Assembly (NCBI GenBank): GCA_030425505.1 | Contig: JAUIAB010000005.1 | Location: 1-64,000 of the forward strand | Origin: Bacteroidia bacterium | GTDB lineage: Bacteria; Bacteroidota; Bacteroidia; Cytophagales; Flammeovirgaceae | DNA: 64,000 bases | Reading direction: 5' to 3' | Shown here: one piece after another, positions 1 through 64,000 of the stretch | How positions within the stretch are numbered: the first letter of the stretch is position 1 | How the letters are laid out: each line of letters begins with the position of its first letter | Translations under genes and position numbers: made by a program | The notes under the pieces: model-generated | The model's database searches: none | What the model was told of the DNA's origin: nothing | What the model saw: only the letters and a program-made list of their open reading frames with translations

Positions 1-226
1 CCCATGGCGTAATCTGTTGATTGCTAAAGGATAAGTTAAATTTTATATCTATTATTTTCTAACGCTCAACGTTAGAAGTTTAAATACCAAAGCTATACCT
101 TTTTTTCTATTGCGTATTTTGGGTTAATAGGATTTTTTATATGCTGTAAAATAAAAAGGTACATATGTAACTTTTTTTAGTATAATTAAGTAAGACTATA
201 TATACACAAGCAAAAAACAACCAGTT

Positions 227-3200
227 ATGAAAAAAAAGAGATCCGTATTTTTATTAATATTACTTTTAAGTGCTTTTTACACATCTTGTAACAATCAAAA
301 AAAGGAAGGAAGTGAAGTAGAACCACTAACAATACTTGAGGATAGGAGTGCTATTTTTAACAAAAATCAACTGAATTTTATTTCAAGCTTACCTGAAGCA
401 AACTATCAAGAATTAGCCAATGATGATTTACCAGAGCTAAAGCCAAAAGTAAATTCAAGAGGACCGTTTAATGTTGGAGGTAGAACTAGAAGTGTGGCAG
501 TAGATCTGCAAGATGAGTCTCATATGCTATCAGCTGGTGTGTCAGGGGATCTTTGGCAAACTTTTGATGGAGGTCAAACATGGTCTAAAGTTTCCTTACC
601 AGTAAGAGATGTATATGGCATTAGCTCTATTGTCCAAGACTCAAGACCTGGGTTTAGGCATATTTGGTATTGTGGAAAAGGAAATAAAGGTGCTAGTTTA
701 TCAGGTGCAAGTAGTACCAGTATACTTATTTTTAGATCAACTGATAATGGAAATAGTTGGAACCCTCTATTAGGTTATGAAGATCTTAGCAATGCACAAA
801 CAATGAGTTTTATTGACAGAATTATTGTGTCACCACTAGATGGAAATTTAGTAGTTGCAGGAGGCACGAGAGTGATTACTGTGAATATAGAAGAGAATAA
901 TATAGTAATAGTTAATTCTATTGGTTTATTATTTCCTGCTTCAGATTATGTAAAAGCAGGTATGGAACAGTTTTCAACTGGCGAATTGATAATTGGTACG
1001 CCTGTAGGAGGTAGAACCCCTGACAAAATTATATATAGAAGTTTAGATGGTAGTTGGCAGGATATAACTCCTGAAGAAATGGAAGGAAACCAGATAGGTT
1101 TGCCTGAAAGCGGTAGAATGGAGGTTGCTTTGTCAAATATTCGAAGGCCTGATGGAAGCAGAGATATTTACATATTCTCTTATGGGAATCTCCCTAATGA
1201 ATATCCTTATAACTATAGATTATTTCATGGGACGCTTAGAGTAAATAATGGGGTAGCAGTTTGCGAATGGGAAGATAGAAGTGCTAACCTAGAACCTGCT
1301 TCAGACTATTTAGCCCAGGGAACACACAATATGTGTATAGGAGTTCACCCTAATGATCCTGACCTAGTATACATTGGAAGCAAGGCTTTTATTTGCTCTA
1401 CAGATGGCTTTAGGTCAGATGATAATGTTAAAAGTATAGGTGGGTTGCATCCGGATAACCATAAAATTCTTTTCTACCCTTCTAATCCAGATCACATGAT
1501 TGTTGCTAATGATGGCGGTGTATATAAAACAAATAATTGTAGAGCTAACCTTGACTCAAGAAGAGATAGGATTGGTTTTGAATGGGAAGAGTTAAATAGC
1601 GGGTATGTAACCACTCAGGCATACAGCGTGGCTATACCTCCAACGGGTAGAAGAACAGCTATTGCCACAGGTCTTCAGGATCAGGGATCCAGGCTTTCAT
1701 TTAATAAAAATAGAGATGATAGATATGTAAAACCTACATCAAGTGATGGTATGTTTTGTCAGTTTTCCAACGATGGAAGGTATTTGTATACAACAAACCA
1801 ATATGGCAATATACCAAGGATTAGTGTAGATTATGCAACAAATACCTTTGAAAGGCAAGAAGATGAAATATGGTCTGAAACAGACTGGTCAGGTAGACCA
1901 TTTTTTGTATTAGATCAAAACCAAGATGGGTTGGCATATGTAATCCATGAAAGTGAGTACATCAACAGGTACAGAAACTTTAATGTAAACTTTAATGTAG
2001 ATGCTAGAATAGAGTTTCCTTTAGTCGAAGATGACAAACTATCAACATTAGCCTTAAGTAAAGAACCAGCAAATATACTCTATGTAGCCACTAAGTTTGG
2101 GCATTTATATAGAGTAGAAAATGCTGATCGAGCAAACCCAAGAATAGTAGAAATTAGTAGAGAGAGTTTTATAAGAGAAGAAGATGTAGAAGAAGGTGAA
2201 GATCAGGCGCGAGTTTATTTTATTGAAAATACTAATAGGATTAATTGTATAGCAGTAGATCCATGGGATGGAAGAAGGGTTTTTGTCACCTTTTCTGGAG
2301 AAGGGGTGCCTAGCATATTTTATTCTCAAAATAGCGGAGATACTTGGACAAATGTAGATGGAAATTTGAGTGGTGGTTTAAGCCCATCTGTTCGTTATTT
2401 GGCTGTTAGAAGGTTAGATAATAGGCGAGGTTACTCAAAAGTTTTCCTTGGTACTGGAATGGGTTTATTTTCTACAAAAGACATTCACTTAACAGCTGGG
2501 GAGGAATTAAATCCATCCAATATTCAATGGAAGAGGGAAGCGCTAGAGAGTATAGGAGCAGCTAATGTGACAATGATACAATGTAGAACTAGTGATGGAA
2601 TGGTAGCTGTATCCACTTATGGAAAGGGGCTGTTTTCTTTTTCTAATGAATCATATGTAAAAGACCTAGGAAGCATGAGCATAACAGTAGAAGAAGGAGA
2701 AAAAGAGATAGATCTTTCATGTTTTAACTTTGAGATAGAAGGAGAGGTATTGAACTATTTAGTAACTGCAAGCTCAGATGAAAGTGTAGTTTCTTATAAC
2801 GTAGATGGAGATTTATTAAACTTAGAAGCAAACTTAGAAGGAACTACTTATCTAACTCTAGAAACTAACAATGGAGATTTAAGATCCAGAGGAAAGCTAA
2901 GAGTAGATGTTATAGATGAGGGAGAGAATATACTTTATGATCAGGGCTTTGAGATAGTAGAAGCTTCAGGGTCTTCTAGTTTCATAAAGAGGGACTTTGA
3001 AAGGAATATAGATAGATATGGCATAAAAATGTCGGATGATTTTGAAATAGAAAGAGGTAGTTCATGGTTGGTAGAGGAGTTTCATGTTGAGGGAAAGATA
3101 AGGCAGCCCTTTCAAGGAGGGGATGAGCCAACAGGTGTTCGTTTAAACCTATATAGAGAAGAGGGCGGGGAAAAACAAAGGGTACTAATGCGATACTATG

Positions 3201-4750
3201 ATTTGGAAAGAGATACGAGGATAGAAGTATTACCACATGAAGCCAGTCACAGGTATAGTTTTAAGATGCATCTGGGTGAGCAAACAAGACTAGGAGAAGG
3301 AAGATACTGGTTGAGTGTAATGGCAGTATTTAGAGAAGAAGATGAAAGAGCTTTACCATGGTTGTGGAGGAATGAGTTGGCTGGAGGTAATGCAATAGAG
3401 AACAGGGTAGATAGTCGTAATGGACAAGATATTGTAACTAATACGAATAGAAAGCTATGGTTTAGAGTACTAGGTGAGATAGAAAATGCCTGGAGATATA
3501 GTAGCCCTAGAAACATATTTGGTGAAGCTAACAATAGTGGTATACAATTAAGTTGGGAGCTACCTGCTGCAAACAATATTAACCCACCAGAAGAAATACT
3601 ATTAGAGCGAAATAAAAATGGTAGTGATTACACACCAGTAACAATACTCACATATGGATCGACAAGTTATTATGATGACCATAATATTGCTGATGGATTG
3701 TATCAGTACCGGTTGAAAGTACTACAAGCAGGAAGAAGAGGGTCAAATTATGCAGAATCAAATGAAGTACTTATAGGAGATCCTGTTAAAATACCAGCAG
3801 AGTTTAGAATATTAAGTATTGATAGTGAGTCAGCTATTTTACTATGGGAGTCAGATTTTGTAGGTAATTTAAAACATAGGAGAGCTGATGAATTAATTTT
3901 AGAAAGGCGCTTTTATAGCTATGTGTGGAGAAATGAAGAAGAGTACGTTTCAGACTTTGAAGAAGTAGCTGTAATAAACAGAAACACTTGGGTTTACGTT
4001 GACCAGCTACCATATAGTGGGGTATATTACGAGTATAGATTAACCGCTAGAAATAGGTTGGGTTCTGCAAGTTCACTTTCAGGTGAACGTTTATCTAGGT
4101 TCAATAGATACCCAGAGAATGTAAGAGTAACCTTAAACAAATTAGGGGAGGTAAATATTACTTGGGGTATGCATTTTTATGGTGTTAATATGTTTAAGCT
4201 CTGGAGAAAAATAGGAGATAATGAACCTGTTGAGATGGACAATACCTTTAGTCCTTGGGACGAGCAAGATTCGCCTAATTTTGATTTGCATAGAAGTAGT
4301 TTTACTATGCAAGACGATCCAGGTATGTTGATTGATTTATTAGGAGTTAATAATGTATACTATGCTATTGAAGTGATGCCTTTTTGGGGCAATCAAGTAA
4401 TTATGAGTGATTGGGTTCCTATTAGTAATGGCAATAATAACATAGGAATTGAAATGCTTGGCGGCGGTTTTAGATTTGAGTCTAAAAAAGAAAACAAAGA
4501 AATAAATGTATACCCTAACCCTTTTCTGGGAAATGTATTTCACCTAGAATTACCTGAGTATTCAAAAGGAATAATACAAGTATCTATTGCAGATCTATCT
4601 GGAAAAGAAGTTTTCTTTAGTGAATTATTTGACCAAAAAAGTAAATTAATTGAAATAGATTTATCAAGAAAAGTAAATGCAGGGGTTTATTTCCTCACTG
4701 TAAAAACTGAAAATAATAAAACCTATAGAAGTAAAGTTATTAAAAAGTAA
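227..4750 (+). CDS. Large BNR-repeat secreted protein with C-terminal T9SS sorting domain
   Basis: A 1507-residue exported protein. The N-terminus is a signal peptide ending in a lipobox-like FYTSC (Cys21). Residues about 75-810 hold repeated Asp-box/BNR-type propeller blades (SxDxGxTW-like pieces such as FDGGQTW, STDNGNSW, SQNSGDTW), as in sialidase/sortilin-like propellers. A beta-sandwich or cadherin-like stretch follows at about 815-885. Fibronectin type III-like modules occupy about 1100-1410. The last 80 residues (from INVYPNPF) form a type A T9SS sorting domain ending in VIKK. Expected location is the cell surface or outside the cell. Function is unknown; no glycosidase catalytic set was recognised. 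It is odd that a lipobox and a T9SS domain occur together. It is transcribed alone and ends at a strong hairpin. Confidence 0.85.
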   Translation: MKKKRSVFLLILLLSAFYTSCNNQKKEGSEVEPLTILEDRSAIFNKNQLNFISSLPEANYQELANDDLPELKPKVNSRGPFNVGGRTRSVAVDLQDESHMLSAGVSGDLWQTFDGGQTWSKVSLPVRDVYGISSIVQDSRPGFRHIWYCGKGNKGASLSGASSTSILIFRSTDNGNSWNPLLGYEDLSNAQTMSFIDRIIVSPLDGNLVVAGGTRVITVNIEENNIVIVNSIGLLFPASDYVKAGMEQFSTGELIIGTPVGGRTPDKIIYRSLDGSWQDITPEEMEGNQIGLPESGRMEVALSNIRRPDGSRDIYIFSYGNLPNEYPYNYRLFHGTLRVNNGVAVCEWEDRSANLEPASDYLAQGTHNMCIGVHPNDPDLVYIGSKAFICSTDGFRSDDNVKSIGGLHPDNHKILFYPSNPDHMIVANDGGVYKTNNCRANLDSRRDRIGFEWEELNSGYVTTQAYSVAIPPTGRRTAIATGLQDQGSRLSFNKNRDDRYVKPTSSDGMFCQFSNDGRYLYTTNQYGNIPRISVDYATNTFERQEDEIWSETDWSGRPFFVLDQNQDGLAYVIHESEYINRYRNFNVNFNVDARIEFPLVEDDKLSTLALSKEPANILYVATKFGHLYRVENADRANPRIVEISRESFIREEDVEEGEDQARVYFIENTNRINCIAVDPWDGRRVFVTFSGEGVPSIFYSQNSGDTWTNVDGNLSGGLSPSVRYLAVRRLDNRRGYSKVFLGTGMGLFSTKDIHLTAGEELNPSNIQWKREALESIGAANVTMIQCRTSDGMVAVSTYGKGLFSFSNESYVKDLGSMSITVEEGEKEIDLSCFNFEIEGEVLNYLVTASSDESVVSYNVDGDLLNLEANLEGTTYLTLETNNGDLRSRGKLRVDVIDEGENILYDQGFEIVEASGSSSFIKRDFERNIDRYGIKMSDDFEIERGSSWLVEEFHVEGKIRQPFQGGDEPTGVRLNLYREEGGEKQRVLMRYYDLERDTRIEVLPHEASHRYSFKMHLGEQTRLGEGRYWLSVMAVFREEDERALPWLWRNELAGGNAIENRVDSRNGQDIVTNTNRKLWFRVLGEIENAWRYSSPRNIFGEANNSGIQLSWELPAANNINPPEEILLERNKNGSDYTPVTILTYGSTSYYDDHNIADGLYQYRLKVLQAGRRGSNYAESNEVLIGDPVKIPAEFRILSIDSESAILLWESDFVGNLKHRRADELILERRFYSYVWRNEEEYVSDFEEVAVINRNTWVYVDQLPYSGVYYEYRLTARNRLGSASSLSGERLSRFNRYPENVRVTLNKLGEVNITWGMHFYGVNMFKLWRKIGDNEPVEMDNTFSPWDEQDSPNFDLHRSSFTMQDDPGMLIDLLGVNNVYYAIEVMPFWGNQVIMSDWVPISNGNNNIGIEMLGGGFRFESKKENKEINVYPNPFLGNVFHLELPEYSKGIIQVSIADLSGKEVFFSELFDQKSKLIEIDLSRKVNAGVYFLTVKTENNKTYRSKVIKK

Positions 4751-4754
4751 CAAA

Positions 4755-4798
4755 TAGTATCACAGGAAGTGCTTTTTTATACACTTCCTGTGATACTA
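4755..4798. terminator. Bidirectional terminator, 17-bp perfect stem
   Basis: A perfect 17-bp inverted repeat (arms 4755-4771 and 4782-4798, starting TAGTATCACAGG) encloses a 10-base loop that contains six T. It fills the gap between the plus-strand BNR gene (stop at 4750) and the convergent minus-strand flavoprotein gene (stop at 4803), so it probably serves both. Confidence 0.85.
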
Positions 4799-4802
4799 AT
4801 AT

Positions 4803-6032
4803 CTATAATTCAGCTATAGCCTTAGCTGCAATAAAAGCCGTAGTCCATGCAGCTTGAAAATTAAAACCTCCAGTAACAGCATCAATATCTATTACCTCTC
4901 CAGAAAAATAAATTCCAGACGATAGTTTACTTTCCATTGTTTTAAAGTTAATTTCTTTTCTATTCACTCCACCACAAGTAACAAACTCGTCCTTAAAAGT
5001 GCTTTTTCCTTTGACAGACACTATTGTATTAGTAATTAAATCAACCAAAGATTCAATATCACTTGCCCTCAAAGATGCATAGTTTACACCTTCCAGTTTG
5101 AGAAGATAAACCATTCTTTGCCAAAGTCTTTTAGGCAAACCTAATAATGCTAGGTTTTTTACTTTTTTATTTCCATGATTAACTCTTGTGTTATGGATAA
5201 CTTCTTTTGCACTTTCATGATCTTTGCTTACCCAATTGACAGAAATATCAAAATTATAATTCTTGGCATGCAAAATTCTTGCAGCCCAAGCGGAAAGTTT
5301 TAAAACTACTGGACCACTTAAGCCCCAATGAGTTATTAATAAAGCCCCGCTATCCTCAAAATCAGACTCCAAAATTTTAACCCGAGCATTTGGTACTGAA
5401 ATACCTTCCAAAGACTTTAAAGCCGGATGATTAATGTTAAAAGTAAATAATGAGGGTACTGGTGGAACAATAGCATGACCATGCAACTCAATAATCTTCC
5501 ATGAAGCAACACTACTACCTGTAGCAAAGAGTATATTTTTGGCTTCGAAAGCTCTTTTTTTAGATTTAATCATCCATTTATTTCCTTCTTTATCAAGAGA
5601 AGTAACTGGAGAATTAGTAATTACTTCAATACCGAGCTTTTTGGATAAACCAATAAAGCAGTTGACAATTGAAGATGAGCTATTACTGATAGGGAAAACC
5701 CTACCATCATCCTCAATTTTAGTTTCAACACCATGATCAGCTAACCAGCTCATCATATCACCACATAAAAAACGGTGAAATGGACCTAATAACTCCTTAT
5801 TACCTCTTGGGTAATAGTTAACCAGCTCACTAGGATCAAAACATCCATGGGTCACATTGCATCTTCCTCCTCCAGAGATTTTTACCTTACTTAATAAATT
5901 GCTCGATTTTTCTAAAATGACAATTTTAAGATCAGGGTTGATCTCAGCAACTTGAATGGCTGCAAAAAACCCAGCAGCACCCCCTCCTACTATTACTAAA
6001 TCATATACTTTTTTCAAGCTACTAACCTTCAA
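4803..6032 (-). CDS. HI0933/YhiN-family FAD-dependent oxidoreductase
   Basis: A 409-residue flavoprotein of the HI0933 (YhiN/BaiN-like) family. An N-terminal Rossmann dinucleotide motif GGGAAG (residues 16-21) is followed by the family signature KISGGGRCNVTH. The C-terminal block TMESKLSSGIYFSGEVIDID...TGGFNFQ is also typical and binds the flavin. The substrate is not known for most members; some gut homologues reduce bile-acid intermediates, and that role should not be carried over here. The start is a TTG at 6032, and a second TTG lies five codons in; no in-frame ATG precedes the GxGxxG motif. It converges on the BNR gene and has no clear operon partner. Confidence 0.88.
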   Translation of the reverse strand: MKVSSLKKVYDLVIVGGGAAGFFAAIQVAEINPDLKIVILEKSSNLLSKVKISGGGRCNVTHGCFDPSELVNYYPRGNKELLGPFHRFLCGDMMSWLADHGVETKIEDDGRVFPISNSSSSIVNCFIGLSKKLGIEVITNSPVTSLDKEGNKWMIKSKKRAFEAKNILFATGSSVASWKIIELHGHAIVPPVPSLFTFNINHPALKSLEGISVPNARVKILESDFEDSGALLITHWGLSGPVVLKLSAWAARILHAKNYNFDISVNWVSKDHESAKEVIHNTRVNHGNKKVKNLALLGLPKRLWQRMVYLLKLEGVNYASLRASDIESLVDLITNTIVSVKGKSTFKDEFVTCGGVNRKEINFKTMESKLSSGIYFSGEVIDIDAVTGGFNFQAAWTTAFIAAKAIAEL

Positions 6033-6085
6033 GTTTTTAGATACAAAATCTGCGTTATATAAAGTTCAATAATTTATTCTAACCA

Positions 6086-6598
6086 TTACTTTTTAAAAAC
6101 AAACTTAATTTCTTTTTCAGCCGCATCTTTTTCTGAGTTCAGGACAAATACATGCATGGTTGTATCACTTATTTTTTTAAAGCGAATACCATCAAAACGA
6201 ACTTCAGTTTTCGTGATTTTGACCAGAGGAAAAACAAGAACTTCTTTCTTTTCCTCCCAACCTGTTAGGTCAGCATTAAAGTGTTTTAATTGAAAACTAA
6301 GACCCTTTTCTTCATCAAAAGAAATAGTCATAATCTCATAAAAAACAATTGCATCATCTTTGATAAGCTTGAACATACCCATCATAGAATTCCCAGATGG
6401 TTCACTCCATATCTCTTCAAAAGAACCGCCAAAAGCTTCTCCTTTCCAACTTCCACTAATCCAGCTTATTTTTTTTAAACCTTTGTGTACATTACTGCTA
6501 TCTAGAAGCTCTTTTGAAGATTTTGGGATATTTGGGATATAAGAGTATGATTTTGCTGACAGCAATAAACAAAAAATCAAGAAAATATTTTTTTGCAT
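6086..6598 (-). CDS. DUF6265 family exported protein
   Basis: A protein of about 170 residues. The ATG at 6598 was chosen because it puts a signal peptide (MQKNIFLIFCLLLSAKSYS) at the N-terminus. A longer reading frame from 6658 would add 20 residues and run into the start of the divergent gene. The body matches the DUF6265 pattern: WISGSWKGEAFGGSFEEIW near the N-terminus, then GNSMMGMFKL and a short lipocalin-like beta series ending with VFKK. Members are small secreted proteins of unknown function. It is divergent from the alpha-2-macroglobulin gene, with about 120 bp between the starts for both promoters. Confidence 0.75.
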   Translation of the reverse strand: MQKNIFLIFCLLLSAKSYSYIPNIPKSSKELLDSSNVHKGLKKISWISGSWKGEAFGGSFEEIWSEPSGNSMMGMFKLIKDDAIVFYEIMTISFDEEKGLSFQLKHFNADLTGWEEKKEVLVFPLVKITKTEVRFDGIRFKKISDTTMHVFVLNSEKDAAEKEIKFVFKK

Positions 6599-6718
6599 TA
6601 CAAGTAATTGATTGTTAGTGTTAGTTAAAAATATGTAAAAAAAGCATACTTTTTGCAATGCTCTAATAACAACTTATATATTTATATTAAAGCGAGTTGT
6701 AAACTAAAAAAAGCACTC

Positions 6719-9700
6719 ATGAAAATAAGAAATCTTATCATTTGCATATTCATATTTTTTCAAACTGCTTGTGCTCAAAAAAATATTAAAATGGATAATA
6801 AAGAACTTGGAAAAGGATGGGAAAAAGTAAAGCAACTAGAAAAAAAAGGACTCCCTGAGTCTGCACTTGAAGAGGTTGAAAAAATTTATAGCTCTGCTTT
6901 GGAGAAAGAAAATTGGGGAGAATTAGTAAAAGCAATTATACACAAACTAAAATATACAAGTTACAAAGAAGAAAATGCTTTTGTAAAGAACTTAATTAAA
7001 CTAAAAAAAGAAGCGGAAACAGCAACATACCCTGCAAAACCACTATTACACTCAATGCTTGGCGAGATGTATTGGTCTTATTATCAAAATAATAGATATA
7101 GGTTTAACCAACGATCTCAAATAGCTGGCATAAAACAAGATGATATTGAAACCTGGAGCTTACAAAAAATAGTAGAAGAAACATTTAGACAGTATCAATT
7201 ATCTTTAGACGACTCGGAAAAAAGTAAAGAAATAGCAATCAACATATATGATGAAGTACTAGCAAAAGGAGGAGAAACTAGTAGAGAAATTCGACCTACC
7301 ATTTTTGATTTCCTCGCACATAGAGCTATTGCATTCTTCTCTAATCCTGAGCCAGATATAACAAAGCCAGCAAGCACATTTATGATAGATGATGCACAGT
7401 ATCTCGCTGAAGCATTTGATTTTGTAGACTTAGAAATTGCTTCAGACGATACTCTTTCTATGAAATATCATGCTTTGAAAATATACCAAGAGCTAATACA
7501 GCTTCACTTAGAAGATGAAGATCCTAAAGCATTGGTAGAAGTAGACCTTCAACGGTTAGAGTTTGTGAAAAACAATTCTATTATTCCTAATAAGGAAGAA
7601 CTATATCTTAAAACACTTCAAAAACTTGAAAAAGAAACGATCGAAAGTCCGGTATCTACAAAAGTAACTCACAAAATAGCTCTATCGCACCAATTATCTG
7701 GTTATCAGTACAAGCCACTAATCTCTGAAGATCACAAATGGGATCTAAAAAAAGCAATAGAGCTTTGTGATGCTGGGCTTCAACGATTTCCAGATTCTGA
7801 CGGGGCAATACTTTGCGAAAACTTGAAAATAGATATTACAAAGCAGACTATAGAGTCGCAAATAGAAAAAAGAAATATTCCAAACCAGCCATTTAGAGCC
7901 TTTATTCGGTATAATAACCTTGATAAAATAAACTACAGAGTTGTAAAGATAGATCGAACAGATGTTCAAGAGCTTAGAGAAGACCTCTCTAAAAAGCATG
8001 ATATCAATAAAGACAAGGAGTTTATTAAATACTTTTTAGATAAAAGCTCACTTAAAACAGGAAATTATTCACTACCAAATGATGGAGACTTTCAGAGTCA
8101 CAGCTTAGAAATAAAAATAGATGCACTTCCTGTAGGGGAGTATATGCTTATTTTTAGCTCAGATGAAAACTTCAATTTGGAAAAAAGTGCTGTGGTATAT
8201 TCATTCATAACAGTCACTAACATAAGCTACATACACAGAAATCATCAAAATGGAGATACTGATTTTTATGTAGTACACAGAGAAACAGGAGAGCCACTGC
8301 AAGGTGTAGAAGCAGAGGTATTCAGGAAAAAATACGAATCACAAAAAGGATATTATTTCAAAAAAGAAGGCACTTTAAAAAGTGACGGCAATGGTTACAT
8401 TCAGGTAGAGAAAAATCATAAACCAGGTGTTTATGATTATGGAATAAAAGTTAACTTTAGTAAAGGAGATGATTTTGTAAGCACAGATGAGATCGGTCAA
8501 GGTTATTCTTATTATTCATCATCCTATTCTGGACAAATAAACCAATATATAACCTATCCGCCAACTACTGGTATTCAAACTTTTTTTTTCTTGGATAGAT
8601 CAATATACAGACCTGGTCAAACCATTTATTTTAAAGGACTAGTGCTAATGACAGATGGTAAGAAGCCAGAAACAGTTAAAAATCGTGATGTCATTGTAAC
8701 ACTTTACGATGTAAACAATCAACCAAAAGGAGATTTAACCTTAAAAAGCAATGAGTACGGTACGTTTAGTGGAATCTTTACAGCACCGTCTAGTGGATTA
8801 ACTGGTCAAATGTCCCTTAAAACAAATAGCACTCTGGGGCAAGCAAGCTTTTCTGTAGAAGAATATAAACGCCCAAAGTTTCAGGTAAACTTTAACCCAC
8901 TAAAAGGGAGTTTTAAACTAAATGAAACGATAAAAGTAACTGGAAATGCTCAGGCATTTTCTGGAGCAAATATAGATGGAGCAGAAGTAAAATACCGAGT
9001 AGTAAGAAATGCCTCTTTTCCTTATTGGTTTTGGTACAGGTGGGGTTTTTATCCAAGTTCACCACAGATAGAAATAGTAAATGGCGCAACTAAAACAGAT
9101 GAAAAAGGGCAGTTTGAGATAGACTTTAAAGCAATACCAGATCTAAGCATAGACAAAAAAGTAGAGCCAACTTTTAGCTATACCATCTATGCAGATGTCA
9201 CAGACATCAATGGAGAAACGCATAGTTCATCAAAAGTAGTTTATGTAGGATATAAAGCACTTACCCTTAATATTCCCGTTTCAAATATTGATACCAAAGT
9301 TGGTAAAGATACATTTGACATATACACACAAAATTTGGCAGGTGAGTTTGAACCAGCAGCTGGTGAAATAACCATTTGGAAGCTTAAAGGCTCAAATAAA
9401 ACGTTTAGAGATAGGTACTGGAATCAACCGGATCTTCATTTATATTCTAAAGAAGAGTACTACCAATTATTTCCACATGACCTTTATGAAGATGAAAACA
9501 ACAAATTCAAGTGGGAAAAAGAAAAGAAAGTGTTTTCTACATCATTCAATACAAAAAACAATAAAAAACTAACATTAAACGATCTTGAAAAGTGGGATCT
9601 AGGAGAATACGTTTTGGAAATATCGTCGAAAGATAAATATGGAGAAAGTGTACAAGGAAAAACCTACTTTCAAGTGTTTTCTTCTGAAAAGAAAAGCGTA

Positions 9701-12700
9701 CCTGTAAAAACTGTTAACTATAGCCAAGCTTTAAAAACAAAGGCTGAACCAGGAGAAGAAGCCACTATCCTATTTGGTACTTCAGAGGAAAAAATAAATG
9801 CTTTGTATGAACTGGAACTGGATGGAAAAATAATCAATAAGGAAAGAGTTGAGCTCAATAGAGAGCAAAAAATATTCAAGGTTGATATAGAAGAAAGGCA
9901 TAGGGGCAACTTGATAGCACATTATATGTTTGTGAAGCATAATAGACTATATACTAATGATATAGTAATTCAAGTCCCATATACTAATAAGGTTTTAGAT
10001 ATTGAGTTTGCAACATTTAGAGACAAGCTTCAACCAGGTCAGGAAGAACAATGGAAAATAATAGTAAAAGGGAAAAATAAGGAAAAAATAGCAGCTGAAA
10101 TGGTTGCTACCCTTTACGATGAATCTTTAGACCAATTTAGAGCTCATGGCTGGTATCAAAACTTTTATACTCTAAACTACTCAAAGCTAAACTGGCAAAC
10201 AATTAATGACTTTAAATATCAGGCTTTCACTTCTTATTTCCCTCAAAATTGGCATGCCAGATACAAAAGATACCCTAAGGTTATCACGTATGATCAACTC
10301 AATTGGTTTGGATATAATTACTACAACTATTATTATAGAAATGCTAGGTTTAACTATAGTGGTAACCTTCAAAGAAACCTTAGAATGGCTCCAAGTAGTG
10401 TGAAGGATGGAGAGTTTGAAGAGGAGTCTGATGTTTTAGAGGAAGTAGTAAGTACCTCAACAGGTTTTGCTATGGATGCAGATGGTACTATAGCTACTGA
10501 AAGATCTGATATGCCTTCACCTCAAGAAGATGGAAACTTGGCTAAAAATGAAAACCAAAAAGTAGATCTTTCTAATGTTAAAGTCAGAACTAACTTCAAT
10601 GAGACAGCATTTTTCTACCCTCATTTACAGACCAATGCAAATGGAGAGATAATTATAAACTTTACTATACCAGAAGCTCTTACCAAATGGAAAATGCTTG
10701 GATTTGCTCATACACAAGACATGAAAACGGGAAGCATTGTAGAGCATTTGGTAACACAGAAAAACCTAATGGTAGTGCCCAATCAGCCTCGGTTCTTTAG
10801 GGAAAATGATAAAATGATTTTCTCTACAAAAATTAGCAGCTTGGTGGATAAAAACCTCTCTGGGCAGGTTGAGCTACAGTTCTTTGATGCAATAACCATG
10901 AAACCTGTTGATATATTTTCAAAAGGAGTAAAAAAAGGTCAAAGTTTTGCTACAAAACCAAAGCAAAGCACAACGGTAGAGTGGGAAATAGCAATCCCGG
11001 AGGGCATACAAGCAATTACCTATAGAGTAGTTGCCAAAGCAGGTAATTTCTCCGATGGAGAAGAAAGAATGATCCCTGTTGTAACAAATCGAATGCTTGT
11101 TACAGAAACATTACCGCTTCCTATCAGAGGCAAACAAACAAAGACATTTGAGTTTGAAAAACTGCTGAATAATACCTCAAAGACGCTCAAACATCAAAAG
11201 TATACATTGGAATATACATCCAATCCAGCCTGGTATGCAGTACAAGCTTTACCATACCTTATGGAGTATCCTTACGAATGTGTAGAACAAACATTTAGCA
11301 GATATTATGCTAATGCAATAGCATCCCATATTGCCAATAGCAACCCTAAAATCAAGAGAGTCTTTGATACCTGGAAGAATATACAGCCTGATGCTCTACT
11401 TTCTAACTTGGAGAAAAACCAGGAACTCAAAACAGCTTTACTAGAAGAAACACCATGGGTATTACAAGCACAAAGCGAAACCCAAAGAAAGCGAATGATT
11501 GGCGTTCTGTTTGATCTTAATAGAATGGCAAACGAGTTAGAAATAGCATTAAATAAAATACAAGATGCCCAATATTCTAGTGGTGGCTTTAGTTGGTTTC
11601 CTGGGTTGCCAGAAAATCGTTATATGACCCAACATATTACAGCAGGAATGGGGCATTTAGATGTTTTAGGTGTCAAAAGCATTAAAAAAGACTCTAAAAC
11701 ATGGAGTATGGTAACCAAAGCATTAAACTATTTGGACACAGAAATACGCAAAGACTATCAAAGACTTAAAGACTTAGCAAAACAAAAGAAAATAAAACTA
11801 GAAGATAATCACATAAGCTACATACAATATCACTACTTATATACTAGAAGTTACTTCAAAGAAGTAGAAGTTTCAAAAGCAAATCAAGAAGCGTTTGAGT
11901 ACTTCTTAAACCAGGCAAAAGAGTACTGGATAAAAACGAATCTTTATGCTCAGGGCATGGCATGTCTCGCATTGCACCAGTTTGATGAGGGTTCTACATC
12001 GAAAGAAATGATTCGATCATTTAGTGAAAGAGCTCTTCACTCTGAGGAAATGGGAATGTACTGGAAAAGTAGCAATGGTTACTTCTGGTATCAGGCACCA
12101 ATAGAAACACAAGCATTGATGATAGAGGTATATGATGTAGTAGCAGAAGATCAAAAAGCAGTAGAAGAGTTGAAAACATGGTTGCTTAAGCAGAAGCAAA
12201 CACAAGATTGGAAAACAACTAAAGCAACGGTAGAAGCCTGTTATGCTTTATTGAGAAGGGGGACAGATATTCTGGCAAATGATAATTTGGCAGAGATAAG
12301 TATTGGAGGCAAAAAAATAGATCCTAAAGAACGAGAAGACACGAATATTGAAGCAGGTACAGGTTATTTCAAAACATCTTGGAATAAAAATGAAATTTCT
12401 ACTGACATGGGAAGAATAGAAATATCCAAGAAAGAAGAAGGGGTAGCTTGGGGAGCAGTTTATTGGCAGTACTTTGAGCAGTTAGACAAAATCACACCCG
12501 CAGAAACTCCATTAAAACTTAAAAAAGAACTTTTCCTACAAAAAAATACAGATCGTGGTCAAGTTATAGTGCCAATAAATGAGCACACAAAACTTTCTGT
12601 AGGAGATCTTGTGAAAGTAAGAATAGAGTTAAGGGTTGACCGTGATATGGAGTACGTTCATCTTAAAGATATGAGAGCATCCTCATTTGAACCAGTTAGT

Positions 12701-12928
12701 ACAATATCAAGACACAAATACCAAGATGGGCTCTATTACTATGAAAACCCAAGAGACCTAGCTACAAACTTTTTTATAGGATATCTACCTAAAGGAACAT
12801 ACGTATTTGAGTACCCACTAAGAGTTTCACAGAAAGGAGACTTTTCTAATGGGATCACTACTATACAATCTATGTATGCTCCTGAATTTACAAGCCACTC
12901 TGAAGGAATACGGGTAAGCGTTGAATAA
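6719..12928 (+). CDS. Alpha-2-macroglobulin family lipoprotein with intact thioester motif
   Basis: About 2069 residues from the ATG at 6719, chosen because it places a lipoprotein signal (FFQTACAQ, Cys18) at the N-terminus; an upstream alternative start would add 22 unlikely residues. A helical/TPR-like N-terminal part (about 30-400) precedes macroglobulin domains. The MG2 signature RSIYRPGQ lies near residue 627. A variable Tyr-rich stretch near 1190-1260 could be the bait region. The A2M core (VRTNFNETAFFYPHL) starts near 1288, and the thioester CVEQ is at 1521-1524, followed by the alpha-helical thioester domain. Bacterial members trap attacking proteases in the periplasm or at the surface by covalent thioester linkage. 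There is no pbpC neighbour, unlike the enterobacterial arrangement. Confidence 0.9.
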   Translation: MKIRNLIICIFIFFQTACAQKNIKMDNKELGKGWEKVKQLEKKGLPESALEEVEKIYSSALEKENWGELVKAIIHKLKYTSYKEENAFVKNLIKLKKEAETATYPAKPLLHSMLGEMYWSYYQNNRYRFNQRSQIAGIKQDDIETWSLQKIVEETFRQYQLSLDDSEKSKEIAINIYDEVLAKGGETSREIRPTIFDFLAHRAIAFFSNPEPDITKPASTFMIDDAQYLAEAFDFVDLEIASDDTLSMKYHALKIYQELIQLHLEDEDPKALVEVDLQRLEFVKNNSIIPNKEELYLKTLQKLEKETIESPVSTKVTHKIALSHQLSGYQYKPLISEDHKWDLKKAIELCDAGLQRFPDSDGAILCENLKIDITKQTIESQIEKRNIPNQPFRAFIRYNNLDKINYRVVKIDRTDVQELREDLSKKHDINKDKEFIKYFLDKSSLKTGNYSLPNDGDFQSHSLEIKIDALPVGEYMLIFSSDENFNLEKSAVVYSFITVTNISYIHRNHQNGDTDFYVVHRETGEPLQGVEAEVFRKKYESQKGYYFKKEGTLKSDGNGYIQVEKNHKPGVYDYGIKVNFSKGDDFVSTDEIGQGYSYYSSSYSGQINQYITYPPTTGIQTFFFLDRSIYRPGQTIYFKGLVLMTDGKKPETVKNRDVIVTLYDVNNQPKGDLTLKSNEYGTFSGIFTAPSSGLTGQMSLKTNSTLGQASFSVEEYKRPKFQVNFNPLKGSFKLNETIKVTGNAQAFSGANIDGAEVKYRVVRNASFPYWFWYRWGFYPSSPQIEIVNGATKTDEKGQFEIDFKAIPDLSIDKKVEPTFSYTIYADVTDINGETHSSSKVVYVGYKALTLNIPVSNIDTKVGKDTFDIYTQNLAGEFEPAAGEITIWKLKGSNKTFRDRYWNQPDLHLYSKEEYYQLFPHDLYEDENNKFKWEKEKKVFSTSFNTKNNKKLTLNDLEKWDLGEYVLEISSKDKYGESVQGKTYFQVFSSEKKSVPVKTVNYSQALKTKAEPGEEATILFGTSEEKINALYELELDGKIINKERVELNREQKIFKVDIEERHRGNLIAHYMFVKHNRLYTNDIVIQVPYTNKVLDIEFATFRDKLQPGQEEQWKIIVKGKNKEKIAAEMVATLYDESLDQFRAHGWYQNFYTLNYSKLNWQTINDFKYQAFTSYFPQNWHARYKRYPKVITYDQLNWFGYNYYNYYYRNARFNYSGNLQRNLRMAPSSVKDGEFEEESDVLEEVVSTSTGFAMDADGTIATERSDMPSPQEDGNLAKNENQKVDLSNVKVRTNFNETAFFYPHLQTNANGEIIINFTIPEALTKWKMLGFAHTQDMKTGSIVEHLVTQKNLMVVPNQPRFFRENDKMIFSTKISSLVDKNLSGQVELQFFDAITMKPVDIFSKGVKKGQSFATKPKQSTTVEWEIAIPEGIQAITYRVVAKAGNFSDGEERMIPVVTNRMLVTETLPLPIRGKQTKTFEFEKLLNNTSKTLKHQKYTLEYTSNPAWYAVQALPYLMEYPYECVEQTFSRYYANAIASHIANSNPKIKRVFDTWKNIQPDALLSNLEKNQELKTALLEETPWVLQAQSETQRKRMIGVLFDLNRMANELEIALNKIQDAQYSSGGFSWFPGLPENRYMTQHITAGMGHLDVLGVKSIKKDSKTWSMVTKALNYLDTEIRKDYQRLKDLAKQKKIKLEDNHISYIQYHYLYTRSYFKEVEVSKANQEAFEYFLNQAKEYWIKTNLYAQGMACLALHQFDEGSTSKEMIRSFSERALHSEEMGMYWKSSNGYFWYQAPIETQALMIEVYDVVAEDQKAVEELKTWLLKQKQTQDWKTTKATVEACYALLRRGTDILANDNLAEISIGGKKIDPKEREDTNIEAGTGYFKTSWNKNEISTDMGRIEISKKEEGVAWGAVYWQYFEQLDKITPAETPLKLKKELFLQKNTDRGQVIVPINEHTKLSVGDLVKVRIELRVDRDMEYVHLKDMRASSFEPVSTISRHKYQDGLYYYENPRDLATNFFIGYLPKGTYVFEYPLRVSQKGDFSNGITTIQSMYAPEFTSHSEGIRVSVE

Positions 12929-13218
12929 AAGACTTTTTTCGTTTATAATTGCAGAAAACATAAGACAGGTTACTTTTTAGTGATTTTTAAAGTGAAAATA
13001 TTAAGTATTGTTACTTAAAGAGATGTTTTTTTGAATTATAGAATAGTTTTTTATAAAAAAAACACAAAAAAGAGCTTAAATATTTAGTGTTTATAGCATA
13101 AAAAGTTAATTTTAATAAACTTTCTTACACAGAAAGCACAATAAAATAATGAATAATTGTATTTTAGATATAATAAAAACTAATACAAAATACTTAGCTA
13201 TATTTTAAAACCACAAAA

Positions 13219-14421
13219 ATGACAAAGAAAGGAAAACTATTAATCAGTTTAATTATCCTGGTAAGCTTTTTTTATACTTCTTGTTCAAATGATGATGATG
13301 GCTCTAACCCGACTACACCTGACCCAACACCAGCATCTATCTTGAGAAACTATTTTGGTACTAACATAAACTTAGATAATCTTCCAAATTATGCAAATCA
13401 AGATTTGCCAAGATACATCACAAAAGATAATGCAAGTGATAAAACGACTTCAGATGAAGTAGCAGTATTGGGTAGAGTTTTATTTTATGACAAAAAACTA
13501 TCTACAAATAATACAATAGCGTGTGCAAGCTGTCACAAGCAAGAACTAGGTTTTACAGATGATGCCATAGTAAGTGAAGGAGTTAACGGAGTTACAGGAA
13601 GGCATTCCATGCGGTTAATTAATAGTAGGTACACTGAAGAATCAAGGTATTTTTGGGATGAAAGAGCTACTTCCTTAGAAGATCAATCAACTCAACCAAT
13701 AAAAGATCATGCTGAAATGGGCTTTAGTGGGGTAAACGGAGCTCCTGATTTTAATGACTTAATTACAAAGCTTTCAGCCTTAGATTATTACCAAGTACTA
13801 TTTACAGAGGCCTTTGGTAGTGAGACAGTTACTGAAGATAGAATAAAAACTGCTATCAGTCAGTTTGTAAGAAGTATTCAATCATATGACTCCGACTACG
13901 ATGTAGGTAGAGCTTTGGTAGAAGAAAGTGTAGATGATTTTCCAACTTTTACTGAAAAACAAAACCGTGGAAAACGATTGTTTCTTACACCACCTCAATT
14001 TAATGCTCAAGGTCAAAGAACGGGAGGTGGGCTAGGTTGTGGAGGATGCCATAGAGCTCCAGAATATGATATAGATCCTCAATCAAGGAATAATGGTGTT
14101 ATATCTGTAGCTAACTCAGAGCAGGAAATAGATCTTACCAATACCAAATCACCAGCAATAAGAGATATAATGGATTCAAGAGGACGTCTACATGCACCAT
14201 TAATGCATACTGGATCTTTTACAACATTTCAACAGGTTTTAGACCACTATAATAATATTACTCTTAATTCAAACTTGGACAGGAGACTTATGCCAGGAGG
14301 AAGAGGGCAACAGTTAATGTTAACAGATGAAGAAAGAGATGCTGTAGAAATATTTGTAAGAACACTGACTGGAAGTAGTGTTTATACAGACCCAAAATGG
14401 TCTGATCCTTTCATACAGTAA
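13219..14421 (+). CDS. Di-heme cytochrome c peroxidase (MauG/CcpA family) lipoprotein
   Basis: A 400-residue lipoprotein (FFYTSC, Cys22, then an acidic DDDG tether and a Pro/Thr linker). Two c-type heme sites are visible: CASCH at 102-106 and CGGCH at 274-278. Family-typical segments are LGRVLFYDKKLS before heme 1, the FWDERA block, and MHTGSF, which carries a likely heme ligand. It should reduce hydrogen peroxide in the periplasm, or oxidise a partner as MauG does. Length fits the family. It follows about 290 bp of AT-rich non-coding sequence, so it probably has its own promoter, and it converges with the T9SS gene seven bases after its stop. Confidence 0.9.
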   Translation: MTKKGKLLISLIILVSFFYTSCSNDDDGSNPTTPDPTPASILRNYFGTNINLDNLPNYANQDLPRYITKDNASDKTTSDEVAVLGRVLFYDKKLSTNNTIACASCHKQELGFTDDAIVSEGVNGVTGRHSMRLINSRYTEESRYFWDERATSLEDQSTQPIKDHAEMGFSGVNGAPDFNDLITKLSALDYYQVLFTEAFGSETVTEDRIKTAISQFVRSIQSYDSDYDVGRALVEESVDDFPTFTEKQNRGKRLFLTPPQFNAQGQRTGGGLGCGGCHRAPEYDIDPQSRNNGVISVANSEQEIDLTNTKSPAIRDIMDSRGRLHAPLMHTGSFTTFQQVLDHYNNITLNSNLDRRLMPGGRGQQLMLTDEERDAVEIFVRTLTGSSVYTDPKWSDPFIQ

Positions 14422-14427
14422 ATTATT

Positions 14428-16272
14428 TTATCTGTAAATAATAAAAGAGGATTTTTTTAACGTTTTATTAGGAGAAAAGGCTTGTATAAAATATAGCCCT
14501 TCTGGGATATTATCGATATTTAACAAGTATTCTTTCTGGTTAAATTTAGTTTGAAAGGAATGAACCTTTTTTCCTAATAGATCAACCAAACTAACTGGAG
14601 ATGAAATATTAAAAGGCAAACCCACTTTTATAAATGAAGAAGCTGGATTAGGAAAAAGTGTGATTTTAAAGTTTTCATCTGGTATTTCGGTAGAAAGAAT
14701 GGTCGAACTTTTTGAAAATACAGGTCTAATCATCAAACTACCATTAAACTTTGTATTCCTTTCCCACAAATTACCAGTTTTAAAAAAAACTTCACTTCCA
14801 TTACCTGTTTCCAAATCAAAACCGACAATTAAATCCAAATCAGATAACTGCTGAATCGCAACAAAAAACGTGTCACTTACAGCAATAGGGTTAGTAAACT
14901 CATATCTGAAGAACTGATTTATACCATTAGAGTATCTAAAAGGAAGGCTTTGTTCATAAATAATATTTTCTTCTTGTTGGTCGTCAAAACTCAAATTAGT
15001 TAATATAGATAAACCAAAAGGCTGCCCTTCTAAGCTTTGGTCATAATAGGGAAAATAAAGATCAACACCTGTAATAAAATCACTCTCAGAAATAGTATAC
15101 CGTTGAGCTGTTTTTCCAAACCTCTGATGAACTGATAAACCAGTTTCAGCGGAACCATCATCATAAGCAATATAATTTGAAAAATGATAATAAGAAGTGA
15201 TTGTATCATTAGTTGTTGTTCTAATCACTTCATTAGTCTCTATGCTGTCTAAAAAAAATGTGTATTCGAATAATAGGGAGTCTCTTGTAAAATCAATATT
15301 AGGTAATTGATTTTGAGTTTTTATGGTTAATACCTCTCCACTTGATATAAAGGCACCTTCTTCGTATTCATTTTGACCGTTTTCGCTAACTGCAATAGTT
15401 GATAAACTTGTCTCTTGCTGGTTAGAGTATACTTCTCTGACCGTAGCTTTGGGTAAAATAATATTAAAAGTATCACTTAGATTTCTGATTTTGGAGAATA
15501 TTGTATCAGATAGTATTTCTTGGTATAAACCAGGTAGTTGACTCATTGGGAGAGAAGAGTATTTCCCAAAAGGAGAGGTAGGTTTTTTTACCTGAGCAAA
15601 GTCAATTCTAAGATCTTTCCTATCAGAACCTTCAGAAAAAAAATAAACATAATCCAAGTGCCAAACATCATAACTACCTGTTTTTCTTCCTTTGGAAACA
15701 AAGCGAAACTGGAAGCTATCATGCTTAAAGTCAGCATTTTCAATTAAAACCTCTTCTTTGCTGAAAGAGCTATTACCTACTTCACCACCACTTACTGACC
15801 ATAACTCAAACCAGTTATTTTCTCTATCTTTAACTTCAAGAGAAAAAGAGTCTTCTACATCGGGAAACTCTCCATAGTTGCCATTATTCCAAAAAAATGA
15901 CAATACTAAATTTCTATTTTCATACTCAGATAGATCAAAAAAATGGGAAGTGAGAACATCTGCCTGACCAACTTCTTCTGAGTCTTCTTCGATGTACCCC
16001 AGTCCACTCGAACTGATACCATCAAAAGTTGCAACACCTACAGATGGAGGGTTTAGTGCATAGTTAGAGTTAATGTAAACTCCATTAGAAAATTCCCAAT
16101 TATTCGCTAACTCATAATTAAAGTTACTAAAGTCATCAAAAAAAGGAAGACTGATTACTATGGAGTCTTCTGCTATTCTAGTATTTGCATTTTGGCTTTT
16201 TATAATTGGATATAAGACTTGACCTTCACACCAAAAGCTTACAAAAAGAAAAAAAAAGAAAAACTTTTTCAT
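14428..16272 (-). CDS. T9SS type A sorting domain protein, function unknown
   Basis: A 614-residue exported protein with a Phe-rich signal peptide (MKKFFFFFLFVSFWCEG). The mature part begins with the FFDDFSNF and WEFSNGVYIN pattern of a large family of Bacteroidota surface proteins, with probable lectin-like jelly-roll modules at about 40-210 and 340-500. The C-terminal 75 residues, from ITLFPNPASS, form a T9SS sorting domain ending in SFIIYR. The PASTA gene lies just upstream on the same strand, 40 bp away, so the two may be cotranscribed. Substrate and role are unknown. Confidence 0.82.
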   Translation of the reverse strand: MKKFFFFFLFVSFWCEGQVLYPIIKSQNANTRIAEDSIVISLPFFDDFSNFNYELANNWEFSNGVYINSNYALNPPSVGVATFDGISSSGLGYIEEDSEEVGQADVLTSHFFDLSEYENRNLVLSFFWNNGNYGEFPDVEDSFSLEVKDRENNWFELWSVSGGEVGNSSFSKEEVLIENADFKHDSFQFRFVSKGRKTGSYDVWHLDYVYFFSEGSDRKDLRIDFAQVKKPTSPFGKYSSLPMSQLPGLYQEILSDTIFSKIRNLSDTFNIILPKATVREVYSNQQETSLSTIAVSENGQNEYEEGAFISSGEVLTIKTQNQLPNIDFTRDSLLFEYTFFLDSIETNEVIRTTTNDTITSYYHFSNYIAYDDGSAETGLSVHQRFGKTAQRYTISESDFITGVDLYFPYYDQSLEGQPFGLSILTNLSFDDQQEENIIYEQSLPFRYSNGINQFFRYEFTNPIAVSDTFFVAIQQLSDLDLIVGFDLETGNGSEVFFKTGNLWERNTKFNGSLMIRPVFSKSSTILSTEIPDENFKITLFPNPASSFIKVGLPFNISSPVSLVDLLGKKVHSFQTKFNQKEYLLNIDNIPEGLYFIQAFSPNKTLKKSSFIIYR

Positions 16273-16312
16273 AGATGATTATTATAATAATAAAGCAATA
16301 AAGCAGCTGCAG

Positions 16313-17161
16313 CTACTCGTTTTCAACCCAAATATCTACTTCAGACTTCACTCTTAACCTTCTCCCTCTATCGTGAGGTGGATATTGCCTAACAATTGTT
16401 CCAACGGTTACTGTATCTGTTTCAACATATTTGATTTTTCCAACTTTTAACCCTAGACCTAACATTAATTCATCAACCTGATCTAAGCTTAAGCCTATTA
16501 ATTTTGGAACTCTAATACTTGCTCTTCTAAAACCATCTCCAGCAATTATATTTACAACAGACCCTTTTTCAATATAATAACCACTATCTAACTCTTCTCT
16601 TGTAACCTTTTCACCTTTCACAGTAAGCTCTAATACTGCATTAAGAGCAACATCTCTTGTATAACTAACTTTACCAATTTTTAAATCATAGTTGCCCAAA
16701 ATAATTTGCGCATTCCTAACAGATCCATCCATTAAATTAGGTAATCGGACTAAAGGAGGAGTTGAAGGGTTAAGCGTAAAATATACTTTACGGCTATTTT
16801 TGACCTTATCACCATAACTAGGCATATGATCTAAGATAGTAAGTGGGGGATAAGAGGAAGTGAAATTATTACTGCTGGAATCATAAACTTCCCATCTAAG
16901 ATTGAGCTCTTCCAACTTTTTTTTACCTTCTTCAAAAGACAAACCTCTTAAATTAGGAATTATTACTGTCTCATTATGATCTGTGATAACTGGAAGATAT
17001 GCCTTAAAAACTAAGCTAAGAAGTAACGTAGCAGTTACTAATACCAACCCAATATTAGCAAGGAAAGAATAAGGTGTATTCTTCCCTAAAAACCTGTATA
17101 CTTTTTTTAGGTATACAAAGATTTTTTTCATAAAGCTTTGCTTTTCCTCTTTTTCACTCAT
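16313..17161 (-). CDS. Membrane-anchored PASTA domain protein
   Basis: 282 residues. A basic cytoplasmic stretch of about 35 residues is followed by one transmembrane helix (about 36-56) and three tandem PASTA repeats (about 65-135, 136-208 and 209-280). The repeats show the alternating pattern V/IPNLxGxxxxxAxxxLxxxxL. PASTA domains in Ser/Thr kinases and PBPs bind muropeptides or the peptidoglycan cell wall; this protein has no kinase or transpeptidase part. A stand-alone PASTA protein beside a T9SS protein fits a cell-wall sensing or anchoring role, which is inference. Start is ATG at 17161. Confidence 0.85.
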   Translation of the reverse strand: MSEKEEKQSFMKKIFVYLKKVYRFLGKNTPYSFLANIGLVLVTATLLLSLVFKAYLPVITDHNETVIIPNLRGLSFEEGKKKLEELNLRWEVYDSSSNNFTSSYPPLTILDHMPSYGDKVKNSRKVYFTLNPSTPPLVRLPNLMDGSVRNAQIILGNYDLKIGKVSYTRDVALNAVLELTVKGEKVTREELDSGYYIEKGSVVNIIAGDGFRRASIRVPKLIGLSLDQVDELMLGLGLKVGKIKYVETDTVTVGTIVRQYPPHDRGRRLRVKSEVDIWVENE

Positions 17162-17397
17162 TTTTTTATATAGAGTCTATTAATTACATCCTCAAAAACG
17201 TACAATTTGTTTTTGATAATCAAGTGTTTACTAATGTTTTTTAAGAAAGTATATCATGGATTCCATGTAATCACTCTTAGACAAAGCACAACAACTACTT
17301 CACAAAATACTATTATTTATGGGTGAATTTCAAATATGCTCAAATACTCTCTTAAATTATTTTCACATTCTCTTACATACTTAGTAGAGCTACTATA

Positions 17398-19683
17398 CTA
17401 TAATTTTTTTTGCTTATTTTGAGCATCAATAGTAGCTATAGCAATCATATTTACAATTTCTCTGACAGAACTTCCTAACTGCAAAATATGGACAGGTTTA
17501 TCTAGCCCCAACATTATTGGTCCAACAGCTTCAATATTAGCCATTTCTTGCATCAATTTATACGCAATGTTTGCGGAAGACAAATTTGGAAAAATCAAAA
17601 TATTAGCTCTTTTGTCAATCAAATCTGTAAATGGGTAATTCTCTCTAAGAGCATCAATATTAAAAACAAGATTCGCTTGTATTTCTCCATCCACAGTTAT
17701 TTCCGAATGTTTTTTTCTCAAAATATCTACAGCTTTTCTTACTTTTTTTGGTTCTTCTCCATTGGAAGAACCAAATGCAGAATACGATAGCATAGCAACA
17801 CATGGGTCAATATTGAAGTGTCTCTTTACAGACTTAGAAGTTAACAGAGCTATCTCTACTAACTCTTCTGCTGTAGGCTCTTGGATCATAGTTGTATCTG
17901 CAAAAAACAAAGGTCCTCTTTTGGTAAGCATCATGTACATACTAGATACTTTTTTCACTCCCTCTTCAGTGCCAACTATTTGAAGTGCAGGTCGAATAAC
18001 TTCTGCATAATTCCTGCTAATACCCGATATTAGAGCATCTGCTTCACCGACTTCTACCATCATCACACCAAAGTAGTTTCTTCTTTTCATCACCTCACTA
18101 GCTTCATACCAAGTATAGCCTCTTCTATTTCGTTTTTCAAAAAACACCCTAGCAAAGGTCTGTCTCTTTTCATGATTTGAGCTAGATGAGGGATCAATAA
18201 TTGTTACACCACTTAGGTCTAACTGATGCTCCTTACAAATTTTTAAAATATTTTTTTCATTACCCAATAAAATAGGCTCTGCTATTTTTTCATCTAATGC
18301 AATTTGTGCGGCCTTTAAAATTCTCGGATCTTCTGCTTCTGCAAAAACAATTCTTTTAGGGTTTTGCTTAGCTTTACTTATGGTATAGCGGATAATATTT
18401 TCATCACCTCTTAATCTACTTACAAGCTCAGCTTCATACCTTTCCCAATCTGCAATAGGTTTTTTGGCAACTCCTGAATCCATAGCAGCTTTAGCAACAG
18501 CTGGAGCAACTGTAGTCAGTAACCTAGGGTCTAAAGGTTTAGGGATAATATAGTTTTTACCAAAAACAATCTTATGCTCATCATATGCCTTATTGACCAC
18601 ATCTGGCACTGGCTTTCTAGCAAGGTCAGCGATTGCGTGAATGGCAGCAAGCTTCATCGTATCATTAATTTCTGTGGCTCTCACATCTAATGCTCCTCTA
18701 AAAATAAACGGAAACCCTAGCACATTATTAATTTGATTTGGATGATCCGATCTACCCGTTCCGATAATCAAATCATCTCTAGTTTCAATAGCTACGTCGT
18801 AGGCTATTTCCGGATCAGGGTTTGCTAAAGCAAATACTATCGGGTTAGTATTCATAGCTAGAAGATCCTCAGGAACTAATACATTTCCTCGAGATAAGCC
18901 CAGAAAAACATCAGCTCCTATTAAAGCTTCCCGCAAAGTTTTAGCGTTAGTAGTATTAGCAATTACTTTTTTTTCCTTCGTTAAATCATTTCTGGTTGTA
19001 TTAATAACCCCTTTACTATCACACACTATTATATTTTCTTTTCTAGCACCTAAAGCAATAAAAGTATTAATGCAAGAAAGAGCTGAAGCTCCTGCACCAG
19101 AAACTACAACTTTAACCTTCTCTATCGTTTTATCAACGATTTGTAGTGCATTGATTAGACCAGCACCTGTAATAATGGCAGTACCGTGCTGGTCATCATG
19201 CATTACAGGAATATTGAGTTTCTCTTTTAGTTGAGTTTCTATTTCAAAACAGTCGGGAGCCTTGATATCTTCTAGATTAATACCTCCAAAAGTTGGTGCA
19301 ATAGCCTTAACCACCTTTATGAATTCAGAAGGGTTATTTTCATCTACTTCAATATCAAAAACGTCAATTCCAGCAAAGATTTTAAATAAAATACCTTTTC
19401 CTTCCATTACAGGCTTCGACGCTTCAGGTCCAATATCTCCTAAACCTAATACTGCTGTGCCATTGGAAATTACTGCAACTAAATTACCTTTGGAGGTATA
19501 AGAATATACGGTCTCAGGATTTTTGGCAATTTCTTTGCAAGGTTCTGCTACACCAGGGGAGTATGCCAGTGCTAAGTCTCTCTGAGATTGTGTTTGTTTA
19601 GTGGGGATCACTTCAATTTTTCCTGGTATTGGATTAGAGTGATAGCTTAAAGCATCTTCTTTTCTGATAGTGTTTTTTGTCAT
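17398..19683 (-). CDS. maeB: NADP-dependent malic enzyme with C-terminal phosphotransacetylase-like domain
   Basis: A protein of about 761 residues, the length of MaeB-type fusions. The N-terminal half (about 1-420) is malic enzyme: YSPGVAEPC, GTAVLGLGDIG, HDDQHGTA and the Rossmann motif VVSGAGASALS. The C-terminal half (about 430-761) is phosphotransacetylase-like (FAEAEDPRILKAA, MMVEVGEADALISG, FADTTMIQEPTAEEL). It converts malate to pyruvate and CO2 with reduction of NADP+. The fused PTA-like part is usually regulatory, binding acetyl-CoA. A TTG two codons earlier is possible, but the ATG at 19683 is preferred. A good Bacteroidota promoter lies just upstream. It is probably monocistronic. 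Confidence 0.93.
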   Translation of the reverse strand: MTKNTIRKEDALSYHSNPIPGKIEVIPTKQTQSQRDLALAYSPGVAEPCKEIAKNPETVYSYTSKGNLVAVISNGTAVLGLGDIGPEASKPVMEGKGILFKIFAGIDVFDIEVDENNPSEFIKVVKAIAPTFGGINLEDIKAPDCFEIETQLKEKLNIPVMHDDQHGTAIITGAGLINALQIVDKTIEKVKVVVSGAGASALSCINTFIALGARKENIIVCDSKGVINTTRNDLTKEKKVIANTTNAKTLREALIGADVFLGLSRGNVLVPEDLLAMNTNPIVFALANPDPEIAYDVAIETRDDLIIGTGRSDHPNQINNVLGFPFIFRGALDVRATEINDTMKLAAIHAIADLARKPVPDVVNKAYDEHKIVFGKNYIIPKPLDPRLLTTVAPAVAKAAMDSGVAKKPIADWERYEAELVSRLRGDENIIRYTISKAKQNPKRIVFAEAEDPRILKAAQIALDEKIAEPILLGNEKNILKICKEHQLDLSGVTIIDPSSSSNHEKRQTFARVFFEKRNRRGYTWYEASEVMKRRNYFGVMMVEVGEADALISGISRNYAEVIRPALQIVGTEEGVKKVSSMYMMLTKRGPLFFADTTMIQEPTAEELVEIALLTSKSVKRHFNIDPCVAMLSYSAFGSSNGEEPKKVRKAVDILRKKHSEITVDGEIQANLVFNIDALRENYPFTDLIDKRANILIFPNLSSANIAYKLMQEMANIEAVGPIMLGLDKPVHILQLGSSVREIVNMIAIATIDAQNKQKKL

Positions 19684-19700
19684 GATCAAAAGTTCTTGAT

Positions 19701-19731
19701 CAAAATTAAGCTATGTTAGTTAGATGCCAAC
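19701..19731 (-). promoter_or_regulatory. Bacteroidota-type promoter of maeB
   Basis: Read on the minus strand, TAATTTTG (19701-19708) matches the -7 consensus TAnnTTTG, and GTTG (19728-19731) sits 19 bases upstream at the -33 position. The -7 box ends 17 bases before the maeB ATG, so the leader would be short. This is the best spaced -33/-7 pair found in the window. Confidence 0.5.
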
Positions 19732-19869
19732 TTTTTCTTTCACCAAAGAATGGTTTTTATTAATCGATTAGTAAACCATTAATATCACATTTAATAGTAT
19801 AATATATTTTCATTTAGGTAAAATAAATAGTAAAATTAGTCTCAATGTTAAACTAAAACCATATAAATC

Positions 19870-20079
19870 ATGAAAACAATCAAAAACACACTTTTCGCTT
19901 TTTCTTTACTTTTAATGGCATCATTTGCTTTTTCCCAAGAAAGTAAAAAACATGTTTTGGAAGCAAATACTACTATTGAACAAGTACTAAAAACTGAGTT
20001 TGTAACTTATTTTGGGGAAGAGGATAAAAAGAAGGAAACACCTAAAAGAAGAGAAAGAGGCAAAACCATAAAATTCTAA
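19870..20079 (+). CDS. Small secreted basic-tailed protein
   Basis: 69 residues. A clear signal peptide (MKTIKNTLFAFSLLLMASFAFSQ) leaves a mature peptide of about 46 residues whose C-terminal third is very basic (KKKETPKRRERGK). No known family was recognised. Its stop codon lies ten bases before the start of the TPR-CHAT gene, so the two are very likely cotranscribed and perhaps translationally coupled. It may be a partner or substrate of the CHAT protein; that is inference from position and composition only. Confidence 0.7.
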   Translation: MKTIKNTLFAFSLLLMASFAFSQESKKHVLEANTTIEQVLKTEFVTYFGEEDKKKETPKRRERGKTIKF

Positions 20080-20089
20080 TACTAAAAAC

Positions 20090-22912
20090 TTGTTCAAAAA
20101 GCTATTATTTACTTTAATCATTACTACTTCTTTAATCTACGATTCTAAGGCTCAATCAGCTAAGAGTTTTTATAAACAATATCTTTATGCTTATCAATTA
20201 TACAATGCCGAAGATGATAATGCAATAAAAGAGTTCAAAAAAGCAATATCTCTCTACAATACTTCAATGGGTAATACCTACGTCGAAGAATTTTTGAATT
20301 CTTTATACATGGTAGGAGATGAGTACTACCGGTTTGAAGATTACAAAAAAGCAATTGAATACTACAGCAAATGCTTAAAAGAACTCAAAAGTGTAAAGTT
20401 TGAAAATACTTTACTTCAATTTGATGCTAACCTTGCGATAGGACAAGCTTACAGTAATTTATTTTTCTATCGTACTGCTTCAAGATATTTTGAATATTGC
20501 GAAGAAATACTACATAAAATAGAAGACAGTAAGTTACACAGTCTTTTTTATAATGAAGTAGGAATTATATATGATGGTATAGGTGATTATGAATTATCCT
20601 TAAAGTATCTAAAGAAAGCACAATTAATAGATGTAAAAAATGGGGGAAATTCTTTAGCAGCAAGCATAAATATCGGAAGATGTTATCAACAACTTGGACG
20701 CTTTACTAAAAGTTTAGAAGTCTTTAATAACATAAATATATCAGAAGTTCCTCTTCCAGATAACTCATTAGCTTTACTAGTAATTAAGTATTTAAAAGGA
20801 CAAGCATATTTAGAGCTTGGTAAACACCGTGAGTGCTTAGAAATACTTAAAAAATCATCGTCAGAAATTGTAAACAACAAAAGTTTACCAGTAAACCTAG
20901 AAATAAGTATTTATAATTTACTTGGAGAAGTAAATTTAACCCTCAAAAACTATGCTTTAGCCGAAAAGTATCTAAGTAAAGCTGAAAACTCAATAGAAAA
21001 AGGTTTTAACTCTGTAAATGAATATGTGCTGAGATGTTTTATTCTAAAAAGCAAGTGGAAAAGAGCAGTTGGTGAGCCATTAAAGGCTTTAAGTTATTGT
21101 CAGGAAAGCTTAAAAAAAATAAGTCCCTCTTTTCAACTAGAAGGAGATACACTTTTTTCTCTAAAAGAAACTTCTTTTGTCAGTCAGTTTTTAGAATTGT
21201 TAGACGAAATGGGACAAGCATACCAAGAATTATATGCTGTAGATGGAAATCAAAAACATTTGAAAAATGCCTGGAAAAGTTTCCATTTGGCAGTTTTGCT
21301 CTCAGAAGAAAACCGAAAAACTTTTCAATCTAGTGCTTCTAAGCTATTCTTTACCGAAAAAGTATATCCCATTTTTGTAAATGCCGTGAAAGCAGGATAT
21401 GCTCTGTACAAGGCAGAAAAAAAAGAAAGCCTTAGAGAAGTCATTGTTCAAGTTATAGAAAAAAGTAAAGCTTCTGTACTACAAGATGTCTTGTGGGAGG
21501 ATAAGATCAAATCTTTTGGAACTGTGCCAGATACCTTAGTTGCTAAAGAAAGGGAAGTAGAGAAAAACATTGCCCTACTAAAAACACAGAAAAATAAACA
21601 CGAGGGAGATAAAGAAAAACTAAGACTAATAGTGAGTAGAATCCGAGATCTGGAAATAGAATTACAAAATATAAAAGAAAGCTTTGAAAAATATCCTCAA
21701 TATTATCAACTTAAGTATTCGAATCAGAATATTGACATGACAAAAGCAATGACCTATTGCAAAAGAAAGGATTTAGCTATTCTTTCTTATTTTGACACTC
21801 CAGATGCTATTTATGCATACTCTATTGTGCGAGACAAATATGAATTATACAAAATAGATAAAGATTCTCTTTTTGATAAATCCCTAGGCTATGTAAAAGA
21901 ACAATTGTATCTCCATCCTGATGAAAGACATTACAAGTTTGAGGAAGACCCTTGGGTTACTACTTTATACCAACACTTGATACAACCTGTTTACGAGGTC
22001 ATTTCAAAACATAAAAAACTACTTATTATTCCCGATATTAACTTTCAAGATATCCCTTTCGAAATACTTAGACCTGTCAAAGAAGAGTATTTGCTCTATA
22101 AAAACTCCATAACCTACAATTACTCTTTAAAAAAAACATTAGAGGAAAATAATGCTAAACGTAAAATGGGTAATATTGAGGTTTTAGCTATTGCGCCTTT
22201 TGCTAACTATCGAATCGATTTCACAAAAAAAGAAAGGCTATACTATCCTCTAAAACAAACAGATAAAGAAGTAAGCAGCCTCAAAGGAACAATTTTGATC
22301 AACGAAAAAGCAACAAAAGAAGCCTTTTTAGAAAATGTTTCTTATCACAATATACTTCATTTAGCCACCCATACCCATGTAAATGATAGCGATCCGGACA
22401 AATCATATATTGTCTTTCGACCAGATACTACAGACTATAAGCTATACTCTACAGAATTATACGCTCTCAATTTGAGTAATACAGATCTTGCAATATTAAG
22501 TGCCTGCCAGACAGATAAAGGAAAAAAAATAAAAGGCGAAGGCGCTTTAAGCCTTGCTAGAGGTTTTAGCTATGCTGGGTGCAATAATCTCATACTTACC
22601 CGATGGTACGCAGAAGATATTTCTACTTCCTTTATTATAAAAAGGTTTTACCACCATTTGGAAAAAGGGTTAGGTAAAGACGAAGCACTGCAAAAGGCTA
22701 AAATTGATTTTTTAGAATCTGAAAACCTGGTATATGAAGCAGACAAAAATATACTAAACTGGGCAAACCTGGTTTTTTATGGTAACCCCTCTCCACTTTA
22801 TAAAAAACCACCTCATACATACTTCTGGTGGATTGTTTTAGCTGGTAGTATAGTTGTCATTTTTGTAATAGTATACTTAAGGACTCGAAGAAATGGATCA
22901 AACCAATTTTAA
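20090..22912 (+). CDS. Exported TPR-CHAT domain protein (caspase-like, membrane anchored)
   Basis: 940 residues starting at a TTG (20090). The start is supported because the signal peptide MFKKLLFTLIITTSLIYDSKAQS begins exactly there and the next Met is over 50 residues in. About eight TPR-like helical repeats fill residues 30-400, then a coiled-coil linker (about 440-530). A CHAT domain spans about 620-895, with the catalytic pair His761 (HLATHTH) and Cys806 (LSACQT). A single C-terminal transmembrane helix (about 907-928) ends in a basic tail, so the peptidase should face the periplasm, tethered to the inner membrane. CHAT belongs to peptidase clan CD with caspases, separase and gingipains. 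The substrate is unknown; the small secreted protein just upstream is a candidate. Confidence 0.85.
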   Translation: MFKKLLFTLIITTSLIYDSKAQSAKSFYKQYLYAYQLYNAEDDNAIKEFKKAISLYNTSMGNTYVEEFLNSLYMVGDEYYRFEDYKKAIEYYSKCLKELKSVKFENTLLQFDANLAIGQAYSNLFFYRTASRYFEYCEEILHKIEDSKLHSLFYNEVGIIYDGIGDYELSLKYLKKAQLIDVKNGGNSLAASINIGRCYQQLGRFTKSLEVFNNINISEVPLPDNSLALLVIKYLKGQAYLELGKHRECLEILKKSSSEIVNNKSLPVNLEISIYNLLGEVNLTLKNYALAEKYLSKAENSIEKGFNSVNEYVLRCFILKSKWKRAVGEPLKALSYCQESLKKISPSFQLEGDTLFSLKETSFVSQFLELLDEMGQAYQELYAVDGNQKHLKNAWKSFHLAVLLSEENRKTFQSSASKLFFTEKVYPIFVNAVKAGYALYKAEKKESLREVIVQVIEKSKASVLQDVLWEDKIKSFGTVPDTLVAKEREVEKNIALLKTQKNKHEGDKEKLRLIVSRIRDLEIELQNIKESFEKYPQYYQLKYSNQNIDMTKAMTYCKRKDLAILSYFDTPDAIYAYSIVRDKYELYKIDKDSLFDKSLGYVKEQLYLHPDERHYKFEEDPWVTTLYQHLIQPVYEVISKHKKLLIIPDINFQDIPFEILRPVKEEYLLYKNSITYNYSLKKTLEENNAKRKMGNIEVLAIAPFANYRIDFTKKERLYYPLKQTDKEVSSLKGTILINEKATKEAFLENVSYHNILHLATHTHVNDSDPDKSYIVFRPDTTDYKLYSTELYALNLSNTDLAILSACQTDKGKKIKGEGALSLARGFSYAGCNNLILTRWYAEDISTSFIIKRFYHHLEKGLGKDEALQKAKIDFLESENLVYEADKNILNWANLVFYGNPSPLYKKPPHTYFWWIVLAGSIVVIFVIVYLRTRRNGSNQF

Positions 22913-23235
22913 TTATAACTTATTGTATTTAAAATTGCAAAACAAGTTCGCAATCTTTTAGACCCTGAGTATAAAATCAGGATAATAGGATTTTTTCAAA
23001 AATATCCTTAAAAAGAAAACGCGCATATTATTACAGTATTTTATAAAGCACATTTTCAACACTTTTCTTTATAGTTTCAGTTTTATCAATATGACTTTTA
23101 AACGTTAATTTGGTATTACTTGTCTACTAATTAACCTGAGTTTCTATGTTAAAAAGCAAGCAAAGGGTTATTAGAAGTTAGTAAAAAACTATTGAAAACC
23201 AAGTGGTTATGTATAAAAATTGCAATTTGATCGTA
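22913..23235. other. Intergenic region without recognised gene
   Basis: 323 AT-rich bases between the stop of the CHAT gene and the stop of the convergent DUF6503 gene. Weak hairpins are present (for example CCTGA/TCAGG arms at 22964-22968 and 22977-22981, with a T-run further on near 22990) and could terminate the CHAT transcript. No convincing coding frame or RNA gene was seen. Confidence 0.4.
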
Positions 23236-24030
23236 TTAACTTGAACGAGTTAAGAAATACTCACCAACTCTTTCATCTATAAACTTAATATTTGAAATCT
23301 TCGCATTTCCTAGCTCTTTTGTAGCCCCAGTCACTTCATTCCACTCCCAAAATTTCCAGGAAGTAGCAAAAAGAATACCTTCAACTTTTTTGTATTCCTC
23401 ATAGGTTATTGCATGAGGGTTTTTCTCTGCTTCATTAAGTGTTTTTCCAAGGGTGACAATATATGCCATAGCACTTATGAGATTCGTTTTTTCATTTTTG
23501 TAAACAAGATACCAGTCTTTTGGAGAGTCTCCGGTTCCACTTTCGAATGTTAGTTTAGCAGTTGGCATTTCCTTTTCAAACATTGTCTTTTCCTTTTGTA
23601 CTTCCCAAATAGTTCCAGGGTCACTTAGCTTGTAAGGAATAGCAAAAAAGTAAGACCAGGTGAACATATCAAACCTTGCTTTTTCATTGTTTGCCTCAGG
23701 TGGAAAAACGAGCATATCTTTACCATTATATAGAAGCTCTGTACCATCTTTTTTGTTAATTTTCACCTTTCCAGAGTTGGTAAGCATTACTATGTTAGCA
23801 TTAAGTCTCTCTTTATTATTAAAGAAAAGTTGTATATCAAAAGATATAGCCTTATGACTTTCAAATAGGGTTTTAAAGTGAGCCTTTTCTATCTCTTTTA
23901 CAAAATCTAACTTTTGCTTTTCTACATTATTTTTTTGAGAAATAACCCTTTCATTACCTCCTTGCTTTGAACAACTAAATAGTATGCTCAAGCTCCATAT
24001 TACTAGGTAAGCAGTGTTCTTTTTATACAT
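23236..24030 (-). CDS. DUF6503 family lipoprotein
   Basis: 264 residues from the ATG at 24030, chosen because it begins a lipoprotein signal (MYKKNTAYLVIWSLSILFSC, Cys20); the longer frame from 24081 adds 17 residues without sense. The mature part has an LolA/LppX-like series of beta strands: FDIQLFF, ANIVMLTNSGKVKI, LLYNGKDMLVFP, then TWSYFFAIPYKLSDPGTIWE. It was assigned to DUF6503 by overall resemblance. Proteins of this kind may carry lipids or lipoproteins in the periplasm, but the role is unproven. It lies downstream of rsmI on the same strand, 77 bp away. Confidence 0.7.
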   Translation of the reverse strand: MYKKNTAYLVIWSLSILFSCSKQGGNERVISQKNNVEKQKLDFVKEIEKAHFKTLFESHKAISFDIQLFFNNKERLNANIVMLTNSGKVKINKKDGTELLYNGKDMLVFPPEANNEKARFDMFTWSYFFAIPYKLSDPGTIWEVQKEKTMFEKEMPTAKLTFESGTGDSPKDWYLVYKNEKTNLISAMAYIVTLGKTLNEAEKNPHAITYEEYKKVEGILFATSWKFWEWNEVTGATKELGNAKISNIKFIDERVGEYFLTRSS

Positions 24031-24107
24031 CTGTTTAAAGTTTGTGACTAGCCAAGTTTGTTTGGCGCAAATCTTAATCATTGTTTCGTGTGTGCCTCAA
24101 TTTTAAA

Positions 24108-24824
24108 TCAGACATGGTCTGTTTCATTTTCCTTTTTCTGTTCTTTTTTGAAAGATTTGAGACCTTCTACTACAACTACTATTTCACCTTTAGGTTTATT
24201 TTTTTCAAAGTGTTTAACTACTTCATTTAACTCTCCTCGTACTGTCTCTTCATATACCTTCGTTATTTCTCTGGAGACGGAAACTCTTCTCTTTTCACTA
24301 GCAAACTCGGCAAATGTAACTAGTGTTTTTAGCAGTCTGTGAGGTGACTCATAGAGTACTGTAGTTCTTTCTTCATCACAAATCGCTTTTATTTTTGATT
24401 GTTTCCCCTTTTTATGTGGTAAAAACCCTTCAAAAACAAAGCTATCCATAGAAAAACCAGAGTTTACTAATGCAGGCACAAATGCAGTTGCTCCAGGTAG
24501 TGTTTCAACATCTATGTCCTCTTCAATGCATTTTTTTATTAGTAAATACCCTGGGTCAGAAATTCCAGGTGTACCAGCATCTGATACTAAGCAAATCGTT
24601 TTTCCTTCTTTTATTTTTTCAACTACTTTTTTGGTAATACTGTGTTCGTTGAACTTATGGTAGGAACTAAATTGTTTATCTATTTTATAATGCTCTAGTA
24701 AAAACTTTGTATTTCTCGTATCTTCTGCAAGAACCAAATCACACTCTTTGAGGACTTCAAGAGTTCTCAGTGTGATATCTTTTAGGTTTCCAATAGGAGT
24801 GGGTGCTATTACTAATTTCCCCAA
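24108..24824 (-). CDS. rsmI: 16S rRNA (cytidine-2'-O)-methyltransferase RsmI
   Basis: 238 residues of the tetrapyrrole methylase fold. The signature TPIGNLKDITLRTLEVL opens the protein, followed by LAEDTRNT, LVSDAGTPGISDPGY (SAM-binding loop), FEGFLPHKKGKQ and YESPHRLLKTL. It 2'-O-methylates C1402 of 16S rRNA at the decoding centre. It is shorter than the E. coli protein, lacking most of the C-terminal extension. The start is TTG at 24824, 12 bases after the moxR stop, which indicates cotranscription with moxR. No better in-frame start is present. Confidence 0.92.
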   Translation of the reverse strand: MGKLVIAPTPIGNLKDITLRTLEVLKECDLVLAEDTRNTKFLLEHYKIDKQFSSYHKFNEHSITKKVVEKIKEGKTICLVSDAGTPGISDPGYLLIKKCIEEDIDVETLPGATAFVPALVNSGFSMDSFVFEGFLPHKKGKQSKIKAICDEERTTVLYESPHRLLKTLVTFAEFASEKRRVSVSREITKVYEETVRGELNEVVKHFEKNKPKGEIVVVVEGLKSFKKEQKKENETDHV

Positions 24825-24836
24825 AAAGCTGCGTTT

Positions 24837-25820
24837 TTATTTACTTATTGAAACATGTTGTAGTAACTTCTCAATTATATGTTTAGAAGTTATGCCATCT
24901 GCCTCTGCTTCATAGTTCAGCATAATCCTATGATTCAAAACATCATAAGCTATCTCTTTAATGTCTTCTGGAAGCACATAGTCTCTTCCTTCAAAAAATG
25001 CTATTGCTTTTGCTGCTCTGTGTAAATTTATACTAGCTCTTGGAGATGCTCCAAACTGTATGTACTCGGCTTCTTCTTTCATTCCATATTCACCAGGGAA
25101 GCGAGTAGCAAAAACTATTTCAATTATATATTTCTCGAGGCTTTCTGAAATATTTACTTCATTAACAGCATTTCTAATCGAAAATATCTCTTCTTTTGCT
25201 AGAAGTTTTTCAACATTTTCTTCAAAAGATAAGTTGGACATTCTTCTCATTACTTCCAACTCCTCTTCTCTTTGTGGATAATTCACATATACTTTAAGCA
25301 TAAAACGATCCACCTGTGCTTCTGGTAATGGATATGTTCCCTCCTGCTCTACAGGGTTTTGGGTAGCCAATACTAAGAATGGCTTATCCAGCGGAAAAGT
25401 AGTTTCACCAATAGTAACCTGTTTTTCTTGCATTGACTCAAGCAGCGCCGACTGTACCTTAGCTGGAGATCTATTTATTTCATCAGCAAGTATCAGGTTA
25501 GAAAAAATTGGTCCTTTTTTTACTTCAAACTCTCCTTCTTTCTGATTGTAAATCATAGTACCAATAAGGTCTGCTGGAAGAAGATCTGGTGTAAACTGAA
25601 TTCTCTTAAAATCCAGATCCAATACTTTTGACAAAGTATTTACTGTTAGGGTCTTAGCCAAGCCAGGAACCCCCTCAAGCAAAATATGACCATTAGTAAA
25701 AAGTCCTATCATTAATCTGTTAACCATATAGTCTTGCCCTACAACTACTTTTCTTACTTCTTGATTAACCTGACTTATTTTTTCCTGAAGCTCTTGTCTT
25801 ATTTGTGCCGTTTCGCTCAT
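24837..25820 (-). CDS. MoxR family AAA+ ATPase
   Basis: 327 residues. Walker A GVPGLAKT (50-57), Walker B LADEIN (111-116), the MoxR-specific FKRIQFTPDLLPADLIG and the sensor-1 segment LATQNPVEQEGTYPLPEAQVDRF are all present, with the usual C-terminal lid (ASPRASINLHRAAKA). MoxR ATPases work as chaperones that activate or assemble protein complexes, normally with a DUF58/VWA partner encoded next door. No DUF58 or VWA gene lies in this neighbourhood; rsmI follows instead. Start is ATG at 25820. Confidence 0.92.
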   Translation of the reverse strand: MSETAQIRQELQEKISQVNQEVRKVVVGQDYMVNRLMIGLFTNGHILLEGVPGLAKTLTVNTLSKVLDLDFKRIQFTPDLLPADLIGTMIYNQKEGEFEVKKGPIFSNLILADEINRSPAKVQSALLESMQEKQVTIGETTFPLDKPFLVLATQNPVEQEGTYPLPEAQVDRFMLKVYVNYPQREEELEVMRRMSNLSFEENVEKLLAKEEIFSIRNAVNEVNISESLEKYIIEIVFATRFPGEYGMKEEAEYIQFGASPRASINLHRAAKAIAFFEGRDYVLPEDIKEIAYDVLNHRIMLNYEAEADGITSKHIIEKLLQHVSISK

Positions 25821-25843
25821 TTTACACTAGATTATGTATAATA

Positions 25844-25851
25844 CAAACTTA
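25844..25851 (-). promoter_or_regulatory. Putative -7 box for moxR-rsmI
   Basis: TAAGTTTG on the minus strand matches TAnnTTTG and ends 23 bases before the moxR ATG. No TTG lies at the preferred -33 spacing, so the call is weak. Confidence 0.35.
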
Positions 25852-25988
25852 AACTTTGATTATTGCAATTAGAATGATTTATTTTTGAGAATAATGAATT
25901 TTAATATTTATTAACACAACTAGTAGTGAAATCTGGTTATTTGTAATGATTAAAACATTTACGAGTAGAAGCTGTTTAAAATATATTT

Positions 25989-27797
25989 ATGTCTAGAGGG
26001 TTTTTTCTTATAAGAAACTTTATTGTTTTAACCTTTATTATCCTTTTTTTTAGGCTTTTCTACCTTCAAATCATCAATTCTGACTATTCAAATCTTGCTG
26101 AAAGTAATATTATCAAGAGAAAAACTTTGCATCCTCGACGAGGGTTAATTTTTGATAGAAAAGGGCAAGTTCTTGCATCTAACCAGCCTCTTTATGATAT
26201 TATTGGGAATCATAAGCTTTTTAAAGATTCTCTTAAAATTCAGAAACTTAAATCTTTACTTTCTTTAAATAGCTTTGAAAAAAAAGGATCTTACTTCAGT
26301 AAGAAGCATTTTTCTATATATCAGTCTCTCAAAAGAGATGAGTTCTATTCTATATCTGATCTAGTTTCTTCTTACCCTAATATAGAAGTTGTACAACACC
26401 CCGCAAGACTCTATACAAGCAATAGTTTAGCACATATTTTAGGATATGTGGGTGAGGTTAGTCCTTCTTTTTTAGAAAAAGATAGTTCTGGAATGTACAA
26501 ACAGGGTGACTACATTGGTATCAGCGGACTGGAAGCAAGGTATGAGAAGTTTCTTAAAGGAAACAAAGGAGTAAAATATGTGATGACAAATGCTTCCGGA
26601 AACGTGAAAGGTAGCTTAGAAAACGGTAGTTTCGATACGCTATCTACTCCAGGCACTAACCTAAGCACTACCATTGACCTAGATATTCAAAACTATGCTT
26701 ATAAGCTAATGTCAGGTAAAAAAGGTGGTGTTGTAGCTATTGAGCCAAAAACTGGAGAAATATTATGTATGGTATCTATGCCTAGTTTTGATTTAAACAA
26801 ACTGATAGGAAGAAAAAGAAGTGATTATTTTTCTGAAGTAAAAGCGGATACTACTGCCCCTCTTTTTGTAAGACCTGCTATGGCTACTTATCCGCCAGGC
26901 TCTATTTTTAAACCCTTACAAGCACTAATAGCATTGCAAGAAGGAGTGATTAAAAACAATGAAAGAATTGCTTGTTTCAATAGTCCCATGGAAGATCACG
27001 CACCCTTTGGTCACTATAACATCGTCAGAGGGATAAAGTTTTCTTCTAATACTTTCTTCTATCGTTTGTTTAAGCGTGTTATAGAAAAAGAGCAAAAAAG
27101 CTCTCCTTATTTGACTGCTAGAGAGGGTGTTGATAAATGGTATAATCATTTGAAAAGCTTCGGTCTGGGTGATGTTTTAGGTGTAGATATTTCACAAGAG
27201 AAATCTGGGTTTACTCCTTCTCTTGGCACTTACGACAAGCTTTATGGGAAAAACCGTTGGAAGTTTTCTAATATATACTCTTTAAGTATAGGTCAAGGAG
27301 AACTTTTAGTAACTCCCTTGCAAATGGCAAATATGACTGCTGCTATAGCAAATAAAGGCTATTATTATACCCCACATTTTTTACAATCTCCTGATAGTAT
27401 TCTTTCCAAAGAATATAAAATAAAAAGGTTAACTAGTATAGATTCTACCCACTTTGAAATTGTAATTGAAGGTATGGCTCAAGTAGTTGATGGAACTGCA
27501 TGGAGAGCTAGAATTCCTGGAATAGAAATATGTGGCAAAACTGGAACGGCTCAAAACCCTCAAGGGATAGATCATTCTGTTTTTGTTGCTTTTGCACCTA
27601 GAGAAAACCCTCAAATAGCTATATCCGCTTATATTGAAAACGCTGGATGGGGAGGTAGAGCAGCTGCTTCTATAGCAAGCCTTATTATTGAAAAGTATCT
27701 TTTAGGAGAAATTAAAAGAAAATATATTGAAGACTATACTTTAAAAGGTGAGTTTCTGGATAAAAAGCAACTAGCTGAATTAGAAAAAGAAAACTAG
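25989..27797 (+). CDS. mrdA: Penicillin-binding protein 2 (elongasome transpeptidase)
   Basis: 602 residues, the usual PBP2 length. It has one N-terminal transmembrane helix (about 8-26), a PBP dimerisation domain with the RGLIFDRKGQVLASN segment (near residues 54-70), and a transpeptidase domain with all three motifs: SIFK (S305-K308), SSN (352-354) and KTG (517-519). It crosslinks peptidoglycan during side-wall growth together with RodA. In most Bacteroidota it sits in an mreBCD-mrdA-rodA cluster; here no mre or rodA gene is adjacent, so it stands alone between divergent moxR and convergent ychF. Confidence 0.92.
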   Translation: MSRGFFLIRNFIVLTFIILFFRLFYLQIINSDYSNLAESNIIKRKTLHPRRGLIFDRKGQVLASNQPLYDIIGNHKLFKDSLKIQKLKSLLSLNSFEKKGSYFSKKHFSIYQSLKRDEFYSISDLVSSYPNIEVVQHPARLYTSNSLAHILGYVGEVSPSFLEKDSSGMYKQGDYIGISGLEARYEKFLKGNKGVKYVMTNASGNVKGSLENGSFDTLSTPGTNLSTTIDLDIQNYAYKLMSGKKGGVVAIEPKTGEILCMVSMPSFDLNKLIGRKRSDYFSEVKADTTAPLFVRPAMATYPPGSIFKPLQALIALQEGVIKNNERIACFNSPMEDHAPFGHYNIVRGIKFSSNTFFYRLFKRVIEKEQKSSPYLTAREGVDKWYNHLKSFGLGDVLGVDISQEKSGFTPSLGTYDKLYGKNRWKFSNIYSLSIGQGELLVTPLQMANMTAAIANKGYYYTPHFLQSPDSILSKEYKIKRLTSIDSTHFEIVIEGMAQVVDGTAWRARIPGIEICGKTGTAQNPQGIDHSVFVAFAPRENPQIAISAYIENAGWGGRAAASIASLIIEKYLLGEIKRKYIEDYTLKGEFLDKKQLAELEKEN

Positions 27798-27829
27798 CTG
27801 CTTTTTATAAGGTGTTTTTGACTTCTTAT

Positions 27830-28924
27830 TTAAACATTGAATCTAAAATGCATTATGTCACCATCCAAAACAACATATTCTTTTCCTTCAACCCCAAGCT
27901 TACCAGCCTCTTTGCATGCATTTTCACTTTTATAATTTATATAATCGTTGTATTTTATAACTTCTGCTCGAATAAACCCTTTCTCAAAATCACTATGGAT
28001 TACTCCAGCAGCTTGAGGTGCTTTAAATCCTTTTTGTATTGTCCATGCTCTCACCTCTTTTTTACCAGCAGTAAAGTACGTTATCAAATTCAATAAATCA
28101 TACGATGTTCTTATTAGTTTATCTAACCCTGACTCTTTGAGACCATACTCTTCTAAAAACATCTTTTTCTCTTCCTCATCACCCAACTCTGAAATCTGAG
28201 ATTCCAATGAAGCACACAGTGAAATAACCTTTGCCCCTTCTTCAACATTTTCTCTAAGCTTTTTTACATATTCATTTTCACTACCTAAATCTTCTTCACT
28301 GATATTTGCTACATATAAGACTGGTTTATTTGTTAGTAAAAAGAACTCATCCACAAGCTTTTTATCCTCTTGTGACATTTCCATCGTCCTTATATTTTGC
28401 CCACTTTCCAGATGTGTTTTTATTTTTTCTAAAAGATCTAGCGCTTTTTTTGATTCTTTATCTCCACTTTTTGCTTGCTTGACTACTTTACTTATCCTTT
28501 TTTCTACAGAGTCCAAATCTTTTAACTGTAGCTCAGCATCTATCACTTCTTTATCAGCTATTGGATCTACCCTGCCTTCTACATGAACTACATTTCCATC
28601 ATCAAAACACCTAACCACATGTACGATAGCATCTACTTCTCTAATATTTGCAAGAAACTGATTTCCAAGACCTTCTCCTTTACTTGCTCCTTTTACCAAC
28701 CCAGCAATATCTACAAACTCAATAACTGTTGGTATCACCTTTTCAGGGTTCACTAATTTTTCTAGTTCACTTAGTCTTTCATCAGGAACAGTAACTACAC
28801 CTACATTTGGCTCTATAGTACAAAAAGGAAAGTTTGCTGCTTCCGCTTTTCCTGTTGATAACGAATTAAATAAGGTTGATTTGCCTACATTAGGAAGTCC
28901 AACTATGCCACATTTAAGTCCCAT
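27830..28924 (-). CDS. ychF: Redox-regulated ATPase YchF (Obg family)
   Basis: 364 residues, full length. The G1 loop GLPNVGKST (9-17), IEPNVGVVTVPDERL, DIAGLVKGASKGEGLGNQFL (G3 with extension) and the C-terminal TGS domain ending in DGDIMHFRFNV are all typical. The G4 position reads NISE in place of NKxD, as expected for a YchF protein that prefers ATP. It binds ribosomes and takes part in stress and translation control. Start is ATG at 28924, with a -7-like box just upstream. It is probably monocistronic. Confidence 0.95.
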   Translation of the reverse strand: MGLKCGIVGLPNVGKSTLFNSLSTGKAEAANFPFCTIEPNVGVVTVPDERLSELEKLVNPEKVIPTVIEFVDIAGLVKGASKGEGLGNQFLANIREVDAIVHVVRCFDDGNVVHVEGRVDPIADKEVIDAELQLKDLDSVEKRISKVVKQAKSGDKESKKALDLLEKIKTHLESGQNIRTMEMSQEDKKLVDEFFLLTNKPVLYVANISEEDLGSENEYVKKLRENVEEGAKVISLCASLESQISELGDEEEKKMFLEEYGLKESGLDKLIRTSYDLLNLITYFTAGKKEVRAWTIQKGFKAPQAAGVIHSDFEKGFIRAEVIKYNDYINYKSENACKEAGKLGVEGKEYVVLDGDIMHFRFNV

Positions 28925-28939
28925 TCTTTAAATTTTTCA

Positions 28940-28947
28940 CAAAAATA
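28940..28947 (-). promoter_or_regulatory. Putative -7 box for ychF
   Basis: TATTTTTG on the minus strand matches TAnnTTTG, 15 bases upstream of the ychF start codon. No clear -33 element was found at the standard distance. Confidence 0.4.
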
Positions 28948-29075
28948 AAGGGAAGTTTTGGTTTTATATGGAATAAACTATAAAATCAGGAATCCTATGA
29001 CAAAATCAAGGCATCCTCTTCTATTATTTATATTAAGAAATTGTTATTTGATCTCCTTTTAATTAAAAGCAAGTG

Positions 29076-30356
29076 TTATTTGACATTAACTTCTAATAAG
29101 TCTATTCGTGCCCCTGCCATACCAATAACTTTAAATAAATAGTCTTCCGTTTCAATAATATCCCCTACTTGCGGTAAGGCATGGTGAATATCCAATAAAT
29201 ACCCACCCAGTGTGTCATATTCTCCTTCGGGGATTTTTAATTTATCTTCTTCATTCAATACTTCTACTTCAAACCTAGCACTTATTTGAATTTTTTTATC
29301 ACTTACTTTCTTGAATACCAATTTATCCTGATCATGCTCATCTTCAATATCTCCAAATATTTCTTCCATGATATCTTCCATGGTTACTATTCCTGAAGTA
29401 CCTCCAAATTCATCTACTACTAATGCCATACTCTTTCTTTCGGAAATGAATTTTATCATCAACTCATTAGCAAAAATAGTTTCAGGTACTATTATAATAT
29501 CAGTAATGATTTCTTCTATTAATTTAGGTTTTTTAAATAAATGGTAATGGTGACAATAACCAATTATGTTATCAATGGAATCTTTAAATACAGGTATTTT
29601 TGAATGTCCACTATTGACAAATATTTTTTTTAGGTCTTGTATTTCATCTTCCTGGCTTACAGCAATAATTTCTTTTCGAGGGATCATACAATCCCTGACT
29701 TTTATTGCTTTAAACTCTAACGCATTATTTAAAATTTCCTTATCAATCCCTGACTCTTCCTTTTCATTTGCAGACCCAAACCTTTTGCTCACATAATCAT
29801 TGAGATCATTTAAGCCAAAAACCTGTTTTTTCTTCTCTTCACTATATCCAAAAATTTTGAATATTAATACCCTTGAGCTTTTAACAACTAACCAAACTAC
29901 TGGGTATGAAATAAGATAAAATAATCGCATTGGAAGTGCTGAAGCAGTTAAAAACCTGTCTGGGTTTACCAATGAAATACTTTTGGGGAGAAATTCGGCT
30001 GTAGCTAAAACAATAAGTGTGGAGATAGATGTTTGGATAACCAGAGTTAGTGTTTCTTTCAGTATTAAACTATCAGTAGTAATTATTTTAGAGAGAAAGC
30101 TAACAATAGCTGGCTCTAAGAGTTTGGTCATGAAAATACCATAAACTACCAATGAAATAGTGTTTCCAAGGAGTATTGATGCAAGAAAGTAGGCAGGTTT
30201 ACTTAAAAATTTACTTATTATTTCTCCAGAAAAAACGCCTTTTCTTTTCTGTATGGCTATATGCAACCTATTAGCAGAAAGAAATGCAATCTCTGTAGCA
30301 GAAAAAAAACCTGAAGAGATAAGAGATAGTACTACGATCAATACATCTGTGTGCAT
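29076..30356 (-). CDS. CNNM/CorC (hemolysin-like) membrane protein with CBS pair
   Basis: 426 residues from the ATG at 30356 (a TTG two codons earlier is possible). A DUF21/CNNM transmembrane domain covers about 1-195 (SSGFFSATEIAFLSANR is typical). A CBS pair covers about 205-330 (VRDCMIPRKEIIAV, GTSGIVTMEDIMEEIFGDI), and a CorC_HlyC domain covers about 345-425. Family members move Mg2+ or Na+, or regulate such transport; the gliding-associated GldE of Bacteroidota has the same domain order, but gldD, ssb and mutY are not neighbours here. It lies about 50 bp downstream of nqrE on the same strand, where nqrF would be expected, so cotranscription with the sodium pump is plausible. Confidence 0.85.
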   Translation of the reverse strand: MHTDVLIVVLSLISSGFFSATEIAFLSANRLHIAIQKRKGVFSGEIISKFLSKPAYFLASILLGNTISLVVYGIFMTKLLEPAIVSFLSKIITTDSLILKETLTLVIQTSISTLIVLATAEFLPKSISLVNPDRFLTASALPMRLFYLISYPVVWLVVKSSRVLIFKIFGYSEEKKKQVFGLNDLNDYVSKRFGSANEKEESGIDKEILNNALEFKAIKVRDCMIPRKEIIAVSQEDEIQDLKKIFVNSGHSKIPVFKDSIDNIIGYCHHYHLFKKPKLIEEIITDIIIVPETIFANELMIKFISERKSMALVVDEFGGTSGIVTMEDIMEEIFGDIEDEHDQDKLVFKKVSDKKIQISARFEVEVLNEEDKLKIPEGEYDTLGGYLLDIHHALPQVGDIIETEDYLFKVIGMAGARIDLLEVNVK

Positions 30357-30408
30357 ATGCAAATAATAGCACTATACTTTTACCTTACAAGAAGCCTTGG
30401 CAAAAAGA

Positions 30409-31023
30409 TTAAATCGATATACCCATAAAAGACATGAACGCAACTCCCATGAGTCCGGTAATAATAAACGTTATTCCTAAACCTTTCAAAGGAGCAGGTA
30501 CATTAGAGTATTTAAGTTTTTCTCTAATAGCTGCCAAAGCAATAATAGCTAAAAACCAACCTATACCTGAGCTGAAACCAAATACTGTAGCTTCAACAAA
30601 AGTGTATTCTCTTGGTACCATAAAAAGTGATGACCCTAAAATTGCACAGTTCACTGCTATTAGTGGTAAGAATATTCCCAAAGAACCATAAAGTGCAGGG
30701 GAAAACTTTTCAATAATCATTTCAACTAACTGTACAATGGAAGCGATTACAGCTATGAACATTATATATTGTAAAAAACTAAGATCTACACCAGCAAATG
30801 AACTCCCCATCCATGATAATGCTCCTTCTTTTAAAATGAAGTCATAGATTAGCCAGTTAAGAGGGACAGTAATTGTTAGAACAAATATAACAGCTATACC
30901 AAGACCCGAAGCTGTTGTAACTTTCTTAGAAACAGCAAGATAAGAGCACATTCCTAAGAAGTATGCAAACACCATATTTTCTATAAATATGGACTTTATT
31001 CCCAGATTAAAAAGATCTAACAT
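30409..31023 (-). CDS. nqrE: Na+-translocating NADH:quinone reductase subunit E
   Basis: 204 residues with six transmembrane helices. Characteristic segments are [51 protein letters not shown]-like [12 protein letters not shown] and [22 protein letters not shown]. NqrE and NqrD are inverted homologues that form the membrane core holding an iron centre (one conserved Cys pair region is visible: MCSYL and NCAILG). It is separated from nqrD by 114 bp that contain a hairpin, the widest gap in the cluster. Confidence 0.95.
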
Positions 31024-31057
31024 TTTTTAAAAATTATTTCTAAAATTTTCAATCAAC

Positions 31058-31082
31058 TACCTCGTGGCAAACCCACAAGGTA
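31058..31082 (-). promoter_or_regulatory. Hairpin between nqrD and nqrE
   Basis: On the transcribed minus strand a 10-bp stem (TACCTTGTGG with CCACGAGGTA, one G-U pair) closes a five-base loop. There is no T-run after it, so it looks more like an mRNA processing or stabilising element, or a leaky attenuator, than a terminator. Confidence 0.4.
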
Positions 31083-31137
31083 TAGTAATCAATAATGTTT
31101 TTATAATCGAAGTAAGTTTCGAGATATTAAAAAGTAA

Positions 31138-31827
31138 TTAACTTTCAACATAGCCATTTCTAGCTCTCTGAACCCATATTATTATACCAACTATAATAAA
31201 TGCTCCCACTGGTGATGTCATCAAACCATTCGTTGGAAAATCAGATCCAACCCAACCGTCCTTAGACCAACCAATTGCTTCAAAAACTTTAAAGTCAAAT
31301 AGTGAACCAGAACCTAATAGCTCTCTGAAAAATGCTACTGCTAAAATTACCCAAGCATACCCAAAGGCACTGCCAAAGCCATCTAAAACAGAGTCATACG
31401 GTTTATTTCCCATTGCAAAAGCTTCCAATCGTCCCATTATGATACAATTGGTAATAATTAGCCCTACATAAACTCCCACTACCTTCGATACATCATACAA
31501 GTATGCCTTTAAGAATTGATCTACTAAAACTACAAGAGATGCAACTACACTTAGTTGAACAATTATTCTAACTCGTTGTGGTATAGCATTACGCAACACT
31601 GAAATGATTAAGTTAGAAAAAACTACTACAAACATTACAGCAATAGACATCACAAGCGTAGGCTCTAACTTTGCTGTTACTGCTAATGCAGAGCATATTC
31701 CCAAAACCTGAACGGTTATTGGGTTATCATCGTCTAAAGGATCCGTTACTATTCTTCTTCTTCTTTTCGAGAGAAGAGGCTCTGCTTTTTTCTTAACTTT
31801 TAGTTCCGAAACTGCTGCTTCACTCAT
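31138..31827 (-). CDS. nqrD: Na+-translocating NADH:quinone reductase subunit D
   Basis: 229 residues. A basic cytoplasmic N-terminal extension (KRRRRIVTDPL, about 1-33) precedes six transmembrane helices with the family segments PITVQVLGICSALAVT, NCIIMGRLEAFAM and DGFGSAFGYAWVI. It pairs with NqrE in the membrane core. The start lies 11 bases after the nqrC stop, so the two are in one operon. Start is ATG at 31827. Confidence 0.95.
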   Translation of the reverse strand: MSEAAVSELKVKKKAEPLLSKRRRRIVTDPLDDDNPITVQVLGICSALAVTAKLEPTLVMSIAVMFVVVFSNLIISVLRNAIPQRVRIIVQLSVVASLVVLVDQFLKAYLYDVSKVVGVYVGLIITNCIIMGRLEAFAMGNKPYDSVLDGFGSAFGYAWVILAVAFFRELLGSGSLFDFKVFEAIGWSKDGWVGSDFPTNGLMTSPVGAFIIVGIIIWVQRARNGYVES

Positions 31828-31838
31828 AATTCTCTTTT

Positions 31839-32585
31839 TTAACTATTCGTTTTTAACCTTTTGAAGTAAGGCTCATAATATCCAATGTAATTTTTTAGCA
31901 TGTCATTCACACCATTTCCTGTTATCGTTGCTCCTGACATTCCATCTATTTGATGCTCACTCAAGTTATTGTTACTTTCTCCCTTGAGCATATTTACTGA
32001 CTTAAGAACCCAGTTGTTGTCATACAACTTCTTTCCAACATATCTATTCTGAACTTCCTTTTCAGTAATTCTTGCTCCCAAACCAGGAGTTTCTCCTCTA
32101 TGGTCAAAAGTAACCCCAGCTAAAGTATTTAAGTCGCCTTTTATTGCAACAAAACCCCATATATTATCCCAAAGACCATATCCATATACTGGAACTATAT
32201 AAGCCTCAATTTGTGTAGTACTTCCCTTTTTCATACATTTAAATACGGGCAACTTCATTTCTTGAGGACTCTTTTTCGAAAGTTTGTATTGCTTGCTTAT
32301 ATCAATATCTTCTGGTTTTCCTGCACCATACTCATTGGATGAAAGCTCATTTCCTTTTGCATCTACAACAAAAGACTGAATACGCTGCTTATATATTTCA
32401 GCTATTTTACTTTTCTCAAGCATAGAAACATCTATTACAGCACTAAGTATCTGTTTTTTTGTTTCTAGTTCAACCTCTTTTTCTTGAATGGGTTTTAAAT
32501 ACACTGCAGTGAAAGACAGTAAACCACCAAGAATTACTGTTAGAATAGACGTAAAAACGATGATATATGTATTAGACTGTCGCAC
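31839..32585 (-). CDS. nqrC: Na+-translocating NADH:quinone reductase subunit C
   Basis: 248 residues: one N-terminal transmembrane helix (about 7-29) and a periplasmic FMN-binding domain. The flavinylation motif SGATIT (217-222) carries the Thr to which FMN is joined by a phosphoester bond, a reaction done by ApbE. Start is a GTG at 32585; it overlaps the end of nqrB by 14 bases, which indicates translational coupling. No apbE gene is in the window. Confidence 0.95.
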   Translation of the reverse strand: MRQSNTYIIVFTSILTVILGGLLSFTAVYLKPIQEKEVELETKKQILSAVIDVSMLEKSKIAEIYKQRIQSFVVDAKGNELSSNEYGAGKPEDIDISKQYKLSKKSPQEMKLPVFKCMKKGSTTQIEAYIVPVYGYGLWDNIWGFVAIKGDLNTLAGVTFDHRGETPGLGARITEKEVQNRYVGKKLYDNNWVLKSVNMLKGESNNNLSEHQIDGMSGATITGNGVNDMLKNYIGYYEPYFKRLKTNS

Positions 32586-33792
32586 GTTGTAATCTTCTTT
32601 TTTTGTTAGCTTTAATTACATAAAAATCAATTAAAGGAGCAAACACGTTCATCAAAAGAACTGCCAGCATTATTCCTTCCGGATAAGCAGGATTAAACAC
32701 CCTGATCACTACTGTTAATATTCCTATCAAAAGACCATAAATCCATTTTCCTGATTCTGTATGCGCTGCAGAAACTGGATCTGTAGCCATAAATACAGCA
32801 CCAAATGCCAACCCTCCAATTACCAGGTGATAGTGGGCTGGCATCATCATAAATTCATTAGCGCCTACCCAGTTGAAACCTAAGCCCATCAAATAAGCAC
32901 CCCCAAATACGCTAACAATGATTTTCCAGCTTCCAACGCCTGTCAATATCAGAATTATGGCACCAATTAAACACATAAATGTACTAGTCTCTCCTATTGA
33001 ACCGGGTATTGTCCCAATAAACAAACTCTTAATATCATACATACCTGGATTCCAGCCCATTGTTGCCATGCTGAGTGTTCCCCCACTTCCAAACAACGGT
33101 GTTGTTGTAGATACTGCACTTGCTGCTAAAGCTAAAAATGTTGCTCCTGAGTATCCATCTGTAAGACTTGTTTCTCCACTTTCTCCAAGGTATGTCCAAA
33201 CTTCCCCAGAAATTTCAGACGGGTATGCAAAATACAAGAATGCTCTTGCTGTCATAGCTACATTAAGAATATTCATTCCTGTGCCACCAAATACTTCTTT
33301 TGCTATTACTACACCAAACACAGATGCTACTGCTACTTGCCAAAGTGGGATAGTTACAGGCATAATTAGCGGAATAAGCATCCCTGTTACTAGAAACCCT
33401 TCATTGATTGGGTGCTTACGAGTTACAGCAAATACTACTTCAGCAATTCCTCCAGCAGAATAAGCAACTACTACTATTGGCAATACAAGCTTTGCCCCTA
33501 ACCAAAACTTTTCTCCGAAAGAAGCTAAACCATTACCTGTTGCTAGAAAGTGTTGATGACCTACATTCCACATTCCAAATAATAAACATGGTACCATAGC
33601 TATTACCACAGTCATCATCATTCTCTTCAGGTCAATTGCATCTCTTATTTGAGAACCTCTATTACTAGTTACTTCTGAAGGAGTAAAAAGAAAAGTCTCT
33701 CCAGCTTCAAACAAATAATAGAATTTCTCCAGCTTACCCCCTTTTTCAAAAAGAGGCCTTTGTTTATCAAGAATTTTATGTAAAAACTTCAT
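32572..33792 (-). CDS. nqrB: Na+-translocating NADH:quinone reductase subunit B
   Basis: 406 residues with about ten transmembrane helices. The motif DGYSGAT (212-218) holds the Thr that carries covalent FMN. Other typical segments are NEGFLVTGMLIPL, KEVFGGTGMNILN and FMATDPVSAAHTESGKWIYG. NqrB is the main Na+ and quinone-handling subunit. Start is ATG at 33792, 42 bases after nqrA. Confidence 0.95.
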   Translation of the reverse strand: MKFLHKILDKQRPLFEKGGKLEKFYYLFEAGETFLFTPSEVTSNRGSQIRDAIDLKRMMMTVVIAMVPCLLFGMWNVGHQHFLATGNGLASFGEKFWLGAKLVLPIVVVAYSAGGIAEVVFAVTRKHPINEGFLVTGMLIPLIMPVTIPLWQVAVASVFGVVIAKEVFGGTGMNILNVAMTARAFLYFAYPSEISGEVWTYLGESGETSLTDGYSGATFLALAASAVSTTTPLFGSGGTLSMATMGWNPGMYDIKSLFIGTIPGSIGETSTFMCLIGAIILILTGVGSWKIIVSVFGGAYLMGLGFNWVGANEFMMMPAHYHLVIGGLAFGAVFMATDPVSAAHTESGKWIYGLLIGILTVVIRVFNPAYPEGIMLAVLLMNVFAPLIDFYVIKANKKRRLQRATV

Positions 33793-33834
33793 TATTTCAG
33801 CAAGTAATTGTTAAAATCAAAGGTTTCTACTGAT

Positions 33835-35208
33835 TTACCCTTCAATCATTAGGTTTATTCCTTTTCGAACTATTTTCTGTATATCATGCTTAGATACATC
33901 TATAAACTCGCACAAGGCTAAATCTTCTTCAGAAACCTCAAAAATACCCAGTGCTTCCATTCCTTCAAAGTCTTCTGCAAGAATAGCTTTTATTAAATGT
34001 GTCGGCAAAATATCCATCGGTACAACTTTCTCAAAAGCCCCTGTCATTACAAAAGCTCTTTCTTCTCCATTCTTATTGGTATCTACTGTAGAACCTTTTC
34101 TGCCGTTGATGAAGGATAATAATCCCCATGCTCTATGAAAACTGAGACGTTTTGTAAAACTTAGCCATCCATCTGTTAAGAAAAACCTCGGTTTGTTTCC
34201 TTCTGGAATAACAGTAACTAATTGATCGTAAAAACCAACAAACCCATTATTACTAATTTTCTCTCCAGTAAGTACATTTCCAGAAATAACACGATACTCG
34301 CTAGAAGTATCTACCTCACTCTCTTTTAAAAACTTGTCAACACAAGCACCGATGTAGGTTTTATAATACTGTGGCTTTTTAAGTTTAGATCCTGCAAATG
34401 CAATAACTTTTGAAGCATCATAAATACCATTTAAGAAAAGTTTTCCAATTTGAATAACTCCAAAAGGGGATATCGTCCAAACTGTTTCACCAGTACTGAT
34501 TGGGTCTATATGATGTATTTGAACTCCAACACAACCTGCTGGGTGAGAACCAAAGAACTTGTTTACTTCAACTCCTTCAGTTTTAGTGAATATTGGTAAT
34601 ACTTCCTTAGATCCATCTACACTGATATGAATTTTATCTGTAAACTTCTTTAGTATTTCTATTCCTGCCTCAAAAAAATGTTCTTCTCCTTTAAATGTCA
34701 CACTATAATCAGGTGACAATGGGTGCGTATCAAATGCAGAAATAAATATTGACTTTGGTGTATCGTCAGGGTTTGCAACAATAGCATAAGGTCTTTGGAT
34801 TATATTTGGCCAAACCCCCGACTCTATCATTTGATCTTTTGCAGAGTCTTTTGAAAGTTTGTGAATATCAGAGATAGAATATTTATCAAAGCTTTTATGC
34901 TTTATAACTTCATCACTCAATATCTTTATTTCAAGCAACTTTCTTTTATCTCCTCTTCTGATTTCTGCTACCTCTCCACTTACAGGAGAAGTATATTTTA
35001 CTCTTTCATTGGATTTGTCGTAAAAAACAGGGTCTCCAGCTTGGATTTGATCTCCTTCCTTTACGAGGAGCTTTGGAAGTTTTAGGTTTATAAAATCTGT
35101 AGGCTTTAAAGCAAAAATAGCTGACTTAACATCATAAGTAACATTATTAGATGCCTCTCCTAATAAATTTATATTAAACCCTTTTTTAAGTCTAACAGTC
35201 TTAGACAT
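33835..35208 (-). CDS. nqrA: Na+-translocating NADH:quinone reductase subunit A
   Basis: 457 residues, the usual length; the soluble cytoplasmic subunit. Family segments are RLKKGFNINLLGEA at the start, LVKEGDQIQAGDPVFYDK, HPAGCVGVQIHHIDPI, VWTISPFGVIQIG and the C-terminal CEFIDVSKHDIQKIVRKGINLMI. It is the first gene of the nqr operon, which continues through B, C, D and E. Start is ATG at 35208, with a putative -7 box about 45 bases upstream. Confidence 0.95.
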   Translation of the reverse strand: MSKTVRLKKGFNINLLGEASNNVTYDVKSAIFALKPTDFINLKLPKLLVKEGDQIQAGDPVFYDKSNERVKYTSPVSGEVAEIRRGDKRKLLEIKILSDEVIKHKSFDKYSISDIHKLSKDSAKDQMIESGVWPNIIQRPYAIVANPDDTPKSIFISAFDTHPLSPDYSVTFKGEEHFFEAGIEILKKFTDKIHISVDGSKEVLPIFTKTEGVEVNKFFGSHPAGCVGVQIHHIDPISTGETVWTISPFGVIQIGKLFLNGIYDASKVIAFAGSKLKKPQYYKTYIGACVDKFLKESEVDTSSEYRVISGNVLTGEKISNNGFVGFYDQLVTVIPEGNKPRFFLTDGWLSFTKRLSFHRAWGLLSFINGRKGSTVDTNKNGEERAFVMTGAFEKVVPMDILPTHLIKAILAEDFEGMEALGIFEVSEEDLALCEFIDVSKHDIQKIVRKGINLMIEG

Positions 35209-35673
35209 ACGTATATTTATAAGTAAAATTAAATCTGTACAACTAGGAAAGCAAAACTAAGAAAGATTGTTTAAAATAATATCTACCAGAGTTAAGTTTA
35301 TTTGGTACATATTTTTAATTGGAATGTTTTCAGCTATATACTAAAAAACACAAGGGCGAGTAAAAACTCACCCAATGTGCTTCTTTCAACCAGCTATGAA
35401 AAAGAAATGCAGGATGCAAAACAACTGCATTTACTAAAGATTTATAATTTTTTTAACCTTGTTTCTATTCATATAGAGATTACAAAAGCAAATAATGTAA
35501 TAATTATTCTTTTTTTTTTATGACAATTGAGCAAAACATTACTTGTGCAATGATTCAATTATCTATATCGAATAAACATGCATAGGCCTTTTTTAGTTTA
35601 GAAAATTTAGGTCTTCATATAATAGTTAATACAATATTTATAGTTAATTTAGTTTAATTCTAAATAAGAAGTA
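35209..35673. other. Divergent intergenic region between nqrA and sufB
   Basis: 465 AT-rich bases that must hold the promoters of the nqr operon (leftward) and sufB (rightward). A hairpin with arms GGGCGAGT (35354-35361) and ACTCACCC (35366-35373), one mismatch and a four-A loop, lies in the middle. A 73-codon frame at 35302-35523 has no signal peptide, ribosome site or familiar pattern and was not accepted as a gene. Confidence 0.45.
35252..35259 (-). promoter_or_regulatory. Putative -7 box for the nqr operon
   Basis: TAGTTTTG on the minus strand matches TAnnTTTG and leaves a leader of about 40 bases before nqrA. No good -33 element is seen. Confidence 0.35.
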
Positions 35674-37116
35674 ATGAAGTCGGATGATATATTAGATGAA
35701 TTAGCTCTTAAGGAGTACGAACATGGTTGGTCTACGGACATTGAAACGGATTTTATTTCCAAGGGGTTAAATGAGGGTGTTGTTAGAGCTATTTCTAAGA
35801 AGAAAAATGAACCAGAGTGGCTTACAGAATGGAGGGTTGAGTCTTTCCACAAATGGTTGAAGATGAAAGAACCAGAGTGGGGCAATATTAGTTTTCCAAA
35901 AATCAACTATCAGGATATTGTTTACTATGCAGCTCCAAAGCAAAAAGTTACGCCAAAATCTTTGGACGAAGTAGACCCTGAGCTACTAGCTACTTTTGAA
36001 AAGCTTGGTATACCACTTAATGAGCAAAAAAGACTTTCTGGGATTGCAGTAGATGCTGTAATTGATAGTATTTCTGTAGGAACTACTTTTAAGGAGCAAT
36101 TAGCTGAACTTGGAATTATTTTTTGTTCTTTTAGCGAAGCTGTACAGGAACACCCAGAGTTGGTAAGAAAATATTTGGGCTCTGTAGTTCCTACAAATGA
36201 CAATTATTTCTCTGCTCTTAATTCAGCTGTTTTTAGTGATGGATCTTTCTGCTACATCCCTAAAGGGGTTAAGTGCCCAATGGAATTATCTACATACTTT
36301 AGAATTAATGCAGCTAATACAGGTCAGTTTGAAAGAACTCTAATTATTGCCGATGAAGATTCTTATGTAAGCTATTTAGAAGGTTGTACAGCTCCAATGA
36401 GAGATGAAAACCAACTACATGCTGCAGTGGTAGAAATTTATGCTGCAAAAGATGCTGAGGTAAAGTATTCTACTGTTCAAAACTGGTATCCTGGAGATAA
36501 AAACGGCAAGGGTGGAATCTATAATTTTGTAACAAAAAGAGGTATTTGTTATGGTGACAACTCTAAAATTTCCTGGACTCAGGTAGAAACAGGCTCTTCT
36601 ATCACATGGAAATATCCTAGTTGTATTTTGAAAGGAGATAACTCTACTGGTGAATTTTACTCTGTAGCCATGACAAATAACTATCAGCAAGCTGATACTG
36701 GGTCAAAAATGATTCATATTGGAAAGAATACCAAAAGTAGGATTGTATCCAAAGGTATTTCTGCTGGTAAAAGTCAGAATAGTTATCGGGGGCTTGTTAA
36801 AGTTATGAAAAGAGCTGAAGGTTCTAGAAACTTTTCCCAATGCGACTCACTTTTAATGGGTAATAATTGCGGTGCACATACATTTCCTTACATCGAAGTT
36901 GATAACTCTTCTTCAAAAATTGAACATGAAGCTACTACTTCTAAAATAGGGGAAGATCAAATTTTCTACTGTAACCAGAGAGGTATTGATGATGAAAAAG
37001 CTATTGCGCTTATAGTAAACGGGTATGCTAAAGAGGTTCTCAATAAATTACCAATGGAGTTTGCAGTAGAAGCTCAAAAGCTTTTAAGTATAAGTCTTGA
37101 GGGAAGTGTAGGTTAG
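35674..37116 (+). CDS. sufB: Fe-S cluster scaffold subunit SufB
   Basis: 480 residues, full length. Typical segments are [90 protein letters not shown] and the C-terminal [14 protein letters not shown]...[21 protein letters not shown]. SufB builds Fe-S clusters with SufC and SufD. Those partners and sufS are normally directly downstream, but the next gene here is pyrG, so sufB is alone. It ends at the usual SLEGSVG. Start is ATG at 35674. Confidence 0.95.
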
Positions 37117-37121
37117 TTTAA

Positions 37122-37136
37122 CCCGAATAATTCGGG
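37122..37136 (+). terminator. Possible terminator hairpin after sufB
   Basis: A perfect six-bp stem (CCCGAA/TTCGGG) with a three-base loop starts five bases after the sufB stop. The following sequence (ACTTAATTTAAT) is only loosely T-rich, so termination may be weak. Confidence 0.35.
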
Positions 37137-37346
37137 ACTTAATTTAATAGAACAGGTAATCTCTGATTACAATGTAATTGATTATGCAAGACTTGAGCTA
37201 ACTAATTCCCAAATTTGGAGAATAAAACATTGTGTGATTTAAAATACAAGCATCTAATAATCAATTATTTAATCTAAAATTAACGGCTTCCTAATGAATA
37301 ATGCAGGTTAATTATTTTTTTTTAGTCTTCTACATAACTCCATCTG

Positions 37347-37354
37347 TATATTTG
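37347..37354 (+). promoter_or_regulatory. Putative -7 box for pyrG
   Basis: TATATTTG matches TAnnTTTG and lies 16 bases before the ATG at 37371. This also argues for that ATG over the TTG at 37359, since the expected transcript start would fall close to or after the TTG. Confidence 0.45.
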
Positions 37355-37370
37355 CATTTTGGCTATTACA

Positions 37371-38996
37371 ATGCAAATTCCTAATACTAAATTTATTTTC
37401 GTTACGGGTGGAGTTACTTCTTCTTTAGGTAAAGGGATTATTTCTGCTTCACTCGGTAAACTCCTTCAAGCAAGAGGGTATAAGGTAACTATTCAGAAGT
37501 TTGATCCTTACATCAATATTGATCCGGGCACTATGAACCCGTACGAACATGGAGAGTGCTACGTTACAGATGATGGCGCTGAAACAGATCTAGACCTAGG
37601 TCATTATGAACGTTTTTTGAATCAACCCACAAGCCAGTCCAATAATATTACCACTGGAAGGGTTTATAATGAAGTGATCAGCAAGGAAAGAAAAGGGGAT
37701 TATTTAGGAAAAACGGTTCAGGTTATTCCACATATCACAGATGAGATCAAAAGAAATATCTACTCTTTAGGAAAAACAGGTAATTATGATATTGTAATTA
37801 CTGAAATTGGGGGCTGTGTCGGCGATATTGAATCTCTACCTTATGTAGAAGCAATACGGCAAGCAAGGTGGGAACTAGGTACAGGAAACTCTTTGGTTAT
37901 TCACCTCACTTTAATTCCTTATTTGAAAGCTGCTAAGGAATTAAAAACAAAACCAACGCAAAACTCTGTTAAAACTTTATTAGAATATGGTGTACAACCA
38001 AATATTCTTGTATGTAGAACAGAGCACCACCTACCTATAGAGATAAGGCAAAAAATATCTCGCTTCTGTAACGTTAGTCTTCAGTCAGTAATTGAGTCCA
38101 TTGATGCAGAAACTATTTATGATGTTCCTCTTTTGATGCGAAAAGAGAAGCTAGACGAAATAGTATTAGAAGGTCTATCTCTTTCTGTAGAAAATGAGCC
38201 AAAACTGGAGCAATGGAAGCAATTTTTAGGAAAGCTAAAAAACCCTACTACTGAGGTGAAAATAGCTTTGGTTGGTAAGTATGTTGAACTTCCAGATGCG
38301 TACAAATCTATTATCGAGGCTTTGACTCATGCCAGAGCAGTAAATGAATGCAAAATAAGAATTGAATGGGTGCAGGCAGAAAGCTTATTTTCTCATAGTG
38401 AAGATAATTTAGGACAGTTCTTTGAAGATGTATCTGGTATTATTGTGGCACCAGGTTTTGGTGAGAGAGGAATAGAGGGTAAAATTAAAGCTGCTGCTTA
38501 TGCCAGAGAAAGAAAAATACCTTTTCTAGGAATTTGTTTAGGCATGCAGTGTGCTGTTATCTCTTTTGCACGTGATGTTTTAGGGCTAACAGGTGCTAAT
38601 TCTACAGAAATAGATTCCAGTACATCTCATCCGATTATTTCTTTAATGGAAGAACAAGAAGATATTACTCAGCTAGGAGGGACTATGCGTCTCGGTGCAT
38701 ACCCTTGCAAACTAAAAAAGTCTTCGAAGGCTTTTTCTATATATGAAAAGCAATCTATTTCTGAGCGCCACCGTCATAGATATGAGTTTAATAATACTTA
38801 TCTAGAAGATTTTGAGAAGAAAGGAATGATGGCATCGGGTATTAATCCTGAAAAAAACCTTGTTGAAATTGTAGAGCTAAAAAATCATCCTTTTTATATA
38901 GGAGTTCAGTTTCATCCAGAATTAAAAAGTACTGTAGAAAACCCACACCCTCTATTTTCTAGTTTTATAGCAGCATCTATTCTAGCAAAAGGTTAG
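37371..38996 (+). CDS. pyrG: CTP synthase
   Basis: About 541 residues from the ATG at 37371; the reading frame can extend four codons to a TTG at 37359, which is less likely. The N-terminal amidoligase domain opens with [17 protein letters not shown] (P-loop) and has [20 protein letters not shown] and [14 protein letters not shown]. The C-terminal class I glutamine amidotransferase has the nucleophile Cys in GICLGMQCA and the HPEL triad segment. It makes CTP from UTP, ATP and glutamine. It is read alone, converging on the PAS receptor gene 46 bases later. Confidence 0.95.
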
Positions 38997-39042
38997 TGGC
39001 AAGGAAGTACTTGCAAAAACTAATACTTTTTACGTTTAAATG

Positions 39043-42000
39043 CTATGCGTTGGGTCTCAGATTGGTAATATCCGTCATAAAACCTACAACCCTAGAAGTA
39101 AACCCTTTCGAGTTTTTTACCCCCTTACCTCTTTCCAAAATAAGGCGTGGGTTTCCGTCAATATCAAGAATTTTATATTTTACCTCATAGGTGTGATTCA
39201 TTTTTGTTGACTCTACTATTTTATTTTTGATCATTTGTAAGGTGAATGCTCTATCTTCTTCTGGAAGAAGATCTTTGAAAAGAATTTCTTTGTCTCTAAA
39301 GTCTTTGGTTGAATACCCTAGTACTTCTTTTACACTTTCACTCAAGTGATCTACCAACCTTTCAGAGTCATTCCAAAACTTAAACATTACTATACCCAAA
39401 TCTGAAGCTACTTCTTCAGGAATAATTCCTTCTGACTCCTGCTTGTCTCTCTTTCCTCCTCTTTCTCTTCTCGACCCACCTTCTTCTTTTTCCTGTTGCT
39501 GTTTTAACTTTTCTTGTAAGTTATTTAGTCTTTGTTCTTTTTTCTTATACTCTGTTGTATCAAACATTACACCATCCCACACTTTGTATCCATCTTCTTC
39601 TCTCGGTACAGCTTCAGACATTACCCATATGTATTGATAATCATTTAAACCTGCTACTTTTACTTTTCCTTCCCATCTTAATGTTAGGTTGTTTTTTGCT
39701 GAGTCTTCTATCTTTTTTTGAAACCCTTCAATATGATCTGGGTGAATTTCTATATTGGCCGAAGCATCAGAAACTATATTTTCTATTTTTTTACCAATAA
39801 TATCTTTAGCGGTGTGTATTAAAAGAGAGAAGGTTCCTTTTTTCTCTTCTTCATTGTATTTGTACTGGTATATTACTCCAGGAGTGTTTGCTGCAACTCT
39901 TTGAAAAAACTTTTCACCATTTGTCCTTAAATCTTTTTCTTTTTCTAATTTTTTTAGTTTCTCTATATCACTTATTATACCAGCTACCCTAACTGGGTTA
40001 TTTTCTTTATCTCTCGCTACGGAAGCTATTACACTATACCAACTGTATTCTCCTGACTTCATTTTGAGTTGAAAGTCAGTTTTGAACACAGTCTTTTTGG
40101 TGTCTTCCAGCGTTTTATTTAGAAGGTTAATTGTTTTTTCTTTATCATCTGGGTGAATGATATCAGCTAATGTTTTGAACTTATTTTCAAACTCTTCTTT
40201 TTCATAGCCGAGCATTGTTCGAAGTTTGGAAGACCACCATACTTCAGTTTCTTCTTCTAATGTTTTATATTTATCGTTAAATATTACATCCCAAATACCT
40301 ATAGATGCTTCTTTTGAAGCAAGATCATATCTATGAAGTGTACTTGATAGTACAGTAGTTTGATACTCTACTTCTTTTTCTAGTTTCGTCTTTAAACGCT
40401 CTAATTCATTTTGCTTTTTTCTCATTTCTTCCTGTGTAGCTGCAAGTTCTTCAACATTTTGCCTCATTTCTTCTTCTTGTGTCATGAGTTGCTCTTTCTG
40501 TTGTTGACTTTGCTCTAGTAATAATCTTGTCCGTTGATTTGCCTTTATAGAAATTATAGCTGCTGCTATTCCTTCTACTAACCTTTCTACGAAACTTATT
40601 TGATAAGGTTGAAACTCATTAAAAGAGGCTAGTTCTATAATTCCTTCAATTCTACTACTAGACTTTAATGGAACTATGAGGATGTAGTTGGGGTTTGCTC
40701 CTCCTAAACCTGATGTTATGTTTACAAAGTCATGTGGAGCTTCTGTTAGGTAAATAGTTTCTCCTTCCAAGTATGCTTGTCCTACTAAACCTTCGGATGT
40801 TAGCTCATGGATATACAGCTTTTTTTCAGCAAACTTTTTCTTGTTGTAAGCATAAGTAGACATCAATTTGAGATGTGGTTTCTCACTTTCGCCCTCATTA
40901 AGAATGAAAAAACCTCCCTGGTTTGCACCAATATACTTTATGAGATTGGAGATTATCTGATCAGAGAGCTTGTTGAAGTCTTCTTCGTTTTGTCTTATTA
41001 TTTCTCCAAAGGTTGCAATACCTCTGGCCGCCCAGTTTTGTTGTTGGTCTATTTGTGAAGCACCTTTAAGTTTAGAAGACATTTGAACCAGTGCATTTCC
41101 TAGTTCATCTTTCTCACTAGCAGGCTTAAATTTAGCTTCGAAATTACCTTCACCTATTGAAATGGCATAACTACTAGCTTTCTCTAAGTTTTTCTTCAAA
41201 GAATTACCAACCTCCAGTATTTCATTAAGTTCATCATTTGTAGATACCTCTTCGCCCTTTAACTCTCCCCTTGATATCGTTTGAAGTTGTTCAATTGGTT
41301 TTTTTATTGATTTTTTTAAAGCTGCTATTAAGTAAATGCCAAATATTAAACCAAATAATGCAGCGAGTATGGATGTTATGATAAAGGTCGCATTGGATTG
41401 TTCAATATCTCTATCCAAACTCCTTAAATCTTCTTCCAGAAGATCAAACTGATCAATACTTAAAGGTATAAGTATAGCCTTTATTTTTTTTAAAAATGTT
41501 GCATTCTCTCCAAGAAGATAGTTTTCTATGTATGTATTCAGACCTTTTTCACTTTTTAATACATTTGTTTCCTCCTTGTTTTTATTTATGCCAGAAGCAA
41601 CAGATCTGTTTATTATGTAATTATCTACTTTTTCTTGCGACTGCCTATATTCTATGAGAAGGTCTGCGAGTTCAAAAACTTTTCCCTGTTGTTCAGAGTT
41701 AAGAAGACCTGATATGCTTTGTAGTTTTGTTAGAGATGGATTTATTACCTCGTTCCATATACGTATTCTCTCTCTTCTGAACTTTGAATATTTTGTGAGC
41801 AAAAATCCTCTTTGGGTCATTTCAGCTTCATCTACTCCTATTAGAATCTTAGATGTTGCCTGTGATACAGGATAGCTAGTATCTACTACATTTTCGTTTA
41901 GGTTTTCTATTTTTTCATTCTGCCTCAAGACTATGGAAGTGTATGAAAATAGAATAACTAAGAAAAATAGTATTAATGCCAGTAGTTTCCCTTTTATAGT

Positions 42001-42081
42001 CTTTAAACTATATTCTCTAAAAAAGTTGTCTGCTATTTTTTTATTTGATTTTTTTTCTTCCAAAGATTTTTCTGTACTCAT
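39043..42081 (-). CDS. Membrane PAS/GAF receptor without a recognisable output domain
   Basis: 1012 residues. Transmembrane helices lie at about 31-52 and 243-265 and flank an extracytoplasmic four-helix CHASE3-like sensor (ATSKILIGVDEAEMTQRGFLLT). A HAMP-like linker follows (about 265-340), then a GAF domain (about 365-525), a glutamate/glutamine-rich signalling coiled coil (about 525-605, QNVEELAATQEEMRKK) and three PAS domains (about 610-745, 755-875 and 905-1010, each with a PAC-like end). No histidine kinase, GGDEF, PP2C or methyl-accepting output could be found; the protein stops just after the last PAS domain. It may act through a separate partner. The lipoprotein gene upstream ends nine bases before it, so they form an operon. 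Confidence 0.8.
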   Translation of the reverse strand: MSTEKSLEEKKSNKKIADNFFREYSLKTIKGKLLALILFFLVILFSYTSIVLRQNEKIENLNENVVDTSYPVSQATSKILIGVDEAEMTQRGFLLTKYSKFRRERIRIWNEVINPSLTKLQSISGLLNSEQQGKVFELADLLIEYRQSQEKVDNYIINRSVASGINKNKEETNVLKSEKGLNTYIENYLLGENATFLKKIKAILIPLSIDQFDLLEEDLRSLDRDIEQSNATFIITSILAALFGLIFGIYLIAALKKSIKKPIEQLQTISRGELKGEEVSTNDELNEILEVGNSLKKNLEKASSYAISIGEGNFEAKFKPASEKDELGNALVQMSSKLKGASQIDQQQNWAARGIATFGEIIRQNEEDFNKLSDQIISNLIKYIGANQGGFFILNEGESEKPHLKLMSTYAYNKKKFAEKKLYIHELTSEGLVGQAYLEGETIYLTEAPHDFVNITSGLGGANPNYILIVPLKSSSRIEGIIELASFNEFQPYQISFVERLVEGIAAAIISIKANQRTRLLLEQSQQQKEQLMTQEEEMRQNVEELAATQEEMRKKQNELERLKTKLEKEVEYQTTVLSSTLHRYDLASKEASIGIWDVIFNDKYKTLEEETEVWWSSKLRTMLGYEKEEFENKFKTLADIIHPDDKEKTINLLNKTLEDTKKTVFKTDFQLKMKSGEYSWYSVIASVARDKENNPVRVAGIISDIEKLKKLEKEKDLRTNGEKFFQRVAANTPGVIYQYKYNEEEKKGTFSLLIHTAKDIIGKKIENIVSDASANIEIHPDHIEGFQKKIEDSAKNNLTLRWEGKVKVAGLNDYQYIWVMSEAVPREEDGYKVWDGVMFDTTEYKKKEQRLNNLQEKLKQQQEKEEGGSRRERGGKRDKQESEGIIPEEVASDLGIVMFKFWNDSERLVDHLSESVKEVLGYSTKDFRDKEILFKDLLPEEDRAFTLQMIKNKIVESTKMNHTYEVKYKILDIDGNPRLILERGKGVKNSKGFTSRVVGFMTDITNLRPNA

Positions 42082-42090
42082 ATTTACTTT

Positions 42091-42705
42091 TTAAAAAGAA
42101 ATAAAGTCTATTTCAAAGCTTATTGTAACAGGCAGTTCTACTAAAACCCCTGAAACAGGAATAGAAACATTAGTTTCTTGATTTCTAATAGAAACTTGAA
42201 AAATTGTCTCTGTTAATTGGTCTATTTCAAATGTAGAAGCATTTTCAAAGATTTTTTGAGCAAACTCATCTCTATCAAAGCCTTCCAACTCAGGGAAATC
42301 AGAAGCGAAGTCATCCAAGTTAATATTGAACTGCTGTATTAACTGGCTTACAGGAAGCTGTATTCTATTAGATGGTTCTAGAAGCTGCCATGATCTAAGC
42401 TCTACATTACCTGTTTCATCTACACCATCACAGGGTACATTACCGTATTCAACTAGGATTACTCCCCCATCTGCGAAAGTATACTTTTCATCATAATAAC
42501 AAGGTGGCAGTTCCGTAATTTGAATTGTTTCGTCTAGACCAATAAATGCATTGCTAACTTCTACAGTAATATCAATATCTGATATTTTCCAGCCATGAGC
42601 CGTTAGTCTTCCAAAGTTATCTACTCCTCCATTGTCATCACTATCGCATGAAAATGTAATAAATAATAGTGCTAATGGTAAAATAATTGCCTTTTTTAAA
42701 TTCAT
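42091..42705 (-). CDS. Lipoprotein of unknown function
   Basis: 204 residues with a lipoprotein signal (LALLFITFSC, Cys20) followed by an acidic DSDDNGG tether. The body has a lipocalin-like opening (GRLTAHGWKISDIDITVEV) and beta-strand alternation, ending in FEIDFISF; two Cys (in PPCYYDEKY and NVPCDG) could form a disulfide. No family was recognised with confidence. It is the first gene of a two-gene unit with the PAS receptor, nine bases apart, and may be its periplasmic or outer-membrane partner (inference). Confidence 0.65.
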   Translation of the reverse strand: MNLKKAIILPLALLFITFSCDSDDNGGVDNFGRLTAHGWKISDIDITVEVSNAFIGLDETIQITELPPCYYDEKYTFADGGVILVEYGNVPCDGVDETGNVELRSWQLLEPSNRIQLPVSQLIQQFNINLDDFASDFPELEGFDRDEFAQKIFENASTFEIDQLTETIFQVSIRNQETNVSIPVSGVLVELPVTISFEIDFISF

Positions 42706-42853
42706 TTTTCTTCTTTTATTATTTAATAATTACAATTTGCAAAAAAACTTTTACTTTAAGAATGATAAAAATAGGCAATTAATAGAATTTAAATCTTTTT
42801 ACTAATAGTTATCGTATAATTATTTTGTTTGTGTTTTGTTAATAAAAACTATT

Positions 42854-43273
42854 ATGGAAAGTTCATCAGGTAACTTAGAAGTCTTGCAAGCTATTTTTGC
42901 TGGTGTTTTTATTTGTGGTTTTCTTTTTTTTGTACTTGCAACCTTGTGGAAACTTTATACTAAAGCAGGACAACCTGGCTGGGTTAGTATCGTACCTATT
43001 TATAACTTGATTGTATTAATGAGGATTGTTGGAAAACCTGACTGGTGGTTTCTCCTGCTTTTAATTCCTATTGCTAATATTTATTTTGGAGTAGTAATAG
43101 CAAACAGGCTATCGAAGTCTTTTGGAAAAGATGAATTATTTGCTGTTGGTCTAGTGTTTTTAAGAATTATTTTCTTAGCAATTCTAGCCTTTGGTAATGC
43201 TAAATACATTGGAACAGGAGGAAAAAAGCAACCCAAAACCATTGATGATGTTTTAGATTCTGAGTTGCTATAG
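42854..43273 (+). CDS. DUF5684 family membrane protein
   Basis: About 139 residues from the ATG at 42854 (a TTG at 42836 would add six codons). Four hydrophobic stretches are visible (about 12-35, 46-62, 67-90 and 100-120). The pattern GQPGWVSIVPIYNLIVLMRI, then KPDWWFLLLLIPIANI and a final AFGNAKYIG, is that of DUF5684 proteins, small inner-membrane proteins of unknown role, some annotated as signal-peptidase-associated. It stands alone, divergent from the lipoprotein gene. Confidence 0.7.
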   Translation: MESSSGNLEVLQAIFAGVFICGFLFFVLATLWKLYTKAGQPGWVSIVPIYNLIVLMRIVGKPDWWFLLLLIPIANIYFGVVIANRLSKSFGKDELFAVGLVFLRIIFLAILAFGNAKYIGTGGKKQPKTIDDVLDSELL

Positions 43274-43310
43274 TTGTTTCTTAATTAAGCTCTCGAAAAT
43301 CTTAATTTTA

Positions 43311-43524
43311 TTAGTACCCTAAAGCTTCTCTCAACTTTTTTTGGTAAAGCCTTCCTGTTGGGTGATCAGGGTTCATCAAAATATCATTCCTAAGTATTTC
43401 TATTCCTTTTTGTAAAGAGCTAGAAATTAGATACATACGTTGTGCATGTAAAAATGCTTCTTCCCACATCTACACCAAGTGTTATTGCACCAAAGCTATT
43501 TAGACCCCGAGTTTGTTGTTTCAT
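43311..43524 (-). pseudogene. Remnant of an unidentified gene, frameshifted
   Basis: Two overlapping minus-strand frames read like consecutive parts of one protein. The first begins at an ATG at 43524 (MKQQTRGLNSFGAITLGVD). The second takes over near 43469 and continues WEEAFLHAQRMYLISSSL to LRNDILMNPDHPTGRLYQ and a stop at 43311. Joining them needs one frame change near 43465-43470. The remnant lacks any clear family; it resembles the C-terminus of a longer helical protein. It sits in a 393-base gap between the DUF5684 gene and the OmpA/TPR gene. Confidence 0.4.
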
Positions 43525-43605
43525 TGAGAGTTTTCAAGATGCTGCGAGGAATTATTTGGGTTATCTTGGTATTCTCAATTAAACCCTATTTTACGCTAGA
43601 AAATA

Positions 43606-43640
43606 AAAGAGCCAGTTCCTCTTAATGAGACTGGCTCTTT
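43606..43640 (-). terminator. Terminator of the OmpA/TPR lipoprotein gene
   Basis: A perfect 11-bp stem (AAAGAGCCAGT at 43606-43616 with ACTGGCTCTTT at 43630-43640) is followed on the minus strand by a T-rich tract (TTTATTTT). It lies 26 bases after the stop of the minus-strand gene. Confidence 0.8.
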
Positions 43641-43666
43641 CAAAGTATTTAAGAAAACAGCTCTAA

Positions 43667-45457
43667 TTATTTCAATGCATTCATAAAGTTAGAGTCGTTC
43701 CAATATGACATAAACTCTAAATCCTTAGCTGCTCTTTCTTTGAGCATAGAGTTCATCGAAGCTGCCTTTTCAATATTGCTTGTAACACCATCAGCATCAT
43801 TTGTTCTTGCAGCTATAATTGCTGCAACATAGTATGCATATGCACTATTAGAATCCGCGTTCATTGCTTCCTGAGTAGTAGATTTTGCCATATCATACTC
43901 TCCACTCATTGCTTTGCTTGCTTTCAATAATTGCGCTAATCCTTTGTTGTAAACAACCATTGGATCATTACCAGCAGCAGATAAGTTTTGGATTGCATCA
44001 TCGTAGTTTCCTTCTTTTATAGCAAGGTATCCTTTTAATGCATTTACTGTAGCTCCTACTCTACCTCTTGCAGATCCAACTTTGTTTAATGCATTCATCG
44101 CCTCTTCACTGTTTCCTTTGTGCATATTAGCTAGTGCAAGATTAACATAAGCTTCTGGAGACTCTCTTCTTTTTATGCTAAGCTCAAATTGATTGATTGC
44201 TTTATCTACGTAAGACATTTTTTCAGAGTCTGAAGATTTTTGTGCTGCCATTTGTAGATAAACTGCACCTAAATTGCAGTAACTGTAATATGCATCGTTT
44301 TTGCTTATTGCTTCCTTGTATAGTTTTTCTTTTTCTGTCAAAAGAGGTGTTTTATCAGCAGCATAAGCTAACTCTTCATCTGTTAGTTTATCTGTAGACT
44401 CTTCACCATCCATGATTTGCTTAGCAAACGCCATTATTTCTGGCTCTGTTAATTTATCTTTTATCTTCAATATTTCAACTTTTGCTGTTCTTAATGGTGG
44501 ATAGATGTATTTCAAGAGACTTCTATAGCTTCTGAGTGTTTGAAGCTTTAGTTCTTTAGATACAAAGTCACCAGGACCATTAACGATAGATAGTATCTCG
44601 CTTTTTTGCTCGTCGGTAAACCTAGTACTTTCATTTAGTAATTCTTTGAATAGTGACCAATTTTCAACAACTGGCTTGTTTACAAAGCTTATTTCTCCTA
44701 ACTGATCTTTGTAGTCATATTTATCAGCCTTCTTCTTGAAGAATTTTTCTACGGTTTCAGGACGTTCTTGAGCTAGTTTACTATTTACTTTTGTTGGTCC
44801 TTCTGGAGAGTGCATACCAGTAAGTGTTACTGTTCTGGTAGGATTGTTTTGTGAAATGTACTCTTCCAACTTTTTTGCTTCGTCTCCTCTTTTTTCACTC
44901 CACCTTAGGTTTGATCTGTTTTTCAAGAAAAAGAACTCCATGTTTTGAGGCTCATACTCTTCTTTGCCATCATAGCCATGAGCCACATAGTTTACTGACC
45001 CCGCTGGCATTGCCAACTCAGGAGTTGTAATTATTCCATCCCCACCAGGAACATCCATCATTGGAGTTTCTTTGTATTTAGTGCCTTTTCTAGCAGTACC
45101 TTTCAAAACTAGTTTTCCTCTTTCTAATCTATCCTCATAATCAAATGTAAATGATTTCTCCATTTTTCTTTGATTAGAGTTACCATCAAACTGCATTTCT
45201 CCTACTTTCATAGCCTCAGCGTTATTAGGCTTGTAAGAAACCTCTACTGTATAGGTAGTTTTAGGTTTTAACATATTTTGTGGCAACGTAGCTGAAAGTG
45301 AAAAGTCCACTGTATTTCCGTGCATCTCCAAAGGAGAAGGCTTTACTTTTAAGTTCTGTTTTTCAGCTGCTTTGATCATTTGCTTCAATGTACACCCTGA
45401 AGCAAGGAGAGATACTGCAACAATTGCAGATAATAATACGCGTTTGAATCTTACCAT
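43667..45457 (-). CDS. OmpA-like/TPR lipoprotein
   Basis: 596 residues. Lipoprotein signal ends LLASGC (Cys22). Residues about 35-175 are beta-rich. About 175-320 resembles an OmpA-like peptidoglycan-binding fold (FFFLKNRSNLRW, then TVTLTGMHSPEGPTKVNSKLAQERPETVEKFF). The C-terminal part (about 385-590) has TPR repeats (YYSYCNLGAVYLQMA, EAYVNLALANMHKGN). It is probably an outer-membrane lipoprotein that touches peptidoglycan; similar OmpA/TPR proteins occur in Bacteroidota envelopes, including near T9SS functions, but no direct link is shown here. It has a good terminator and a -7-like box at 45498. Confidence 0.78.
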   Translation of the reverse strand: MVRFKRVLLSAIVAVSLLASGCTLKQMIKAAEKQNLKVKPSPLEMHGNTVDFSLSATLPQNMLKPKTTYTVEVSYKPNNAEAMKVGEMQFDGNSNQRKMEKSFTFDYEDRLERGKLVLKGTARKGTKYKETPMMDVPGGDGIITTPELAMPAGSVNYVAHGYDGKEEYEPQNMEFFFLKNRSNLRWSEKRGDEAKKLEEYISQNNPTRTVTLTGMHSPEGPTKVNSKLAQERPETVEKFFKKKADKYDYKDQLGEISFVNKPVVENWSLFKELLNESTRFTDEQKSEILSIVNGPGDFVSKELKLQTLRSYRSLLKYIYPPLRTAKVEILKIKDKLTEPEIMAFAKQIMDGEESTDKLTDEELAYAADKTPLLTEKEKLYKEAISKNDAYYSYCNLGAVYLQMAAQKSSDSEKMSYVDKAINQFELSIKRRESPEAYVNLALANMHKGNSEEAMNALNKVGSARGRVGATVNALKGYLAIKEGNYDDAIQNLSAAGNDPMVVYNKGLAQLLKASKAMSGEYDMAKSTTQEAMNADSNSAYAYYVAAIIAARTNDADGVTSNIEKAASMNSMLKERAAKDLEFMSYWNDSNFMNALK

Positions 45458-45497
45458 TTTATTTAATCGAATTTGAATTTAGCGTTAAAGTTTGGGT

Positions 45498-45505
45498 CAA
45501 ATTTA
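45498..45505 (-). promoter_or_regulatory. Putative -7 box for the OmpA/TPR gene
   Basis: TAAATTTG on the minus strand matches TAnnTTTG, 40 bases upstream of the ATG at 45457. No clear -33 element. Confidence 0.4.
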
Positions 45506-45611
45506 TGAATATTCTATGATAACCCATAAATATAGATGAAGTTTCTATAAATTTTTGAATTTATTAACACAATTATAAGCTTTCACTACATAATTGAATA
45601 GTTTAATTATT

Positions 45612-45840
45612 AACACCTGTTAGGAGAAATACTCCTGAGGGGTCGGAAATACCATTTGCATAGAAAAACACTTTGTATTCTCTTATTTCTCTTAACAGTC
45701 AATAGATATAAAGCTCGGCTTATTCTTAGGTGGTATTTCACCCACCATCAAATCGACATCTCCTGACTCAGGGTTATGCCGCATGGAGGGCTGAGGAGAA
45801 GGAAAGAATCGCCAGGAAGAGCCTTGTGGAGGATGCCTTA
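45612..45840. ncRNA. Candidate structured RNA in the groES upstream region
   Basis: Part of a 536-base gap (45458-45993). This patch is richer in G and C than its surroundings. Read on the plus strand, nested arms can pair: CCTGAG (45634-45639) with CTCAGG (45767-45772), GTCG (45642-45645) with CGAC (45754-45757), and GAAATACC (45646-45653) with GGTATTTC (45732-45739), leaving a 14-base one-sided bulge. A local hairpin AGGAG/CTCCT (45622-45636) and a GGGCT/AGCC-type pairing further 3' add to this. A long imperfect rod with a bulge recalls 6S RNA, but I cannot assign a family or the strand. On the minus strand a short open frame reads PSPQPSMRHNPESGDVDLMV, so a gene remnant is the alternative. 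Confidence 0.35.
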
Positions 45841-45993
45841 GTTTTCATCTTTCTCTAATGCGTATTTTTCATGTATTGTGGTCTTCATTTATAATCATAA
45901 GAAGGAGTCCAGCGACATTGTGTCATACATATAATTATGGCATACCAAATGCTATATGAATGAGAAATTGTTAAACCTTTAAAAAACATAGAT

Positions 45994-46272
45994 ATGTCAA
46001 AAGTTAATGTTAAGCCTTTGCATGACAGAGTTTTAGTTGAACCTGCTGCAGCTGAAGAAAAAACTTCATCTGGTATTATTATTCCTGATACAGCTAAAGA
46101 GAAGCCGCAAAAAGGGCAGATAGTTGCTGTAGGTAACGGTAAAAAAGATGAGCCTTTAACTGTGAAAATAGGTGATGAAATTCTTTATGGTAAGTATTCT
46201 GGAACGGAAGTTACTATAGATGGTAAGGAGTACTTGATCATGAGAGAGTCTGACATTTTTGCAGTAGTTTAA
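45994..46272 (+). CDS. groES: Co-chaperonin GroES
   Basis: 92 residues, full length. [42 protein letters not shown] contains the mobile loop and core; the end [17 protein letters not shown] is typical. It forms the heptameric lid of GroEL. Followed by groEL after 47 bases, the standard operon. No CIRCE-type inverted repeat was seen upstream. Confidence 0.97.
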
Positions 46273-46313
46273 TTTTCAATAATCTTTTTTAATATTTTAA
46301 TCAAAACATTTAA

Positions 46314-47960
<1,647 letters not shown>

Positions 47961-47993
47961 TCAGCTAGCTGGTTTTTTTCATATGTACAAGGA

Positions 47994-48022
47994 AGGCTGC
48001 CTCATAAGGGGTGGTCTTTTTT
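47994..48022 (+). terminator. Terminator of groES-groEL
   Basis: A 10-bp stem (AGGCTGCCTC at 47994-48003 with GGGGTGGTCT at 48008-48017, four G-U pairs in RNA), a four-base loop and a run of T from 48017 to 48022 lie 34 bases after the groEL stop. Confidence 0.75.
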
Positions 48023-48070
48023 GTTTATTTTACGTTTAACTTAAAAACCATTTTTTTAATTGCTTAAGCT

Positions 48071-48895
48071 TTGGGATATAACGCATTTGTTTTATGTAAT
48101 TGCTATAAAGAAGGAAAAACTTCAAACCCTCCTTATAAAGAATTTGTAAAAACCAGTGATGAAGGATTGTATCTTGATTTAGAAAATCTATATCAAAAGG
48201 ATAAAAATGAGTATTTTAAAAGAAATGATGCTTTTGATAAATGGATGGAAAATGCTTGTCCGCATGAAGACATGAAAATAGTAGACGAACGCTTAGCTAA
48301 TATTTCAGGAATGTCTGCATTTTGGAGTATTTTAGAAAAACTTGGTGGTGAAAGTAAATTTCCAGTTTTATTTAACAACTTACCTACTTCTAATTGTGGT
48401 TCGCTTTCAATTAATTACTCTCAAACATTTTTACAAGAATTATTAGTTTTAGAGCAAGAAAAAAAGAAAGAAGAAAAACTCTTTCTAAGTGTTAAGGAAA
48501 CAAGAGAGGTAAAACAGTCAGTAAATATTAATAAAAGGAAAGTTTTTATTTGGCAGGGCTATGAACAGTTGTACGGAATAGATAAAGAAGGTTTTTTTAT
48601 TTCTAAAAAGGGTTTTGACAATAAAAGCACAAAAGTAGTTTTTAGATCGAAAGATTTTAGACAGGTTTATTTGGGTAATGATCAATATCAGTTTGTCGAT
48701 AACTTTACTAAAAAAAAATTTATTGGAACATCTAAAATTCACTCTGATGGAAAGGTAAAACCAAAGAAGGTTTTTAGTTTTATTGTTGAAAAAAAAGGAG
48801 TAACTATAAAACAAGAGTATGCATATATTATTGCGCCTTTAAAAAAATTAATGTCTGCTTCTATTGAAACAGGGAATCCTGTTATGTGGTCTTAG
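48071..48895 (+). CDS. Uncharacterised protein with N-terminal CNCY motif
   Basis: 274 residues from a TTG at 48071; an in-frame stop lies two codons upstream, so no other start is available. The opening MGYNAFVLCNCYKEGKT and the later NACPHEDM resemble an uncharacterised family of soluble proteins that starts MG(C/W)(D/N)AFV(R/L)CNC. The paired Cys and the CPHED motif could bind a metal, which is inference. The middle (about 140-175) is Lys/Glu-rich, and the C-terminal part repeats short beta-strand pairs (KKGFDNKSTKVVFRSKDF). No signal peptide. It follows groEL after a terminator, so it is not part of that operon. Function unknown. Confidence 0.65.
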   Translation: MGYNAFVLCNCYKEGKTSNPPYKEFVKTSDEGLYLDLENLYQKDKNEYFKRNDAFDKWMENACPHEDMKIVDERLANISGMSAFWSILEKLGGESKFPVLFNNLPTSNCGSLSINYSQTFLQELLVLEQEKKKEEKLFLSVKETREVKQSVNINKRKVFIWQGYEQLYGIDKEGFFISKKGFDNKSTKVVFRSKDFRQVYLGNDQYQFVDNFTKKKFIGTSKIHSDGKVKPKKVFSFIVEKKGVTIKQEYAYIIAPLKKLMSASIETGNPVMWS

Positions 48896-49265
48896 AAGTT
48901 GTAAAGGTTTCTAGGTTAAAAAAGTTGGCTTATTTAATAATCTAATGCATTATTATTTACTACATTATTCTAAGCACCCGATGGAAAGAGGCGAACAGCA
49001 AGACCTATATGGGTTTTGTAGGGTTGTAGGCTTAGCGCACCAGAACAAGCTTTTTGGAAGGATGCTCAGTTAATTAAATTTACATGGAATTCATTCGGTT
49101 ATTTTATTTGAAATATTGATATATGTCTAACTGTCAGCAACACATTATATCTTTTTGTGAAGTTAGTTAAGGTATAGTATATAAATTAAGAAGTTTTCTA
49201 TAGTTTAATTATCAAACTTTATATAAAAGTTCTATTTTTAAACCAAATTCTTATCCACTTAATTA
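48896..49265. other. Intergenic patch with an unassigned 42-codon frame
   Basis: 370 bases between the CNCY-protein gene and the propeller-SpoIIE gene. A stretch at about 48972-49070 is richer in G and C than its flanks and can be read as a 42-codon plus-strand frame (48945-49073) containing ERGEQQDLYGFCRVVG. It has no ribosome site or known pattern and could be a decayed gene or part of an RNA. A single near-match to a DnaA box (TTATCCACT) is at 49251-49259. Confidence 0.3.
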
Positions 49266-52200
49266 GTGCTGAACCTCTGGTGTAAATATCTTTTATTTGC
49301 TTTTTTTGTTTTATTTATAAATAATTCTTATTCTCAAAAGCTTCCAACAACAAAATACACAACAAAAAATGGTTTGTCTCAAAATTATTGTAGCTGTTTA
49401 AAACAAGACTCTAGAGGGTTTTTGTGGATAGGTTCTAAAAATGGAAGTGTTAACCGTTTTGATGGAAATAGTTTTTCGTTTTTTAGAGTTGGTGATACAC
49501 CAGGAAAAAGTATTCTTCATGATATTGAGGAAGACATAAGTGGTAACTTGTGGATCGCAACAGATGAAGGAGTTTTTTCTTTTGATGGAAATGATTTTAA
49601 AAGTTATTTAAGCAATAAAACTTCTATTGAAAAGCTTATCATAAATGATGATAAAGTGTTTTTCCTAAGGAAAGGTAAGTTGAGTTATTTGAATATTGGT
49701 GATGGAAGTATCGTTAAGCTTGAAAGTAATTTTGAAGCTGTTAATTTTTATCTACAGAACTCTTCTTTTTGGATAGTATCCAAAGAAAATACGTTGTTGG
49801 AGATAAAACAAGAAGGTAGTTTTCTTAAGATAATAAACACAGTTTCCTCTGGGTTTGCAGGTGAGAGTATTGTAGATATTGCACATGATGACGACAGGGG
49901 CTTACTTGTCTTAACTGATAAGTCTTTGTTTGAGGTGAAAAATAACTCTTCTTCATTGATCACTCAGTTCAAAGATAGAAAGTTGGCAGCGCTATATGCT
50001 AACGATAGCAAAGAGGTGTGGATATCTTCTAATAAAGGTGCTATTAAAGTTTCTAAAAGTGGTCGCCTTGAGGTTAATGAAAAGAATGGGTTGGATAAGA
50101 ATGTGCATCAAATAACGGAAGACTTTCAAGGTGGTGTTTGGTTTTGTACTGATAGTGGTATTTATCGGTTAAACAATCAAACTTTCAAAAACTACTCTAA
50201 AAATGAAGGGTTTAGTGATGCACAGGTTCTTTCCATAGCAAAAGGAACTGAGCAATCTATTTATGTTGGTACAAAAAAAGGGTTAGATGTTTTTAGAAAA
50301 AATGGTTCTGCGTTTGAAGTTGAGCATGTCTATCTGATTCCAGACAAGGAAATTACGTTGTTGTTTTCAAAGCCTGAAGAAAGAAGTTTAGTGTATGTAG
50401 GTGGCAAAGGTTTTGTCTATTTATTAGATGGTAATAATGTAAAAAAACTATCTACTCCAAGCCAAGAGAACCTTAGCTTTTTTTCTGGCATTGAGTATCA
50501 AAATGATTTACTCCTGGGTACTTCAAATGGTATTTATAAAGTTTTGCCTGAAGGTATTGTTTTTGATGATCGCTTCTCTGCTTTGGAAAAAAAACATGTA
50601 CGTGTTCTTAAGCTAGATAATAGTAATAATCTTTGGGTTGGTACTTATGGAGATGGTATTTATAAACACGAAAAGGATAGTTTAAAGCGTTATGATAATT
50701 TTTCAGGACTTCCTTCTATGTTTATCAATGATCTTTCTTTTGACTTTAGTGGAAATGTTTGGGTTGCATCTAATGGAGGTGGTTTATGTAAAATTCCAAG
50801 CAATAATTATGGAATGGATATTATCTCTTATCCTGAGTTAATGCTACCCTCTTTCAATATCAGTACTGTCGGTTTTGATTCACAAAACAACCTTTGGATT
50901 GGTACTAGTCAAGGATTAAGCAAAGTTAGCATTATTCAAAACGATGAACTTTCTGTAGAAAATTATTCTAAAGACGAAGGTTTCTTACCAGTACAAATAT
51001 TGCCTGGAGCTTCTATTGTAAATAGCGATGGAAGTATATGGCTTGGTACTATTGATGGTTTAGTTCAAGTTAAACCAGATAAGAAAGTTTATTCTTCTTT
51101 TTCTCCTACTATTCATTTTCGTTCTTTAATTCCTTTCAAAAAGGAAACTTATTCTTCTAGTATTATAAATCCGTGGACTAATATTCCAACCGGTATTCTT
51201 GATATACCTATTAGTTTGAAGGTAGTTGAGTTTACTTTTAATGCTATTTCTTTGAGTTACCCTTCTAACACTTATTATCAATGGATGTTGGAAGGACATG
51301 ATGAAAACTGGAGTATCCCTTCAAAAGAAAATAGAGTTTTTTATGTAGATCTTCCAGCAGATGAGTATACTTTTTTGGTTAAAACAGCTAATAATTTTAG
51401 TCAGTTAGAGAGTGCTGCGCCAACAGCTTATTCTTTTAGAATCAGAAGTCCATTTTATCAATCAAAGCTATTCTTTTTTCTGGCATTTATTTTTTCAGTA
51501 TCTGTACTGGTTCTTTTTTTTAGAGTCAGGGTAAAAAGTTTACAAAGAAATCAATTAAAACTTCAAAGGAAGGTAAAGGAGAGAACCCAGGAAATTGAGC
51601 TTCAAAAACAGGAAATAGAAGCTCAAACTGAGAAACTTGCATCTGCTCTCAGTGAAATTGAAAGAAAAAACTCTGCTCTAAAGAAGGCTAATGAGGTGAC
51701 TAAAGAAAGTATGCGATATGCTAAGACTTTACAGTCTGCTATTCTAACATATAGGGATGTACTCTTTAAAACTTTTCCTTCTTCTTTTATCTTCGAACGA
51801 CCTAAGCAAATTGTTTCTGGAGATTTCGTATGGATTAAGAATACAAAAAATTATACTTATTTGGCACTAGTAGACTCTACAGGAAATGGTATTCCTGCCG
51901 CTCTAATTTCTATTTTGGGATATGACATGTTTAATCAGGTTTTTGAAGAAATAGGAGAAAAAGATCCAGCTAGTTTATTAAGTGCTCTTCACAGTAAGGT
52001 TTTAGAATCTCTTAATCCAGAAAAAAATGAAGATATTAATGATGGGATGGATATTTCTTTTCTAAGAATAGATAGAGAAAAAGAGATAATGACTTTTTCA
52101 GGTGCAAGAAGACCACTTTTTTATATTCAAGGAGGAGAAATACTGATGGTAAAAGGTAGCTTTTTTAGTGTAGGCATATACTATCCAGATATTGACAGTG

Positions 52201-52451
52201 AGTTTGAAAACCATGATATTAAACTGACAAAAGACACTATGATCTATCTAGCATCTGATGGGTTTGCCAATCAGTTTAACCTTAAGGGTAAAAAGTATAA
52301 AACTTCTAATTTCCGAGATTTTATTTTAGATATACATAAATTCCCTTTGGAGGATCAAAAAGAGCTGTTAAGCAAAGAGTTTAGTGAATGGAAGCAAAAT
52401 GCTGATCAGATAGATGATGTATTTGTTTTAGGAGTGAAAGTATATGGTTGA
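49266..52451 (+). CDS. Two-component-regulator propeller sensor with SpoIIE-type phosphatase output
   Basis: 1061 residues from a GTG at 49266, which starts a signal peptide (CKYLLFAFFVLFINNSYSQ). A beta-propeller of reg_prop repeats covers about 30-630 (GLSQNYCSCLKQDSRGFLWIGSKNG, NNLWVGTYGDGIY). A Y_Y_Y domain lies at about 665-735, a transmembrane helix at about 737-758 and a coiled coil at about 760-820. A PP2C/SpoIIE phosphatase ends the protein (about 830-1061). The metal-site segments are DSTGNG (870-875), SDG (997-999) and DDVFVLG (near 1051). The family norm DCTGHG is changed to DSTGNG. It probably senses a periplasmic ligand and dephosphorylates an anti-anti-sigma-type protein. Its stop overlaps the start of an ABC ATPase gene by 8 bases. 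Confidence 0.87.
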   Translation: MLNLWCKYLLFAFFVLFINNSYSQKLPTTKYTTKNGLSQNYCSCLKQDSRGFLWIGSKNGSVNRFDGNSFSFFRVGDTPGKSILHDIEEDISGNLWIATDEGVFSFDGNDFKSYLSNKTSIEKLIINDDKVFFLRKGKLSYLNIGDGSIVKLESNFEAVNFYLQNSSFWIVSKENTLLEIKQEGSFLKIINTVSSGFAGESIVDIAHDDDRGLLVLTDKSLFEVKNNSSSLITQFKDRKLAALYANDSKEVWISSNKGAIKVSKSGRLEVNEKNGLDKNVHQITEDFQGGVWFCTDSGIYRLNNQTFKNYSKNEGFSDAQVLSIAKGTEQSIYVGTKKGLDVFRKNGSAFEVEHVYLIPDKEITLLFSKPEERSLVYVGGKGFVYLLDGNNVKKLSTPSQENLSFFSGIEYQNDLLLGTSNGIYKVLPEGIVFDDRFSALEKKHVRVLKLDNSNNLWVGTYGDGIYKHEKDSLKRYDNFSGLPSMFINDLSFDFSGNVWVASNGGGLCKIPSNNYGMDIISYPELMLPSFNISTVGFDSQNNLWIGTSQGLSKVSIIQNDELSVENYSKDEGFLPVQILPGASIVNSDGSIWLGTIDGLVQVKPDKKVYSSFSPTIHFRSLIPFKKETYSSSIINPWTNIPTGILDIPISLKVVEFTFNAISLSYPSNTYYQWMLEGHDENWSIPSKENRVFYVDLPADEYTFLVKTANNFSQLESAAPTAYSFRIRSPFYQSKLFFFLAFIFSVSVLVLFFRVRVKSLQRNQLKLQRKVKERTQEIELQKQEIEAQTEKLASALSEIERKNSALKKANEVTKESMRYAKTLQSAILTYRDVLFKTFPSSFIFERPKQIVSGDFVWIKNTKNYTYLALVDSTGNGIPAALISILGYDMFNQVFEEIGEKDPASLLSALHSKVLESLNPEKNEDINDGMDISFLRIDREKEIMTFSGARRPLFYIQGGEILMVKGSFFSVGIYYPDIDSEFENHDIKLTKDTMIYLASDGFANQFNLKGKKYKTSNFRDFILDIHKFPLEDQKELLSKEFSEWKQNADQIDDVFVLGVKVYG

Positions 52452-53109
52452 AGTAATAAAAGCTGAACATATTTCTAAGAATTATGGTAAGTTATCTGTC
52501 TTAAGTGATGTTAACTTTTCTTTAAAAAAGAGTGAGTTTGTTTGTATAATTGGTTCATCTGGTGCTGGAAAATCTACTTTACTACAAATTATTGGTACTT
52601 TGGATACTCCAGATAGTGGTGACTTGTTTATCAATGGTAGTAATATAAAAAGTTATAATTCAAAAAAGTTAGCACTTTTACGAAACCAGGATATAGGATT
52701 TGTATTTCAATTTCACAACCTTCTTCCAGAGTTTACTGCCTTGGAAAATGTTTGTATTCCTGGGTTTATTGCTGGAAAAAACAAGAATATTGTTATAAAA
52801 AAAGCAAAAGAGTTAATGGATGCTTTCGGTATAATTCACCGAGAAGATCACAGACCTTCTGAGCTATCTGGTGGAGAGCAGCAAAGGGTTGCAGTTGCAA
52901 GAGCTTTAATTAATCAACCTTCTATTATTTTGGCTGATGAGCCAAGTGGCAATTTAGATAAAGATAATGCTGATGAGCTTCATTCTCATTTTGATAAATT
53001 AAAAAATGTATTTCATCAAACCTTACTTGTTGTGACTCACAACGAAGACTTATCTAAAATAGCAGATAGAAACCTCGTTCTCAAGAACAAAAAAATAGAA
53101 GAAGCTTAA
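52444..53109 (+). CDS. ABC transporter ATP-binding protein, LolD/MacB-like
   Basis: 221 residues. Walker [10 protein letters not shown] (37-45), Q-loop in [18 protein letters not shown] (about 87-104), ABC signature LSGGEQ (141-146), Walker B IILADEP (161-167) and H-loop in VVTHNEDL are present. The [15 protein letters not shown] segment is typical of LolD, which powers release of lipoproteins from the inner membrane with LolC/LolE. No permease gene is adjacent. The start ATG lies inside the end of the SpoIIE gene (ATGGTTGA overlap), so translation is probably coupled. Its stop shares bases with the convergent decarboxylase gene. Confidence 0.88.
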
Positions 53110-54056
53110 GCCTTTATTTTAGAGCTTACTTTTTCCTTAAAAAAAGACAGTGTTTTTTCTAAACCTTCGTTTAAATCTACTTTTGGCGTCCATTCCAATA
53201 GTTTTTTTGCTTTACTTATGTCTGGGCATCTTTGTTTTGGGTCGTCTTTTGGTAAATCTTTATACGTAATTTTTGAATTAGATCCAGTAAACCTAACTAC
53301 TTGCTCTGCAAATTTTTTTATACTTATTTCTGAGGGGTTTCCAATATTGACTGGCTCTGAATGGTCACTTAATAATAGTTTATAAATCCCATCGATCAAA
53401 TCATCTACATAGCAAAAAGATCTTGTCTGGCTACCATCTCCAAATACGGTAATATCTTTTCCTAGTAATGCCTGGTGCATAAAAGCTGGAAGTGCTCTAC
53501 CATCATTCAACCTCATTCTTGGACCATAAGTATTAAATATTCGTACTATTCTCGTTTCTAGTTCATGAAAGTTGTGGTACGCCATTGTAATAGCTTCCTG
53601 AAACCTTTTTGCTTCATCATAAACACCTCTGGGACCAACTGTGTTTACATTTCCCCAGTACGTTTCCTTTTGAGGGTGCTCTAGGGGATCTCCATATATT
53701 TCTGAAGTAGACGCCACTAATATTCTCGCTCCTTTGTTTTTGGCTAAGCCAAGTAAATTGTGTGTACCCAATGAACCCACTTTTAAGGTTTGTATTGGTA
53801 TTTTGAGGTAGTCGATTGGGCTAGCTGGTGATGCAAAATGAAGAATGTAATCTAGCTTACCAGGCACAAAAACATACTTACTAACATCATGGTGGTGGAA
53901 TTCAAATTCTTTTAGAGGAAAAAGATGCTCAATATTTTCAACACTTCCTGTGATTAAGTTATCCATTGCTATTACATGGAAACCCTCTTTTATAAATCTA
54001 TCACACAAATGGGAGCCTAAAAACCCTGCGCCTCCCGTAATAAGTACTCTTTTCAT
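53106..54056 (-). CDS. UDP-glucuronate decarboxylase (UDP-xylose synthase), extended SDR
   Basis: 316 residues. The NAD-binding motif GGAGFLG (8-14), [26 protein letters not shown], catalytic YDEAK (Tyr146, Lys150) and [10 protein letters not shown] are as in UXS enzymes. It converts UDP-glucuronate to UDP-xylose for surface polysaccharide. No glycosyltransferase genes are next to it. The last four bases overlap the stop of the ABC ATPase gene in a convergent arrangement. Confidence 0.92.
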
Positions 54057-54146
54057 AACATGAATTGGTGAACGTTCTTGTACTTCAAAGCTAAGGCTTT
54101 GCTTTGAATCTCTTGAGAGTACTTATTAGAAATATTAAAAATATGT

Positions 54147-55295
54147 TTAATCACGACCAAATAAAATATGTAGTTGTTTAGCTAGCTCTTCTCCACGTGC
54201 ATTAACTCCCACCGCTATTATACTTCCATTTTCATCGATAAGAATTGGTTTAGGTATTGTTACTACTTGACAAGCTATGGCTATTTTACTTTGCAAACCA
54301 CCTTCTAAGTAGGTGTTATATTTCCAAGAAAAGGGTTTTTTTCTATTATATGAAATTAATTTATCCTTATTCTCATCGACAGATATACTGATGACTTCAA
54401 ACCCTTTAGTTTTATATTTTTTATAGTATTTTTCAATATTAGGAAACTCTTCAATGCAAGGCTTGCACCATGTAGCCCAAAAATCTATTAATGTTACTTT
54501 TCCTTTTACTGTATTATTAGAGATTAGTTTATCATTGTGTATTTGTGGTATTTGAAAATCTGGAAATTTTTGACCAACAGTCAGTGAAACCCAGCCTTTT
54601 TCTTTTTTAAAGTGGTCTTTATTAAAGCTTGGATTAACCTCTATACTTGAGTATATTTTCACTACTTTATAATTTGATTTTGGAATATTTATTTCTTCTT
54701 TGAATGGGAGTAGATAACCTTCTATTTCTTTATAATCTGAATAATTTGTAGTAGCTTTTCCATAAGAACTTTCAGATATATATGCTGTTAACAGTTTGCT
54801 TTCTTTGTTGAAAAGATATCTTTCTTCATTATTCTTTATTATCATAAATGATGCTTGACTATCATAGACTGTATCTTTTAAGGAAAGATTGTCCGTGTTT
54901 TTCTTAAGTTCTAAAACCTTATTTATAAATATTTTTTCTGTGGGTATTGAATTTATTCCTTTGAACTCACCCTTATCAAAAGAAACAAAATAACTTTTAT
55001 CCTTTTGTGTAAGTATTATATTGTTAAGCTTATCATTAATAAATGCCTCTTTTTTCTGTAAATCAGGAATCTTTTTGCTGATTATTATTTTTGTTACACT
55101 TACTTCTTGTCCACCAATTATAGTCTTCATTATTGCTGTAGATCTTTTAGTTTTAAAGCTCTCCCAAGGCTTTTTTTTGCTTGAAGAGTTTAAGTTTGCG
55201 TTGATAACATCTTGAGGAGTTTCAATGTCTTTTTCACAAGAAGAAAAAAGAATGATTCCTAATGTGATAGAAATAAAGAATGTTTTTTTTATCAT
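54147..55295 (-). CDS. TlpA-like thioredoxin-fold lipoprotein
   Basis: 382 residues. Lipoprotein signal ends LFSSC (Cys20). An N-terminal domain (about 30-240) of the type found before thioredoxin folds in Bacteroidota has no clear family name. The C-terminal thioredoxin domain (about 245-380) contains WATWCKPC with Cys277 and Cys280, then EEFPNIEKYYKKYK and the cis-Pro segment VTIPKPILID. It should reduce or exchange disulfides of exported proteins or act in cytochrome c maturation or stress response. Start is ATG at 55295; no operon partner is evident. Confidence 0.85.
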   Translation of the reverse strand: MIKKTFFISITLGIILFSSCEKDIETPQDVINANLNSSSKKKPWESFKTKRSTAIMKTIIGGQEVSVTKIIISKKIPDLQKKEAFINDKLNNIILTQKDKSYFVSFDKGEFKGINSIPTEKIFINKVLELKKNTDNLSLKDTVYDSQASFMIIKNNEERYLFNKESKLLTAYISESSYGKATTNYSDYKEIEGYLLPFKEEINIPKSNYKVVKIYSSIEVNPSFNKDHFKKEKGWVSLTVGQKFPDFQIPQIHNDKLISNNTVKGKVTLIDFWATWCKPCIEEFPNIEKYYKKYKTKGFEVISISVDENKDKLISYNRKKPFSWKYNTYLEGGLQSKIAIACQVVTIPKPILIDENGSIIAVGVNARGEELAKQLHILFGRD

Positions 55296-55495
55296 TTTAA
55301 ATAAAGGTGTGTTTAGTATAAAGTGCTTTCTACGAAAACTAATAAAATTGTTTTAAAATAAAATTAGTATATATAAGTTGGTGTTTTACAGAAGATATAC
55401 TTTTGAAGGTTAATATTTTTTTGCTGGAATCTTATAAATAAATGATACTTCAACTATTGAAATAAAACTGAATATCTCTAACCTTAAATAATTTC

Positions 55496-56359
55496 ATGAT
55501 TACTAGTAAAACTTTAGCTATTGTAAACCCTGTTTCAGGAGGAGTTGATAAAGACCCTTATGTAAAAAAAGTAAAAGAGGTTTTTGAGAACGTTCATATC
55601 ATTTATACTAAAGAAAATGACAATGAGGTTTTTATAAAAAAAGAAGTTTCTGATTTTTCTCCAGAAAACATTGTAATATTAGGAGGAGATGGATCTCTAA
55701 AGCTTCTCGTAGATTTTTTTGGTAGTACGTATAATTACTATATCTTACCTCTTGGGTCTGCAAATGGTATGTGCAATGAGTTAAATATCCCAAAAAACCC
55801 CGAACTGGCTATATCCAGCTTAAAAGGCTTTACTATTAGAGGTATTAATACGCTCAAATTAAATGACACTAATTGCATTCACCTGGCAGATTTTGGTTTT
55901 AACGCTGATATTATAAAGGATTTCTCTGATACTAGAGGTATGTGGGGATACTTTTTACTTTACCTAAAGAATTTATATAAGTTTAAGTCTTATAAATTTA
56001 TTATTGATGTTGGTGATAAGAAAATAGCTATTAAATCAGTAATGTTGGTTATTGCCAATGGTAAGTTTTATGGAACAGGTCTGGAGGTAAATCCTTTAGG
56101 TAGTATTGATGATAATTTGGTTGATATTATTGTTTTTAAGCCTTTTTCTCTTTTTAAAATACCTTTTCTTTTGATTAAAATGTTATTTGGAAAAGTTACT
56201 ACTATGAGTTTTGTAAAACACTATCAAATACAAGAATGCACAATTACTAATCCTGATAATGCACCTTTCCAAATTGATGGTGAACCTCAAAAAAACACTT
56301 CAAAAGTACATATTTGTGTGAATAAGAATAAGGTTAACATTTATTCTGGTAATCAGTAG
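55496..56359 (+). CDS. Diacylglycerol kinase-like lipid kinase
   Basis: 287 residues, the usual length for bacterial DgkB/YegS-like kinases. NPVSGG near the N-terminus, the nucleotide-binding GGDGS (63-67) and PLGSANGMCNEL (in place of PLGTxND) are the family motifs. The C-terminal beta-sandwich ends FQIDGEPQ. It phosphorylates diacylglycerol or a related lipid at the inner face of the membrane. The following gene is convergent and overlaps by seven bases; it encodes an App1-type phosphatidate phosphatase. Confidence 0.88.
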   Translation: MITSKTLAIVNPVSGGVDKDPYVKKVKEVFENVHIIYTKENDNEVFIKKEVSDFSPENIVILGGDGSLKLLVDFFGSTYNYYILPLGSANGMCNELNIPKNPELAISSLKGFTIRGINTLKLNDTNCIHLADFGFNADIIKDFSDTRGMWGYFLLYLKNLYKFKSYKFIIDVGDKKIAIKSVMLVIANGKFYGTGLEVNPLGSIDDNLVDIIVFKPFSLFKIPFLLIKMLFGKVTTMSFVKHYQIQECTITNPDNAPFQIDGEPQKNTSKVHICVNKNKVNIYSGNQ

Positions 56360-57270
56360 GTTGTTATATATTTAACGTCAATGGGTAGCAGGTCTCTAAT
56401 GTAATCTTCTTTTACATTTTCTTTCCAGCTTTTTACTATCCTCAACCTTATTTCTTTTATTCTTTCTGGGTTTAGTAATGCTATCTCTTTGTAAATTTTA
56501 GGATCTGATTGGCTGTTATCTCCTATCAACGAAAACTTTGCTTTTGGGAAAAAATCAAGAAGCATTTGAATTTGATTATGCTTTGACGAGTGATCTCCTC
56601 TTCCCGTTTTCCAAAACTGAAAGATGGTAAAGGGTGATTTTCTTAATAAGAACACCCCTGGAGGTAATTGCTTAACTATTACCAGCTCTTTAAGCATATC
56701 GTATAAGTTCCATTCACTACTTGAAACATAAAAGAAAGGAACATCTCCTTGTTTGTGCAAATCTTTGTATTGCTCTCTAATTCCTTTAAATATTTCTCTA
56801 GTAAAGATGTTTTTAAAAAAGAGAAGCTGTATTTTTTTGAAGAAAGATGTAGAGTGAGATACAAGAAATGTATCATCTATGTCTGAAACTACTATATGGG
56901 ATAAACTGTCTGAGAAGTCTATTATTTTTTCGTGATCTATTTCAAAGTTTTTACTTAGCCCAAGTATTTCAATTTTATGAAATAGTGTTGTATAATCACT
57001 TAATGAAGGTTTTAGCTTGTTTCTCTCAACTTCTACTGTAAAATAACCATTATCATCCGTAACTATTTCTTTAAGATGGTTTTGTGCATAGATTATTAGT
57101 TTCTTGTTTTTTAAACCTTTAGACAAAAAGGTTCTAAACATATTATTTAGGTTTCTCCAAATACTATCCGCTTCTTTTGGCTCTCTAACTTTCCAGTATT
57201 TTTCTAACCTTCCTGGTACTAATATTTTTTTAGCTGAAGATATACCATTGTAGAAACGAACTCTTATCAA
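56353..57270 (-). CDS. App1 family phosphatidate phosphatase
   Basis: 305 residues. An N-terminal beta-rich part (about 1-110) resembles the App1 accessory domain. The catalytic HAD-like DUF2183 domain has DIDDT (130-134, the DxDxT motif), SSSEWNLYDML, PPGVFLLRK and GDNSQSDPKIY. Yeast App1 hydrolyses phosphatidate to diacylglycerol. The start is TTG at 57270. It is at the end of the minus-strand run from mnmG and the Pmp3 gene, with 72 bases before it. It opposes the reaction of the convergent lipid kinase. Confidence 0.85.
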   Translation of the reverse strand: MIRVRFYNGISSAKKILVPGRLEKYWKVREPKEADSIWRNLNNMFRTFLSKGLKNKKLIIYAQNHLKEIVTDDNGYFTVEVERNKLKPSLSDYTTLFHKIEILGLSKNFEIDHEKIIDFSDSLSHIVVSDIDDTFLVSHSTSFFKKIQLLFFKNIFTREIFKGIREQYKDLHKQGDVPFFYVSSSEWNLYDMLKELVIVKQLPPGVFLLRKSPFTIFQFWKTGRGDHSSKHNQIQMLLDFFPKAKFSLIGDNSQSDPKIYKEIALLNPERIKEIRLRIVKSWKENVKEDYIRDLLPIDVKYITTY

Positions 57271-57342
57271 AATGCTTTTTATTAGGTATTAGATTATCTC
57301 ATTTATAAAATAATCAGCAGGTCTTGTGTATGATTGCAAGGG

Positions 57343-57492
57343 TCAAATTACTATCAAAGCATGTATTACTCCTGGAATGTAACCAAGAATTGTTAGTATC
57401 AGGTTAATCCAAAAGTTTCTTGTAAAACCATATTTTAATGCTACACCCAAAGGAGGTATTAGTATTGCAACTAAAATTCTAAATAAACTCAT
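57343..57492 (-). CDS. Pmp3/YqaE family small membrane protein
   Basis: 49 residues. The sequence MSLFRILVAILIPPLGVALK followed by YGFTRNFWINLILTILGYIPGVIHA matches the Pmp3/YqaE pattern: two transmembrane helices with IPPLGV and GYIPGxIHA. Such proteins are linked to membrane potential and salt or stress response in yeast and plants. It starts three bases after the stop of the Ig-like lipoprotein gene, so it is part of the same transcript. The short length is normal for the family. Confidence 0.88.
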   Translation of the reverse strand: MSLFRILVAILIPPLGVALKYGFTRNFWINLILTILGYIPGVIHALIVI

Positions 57493-57495
57493 TTT

Positions 57496-59154
57496 TTAGT
57501 TTTCTTTTAAAATAATACTTTCTTTAGTGATTTCCCAGTTGGCTTTTACTGGGATAGTATCACTGTAATATATTACTTTTTCAGGAGGTGTTTTCGTGTA
57601 AAAATTACCTTTTGACCACTCACCATCTTTGTTTTCATCTATTAATACTCTCAGAAGTTTGTCTCCAGGCTTAACAAACTCAAATCGAAACACTTTTTCT
57701 CCTTCTTGTACTTTAAGTGTGTCATTTTTTATCTGCTGTTCCACTTCTAGTTTATTGCTTAACATTTGTATCCAATAATTGTCATAGTTCAAATCAACTA
57801 TGCCTTCTACAATTCCATATTTCTCTGGTTGTTTTAAGGTGTATTTGTATGATCCCGAAGGAATGGTATCACCAGTTATATCTATAAATGTGCCTTTCTT
57901 TAAAGTAATGCTTGTTTCTTCCTTCGCTATTAGAGAATCTACTGTTAGTTGAGTTTTATTATTATTCCAGTAAAATGGAATACTGTCCATAGAAACTGTA
58001 TCTGATTCTACTGCAATTGTAATGCTATCTTTTTGATAATTGGATATTGGATATTTAAAACCAAATTTATGAGAATATATTTGACCAGGTGTTAATTCCT
58101 TTTCCGTGGGGCTTAGTTTTTTGATCTCGTTTTTTTCATTTTCTTTTTTTGCCACCTTACTTTCTAAATCAAACATAATATTTTGATTATCAGATATTTG
58201 ATTATCGATTGAATCTTTAACAGTATAACTTATTGTTAAGGAATCTGACATTTCAGATATATTATGAGGGTAGATTTTTATATACTTTTCTTCTTTTTGG
58301 TGATAGATCAATGTGTCATATTCTTCTGGAATTTTCAAGCTATAGCTTTTGAGAGGTTTGCTAAAAGATATTTCTACATAACCCTTTTTTGTTGAAGTGC
58401 TCACAAACTCCAACGGCTTATTATCATAGGTTGATATTGGAATAAATAGACTATCTACACTTGCTGTTAGATTAATACTATTTGGAACGAACCCAACCTT
58501 CTCTTCTACCTTATTATACTGAAGGTTTTTATCTTTATCTAGTAGTGCAAAAACCTGATAATCAGAAGGTTTTAGGTTGGATAGTAAAAACATTCCGTTT
58601 TCATCTGTCTTTGCAAAATAATACGGTGGATTCTCACCCAAAATACCTAGTGTATCTTCTTTAGTATAAAGACCTACAAGAACATCTTTTACTGGTTCAT
58701 GTGTAAGCACATTTCCTACCCTTCCCTGGATGTATAAACTATCTAATGTTTTTCCTGTACTAAATGCAAGTCGTAAACTATCTGCTTTGTTTTTTTCAGT
58801 TATATCGGTGATTGCTTCGCCAAAATCTAGAGTATAGGTAGTGTTTTTTTCAAATGGTTGATCAAACTTGATGTAAACGGTATTTCTCTTAATTCTTGGA
58901 GTGAAACCAATTTTTGTGTAGGGAGATATAACAAGATCTTTTTTTAATGTTCTTGCTTCAATTTCTTCATTAAATTCTAGTACAATTACATCACCTCTAT
59001 AGTTTGTACTATTATTAGCTGGTACAGACGAAATAAGCTTAGGAGGATCTTCATCTTTTGGTCCTCCTGTTGGTGGCTGTACTATTGCACATGACTTTAA
59101 AAGTAATGTGATAATGATAAATAGTATGCTCTTTATCAGATAGTTGTAATGCAT
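57496..59154 (-). CDS. Lipoprotein with N-terminal Big_5 Ig-like domain
   Basis: 552 residues. Lipoprotein signal ends LLLKSC (Cys22), followed by the Bacteroidota pattern AIVQPPTGGPKDEDPPKL. A Big_5 domain (about 38-133) contains VLEFNEEIEARTLKKDLVISP and TYTLDFGEAITDITEKN. A carboxypeptidase-like CNA-B fold (about 140-215) has the segment FLLSNLKPSDYQVFALLD. The rest is beta-rich with no assigned domains. Proteins of this kind are envelope lipoproteins of unknown function. It starts just after the mnmG stop and is followed by the Pmp3 gene; all three look cotranscribed. Confidence 0.8.
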   Translation of the reverse strand: MHYNYLIKSILFIIITLLLKSCAIVQPPTGGPKDEDPPKLISSVPANNSTNYRGDVIVLEFNEEIEARTLKKDLVISPYTKIGFTPRIKRNTVYIKFDQPFEKNTTYTLDFGEAITDITEKNKADSLRLAFSTGKTLDSLYIQGRVGNVLTHEPVKDVLVGLYTKEDTLGILGENPPYYFAKTDENGMFLLSNLKPSDYQVFALLDKDKNLQYNKVEEKVGFVPNSINLTASVDSLFIPISTYDNKPLEFVSTSTKKGYVEISFSKPLKSYSLKIPEEYDTLIYHQKEEKYIKIYPHNISEMSDSLTISYTVKDSIDNQISDNQNIMFDLESKVAKKENEKNEIKKLSPTEKELTPGQIYSHKFGFKYPISNYQKDSITIAVESDTVSMDSIPFYWNNNKTQLTVDSLIAKEETSITLKKGTFIDITGDTIPSGSYKYTLKQPEKYGIVEGIVDLNYDNYWIQMLSNKLEVEQQIKNDTLKVQEGEKVFRFEFVKPGDKLLRVLIDENKDGEWSKGNFYTKTPPEKVIYYSDTIPVKANWEITKESIILKEN

Positions 59155-59155
59155 T

Positions 59156-61021
59156 TTACTTTTCTATATGTACCATCAAAATAGAAATGTCTGAAGGGTT
59201 TATGCCACTTATTCTCGATGCTTGACCCAATGTAGTAGGCTTCACCTTCAGAAGCTTTTCTCTAGCTTCATTAGATAATGCTGCAATCTTACAGAAATCT
59301 ATTTTCTCTGGTATTTTTTTATTCTCTAATTGATTTAGCTTTTCTGCTAATTTTTCTTCTTTTTCAAGATAGTTATCGTACTTAACTAAAATTTCTGCTT
59401 GCTCTCTGACTTTTTCACCATATTGATTTAATTTTTCTGAAAAATCAGCCTTTATATTTATTAAATCTTCTACAGATATATTTGGTCTCTTTATTATTTG
59501 CTCTGCTTTTATTTTCTGCGTTAGCAAAGCAGATTCTTTAGCAGCCAGAAGTGTATTTATTTCTTCTGGGACTATACTTATAGATTTTAAATACTTTTTC
59601 AGCCCTTCTGTTTCTTTTTGCTTTTTTTGAACATTTTTCAACCTTTCTATATCTGCCAAGCCTAACTTTTCTCCTATTGGTGTTAAGCGAACATCTGCAT
59701 TATCTTGCCGAAGTAATATCCTATATTCTGCCCTGGAAGTGAACATTCTATATGGTTCATCTGTTCCTTTGCTGATTAGATCATCTATCAAAACTCCTAT
59801 ATACGCTTCAGACCTTTTGAGTATCAGAGGCTCTTCTTCCTTAACTCTATTATGCGCATTTATTCCAGCCAATAAACCTTGGCAAGCAGCTTCTTCATAA
59901 CCTGTTGTGCCATTTATTTGCCCTGCAAAGTATAAGTTTTCTACTTTTTTTGTCTCCAATGTCAGTTTTAACTGCATTGGGGGAAAATAATCATACTCTA
60001 TTGCGTAGCCTGGTCGGAACATTTTTGCTTTTTCAAAACCAGGGATTTTTTTCAGAGCCTTTAGCTGAACTTCTTCTGGCAAAGACGTAGAAAAGCCATT
60101 GACATAAATTTCTACTGTATTCCACCCTTCTGGCTCCACAAATATTTGGTGACGGTCTCTTTCCGCAAAACGATCAATTTTATCTTCAATGGATGGACAA
60201 TACCTTGGCCCTATTCCTCTAATTCTACCATTAAACATTGGAGACTGATCAAAACCAGTTTTTAATAAATCATGCACTTCAGGGTTTGTATAGGTAATAA
60301 AACAGCTTTTTTGTTCATCCAGTGGCTTTGTTTCCTCACTAAAAGAGAATTTTTCTGGCTTTTCATCTCCTTTTTGCTCCTGTATAGCTGCATAATCCAA
60401 ACTTCTTCCATCTACACGTGGTGGCGTTCCCGTTTTCATTCTCCCAGACTCAAACCCTAGTGAAACAAGCTGTTCTGTTAATCCTGTAGCTGCTTTTTCT
60501 CCTGTCCTACCTCCTCCAAATTGCTTTTCCCCTATATGAATAATCCCATTGAGAAATGTTCCGTTCGTCAAAACAACTGCTTTGCTTCTAAACTCTATTC
60601 CCAAACCAGTTTTGACTCCAGCTATTCTACCTTTTTCAACTACTATCTCTTTCACCATCTCCTGCCAAAAATCCACATTTTGCGTTTTTTCTAAAGCAAG
60701 CCGCCACTCTCTTGAAAAAAGCATTCGATCATTTTGTGTTCTTGGACTCCACATTGCAGGACCTTTTGATCTATTAAGCATCCTAAATTGTATCATAGAT
60801 TTATCAGAAATAACACCTGATAAACCCCCAAGAGCATCAATTTCTCTAACTATTTGACCTTTAGCTACTCCTCCCATTGCTGGATTACAACTCATTTGTC
60901 CTATTGTTTCCATATTCATGGTAACCAACAAAACCTTTGAGCCCATTTTTGCCGCTGCATGTGCTGCTTCACAGCCTGCATGTCCTGCCCCAACAACTAT
61001 TATATCGTATGTATCTCGCAT
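59156..61021 (-). CDS. mnmG: tRNA uridine-5-carboxymethylaminomethyl modification enzyme MnmG (GidA)
   Basis: 621 residues, full length. The FAD motif [10 protein letters not shown] (11-20), [46 protein letters not shown] and [17 protein letters not shown] are characteristic; the C-terminal helical domain binds MnmE ([17 protein letters not shown]). With MnmE it modifies U34 of several tRNAs. It is in a minus-strand run downstream of ybeY and upstream of the Ig-like lipoprotein gene. A parS-like site lies about 20 bases upstream of its ATG. Confidence 0.96.
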
Positions 61022-61042
61022 TTCATCTCATATCTTACAAAA

Positions 61043-61058
61043 TGTTCCACGTGGAACA
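61043..61058. promoter_or_regulatory. parS-like centromere site
   Basis: TGTTCCACGTGGAACA is a perfect 16-base palindrome and matches the parS consensus TGTTNCACGTGNAACA bound by ParB. It lies in the ybeY-mnmG gap. It is the only such site seen in the window. Confidence 0.75.
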
Positions 61059-61083
61059 TTATCTTTTTTCAAACTCTACAAAG

Positions 61084-61525
61084 TTAATAAGGATTAAATC
61101 CAATTTGTTTAAGTGACTGGTTTTCTTTTTCACGCATAATTCTTTTTTGAGCCTCTTCCCTATCATCAAAACCAACTAAATGTAAAATTCCGTGTATAAT
61201 GACTCGATGCAACTCCTGATCTAATGGGTTTTTATTTGCTAGAGCATTATCATTTACTCTTTCAACACTAATGAAAATATCTGACTCTAAACACTCAGAG
61301 TCATCTTCAGAATTATTAAAAGTTATAATATCAGTGAAGTAATTGTGATTAAGGTATTTCTTGTTAACTTCTAATAAGTAACTATCGTCACAAAAAATGT
61401 AGTTGATTTGATATTGCTGGATTTTATTATCGGATAAGTTTTGAGCTATCCAGACTTTTATTTTGTTTTCCTCCTCTTCTTTTAAAGAGAATTTTTCAGT
61501 TTCATAAAAAAAAAACTTCTTGCAT
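61084..61525 (-). CDS. ybeY: Endoribonuclease YbeY, with a frameshift in a poly-T tract after the start
   Basis: About 146 residues if one base is skipped. From 61505 downward the frame reads YETEKFSLKEEEENKI..., then NYFTDIITFN, SDIFISVERV and the metal site HRVIIHGILHLVGFDDRE near the C-terminus, ending at 61084. This is YbeY, a single-strand RNase for 16S rRNA 3'-end maturation and ribosome quality control. The third ligand is Asp rather than His. That frame has no ATG, GTG or TTG upstream. An ATG at 61525 (MQEVFF) lies in another frame and joins it if the ten-T run (61506-61515) is read as nine. It is five bases downstream of the RsbW-like gene. Confidence 0.85.
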
Positions 61526-61530
61526 TACTA

Positions 61531-61953
61531 CTAAATGTAAAAGGTGATCTCTACTTTATTTCCAGGTTCATAGTATTTAACTTCATCAGCCAAATGCTTC
61601 ATTAAGAAGACTCCCCTTCCTCCTAGTTTATCAATATTCTCTGGAGCAGTTGGATCAGGCAATTCTTCATATTCGAAGCCCTCGCCTTCATCTTCGATAG
61701 TAAATGAAATTTCATGATCCTTGATATCAATACCAATAGTCACGTCTTTCGTTTTATCTTCTTTGTTTCCATGAACTATAGCATTATTAACACACTCTGT
61801 TAATGCTACCAAAATGTTACCATACACATCATCATCAAGATCGTATTTTTCCTTTGTTTGATCTATATAGTTTTCAACTATTCTGCCGTTCTCCATTAAC
61901 GACGGTATTTTTATCGTTATGGATTCTGTAGAAGTTATTTTATCTGCTGACAC
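61531..61953 (-). CDS. RsbW-like anti-sigma factor kinase (HATPase)
   Basis: 140 residues, a single GHKL ATPase domain. The N box is ECVNNAIVHGN (53-63), the G1 box DEGEGF (88-93) and the G2 box GGRGVFLM (111-118). Proteins of this kind are serine kinases in partner-switching systems, phosphorylating an STAS protein and binding a sigma factor. A SpoIIE-type phosphatase, the counter-enzyme, is encoded about 9 kb away, but no STAS gene or sigma factor is in the window. Start is GTG at 61953, overlapping the upstream coiled-coil gene by 14 bases. Confidence 0.9.
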   Translation of the reverse strand: MSADKITSTESITIKIPSLMENGRIVENYIDQTKEKYDLDDDVYGNILVALTECVNNAIVHGNKEDKTKDVTIGIDIKDHEISFTIEDEGEGFEYEELPDPTAPENIDKLGGRGVFLMKHLADEVKYYEPGNKVEITFYI

Positions 61954-64000
61954 GATTAAAATATTCGTTTACTTTACTTTTATAATATGGATTCAAAGAA
62001 ACAGGAATTTTTTGTAAAATTTCAACTTGCTGCTTCTTTTTTCTAATATAATCAGAAAATTCATTAGGAACTTGATCTGCATAACTTTTCTCTTCAGCTG
62101 CTTTTGCTTCTCTTTTATTTTCTTCTCCTCTCTTCTGAGATGCTTTTTCTGCCTCAAGCATTCTTGTTATTATTTTTTGCTGTCGATTAATAGTCTCTTG
62201 GGTTATATTCTTATTTAATAGTTCTTCTTCTGTCTTTTTCATCTCTTCTATCATTTCCTGATAGTTATTTTTTTGACCCTTCCCTTTCATTGATTGATTT
62301 TCTCCAGCTTCTTCTTCCATCGCTTTTCGTATCATTTCCTGCTCAGCTGCCATTTTAGCTATTTCTTTGGTCATCTGAGGCATACCTTTTCCTGATTTCT
62401 TCATTTGCTCCAATTTTTCTCTTAACTGCTTTTGCATATCACTCAACTTTGGCATAGAAGCATTATTATTCGGCTTTTTCTTCCCTGAAGCACTACTAGA
62501 GCTATTCATTTCTTGCTGCATCTGATCTAAAATATCGCTTATCATAATTGCCAGGTTATTCATAGATGTCATAGCAAATTGCTGTTTAACAGATGCAAGG
62601 CTTGGTTTTTTTTCTTTTGTTAACTCAATTCCCTCAGCTAAATACTCGTTCAGTTTAGTTGATTCTTTTGTTACAAAAGACTGTATTTGAAAAATATCTT
62701 TTGATAAAGAAAAAAGAGTATCTTCAATAGCTTTTGCTTTATCGACCATTTGTAGCTGCTTTTTACTTAAATCAATGTATTCAGGATCTCTAACTCTTAT
62801 GTTTTTAAAACCTTTTAATATATCTTCTTGCTCATAGGAGATTTCGATGAGTCTTTCTAACGTTTTACGTAAAGCCAAATGATCTATCTCTAAGCTTTGC
62901 TGTTGCATTTGCATTAGCTGGTCTTGAAGCTTTTGAGACATTTTCTTCATTTTTTTCTGAGACTCTTCTTGTTTTCCAAGAGTTGGTTCTTTTTTTTCTT
63001 TATTAATTTCATTTATTGCTTCCTCCTGAAGCTTTTGCAATTCTTTAAATTCTTCATCCAAATCTTTAGTTTGAAAGTTTGTATTTGATTCTTTTACCAT
63101 CTCATCAAGGCTTTTAAGCTCTTCTTTCATCTTATTTACACTCTCCGAGATATCTTTTTGCTCCTCTCCTATTTTATCCATTTTGTCTTTTGAAGCCCCT
63201 TCCGTTTTCTCTTTCAGCTTTTCTTGCTTTTCAGATAAATCTTCCAATTTTGATGCTATCTTGTTTGCTTTAGCCTCTATCTTTAACTTTTTAAATAGGT
63301 TTAATGCTCTATCCAGTTCTTTTTCTATAGATTCTTGCTTTTTAGTAAGTTTTTGAAGCGTTTCCTGTAATTGATTATTAACGACATTTTCCTGCAATAG
63401 TTTTTCTAATTCTTCATAAAGTTTTTTTGTCTCTTCATCCAGCAGCTCCTCCATCATTTTTTGTAACTCTTTTGCTTTTTCAGCTATTTTCTTATCCCCT
63501 TCGCTATCTAGTTTTTCTGCTTGCTTTCTAAATATCTCTTGTTCTGTTCTAAGAGAATCTATTTTATTAATGAGTTTTTTATTTTCTTTTTCTATCTCCT
63601 CAATTTCTTTTTTATTCTGCCAGGATAGCTTTCTTTTTCCTTTTATCTTATCACTTAAGTTCTTGAGTTTATCCGAAATATTCTTTGCCTCCTCATAGCT
63701 TTCCTTCAAAGCATTTTCAGTTTTATTCGTCGTTTTCTCCAGTTTTTCCTGTCTCTCTTCCTTTGATGGGAATTTCCATTTATAAACCTGCGTTTTTACC
63801 TTTTTAAAACCATTAATTTGATCGTTGTCCCAAAGTTCTAAATAATATTCAATCTCTTGATTTTCAGATAATTGTAAAGTAATTAATGGCAATTCTTCTA
63901 AAAAACTTTGAGCATTGCTTGACCGATCAAAAGGCAATTTTAGTGTTTTAAATTTATTGGTTTTTTCCTCGCCATTTATTCGGTATTTCAAATAAAATTT
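61940..64000 (-). CDS. C-terminal part of a DUF4175-like coiled-coil protein (runs off the window)
   Basis: The frame is open through the window edge, so the true start lies beyond 64000; the first possible codon inside is a TTG at 63991 and is not likely to be real. 683 or more residues are visible. After a short beta-type stretch (LPLITLQLSENQEIEYYLELWDN) comes a very long charged coiled coil, rich in Lys, Glu and Gln (about 90-640). A methionine/glutamine-rich section occurs at about 360-370 (DQLMQMQQQSLE), and the end is YKSKVNEYFNRVSR. This matches the C-terminal part of DUF4175-type envelope proteins, whose N-terminus carries transmembrane helices. The RsbW-like gene overlaps its end. 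Confidence 0.7.
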   Translation of the reverse strand, partial: KFYLKYRINGEEKTNKFKTLKLPFDRSSNAQSFLEELPLITLQLSENQEIEYYLELWDNDQINGFKKVKTQVYKWKFPSKEERQEKLEKTTNKTENALKESYEEAKNISDKLKNLSDKIKGKRKLSWQNKKEIEEIEKENKKLINKIDSLRTEQEIFRKQAEKLDSEGDKKIAEKAKELQKMMEELLDEETKKLYEELEKLLQENVVNNQLQETLQKLTKKQESIEKELDRALNLFKKLKIEAKANKIASKLEDLSEKQEKLKEKTEGASKDKMDKIGEEQKDISESVNKMKEELKSLDEMVKESNTNFQTKDLDEEFKELQKLQEEAINEINKEKKEPTLGKQEESQKKMKKMSQKLQDQLMQMQQQSLEIDHLALRKTLERLIEISYEQEDILKGFKNIRVRDPEYIDLSKKQLQMVDKAKAIEDTLFSLSKDIFQIQSFVTKESTKLNEYLAEGIELTKEKKPSLASVKQQFAMTSMNNLAIMISDILDQMQQEMNSSSSASGKKKPNNNASMPKLSDMQKQLREKLEQMKKSGKGMPQMTKEIAKMAAEQEMIRKAMEEEAGENQSMKGKGQKNNYQEMIEEMKKTEEELLNKNITQETINRQQKIITRMLEAEKASQKRGEENKREAKAAEEKSYADQVPNEFSDYIRKKKQQVEILQKIPVSLNPYYKSKVNEYFNRVSR

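Follow-up and report, generated by a model that had tools for sequence, protein, structure and literature searches.

Most of what is known about CHAT proteases concerns immunity and cell death in the cytoplasm, and there are precedents for a protease encoded together with its cognate target. Bacterial gasdermin is the substrate of a caspase-like/CHAT protease encoded next to it. It is a cytoplasmic pore-former, whereas the partners of the TPR-CHAT proteins considered here have secretion-type sequences and are Ig-like or tiny, and Pfam gave no match to gasdermin for the six partner proteins that we scanned. DdvA is a transmembrane anti-sigma factor that the PDB names 'CHAT domain-containing', and it is not known to have an adjacent small secreted partner. 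Like the protein described below, which is predicted to be membrane-anchored, DdvA is transmembrane with TPR- and CHAT-like parts, and the titles of its PDB entries (8rot, 8rw5) label it an anti-sigma factor. A review (PMC8999054) mentions CHAT proteins where it deals with ECF54 sigma factors.

Separase, the partner of securin, has a protease region on which our structure model superposes, but it is eukaryotic, carries a far longer helical N-terminus and acts on cohesin, unlike the protein described here. Csx29, the TPR-CHAT protease of Craspase in type III-E CRISPR systems, shares with our protein a TPR part and a two-part caspase-like CHAT region (model Z ~26). It acts on a co-encoded protein, Csx30, in a loop near the C-terminus. 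Two reports describe loop size as mattering more than loop sequence (PMC10028731), and the cut as falling at a non-conserved site, which in orthologues is A|S, L|D or M|K (PMC11106740). Craspase is cytoplasmic and RNA-activated, whereas our protein has a signal-peptide-like N-terminus and a membrane anchor, and the Craspase partners are not recognisably related to those found here.

Architecture of the gene pair

The pair lies in a 64,000-nucleotide stretch of a Bacteroidia genome of the family Flammeovirgaceae (contig JAUIAB010000005.1, positions 1 to 64,000), which we refer to as the window. A preliminary description had noted a 69-aa secreted-type gene followed by a TPR-CHAT gene with His761, Cys806 and a C-terminal anchor, and our analysis confirmed each of these features, including the 10-bp gap between the two genes, both of which lie on the + strand. 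The small gene (19870..20079) was recognized by its coding score and signal-like start. Its predicted type I signal peptide, delimited by eye from the sequence, covers residues 1-23 (19870..19938, + strand) and has no lipobox Cys. The TPR-CHAT gene (20090..22912) begins at a TTG and encodes 940 aa with a predicted N-terminal signal peptide and C-terminal membrane anchor, as judged from sequence, Pfam and the model. Upstream of the pair, the ORF layout leaves a non-coding stretch (19690..19869) between the small gene and a divergent neighbour, judged by eye to be malic-enzyme-like; this is the only long non-coding stretch where a promoter for both genes could sit. The Bacteroidota -7 promoter element has the consensus TAnnTTTG. 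No exact match to it occurs upstream of the small gene, and a weak TATATTTT at 19803, one mismatch away from the consensus, is not decisive. By eye, no Cas7-11/gRAMP effector is present at 15-28 kb, where the other ORFs reach at most 763 aa.

Within the larger protein, a TPR-type helical superhelix spans residues ~23-547 (20156..21730, + strand), as indicated by Pfam TPR matches and the model. This part of the model resembles degron- and peptide-bound TPR structures (8jal, Z 23.9; 4gpk, Z 21.3; 6fv0, Z 18.7). It is followed by a CHAT domain at residues 624-899 (21959..22786, + strand), which matches PF12770 with 163 bits against a curated cut-off of 24 (E 1e-47). The modelled protease region superposes on separase 5fc2 (Z 26.6, rmsd 2.9 over 303 residues) and also matches Csx29 (Z 25.8). 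The codons of the catalytic residues His761 (22370..22372, + strand) and Cys806 (22505..22507, + strand) are intact, and both residues are invariant in 44/44 rows of our alignment A3. By its domain, this dyad and a predicted separase/caspase-like fold, the protein is classed as a CHAT peptidase of clan CD. A predicted transmembrane anchor with the basic end RTRR occupies residues ~909-932 (22814..22885, + strand), and a helix at 909-936 in the model spans this hydrophobic stretch. PADLOC and NCBIfam scans returned no informative family. Against the group profile A1 the protein scores 1158 bits, being itself one of the nine A1 rows.

The window protease has a long branch (1.93) and deviates at 7/57 columns that are conserved in 95% of the other sequences (median 0, highest 7). 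Its residue 807 is Gln, in a column where at least 90% of the sequences have Glu, and together these features suggest that it may be drifting. In a quick tree, in which the position of this long branch is unsure, it falls near L113, L111 and examples with other secreted slot proteins (SH-aLRT 81).

The same genome (2.95 Mb) holds a striking expansion of 12 CHAT-domain genes, most with an exported-type N-terminus and a C-terminal anchor and some in tandem. On its contig C19 lies a second TPR-CHAT gene of the group. The partner of this gene, 530 bp upstream, can be recognised as such but no longer has the Pro-Pro discussed below. Inspection by eye revealed no comparable small secreted gene upstream of the ten CHAT genes outside the group.

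Partner lipoproteins upstream of TPR-CHAT genes

A contig scan with the single window protein returned no loci, while a scan with profile A1 gave 80 named loci. The full set was gathered by CHAT protein similarity alone, and its 156 rows were reduced to 146 distinct loci by identity of one segment. Near relatives among them are not independent, the window locus (L167) is included, and 4/146 begin too close to a contig edge. To describe the genes upstream, we used a profile, A2, of 40 rows built from the partners of some of these loci, so some of the loci match it by construction. With this profile, an A2-type lipoprotein was found upstream in 100/146 loci, a count that supersedes one of 93/146 from a regular expression. 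The spacing between lipoprotein and protease is at most 104 bp in 89/100 pairs. Of the 87 distinct TPR-CHAT genes with scores of 650 bits or more, 79 are directly preceded on the same strand by an A2-type lipoprotein; of the remaining eight, six have no such partner, one has another type and one is at a contig edge. The six are L084 (the second gene of a tandem), the window, L145, L111, L113 and L115, in the last of which a partner relative does lie upstream, parted from the CHAT gene by two methyltransferase-like genes. Conversely, 390 genomes of the order contain 33 A2 matches with E<1e-30, and all 33 are located directly 5' of a TPR-CHAT gene on the same strand, as judged by comparing the two lists by eye.

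The pair was found in Cytophagales, Chitinophagaceae, Sphingobacteriaceae and one MAG labelled Saprospiraceae. Two further records that carry it, titled Williamsia (Actinomycetota) and Thalassobius (L174, L224), group with Bacteroidota in the tree or match a Flammeovirgaceae-family genome (G007), and are probably mislabelled MAGs. Weaker A2 relatives (E 1e-22 to 1e-28) occur in G119, G020, G039, G054 and G106. At the three of these loci that were read (G020, G039, G106), the gene precedes a TPR-PD40-OmpA protein, an assignment that rests on Pfam scanning at two of these loci. The partner-lipoprotein relatives seen before such a protein rather than a CHAT protease (L249, L250, L252) end in ERPVILVVVDRD. 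The partner family is thus not exclusive to CHAT, having relatives next to TPR-PD40-OmpA proteins in one genus.

Several loci depart from the usual layout. At L253 (G155, 6328-10638), two methyltransferase-like genes lie between a partner-like lipoprotein and the TPR-CHAT gene, as if inserted. L128, L136 and L140 have another kind of exported partner in the slot, in which a PPPTAGTE stretch near the C-terminus is conserved. At L135 (G119:C205, ~1559-2483) the partner gene seems frameshifted near its end, with an overlapping frame reading RIPPLIIIILEA, which may reflect assembly error or decay.

The usual partner lipoprotein belongs to no Pfam family above cut-off in the six sequences scanned, except that one gave a weak match to the Ig domain He_PIG. 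Conservation is strongest at the lipid cysteine and in a C-terminal R-P-P-x-hydrophobic tail. All 40 A2 rows share the lipid Cys, two Gly and the Pro-Pro of the tail, and the preceding Arg is at least 90% conserved. The pattern PPx(hydrophobic)2 occurs within the last 25 residues of 96/100 A2-type partners and in 8/686 other ORFs of at least 150 aa, all eight of which are copies of partners (by eye). A structure model of a partner (pLDDT 87.7) contains Ig-like strands, a helix at 222-234, a low-confidence linker (residues 237-241 below 50 pLDDT) and a last strand at 250-254 that corresponds to the tail. Foldseek and VIA returned only Ig/cadherin-like matches, with a best Z of 7.1 and many ties.

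Because the tail is a confident strand in the model of the large partner, it is probably part of the protein's own fold, and this could account for its conservation in the absence of docking. The idea that it is purely a docking tag is weakened accordingly, yet a set of much smaller lipoproteins keeps the tail without the Ig domains. These mini-lipoproteins, of 55-62 aa, are encoded 196-208 bp before a complete TPR-CHAT gene (662-697 bits) in 4/4 sampled species of one genus. The 55-aa example at L113, 201 bp upstream of its TPR-CHAT gene, is 93, 54 and 65% identical to those of the other three genomes. The last ten residues, SIPP[LT]P[LIV]I[RK][RH], a tail of PP-x-P-hydrophobic type, are kept while the middle diverges. 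Their presence before TPR-CHAT genes suggests that a partner can shrink to an anchor plus a tail.

The 69-residue peptide in the partner slot

The 69-codon ORF of the window is more than a chance reading frame and is gene-like. Its coding score is 0.110 bits/codon, within the span of the 35 window ORFs of at least 200 aa (0.055-0.338), and only 1/82 shadow ORFs scores as high. By a simple rule, a signal-peptide-like start (MKTIKNTLFAFSLLLMASFAFSQ) occurs in this ORF alone among the 99 of 50-120 aa in the window. The peptide contains no Cys and thus no lipobox cysteine, belongs to no family in a Pfam scan, and ends in RRERGKTIKF without a PPx(hydrophobic) tail.

By similarity, the peptide is an orphan. 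A search of 58 genomes recovered it in its own genome (3.6e-40), with a best foreign match at E 0.016, which is at the level of signal peptides. Across 390 genomes of the order, two foreign ones reach E 0.01 (E 0.002 and 0.009), through stretches at the signal-peptide end. Beyond such matches, no homologue was found in 57 relatives or in 389 other genomes of the order, the nearest of which are from the same family but another genus, with no congener of the window organism included. The preliminary description had held that its proposal of a functional pair would fail if the small gene were not conserved beside CHAT genes in relatives. Taken literally, the outcome goes against that proposal, as the 69-aa gene was found in none of these genomes, again with no congener among them. 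What survives of that proposal is the pairing at the level of the group, whose TPR-CHAT proteins have a dedicated secreted partner in the counts given above (79/87 and 33/33).

We also asked whether the peptide could be a reduced form of the usual partner. The A2 profile matches no ORF upstream of the window CHAT gene, and none in the whole genome at 1e-5. The candidate explanation that the peptide combines a signal peptide with the lipoprotein C-terminal module was not supported, as the partner C-terminal profile gives 0.5 bits and 928/2000 shuffled sequences do equally well. Pairwise comparison with four partner tails likewise gave no signal, since between 304 and 971 of 1000 shuffled sequences did equally well. 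Consistent with a reduced partner are its position, its secretion-type start and, by eye, an order of helix, charged linker and hydrophobic end. Since the slot is shared without a sequence signal, we regard the peptide as a positional counterpart of the lipoproteins and not as a proven homologue. It fills the partner slot in the plain sense that a secreted-type gene lies directly upstream of the protease gene, on the same strand and 10 bp away, and this occupancy suggests a dedicated, so far undescribed protease-partner system.

The basic stretch KKKETPKRRERGK at residues 53-65 (20026..20064, + strand) had been put forward as the cleavage target, on the grounds that several relatives of CHAT enzymes cut after Arg or Lys. 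Our data lend this no support: the partners conserve a PP-x-hydrophobic tail, not a basic one, and cutting after Arg/Lys is no rule for TPR-CHAT proteases, because the Craspases cut at A|S, L|D and M|K (PMC11106740).

Models for the pair in the cell envelope

In the interpretation we favour, to which we would give somewhat less than an even chance, the window pair is a locally diverged form of an envelope module that is widespread in Bacteroidota, in which a protease holds the tail of a cognate secreted partner and cuts it or is restrained by it. The TPR-CHAT cysteine protease would be exported, with its C-terminal helix fixing it in the inner membrane, presumably facing the periplasm, and would be co-transcribed with the gene just upstream, which encodes its dedicated secreted partner. 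Most likely, the TPR superhelix would grip the partner's C-terminal tail, and the CHAT domain would either cut the partner in the flexible stretch before the tail or be restrained by the partner. The state of the partner, or its cleavage, may then report on the envelope. Binding of the tail and a cut in the linker are proposed by likeness to Csx29 and Csx30. In most species the partner would be a lipoprotein with two Ig-like domains and RPPx(hydrophobic) at its end, while in the window lineage a 69-aa secreted peptide may take the same role. Rather more doubtful, in our judgment, is the idea that the envelope TPR-CHAT protein reads the partner's short C-terminal tail and that the partner has shrunk at least twice, to the 55-62-aa lipoprotein of one genus in the order and to the 69-aa peptide of the window. 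If this were true, the enzyme would have in the 69-aa peptide its minimal substrate or ligand.

The one-to-one pairing of the genes and the small size of the peptide would also fit a partner that acts as an inhibitor or pseudosubstrate, keeping the protease off until an envelope signal arrives (compare securin), with the basic peptide as a minimal inhibitor and the substrates encoded elsewhere. Separase is the top structural match, and the tail is conserved even in the 55-62-aa lipoproteins, but a pseudosubstrate sequence is not recognisable, and we consider such an inhibitor unlikely. The partner might instead be an uncut receptor or assembly subunit, with the TPR-CHAT protein as a sensor or scaffold, as DdvA may act. 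DdvA matches both the TPR and CHAT parts of our model (Z ~21, up to model residues 82-898, with a weak sequence match), and the partner is Ig-like, of the surface-protein type. Invariance of the His and Cys throughout the alignment is nevertheless what is expected of an active protease, and makes a scaffold improbable in our view.

Least probable among these explanations is that the 69-aa gene is a recent orphan sharing the transcript, either an accidental neighbour or a leader ORF, and that the window TPR-CHAT gene is partnerless and decaying. Pointing that way are the lack of a homologue in any genome searched, the long branch and column deviations of the window protein, and the existence of other genes without an A2 partner (6/87 including the window). 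Against it stand the good coding score, signal-like start and 10-bp spacing of the small gene, a slot that elsewhere is mostly filled by secreted proteins, and a 940-codon frame that is open with its dyad intact.

As far as we searched the open-access literature, there is no description of an exported, membrane-anchored TPR-CHAT protein whose secreted partners form a family conserved across several Bacteroidota orders. If the favoured reading of a protease with a cognate envelope partner is true, the conserved exported branch would give Bacteroidota a caspase-like envelope pathway. The partner would at once be a substrate candidate for a large group of proteases that await characterisation, and the very small partners, of 55-69 aa, would be convenient for cleavage assays.

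Follow-up and report, generated by a model that had tools for sequence, protein, structure and literature searches.

Frame break at a T-run close to the ybeY start codon in a family of Cytophagales and its probable rescue by RNA polymerase slippage

How can a bacterium produce YbeY from a reading frame that has no start codon? This question is raised by the ybeY locus of the window, a stretch of 64,000 nucleotides that is part of the genome referred to here as G000 (assembly of 2.95 Mb in 41 contigs). YbeY is a housekeeping enzyme of ribosome maturation and not a surface structure.

The ybeY start region in the window

The ybeY frame (61084..61524, minus strand) is startless and consists of 146 open codons and a TAA stop at 61084-61086. 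It encodes a metallo-endoribonuclease that matches Pfam PF02130 (E 7.8e-28, 97.4 bits vs a cut-off of 25) and NCBIfam TIGR00043, the rRNA maturation RNase YbeY (E 5.1e-31, 107.3 bits vs a cut-off of 45). The metal-binding motif HGxLHLxG is present as HGILHLVGFDD.

Direct reading of the minus strand at the ybeY start gives TAG TAGTA ATGCAAGAAG-T10-ATGAAACTGAAAAATTC. The zero-frame start, ATG CAA GAA GTT TTT TTT TTA TGA (61502..61525, minus strand, with 61525, the end coordinate of the earlier note, as the first base of the ATG), begins just past the stop of an upstream ATPase gene and yields MQEVFFL*, a product of 7 aa that is off the YbeY frame by one. On the 5' side of TAT GAA ACT, the YbeY frame reads TAA TGC AAG AAG TTT TTT TTT; it thus reaches a stop without an ATG, GTG or TTG, and the earliest of these codons in frame is found 97 codons past the T-run. 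This reading bears out what the earlier note had claimed about the locus, namely that the YbeY frame lacks a start of its own and has a stop upstream, and that the ATG at 61525 is out of frame by one base, with the two frames meeting in the T10 run (61506..61515, minus strand; U10 in the mRNA).

Joining the ATG at 61525 to the YbeY frame takes one T less or two T extra. When the length n of the run was varied in silico, 6, 9 or 12 T led to a full YbeY of 145-147 aa, and 7, 8, 10, 11 or 13 T to peptides of only 6-14 aa.

Recurrence of the break in related genera

The earlier note had suggested aligning the locus in relatives, and this comparison contradicts the notion that all of them carry an unbroken frame. 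The family sample comprised G000, which has no genus mate in it, and 17 further genomes of the family that belong to seven other genera. The ybeY gene was seen in 16 of these 18 genomes, G000 included; it was not found in the incomplete assemblies of G009 and G011, which would have contributed congeners. Broken ybeY genes are present in three other genera of the family, their starts being ATGGAAAATATC-T9-GTGAAG in G001, ATGAATAATATA-T9-GTGAGG in G004 and ATGGCAACCCAGAAAGTA-T9-ATGAAA in G007. Each of these has an off-frame ATG, a T9 run that is not preceded by an in-frame ATG, GTG or TTG, and then an intact YbeY frame. The run is located 10-18 nt past the first base of the start codon.

The three T9 genes need one additional nucleotide (n = 10, or 7), and the G000 gene needs -1 or +2. 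With n = 10, the T9 genomes yield I/V-F-F-F-x-E, the spacing of which equals that of the family consensus I-N/T-F-F-x-E-D. For G000, a change of -1 leaves YbeY one residue short of the consensus before FF, and +2 restores the consensus exactly.

In the genera g3, g4, g6 and g7, ybeY is in frame and the run does not exceed 7. A wider survey of ybeY starts covered 79 loci of the GTDB collection, 60 more Cytophagales genomes and the relatives. In about 160 other Bacteroidota ybeY starts, the in-gene T-run is at most 8 and no break at a run was found. Runs of at least 9 thus occur in four genes, each of which is off frame, whereas none of the about 160 genes with shorter runs is broken at its run. 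A few surveyed genes have a TTG, GTG or unclear start (e.g. the GC-rich L255) in which no T-run is involved. As the broken arrangement recurs at an equivalent position in three further genera, it is more than chance.

A family tree was built on MnmG, which is encoded by the downstream gene mnmG (gidA; 59156..61021, minus strand); an rpoB tree was dropped, as rpoB is missing from G000. The lack of an rpoB match, in spite of a rated completeness of 95.7%, is probably due to an assembly gap. In the MnmG tree, G001, G004 and G007 group together as a first clade (100/99), as do g3, g4 and g6 as a second (100/99), with G000 standing separate. Since the members of the first clade have an equal T9 and an equal register, the T9 state has persisted across three genera. 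The state of G000 reflects either a separate origin or a length change since.

Polymerase slippage and competing explanations

It is probable that full-length YbeY is produced from mRNAs on which RNA polymerase has slipped at the T-run. In this process, the polymerase would slip constitutively, giving rise to a mixed pool of ybeY mRNA. In G000, U9 (-1) or U12 (+2) transcripts would be translated from the ATG at 61525 into a YbeY starting with MQEVFF(F)YETEK, so that MQEVFFYETEK or MQEVFFFYETEK would be the N-terminal peptides of the slipped product, and U10 or U11 transcripts would give peptides of 7-14 aa. In the T9 genera, YbeY would be made from U10 (+1) or U7 transcripts. As the unslipped products are merely 7-23 aa long, all YbeY would depend on slippage.

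Poly(T) is the preferred slippage substrate of the E. coli RNA polymerase, with both insertions and deletions occurring from seven T upwards (PMC6260861). At the frame junction of ybeY, a slip-prone run of at least 9 A/T is present as T10 in G000 and as T9 in the three genera, and the same ORF organisation and run are kept among the non-identical relatives of the G001, G004 and G007 clade. A mixed shift direction for one function is regarded as a criterion for transcriptional realignment (PMC3711429), and because the shift directions differ between G000 and the T9 clade, transcriptional slippage is favoured over ribosomal frameshifting.

Further support comes from the depletion of long runs in coding sequences, which has been read as a sign of slippage at the respective length (PMC1088944). 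Expected counts were obtained for 704 kb of G000 coding sequence by shuffling synonymous codons within genes. Coding runs of at least 9 were observed 11 times for T (41 expected) and 26 times for A (96 expected), which corresponds to 37 observed vs about 137 expected A/T runs and a depletion of about 3.7-fold. The ratio of observed to expected T-runs decreases from 1.01 for T7 to 0.69 for T8, 0.40 for T9 and 0.10 for T10; for A-runs it is 1.19 for A7, 0.36 for A9 and 0.20 for A10. Depletion in G001 and G003 is like that in G000. This pattern supports polymerase slippage without proving it, as selection against replication slippage would act likewise.

The dnaX gene, known for programmed frameshifting, offers an internal yardstick for the use of such runs. 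In G000, dnaX (C27:60303-62030; locus L407, 404-2124) is split at an A10 run, and +1 is needed for the long (tau) form; the gene matches TIGR02397 (E 9e-116) and its downstream piece matches the gamma/tau C-terminus. All family members that were examined (G000, G001, G003, G004, G005, G006, G007, G008, G010, G014, G015 and G016) have a short frame that ends just past A10, and so do the genomes G020, G022 and G026 from other families; the other dnaX loci are L415-L418, L420, L421, L424, L426, L428, L431, L432 and L434. The continuation past A10 was read by eye in G001, and in G006 a long continuation after the run was not found. In several other Cytophagales families, dnaX is one unbroken frame. 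A two-ORF dnaX with ten A has already been described (PMC3711429), and dnaX of the G000 family is of this known type and strikingly fixed at ten A. Because dnaX is broken at A10, at least one gene in the family uses a run of ten in the described way, by polymerase or ribosome.

Ribosomal frameshifting on the U-run, with the RNA unchanged, is an unlikely source of YbeY. The zero frame of G001, G004 and G007 does hold U UUU UUU, and a -1 shift on it would enter ybeY and be equally serviceable, but in G000 the same shift leads into another short frame; +1 or -2 would be required there at GUU UUU UUU UUA UGA, a site with no recognised +1 motif. One mechanism should serve all four genomes, and polymerase slippage is the simplest account because it covers both shift directions, whereas a ribosomal -1 shift serves the T9 clade only. 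No upstream stem-loop stands out as a slippage stimulator (z 0.4 to 1.4), nor does a stimulatory structure in the 60 nt spanning the G000 run. Programmed ribosomal frameshifting is marked by one direction, a slippery heptamer and a stimulator; this combination was not found, the directions differing between G000 and the other three.

Similarly low is the probability of phase variation at the DNA level, in which replication slippage alters the run, a subpopulation is in frame and the deposited consensus represents the OFF state. Genes are known to vary in phase at homopolymer runs (PMC2831843, PMC9187656), and two run lengths and registers occur within one family. Against this, all four assemblies would have to have caught the OFF state, and T9 is identical in three genera of one clade. 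The housekeeping role of YbeY, which is not a surface structure, also speaks against phase variation.

Decay of ybeY, or translation from a non-AUG start in frame, is distinctly less probable. AUU directly precedes UUU UUU in G004 and G007 and could serve as such a start, but in G000 only UGC AAG AAG separates the stop from UUU, and G001 offers CUU; an alternative start is therefore not conserved. With respect to decay, 139 YbeY codons are open beyond T10, and H105, G106, H109 and D115 are among the residues that are invariant across nine family members. YbeY identity is 42-53% for broken pairs and 44-54% for broken vs unbroken pairs; as these ranges overlap, there is no excess decay of the broken genes. 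The startless frame is thus probably that of a functional gene.

Long runs elsewhere in the G000 assembly bear on its accuracy. All 36 distinct runs of at least 10 were inspected with their flanks. Most are located between genes or within an unbroken long frame, and two join broken frames, those of ybeY and dnaX; within genes, the frame is preserved at many A/T runs of 9-12. Since most long runs are intact, general misreading of homopolymers by the assembly can be rejected. When 864 kb were scanned for runs of at least 8, no further convincing break came to light: the hits L333, L355, L356, L359, L363 and L386 are weak (short runs, or startless stretches without further evidence), and L355 and L356 were both in frame when read out. 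Homopolymers are error-prone, but a sequencing or assembly error hiding an in-frame run would have had to strike one gene at equivalent codons in each of four separate assemblies, all from different genera. Other G000 runs of 10-12 are in frame, and the remaining ybeY starts, about 160 in number, are free of such breaks. The break can be taken as almost certainly real, and the sequencing error of which the earlier note had warned is very unlikely.

For the preferred reading, polymerase slippage, we infer a transcriptional slip with a substantial yield, the outcome of which would be a constant but lowered share of productive mRNA rather than a regulated switch. The earlier proposal of slippage-dependent expression has become the best-supported one through the break in three genera, but its second part, a possible switch, is not supported, as nothing found shows regulation. 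A steady output from a fraction of the mRNA, or an indel that is simply tolerated, would be a simpler account than a regulated switch. Slippage at ybeY as a selected, condition-sensitive control (e.g. by nucleotide supply or elongation rate), which would determine how much of a 16S rRNA maturation enzyme is made and tie ribosome quality to growth state in the family, is accordingly a rather doubtful extension.

The slippage may be selected as a dose control or merely tolerated. Selection is favoured by the persistence of T9 in three genera together with the exclusive use of TTT. In the three T9 genomes, 63-74% of the Phe codons are TTT, so that nine consecutive TTT have a chance of about 3%, which is a weak codon-usage argument for maintenance of the tract. 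Tolerance is favoured by the near-neutrality of any length under efficient slippage; if slippage fully masks the break, four of four genes being off frame has a chance of about 0.2 and is not rare.

Known systems and gene neighbourhood

Slippage-rescued genes of Blochmannia and Buchnera resemble ybeY in having one homopolymer indel in an otherwise intact housekeeping gene that is kept between species (PMC3017870, PMC4389277). Frameshifted poly-A/T genes in insect endosymbionts have about 30% full-length transcripts (PMC3017870), and ybeY of Blochmannia turneri is itself listed as a frameshifted gene (PMC4389277). However, the endosymbionts have reduced genomes, each of which contains several genes of this kind, whereas the Cytophagales genomes are 3-9.5 Mb in size, strongly avoid long coding runs, and had only ybeY and dnaX found broken. 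Shigella mxiE/spa13, Citrobacter tssM and the two-ORF dnaX with A10 (PMC5009743, PMC4256274, PMC3711429) also have an A/T run of about 9-11 that joins two frames in a conserved organisation. Their unslipped product is a protein, often with a role, in contrast to the peptide of 7-23 aa from ybeY.

In the open-access literature, no report of YbeY slippage or frameshift in Bacteroidota was found. GeneTack detection misses frameshifts less than 50 nt from the start codon (PMC3711429), and the position of the ybeY run within this distance would explain why the gene escaped detection there. If the proposed slippage is true, a ribosome-maturation enzyme would be made wholly via a transcription 'error' that is kept across several genera with ordinary-sized genomes. 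Annotation may wrongly list genes of this kind as absent or call them pseudogenes, and ybeY would provide a clean natural test of whether slippage can be retained as a dose-setting device.

Directly upstream of ybeY, an RsbW-like HATPase_c_2 ATPase of proposed anti-sigma type is encoded (61531..61953, minus strand; PF13581, 2.5e-24, below the NCBIfam RsbW cut-offs). This gene ends in TAG, and the ATG at 61525 follows shortly after. In the broken relatives G001 and G007, ybeY likewise comes after a similar gene end, GGRGIFLIKHLADEV, so genes for stress-type signalling and ribosome maturation may be co-transcribed. Between ybeY and mnmG, a perfect parS-like palindrome, TGTTCCACGTGGAACA, is located at 61043-61058; it is the sole one in the window, with none expected by chance, which suggests a putative ParB site near a replication origin. 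Similar parS-like sites follow ybeY in G001, G003, G013, G014 and G016.
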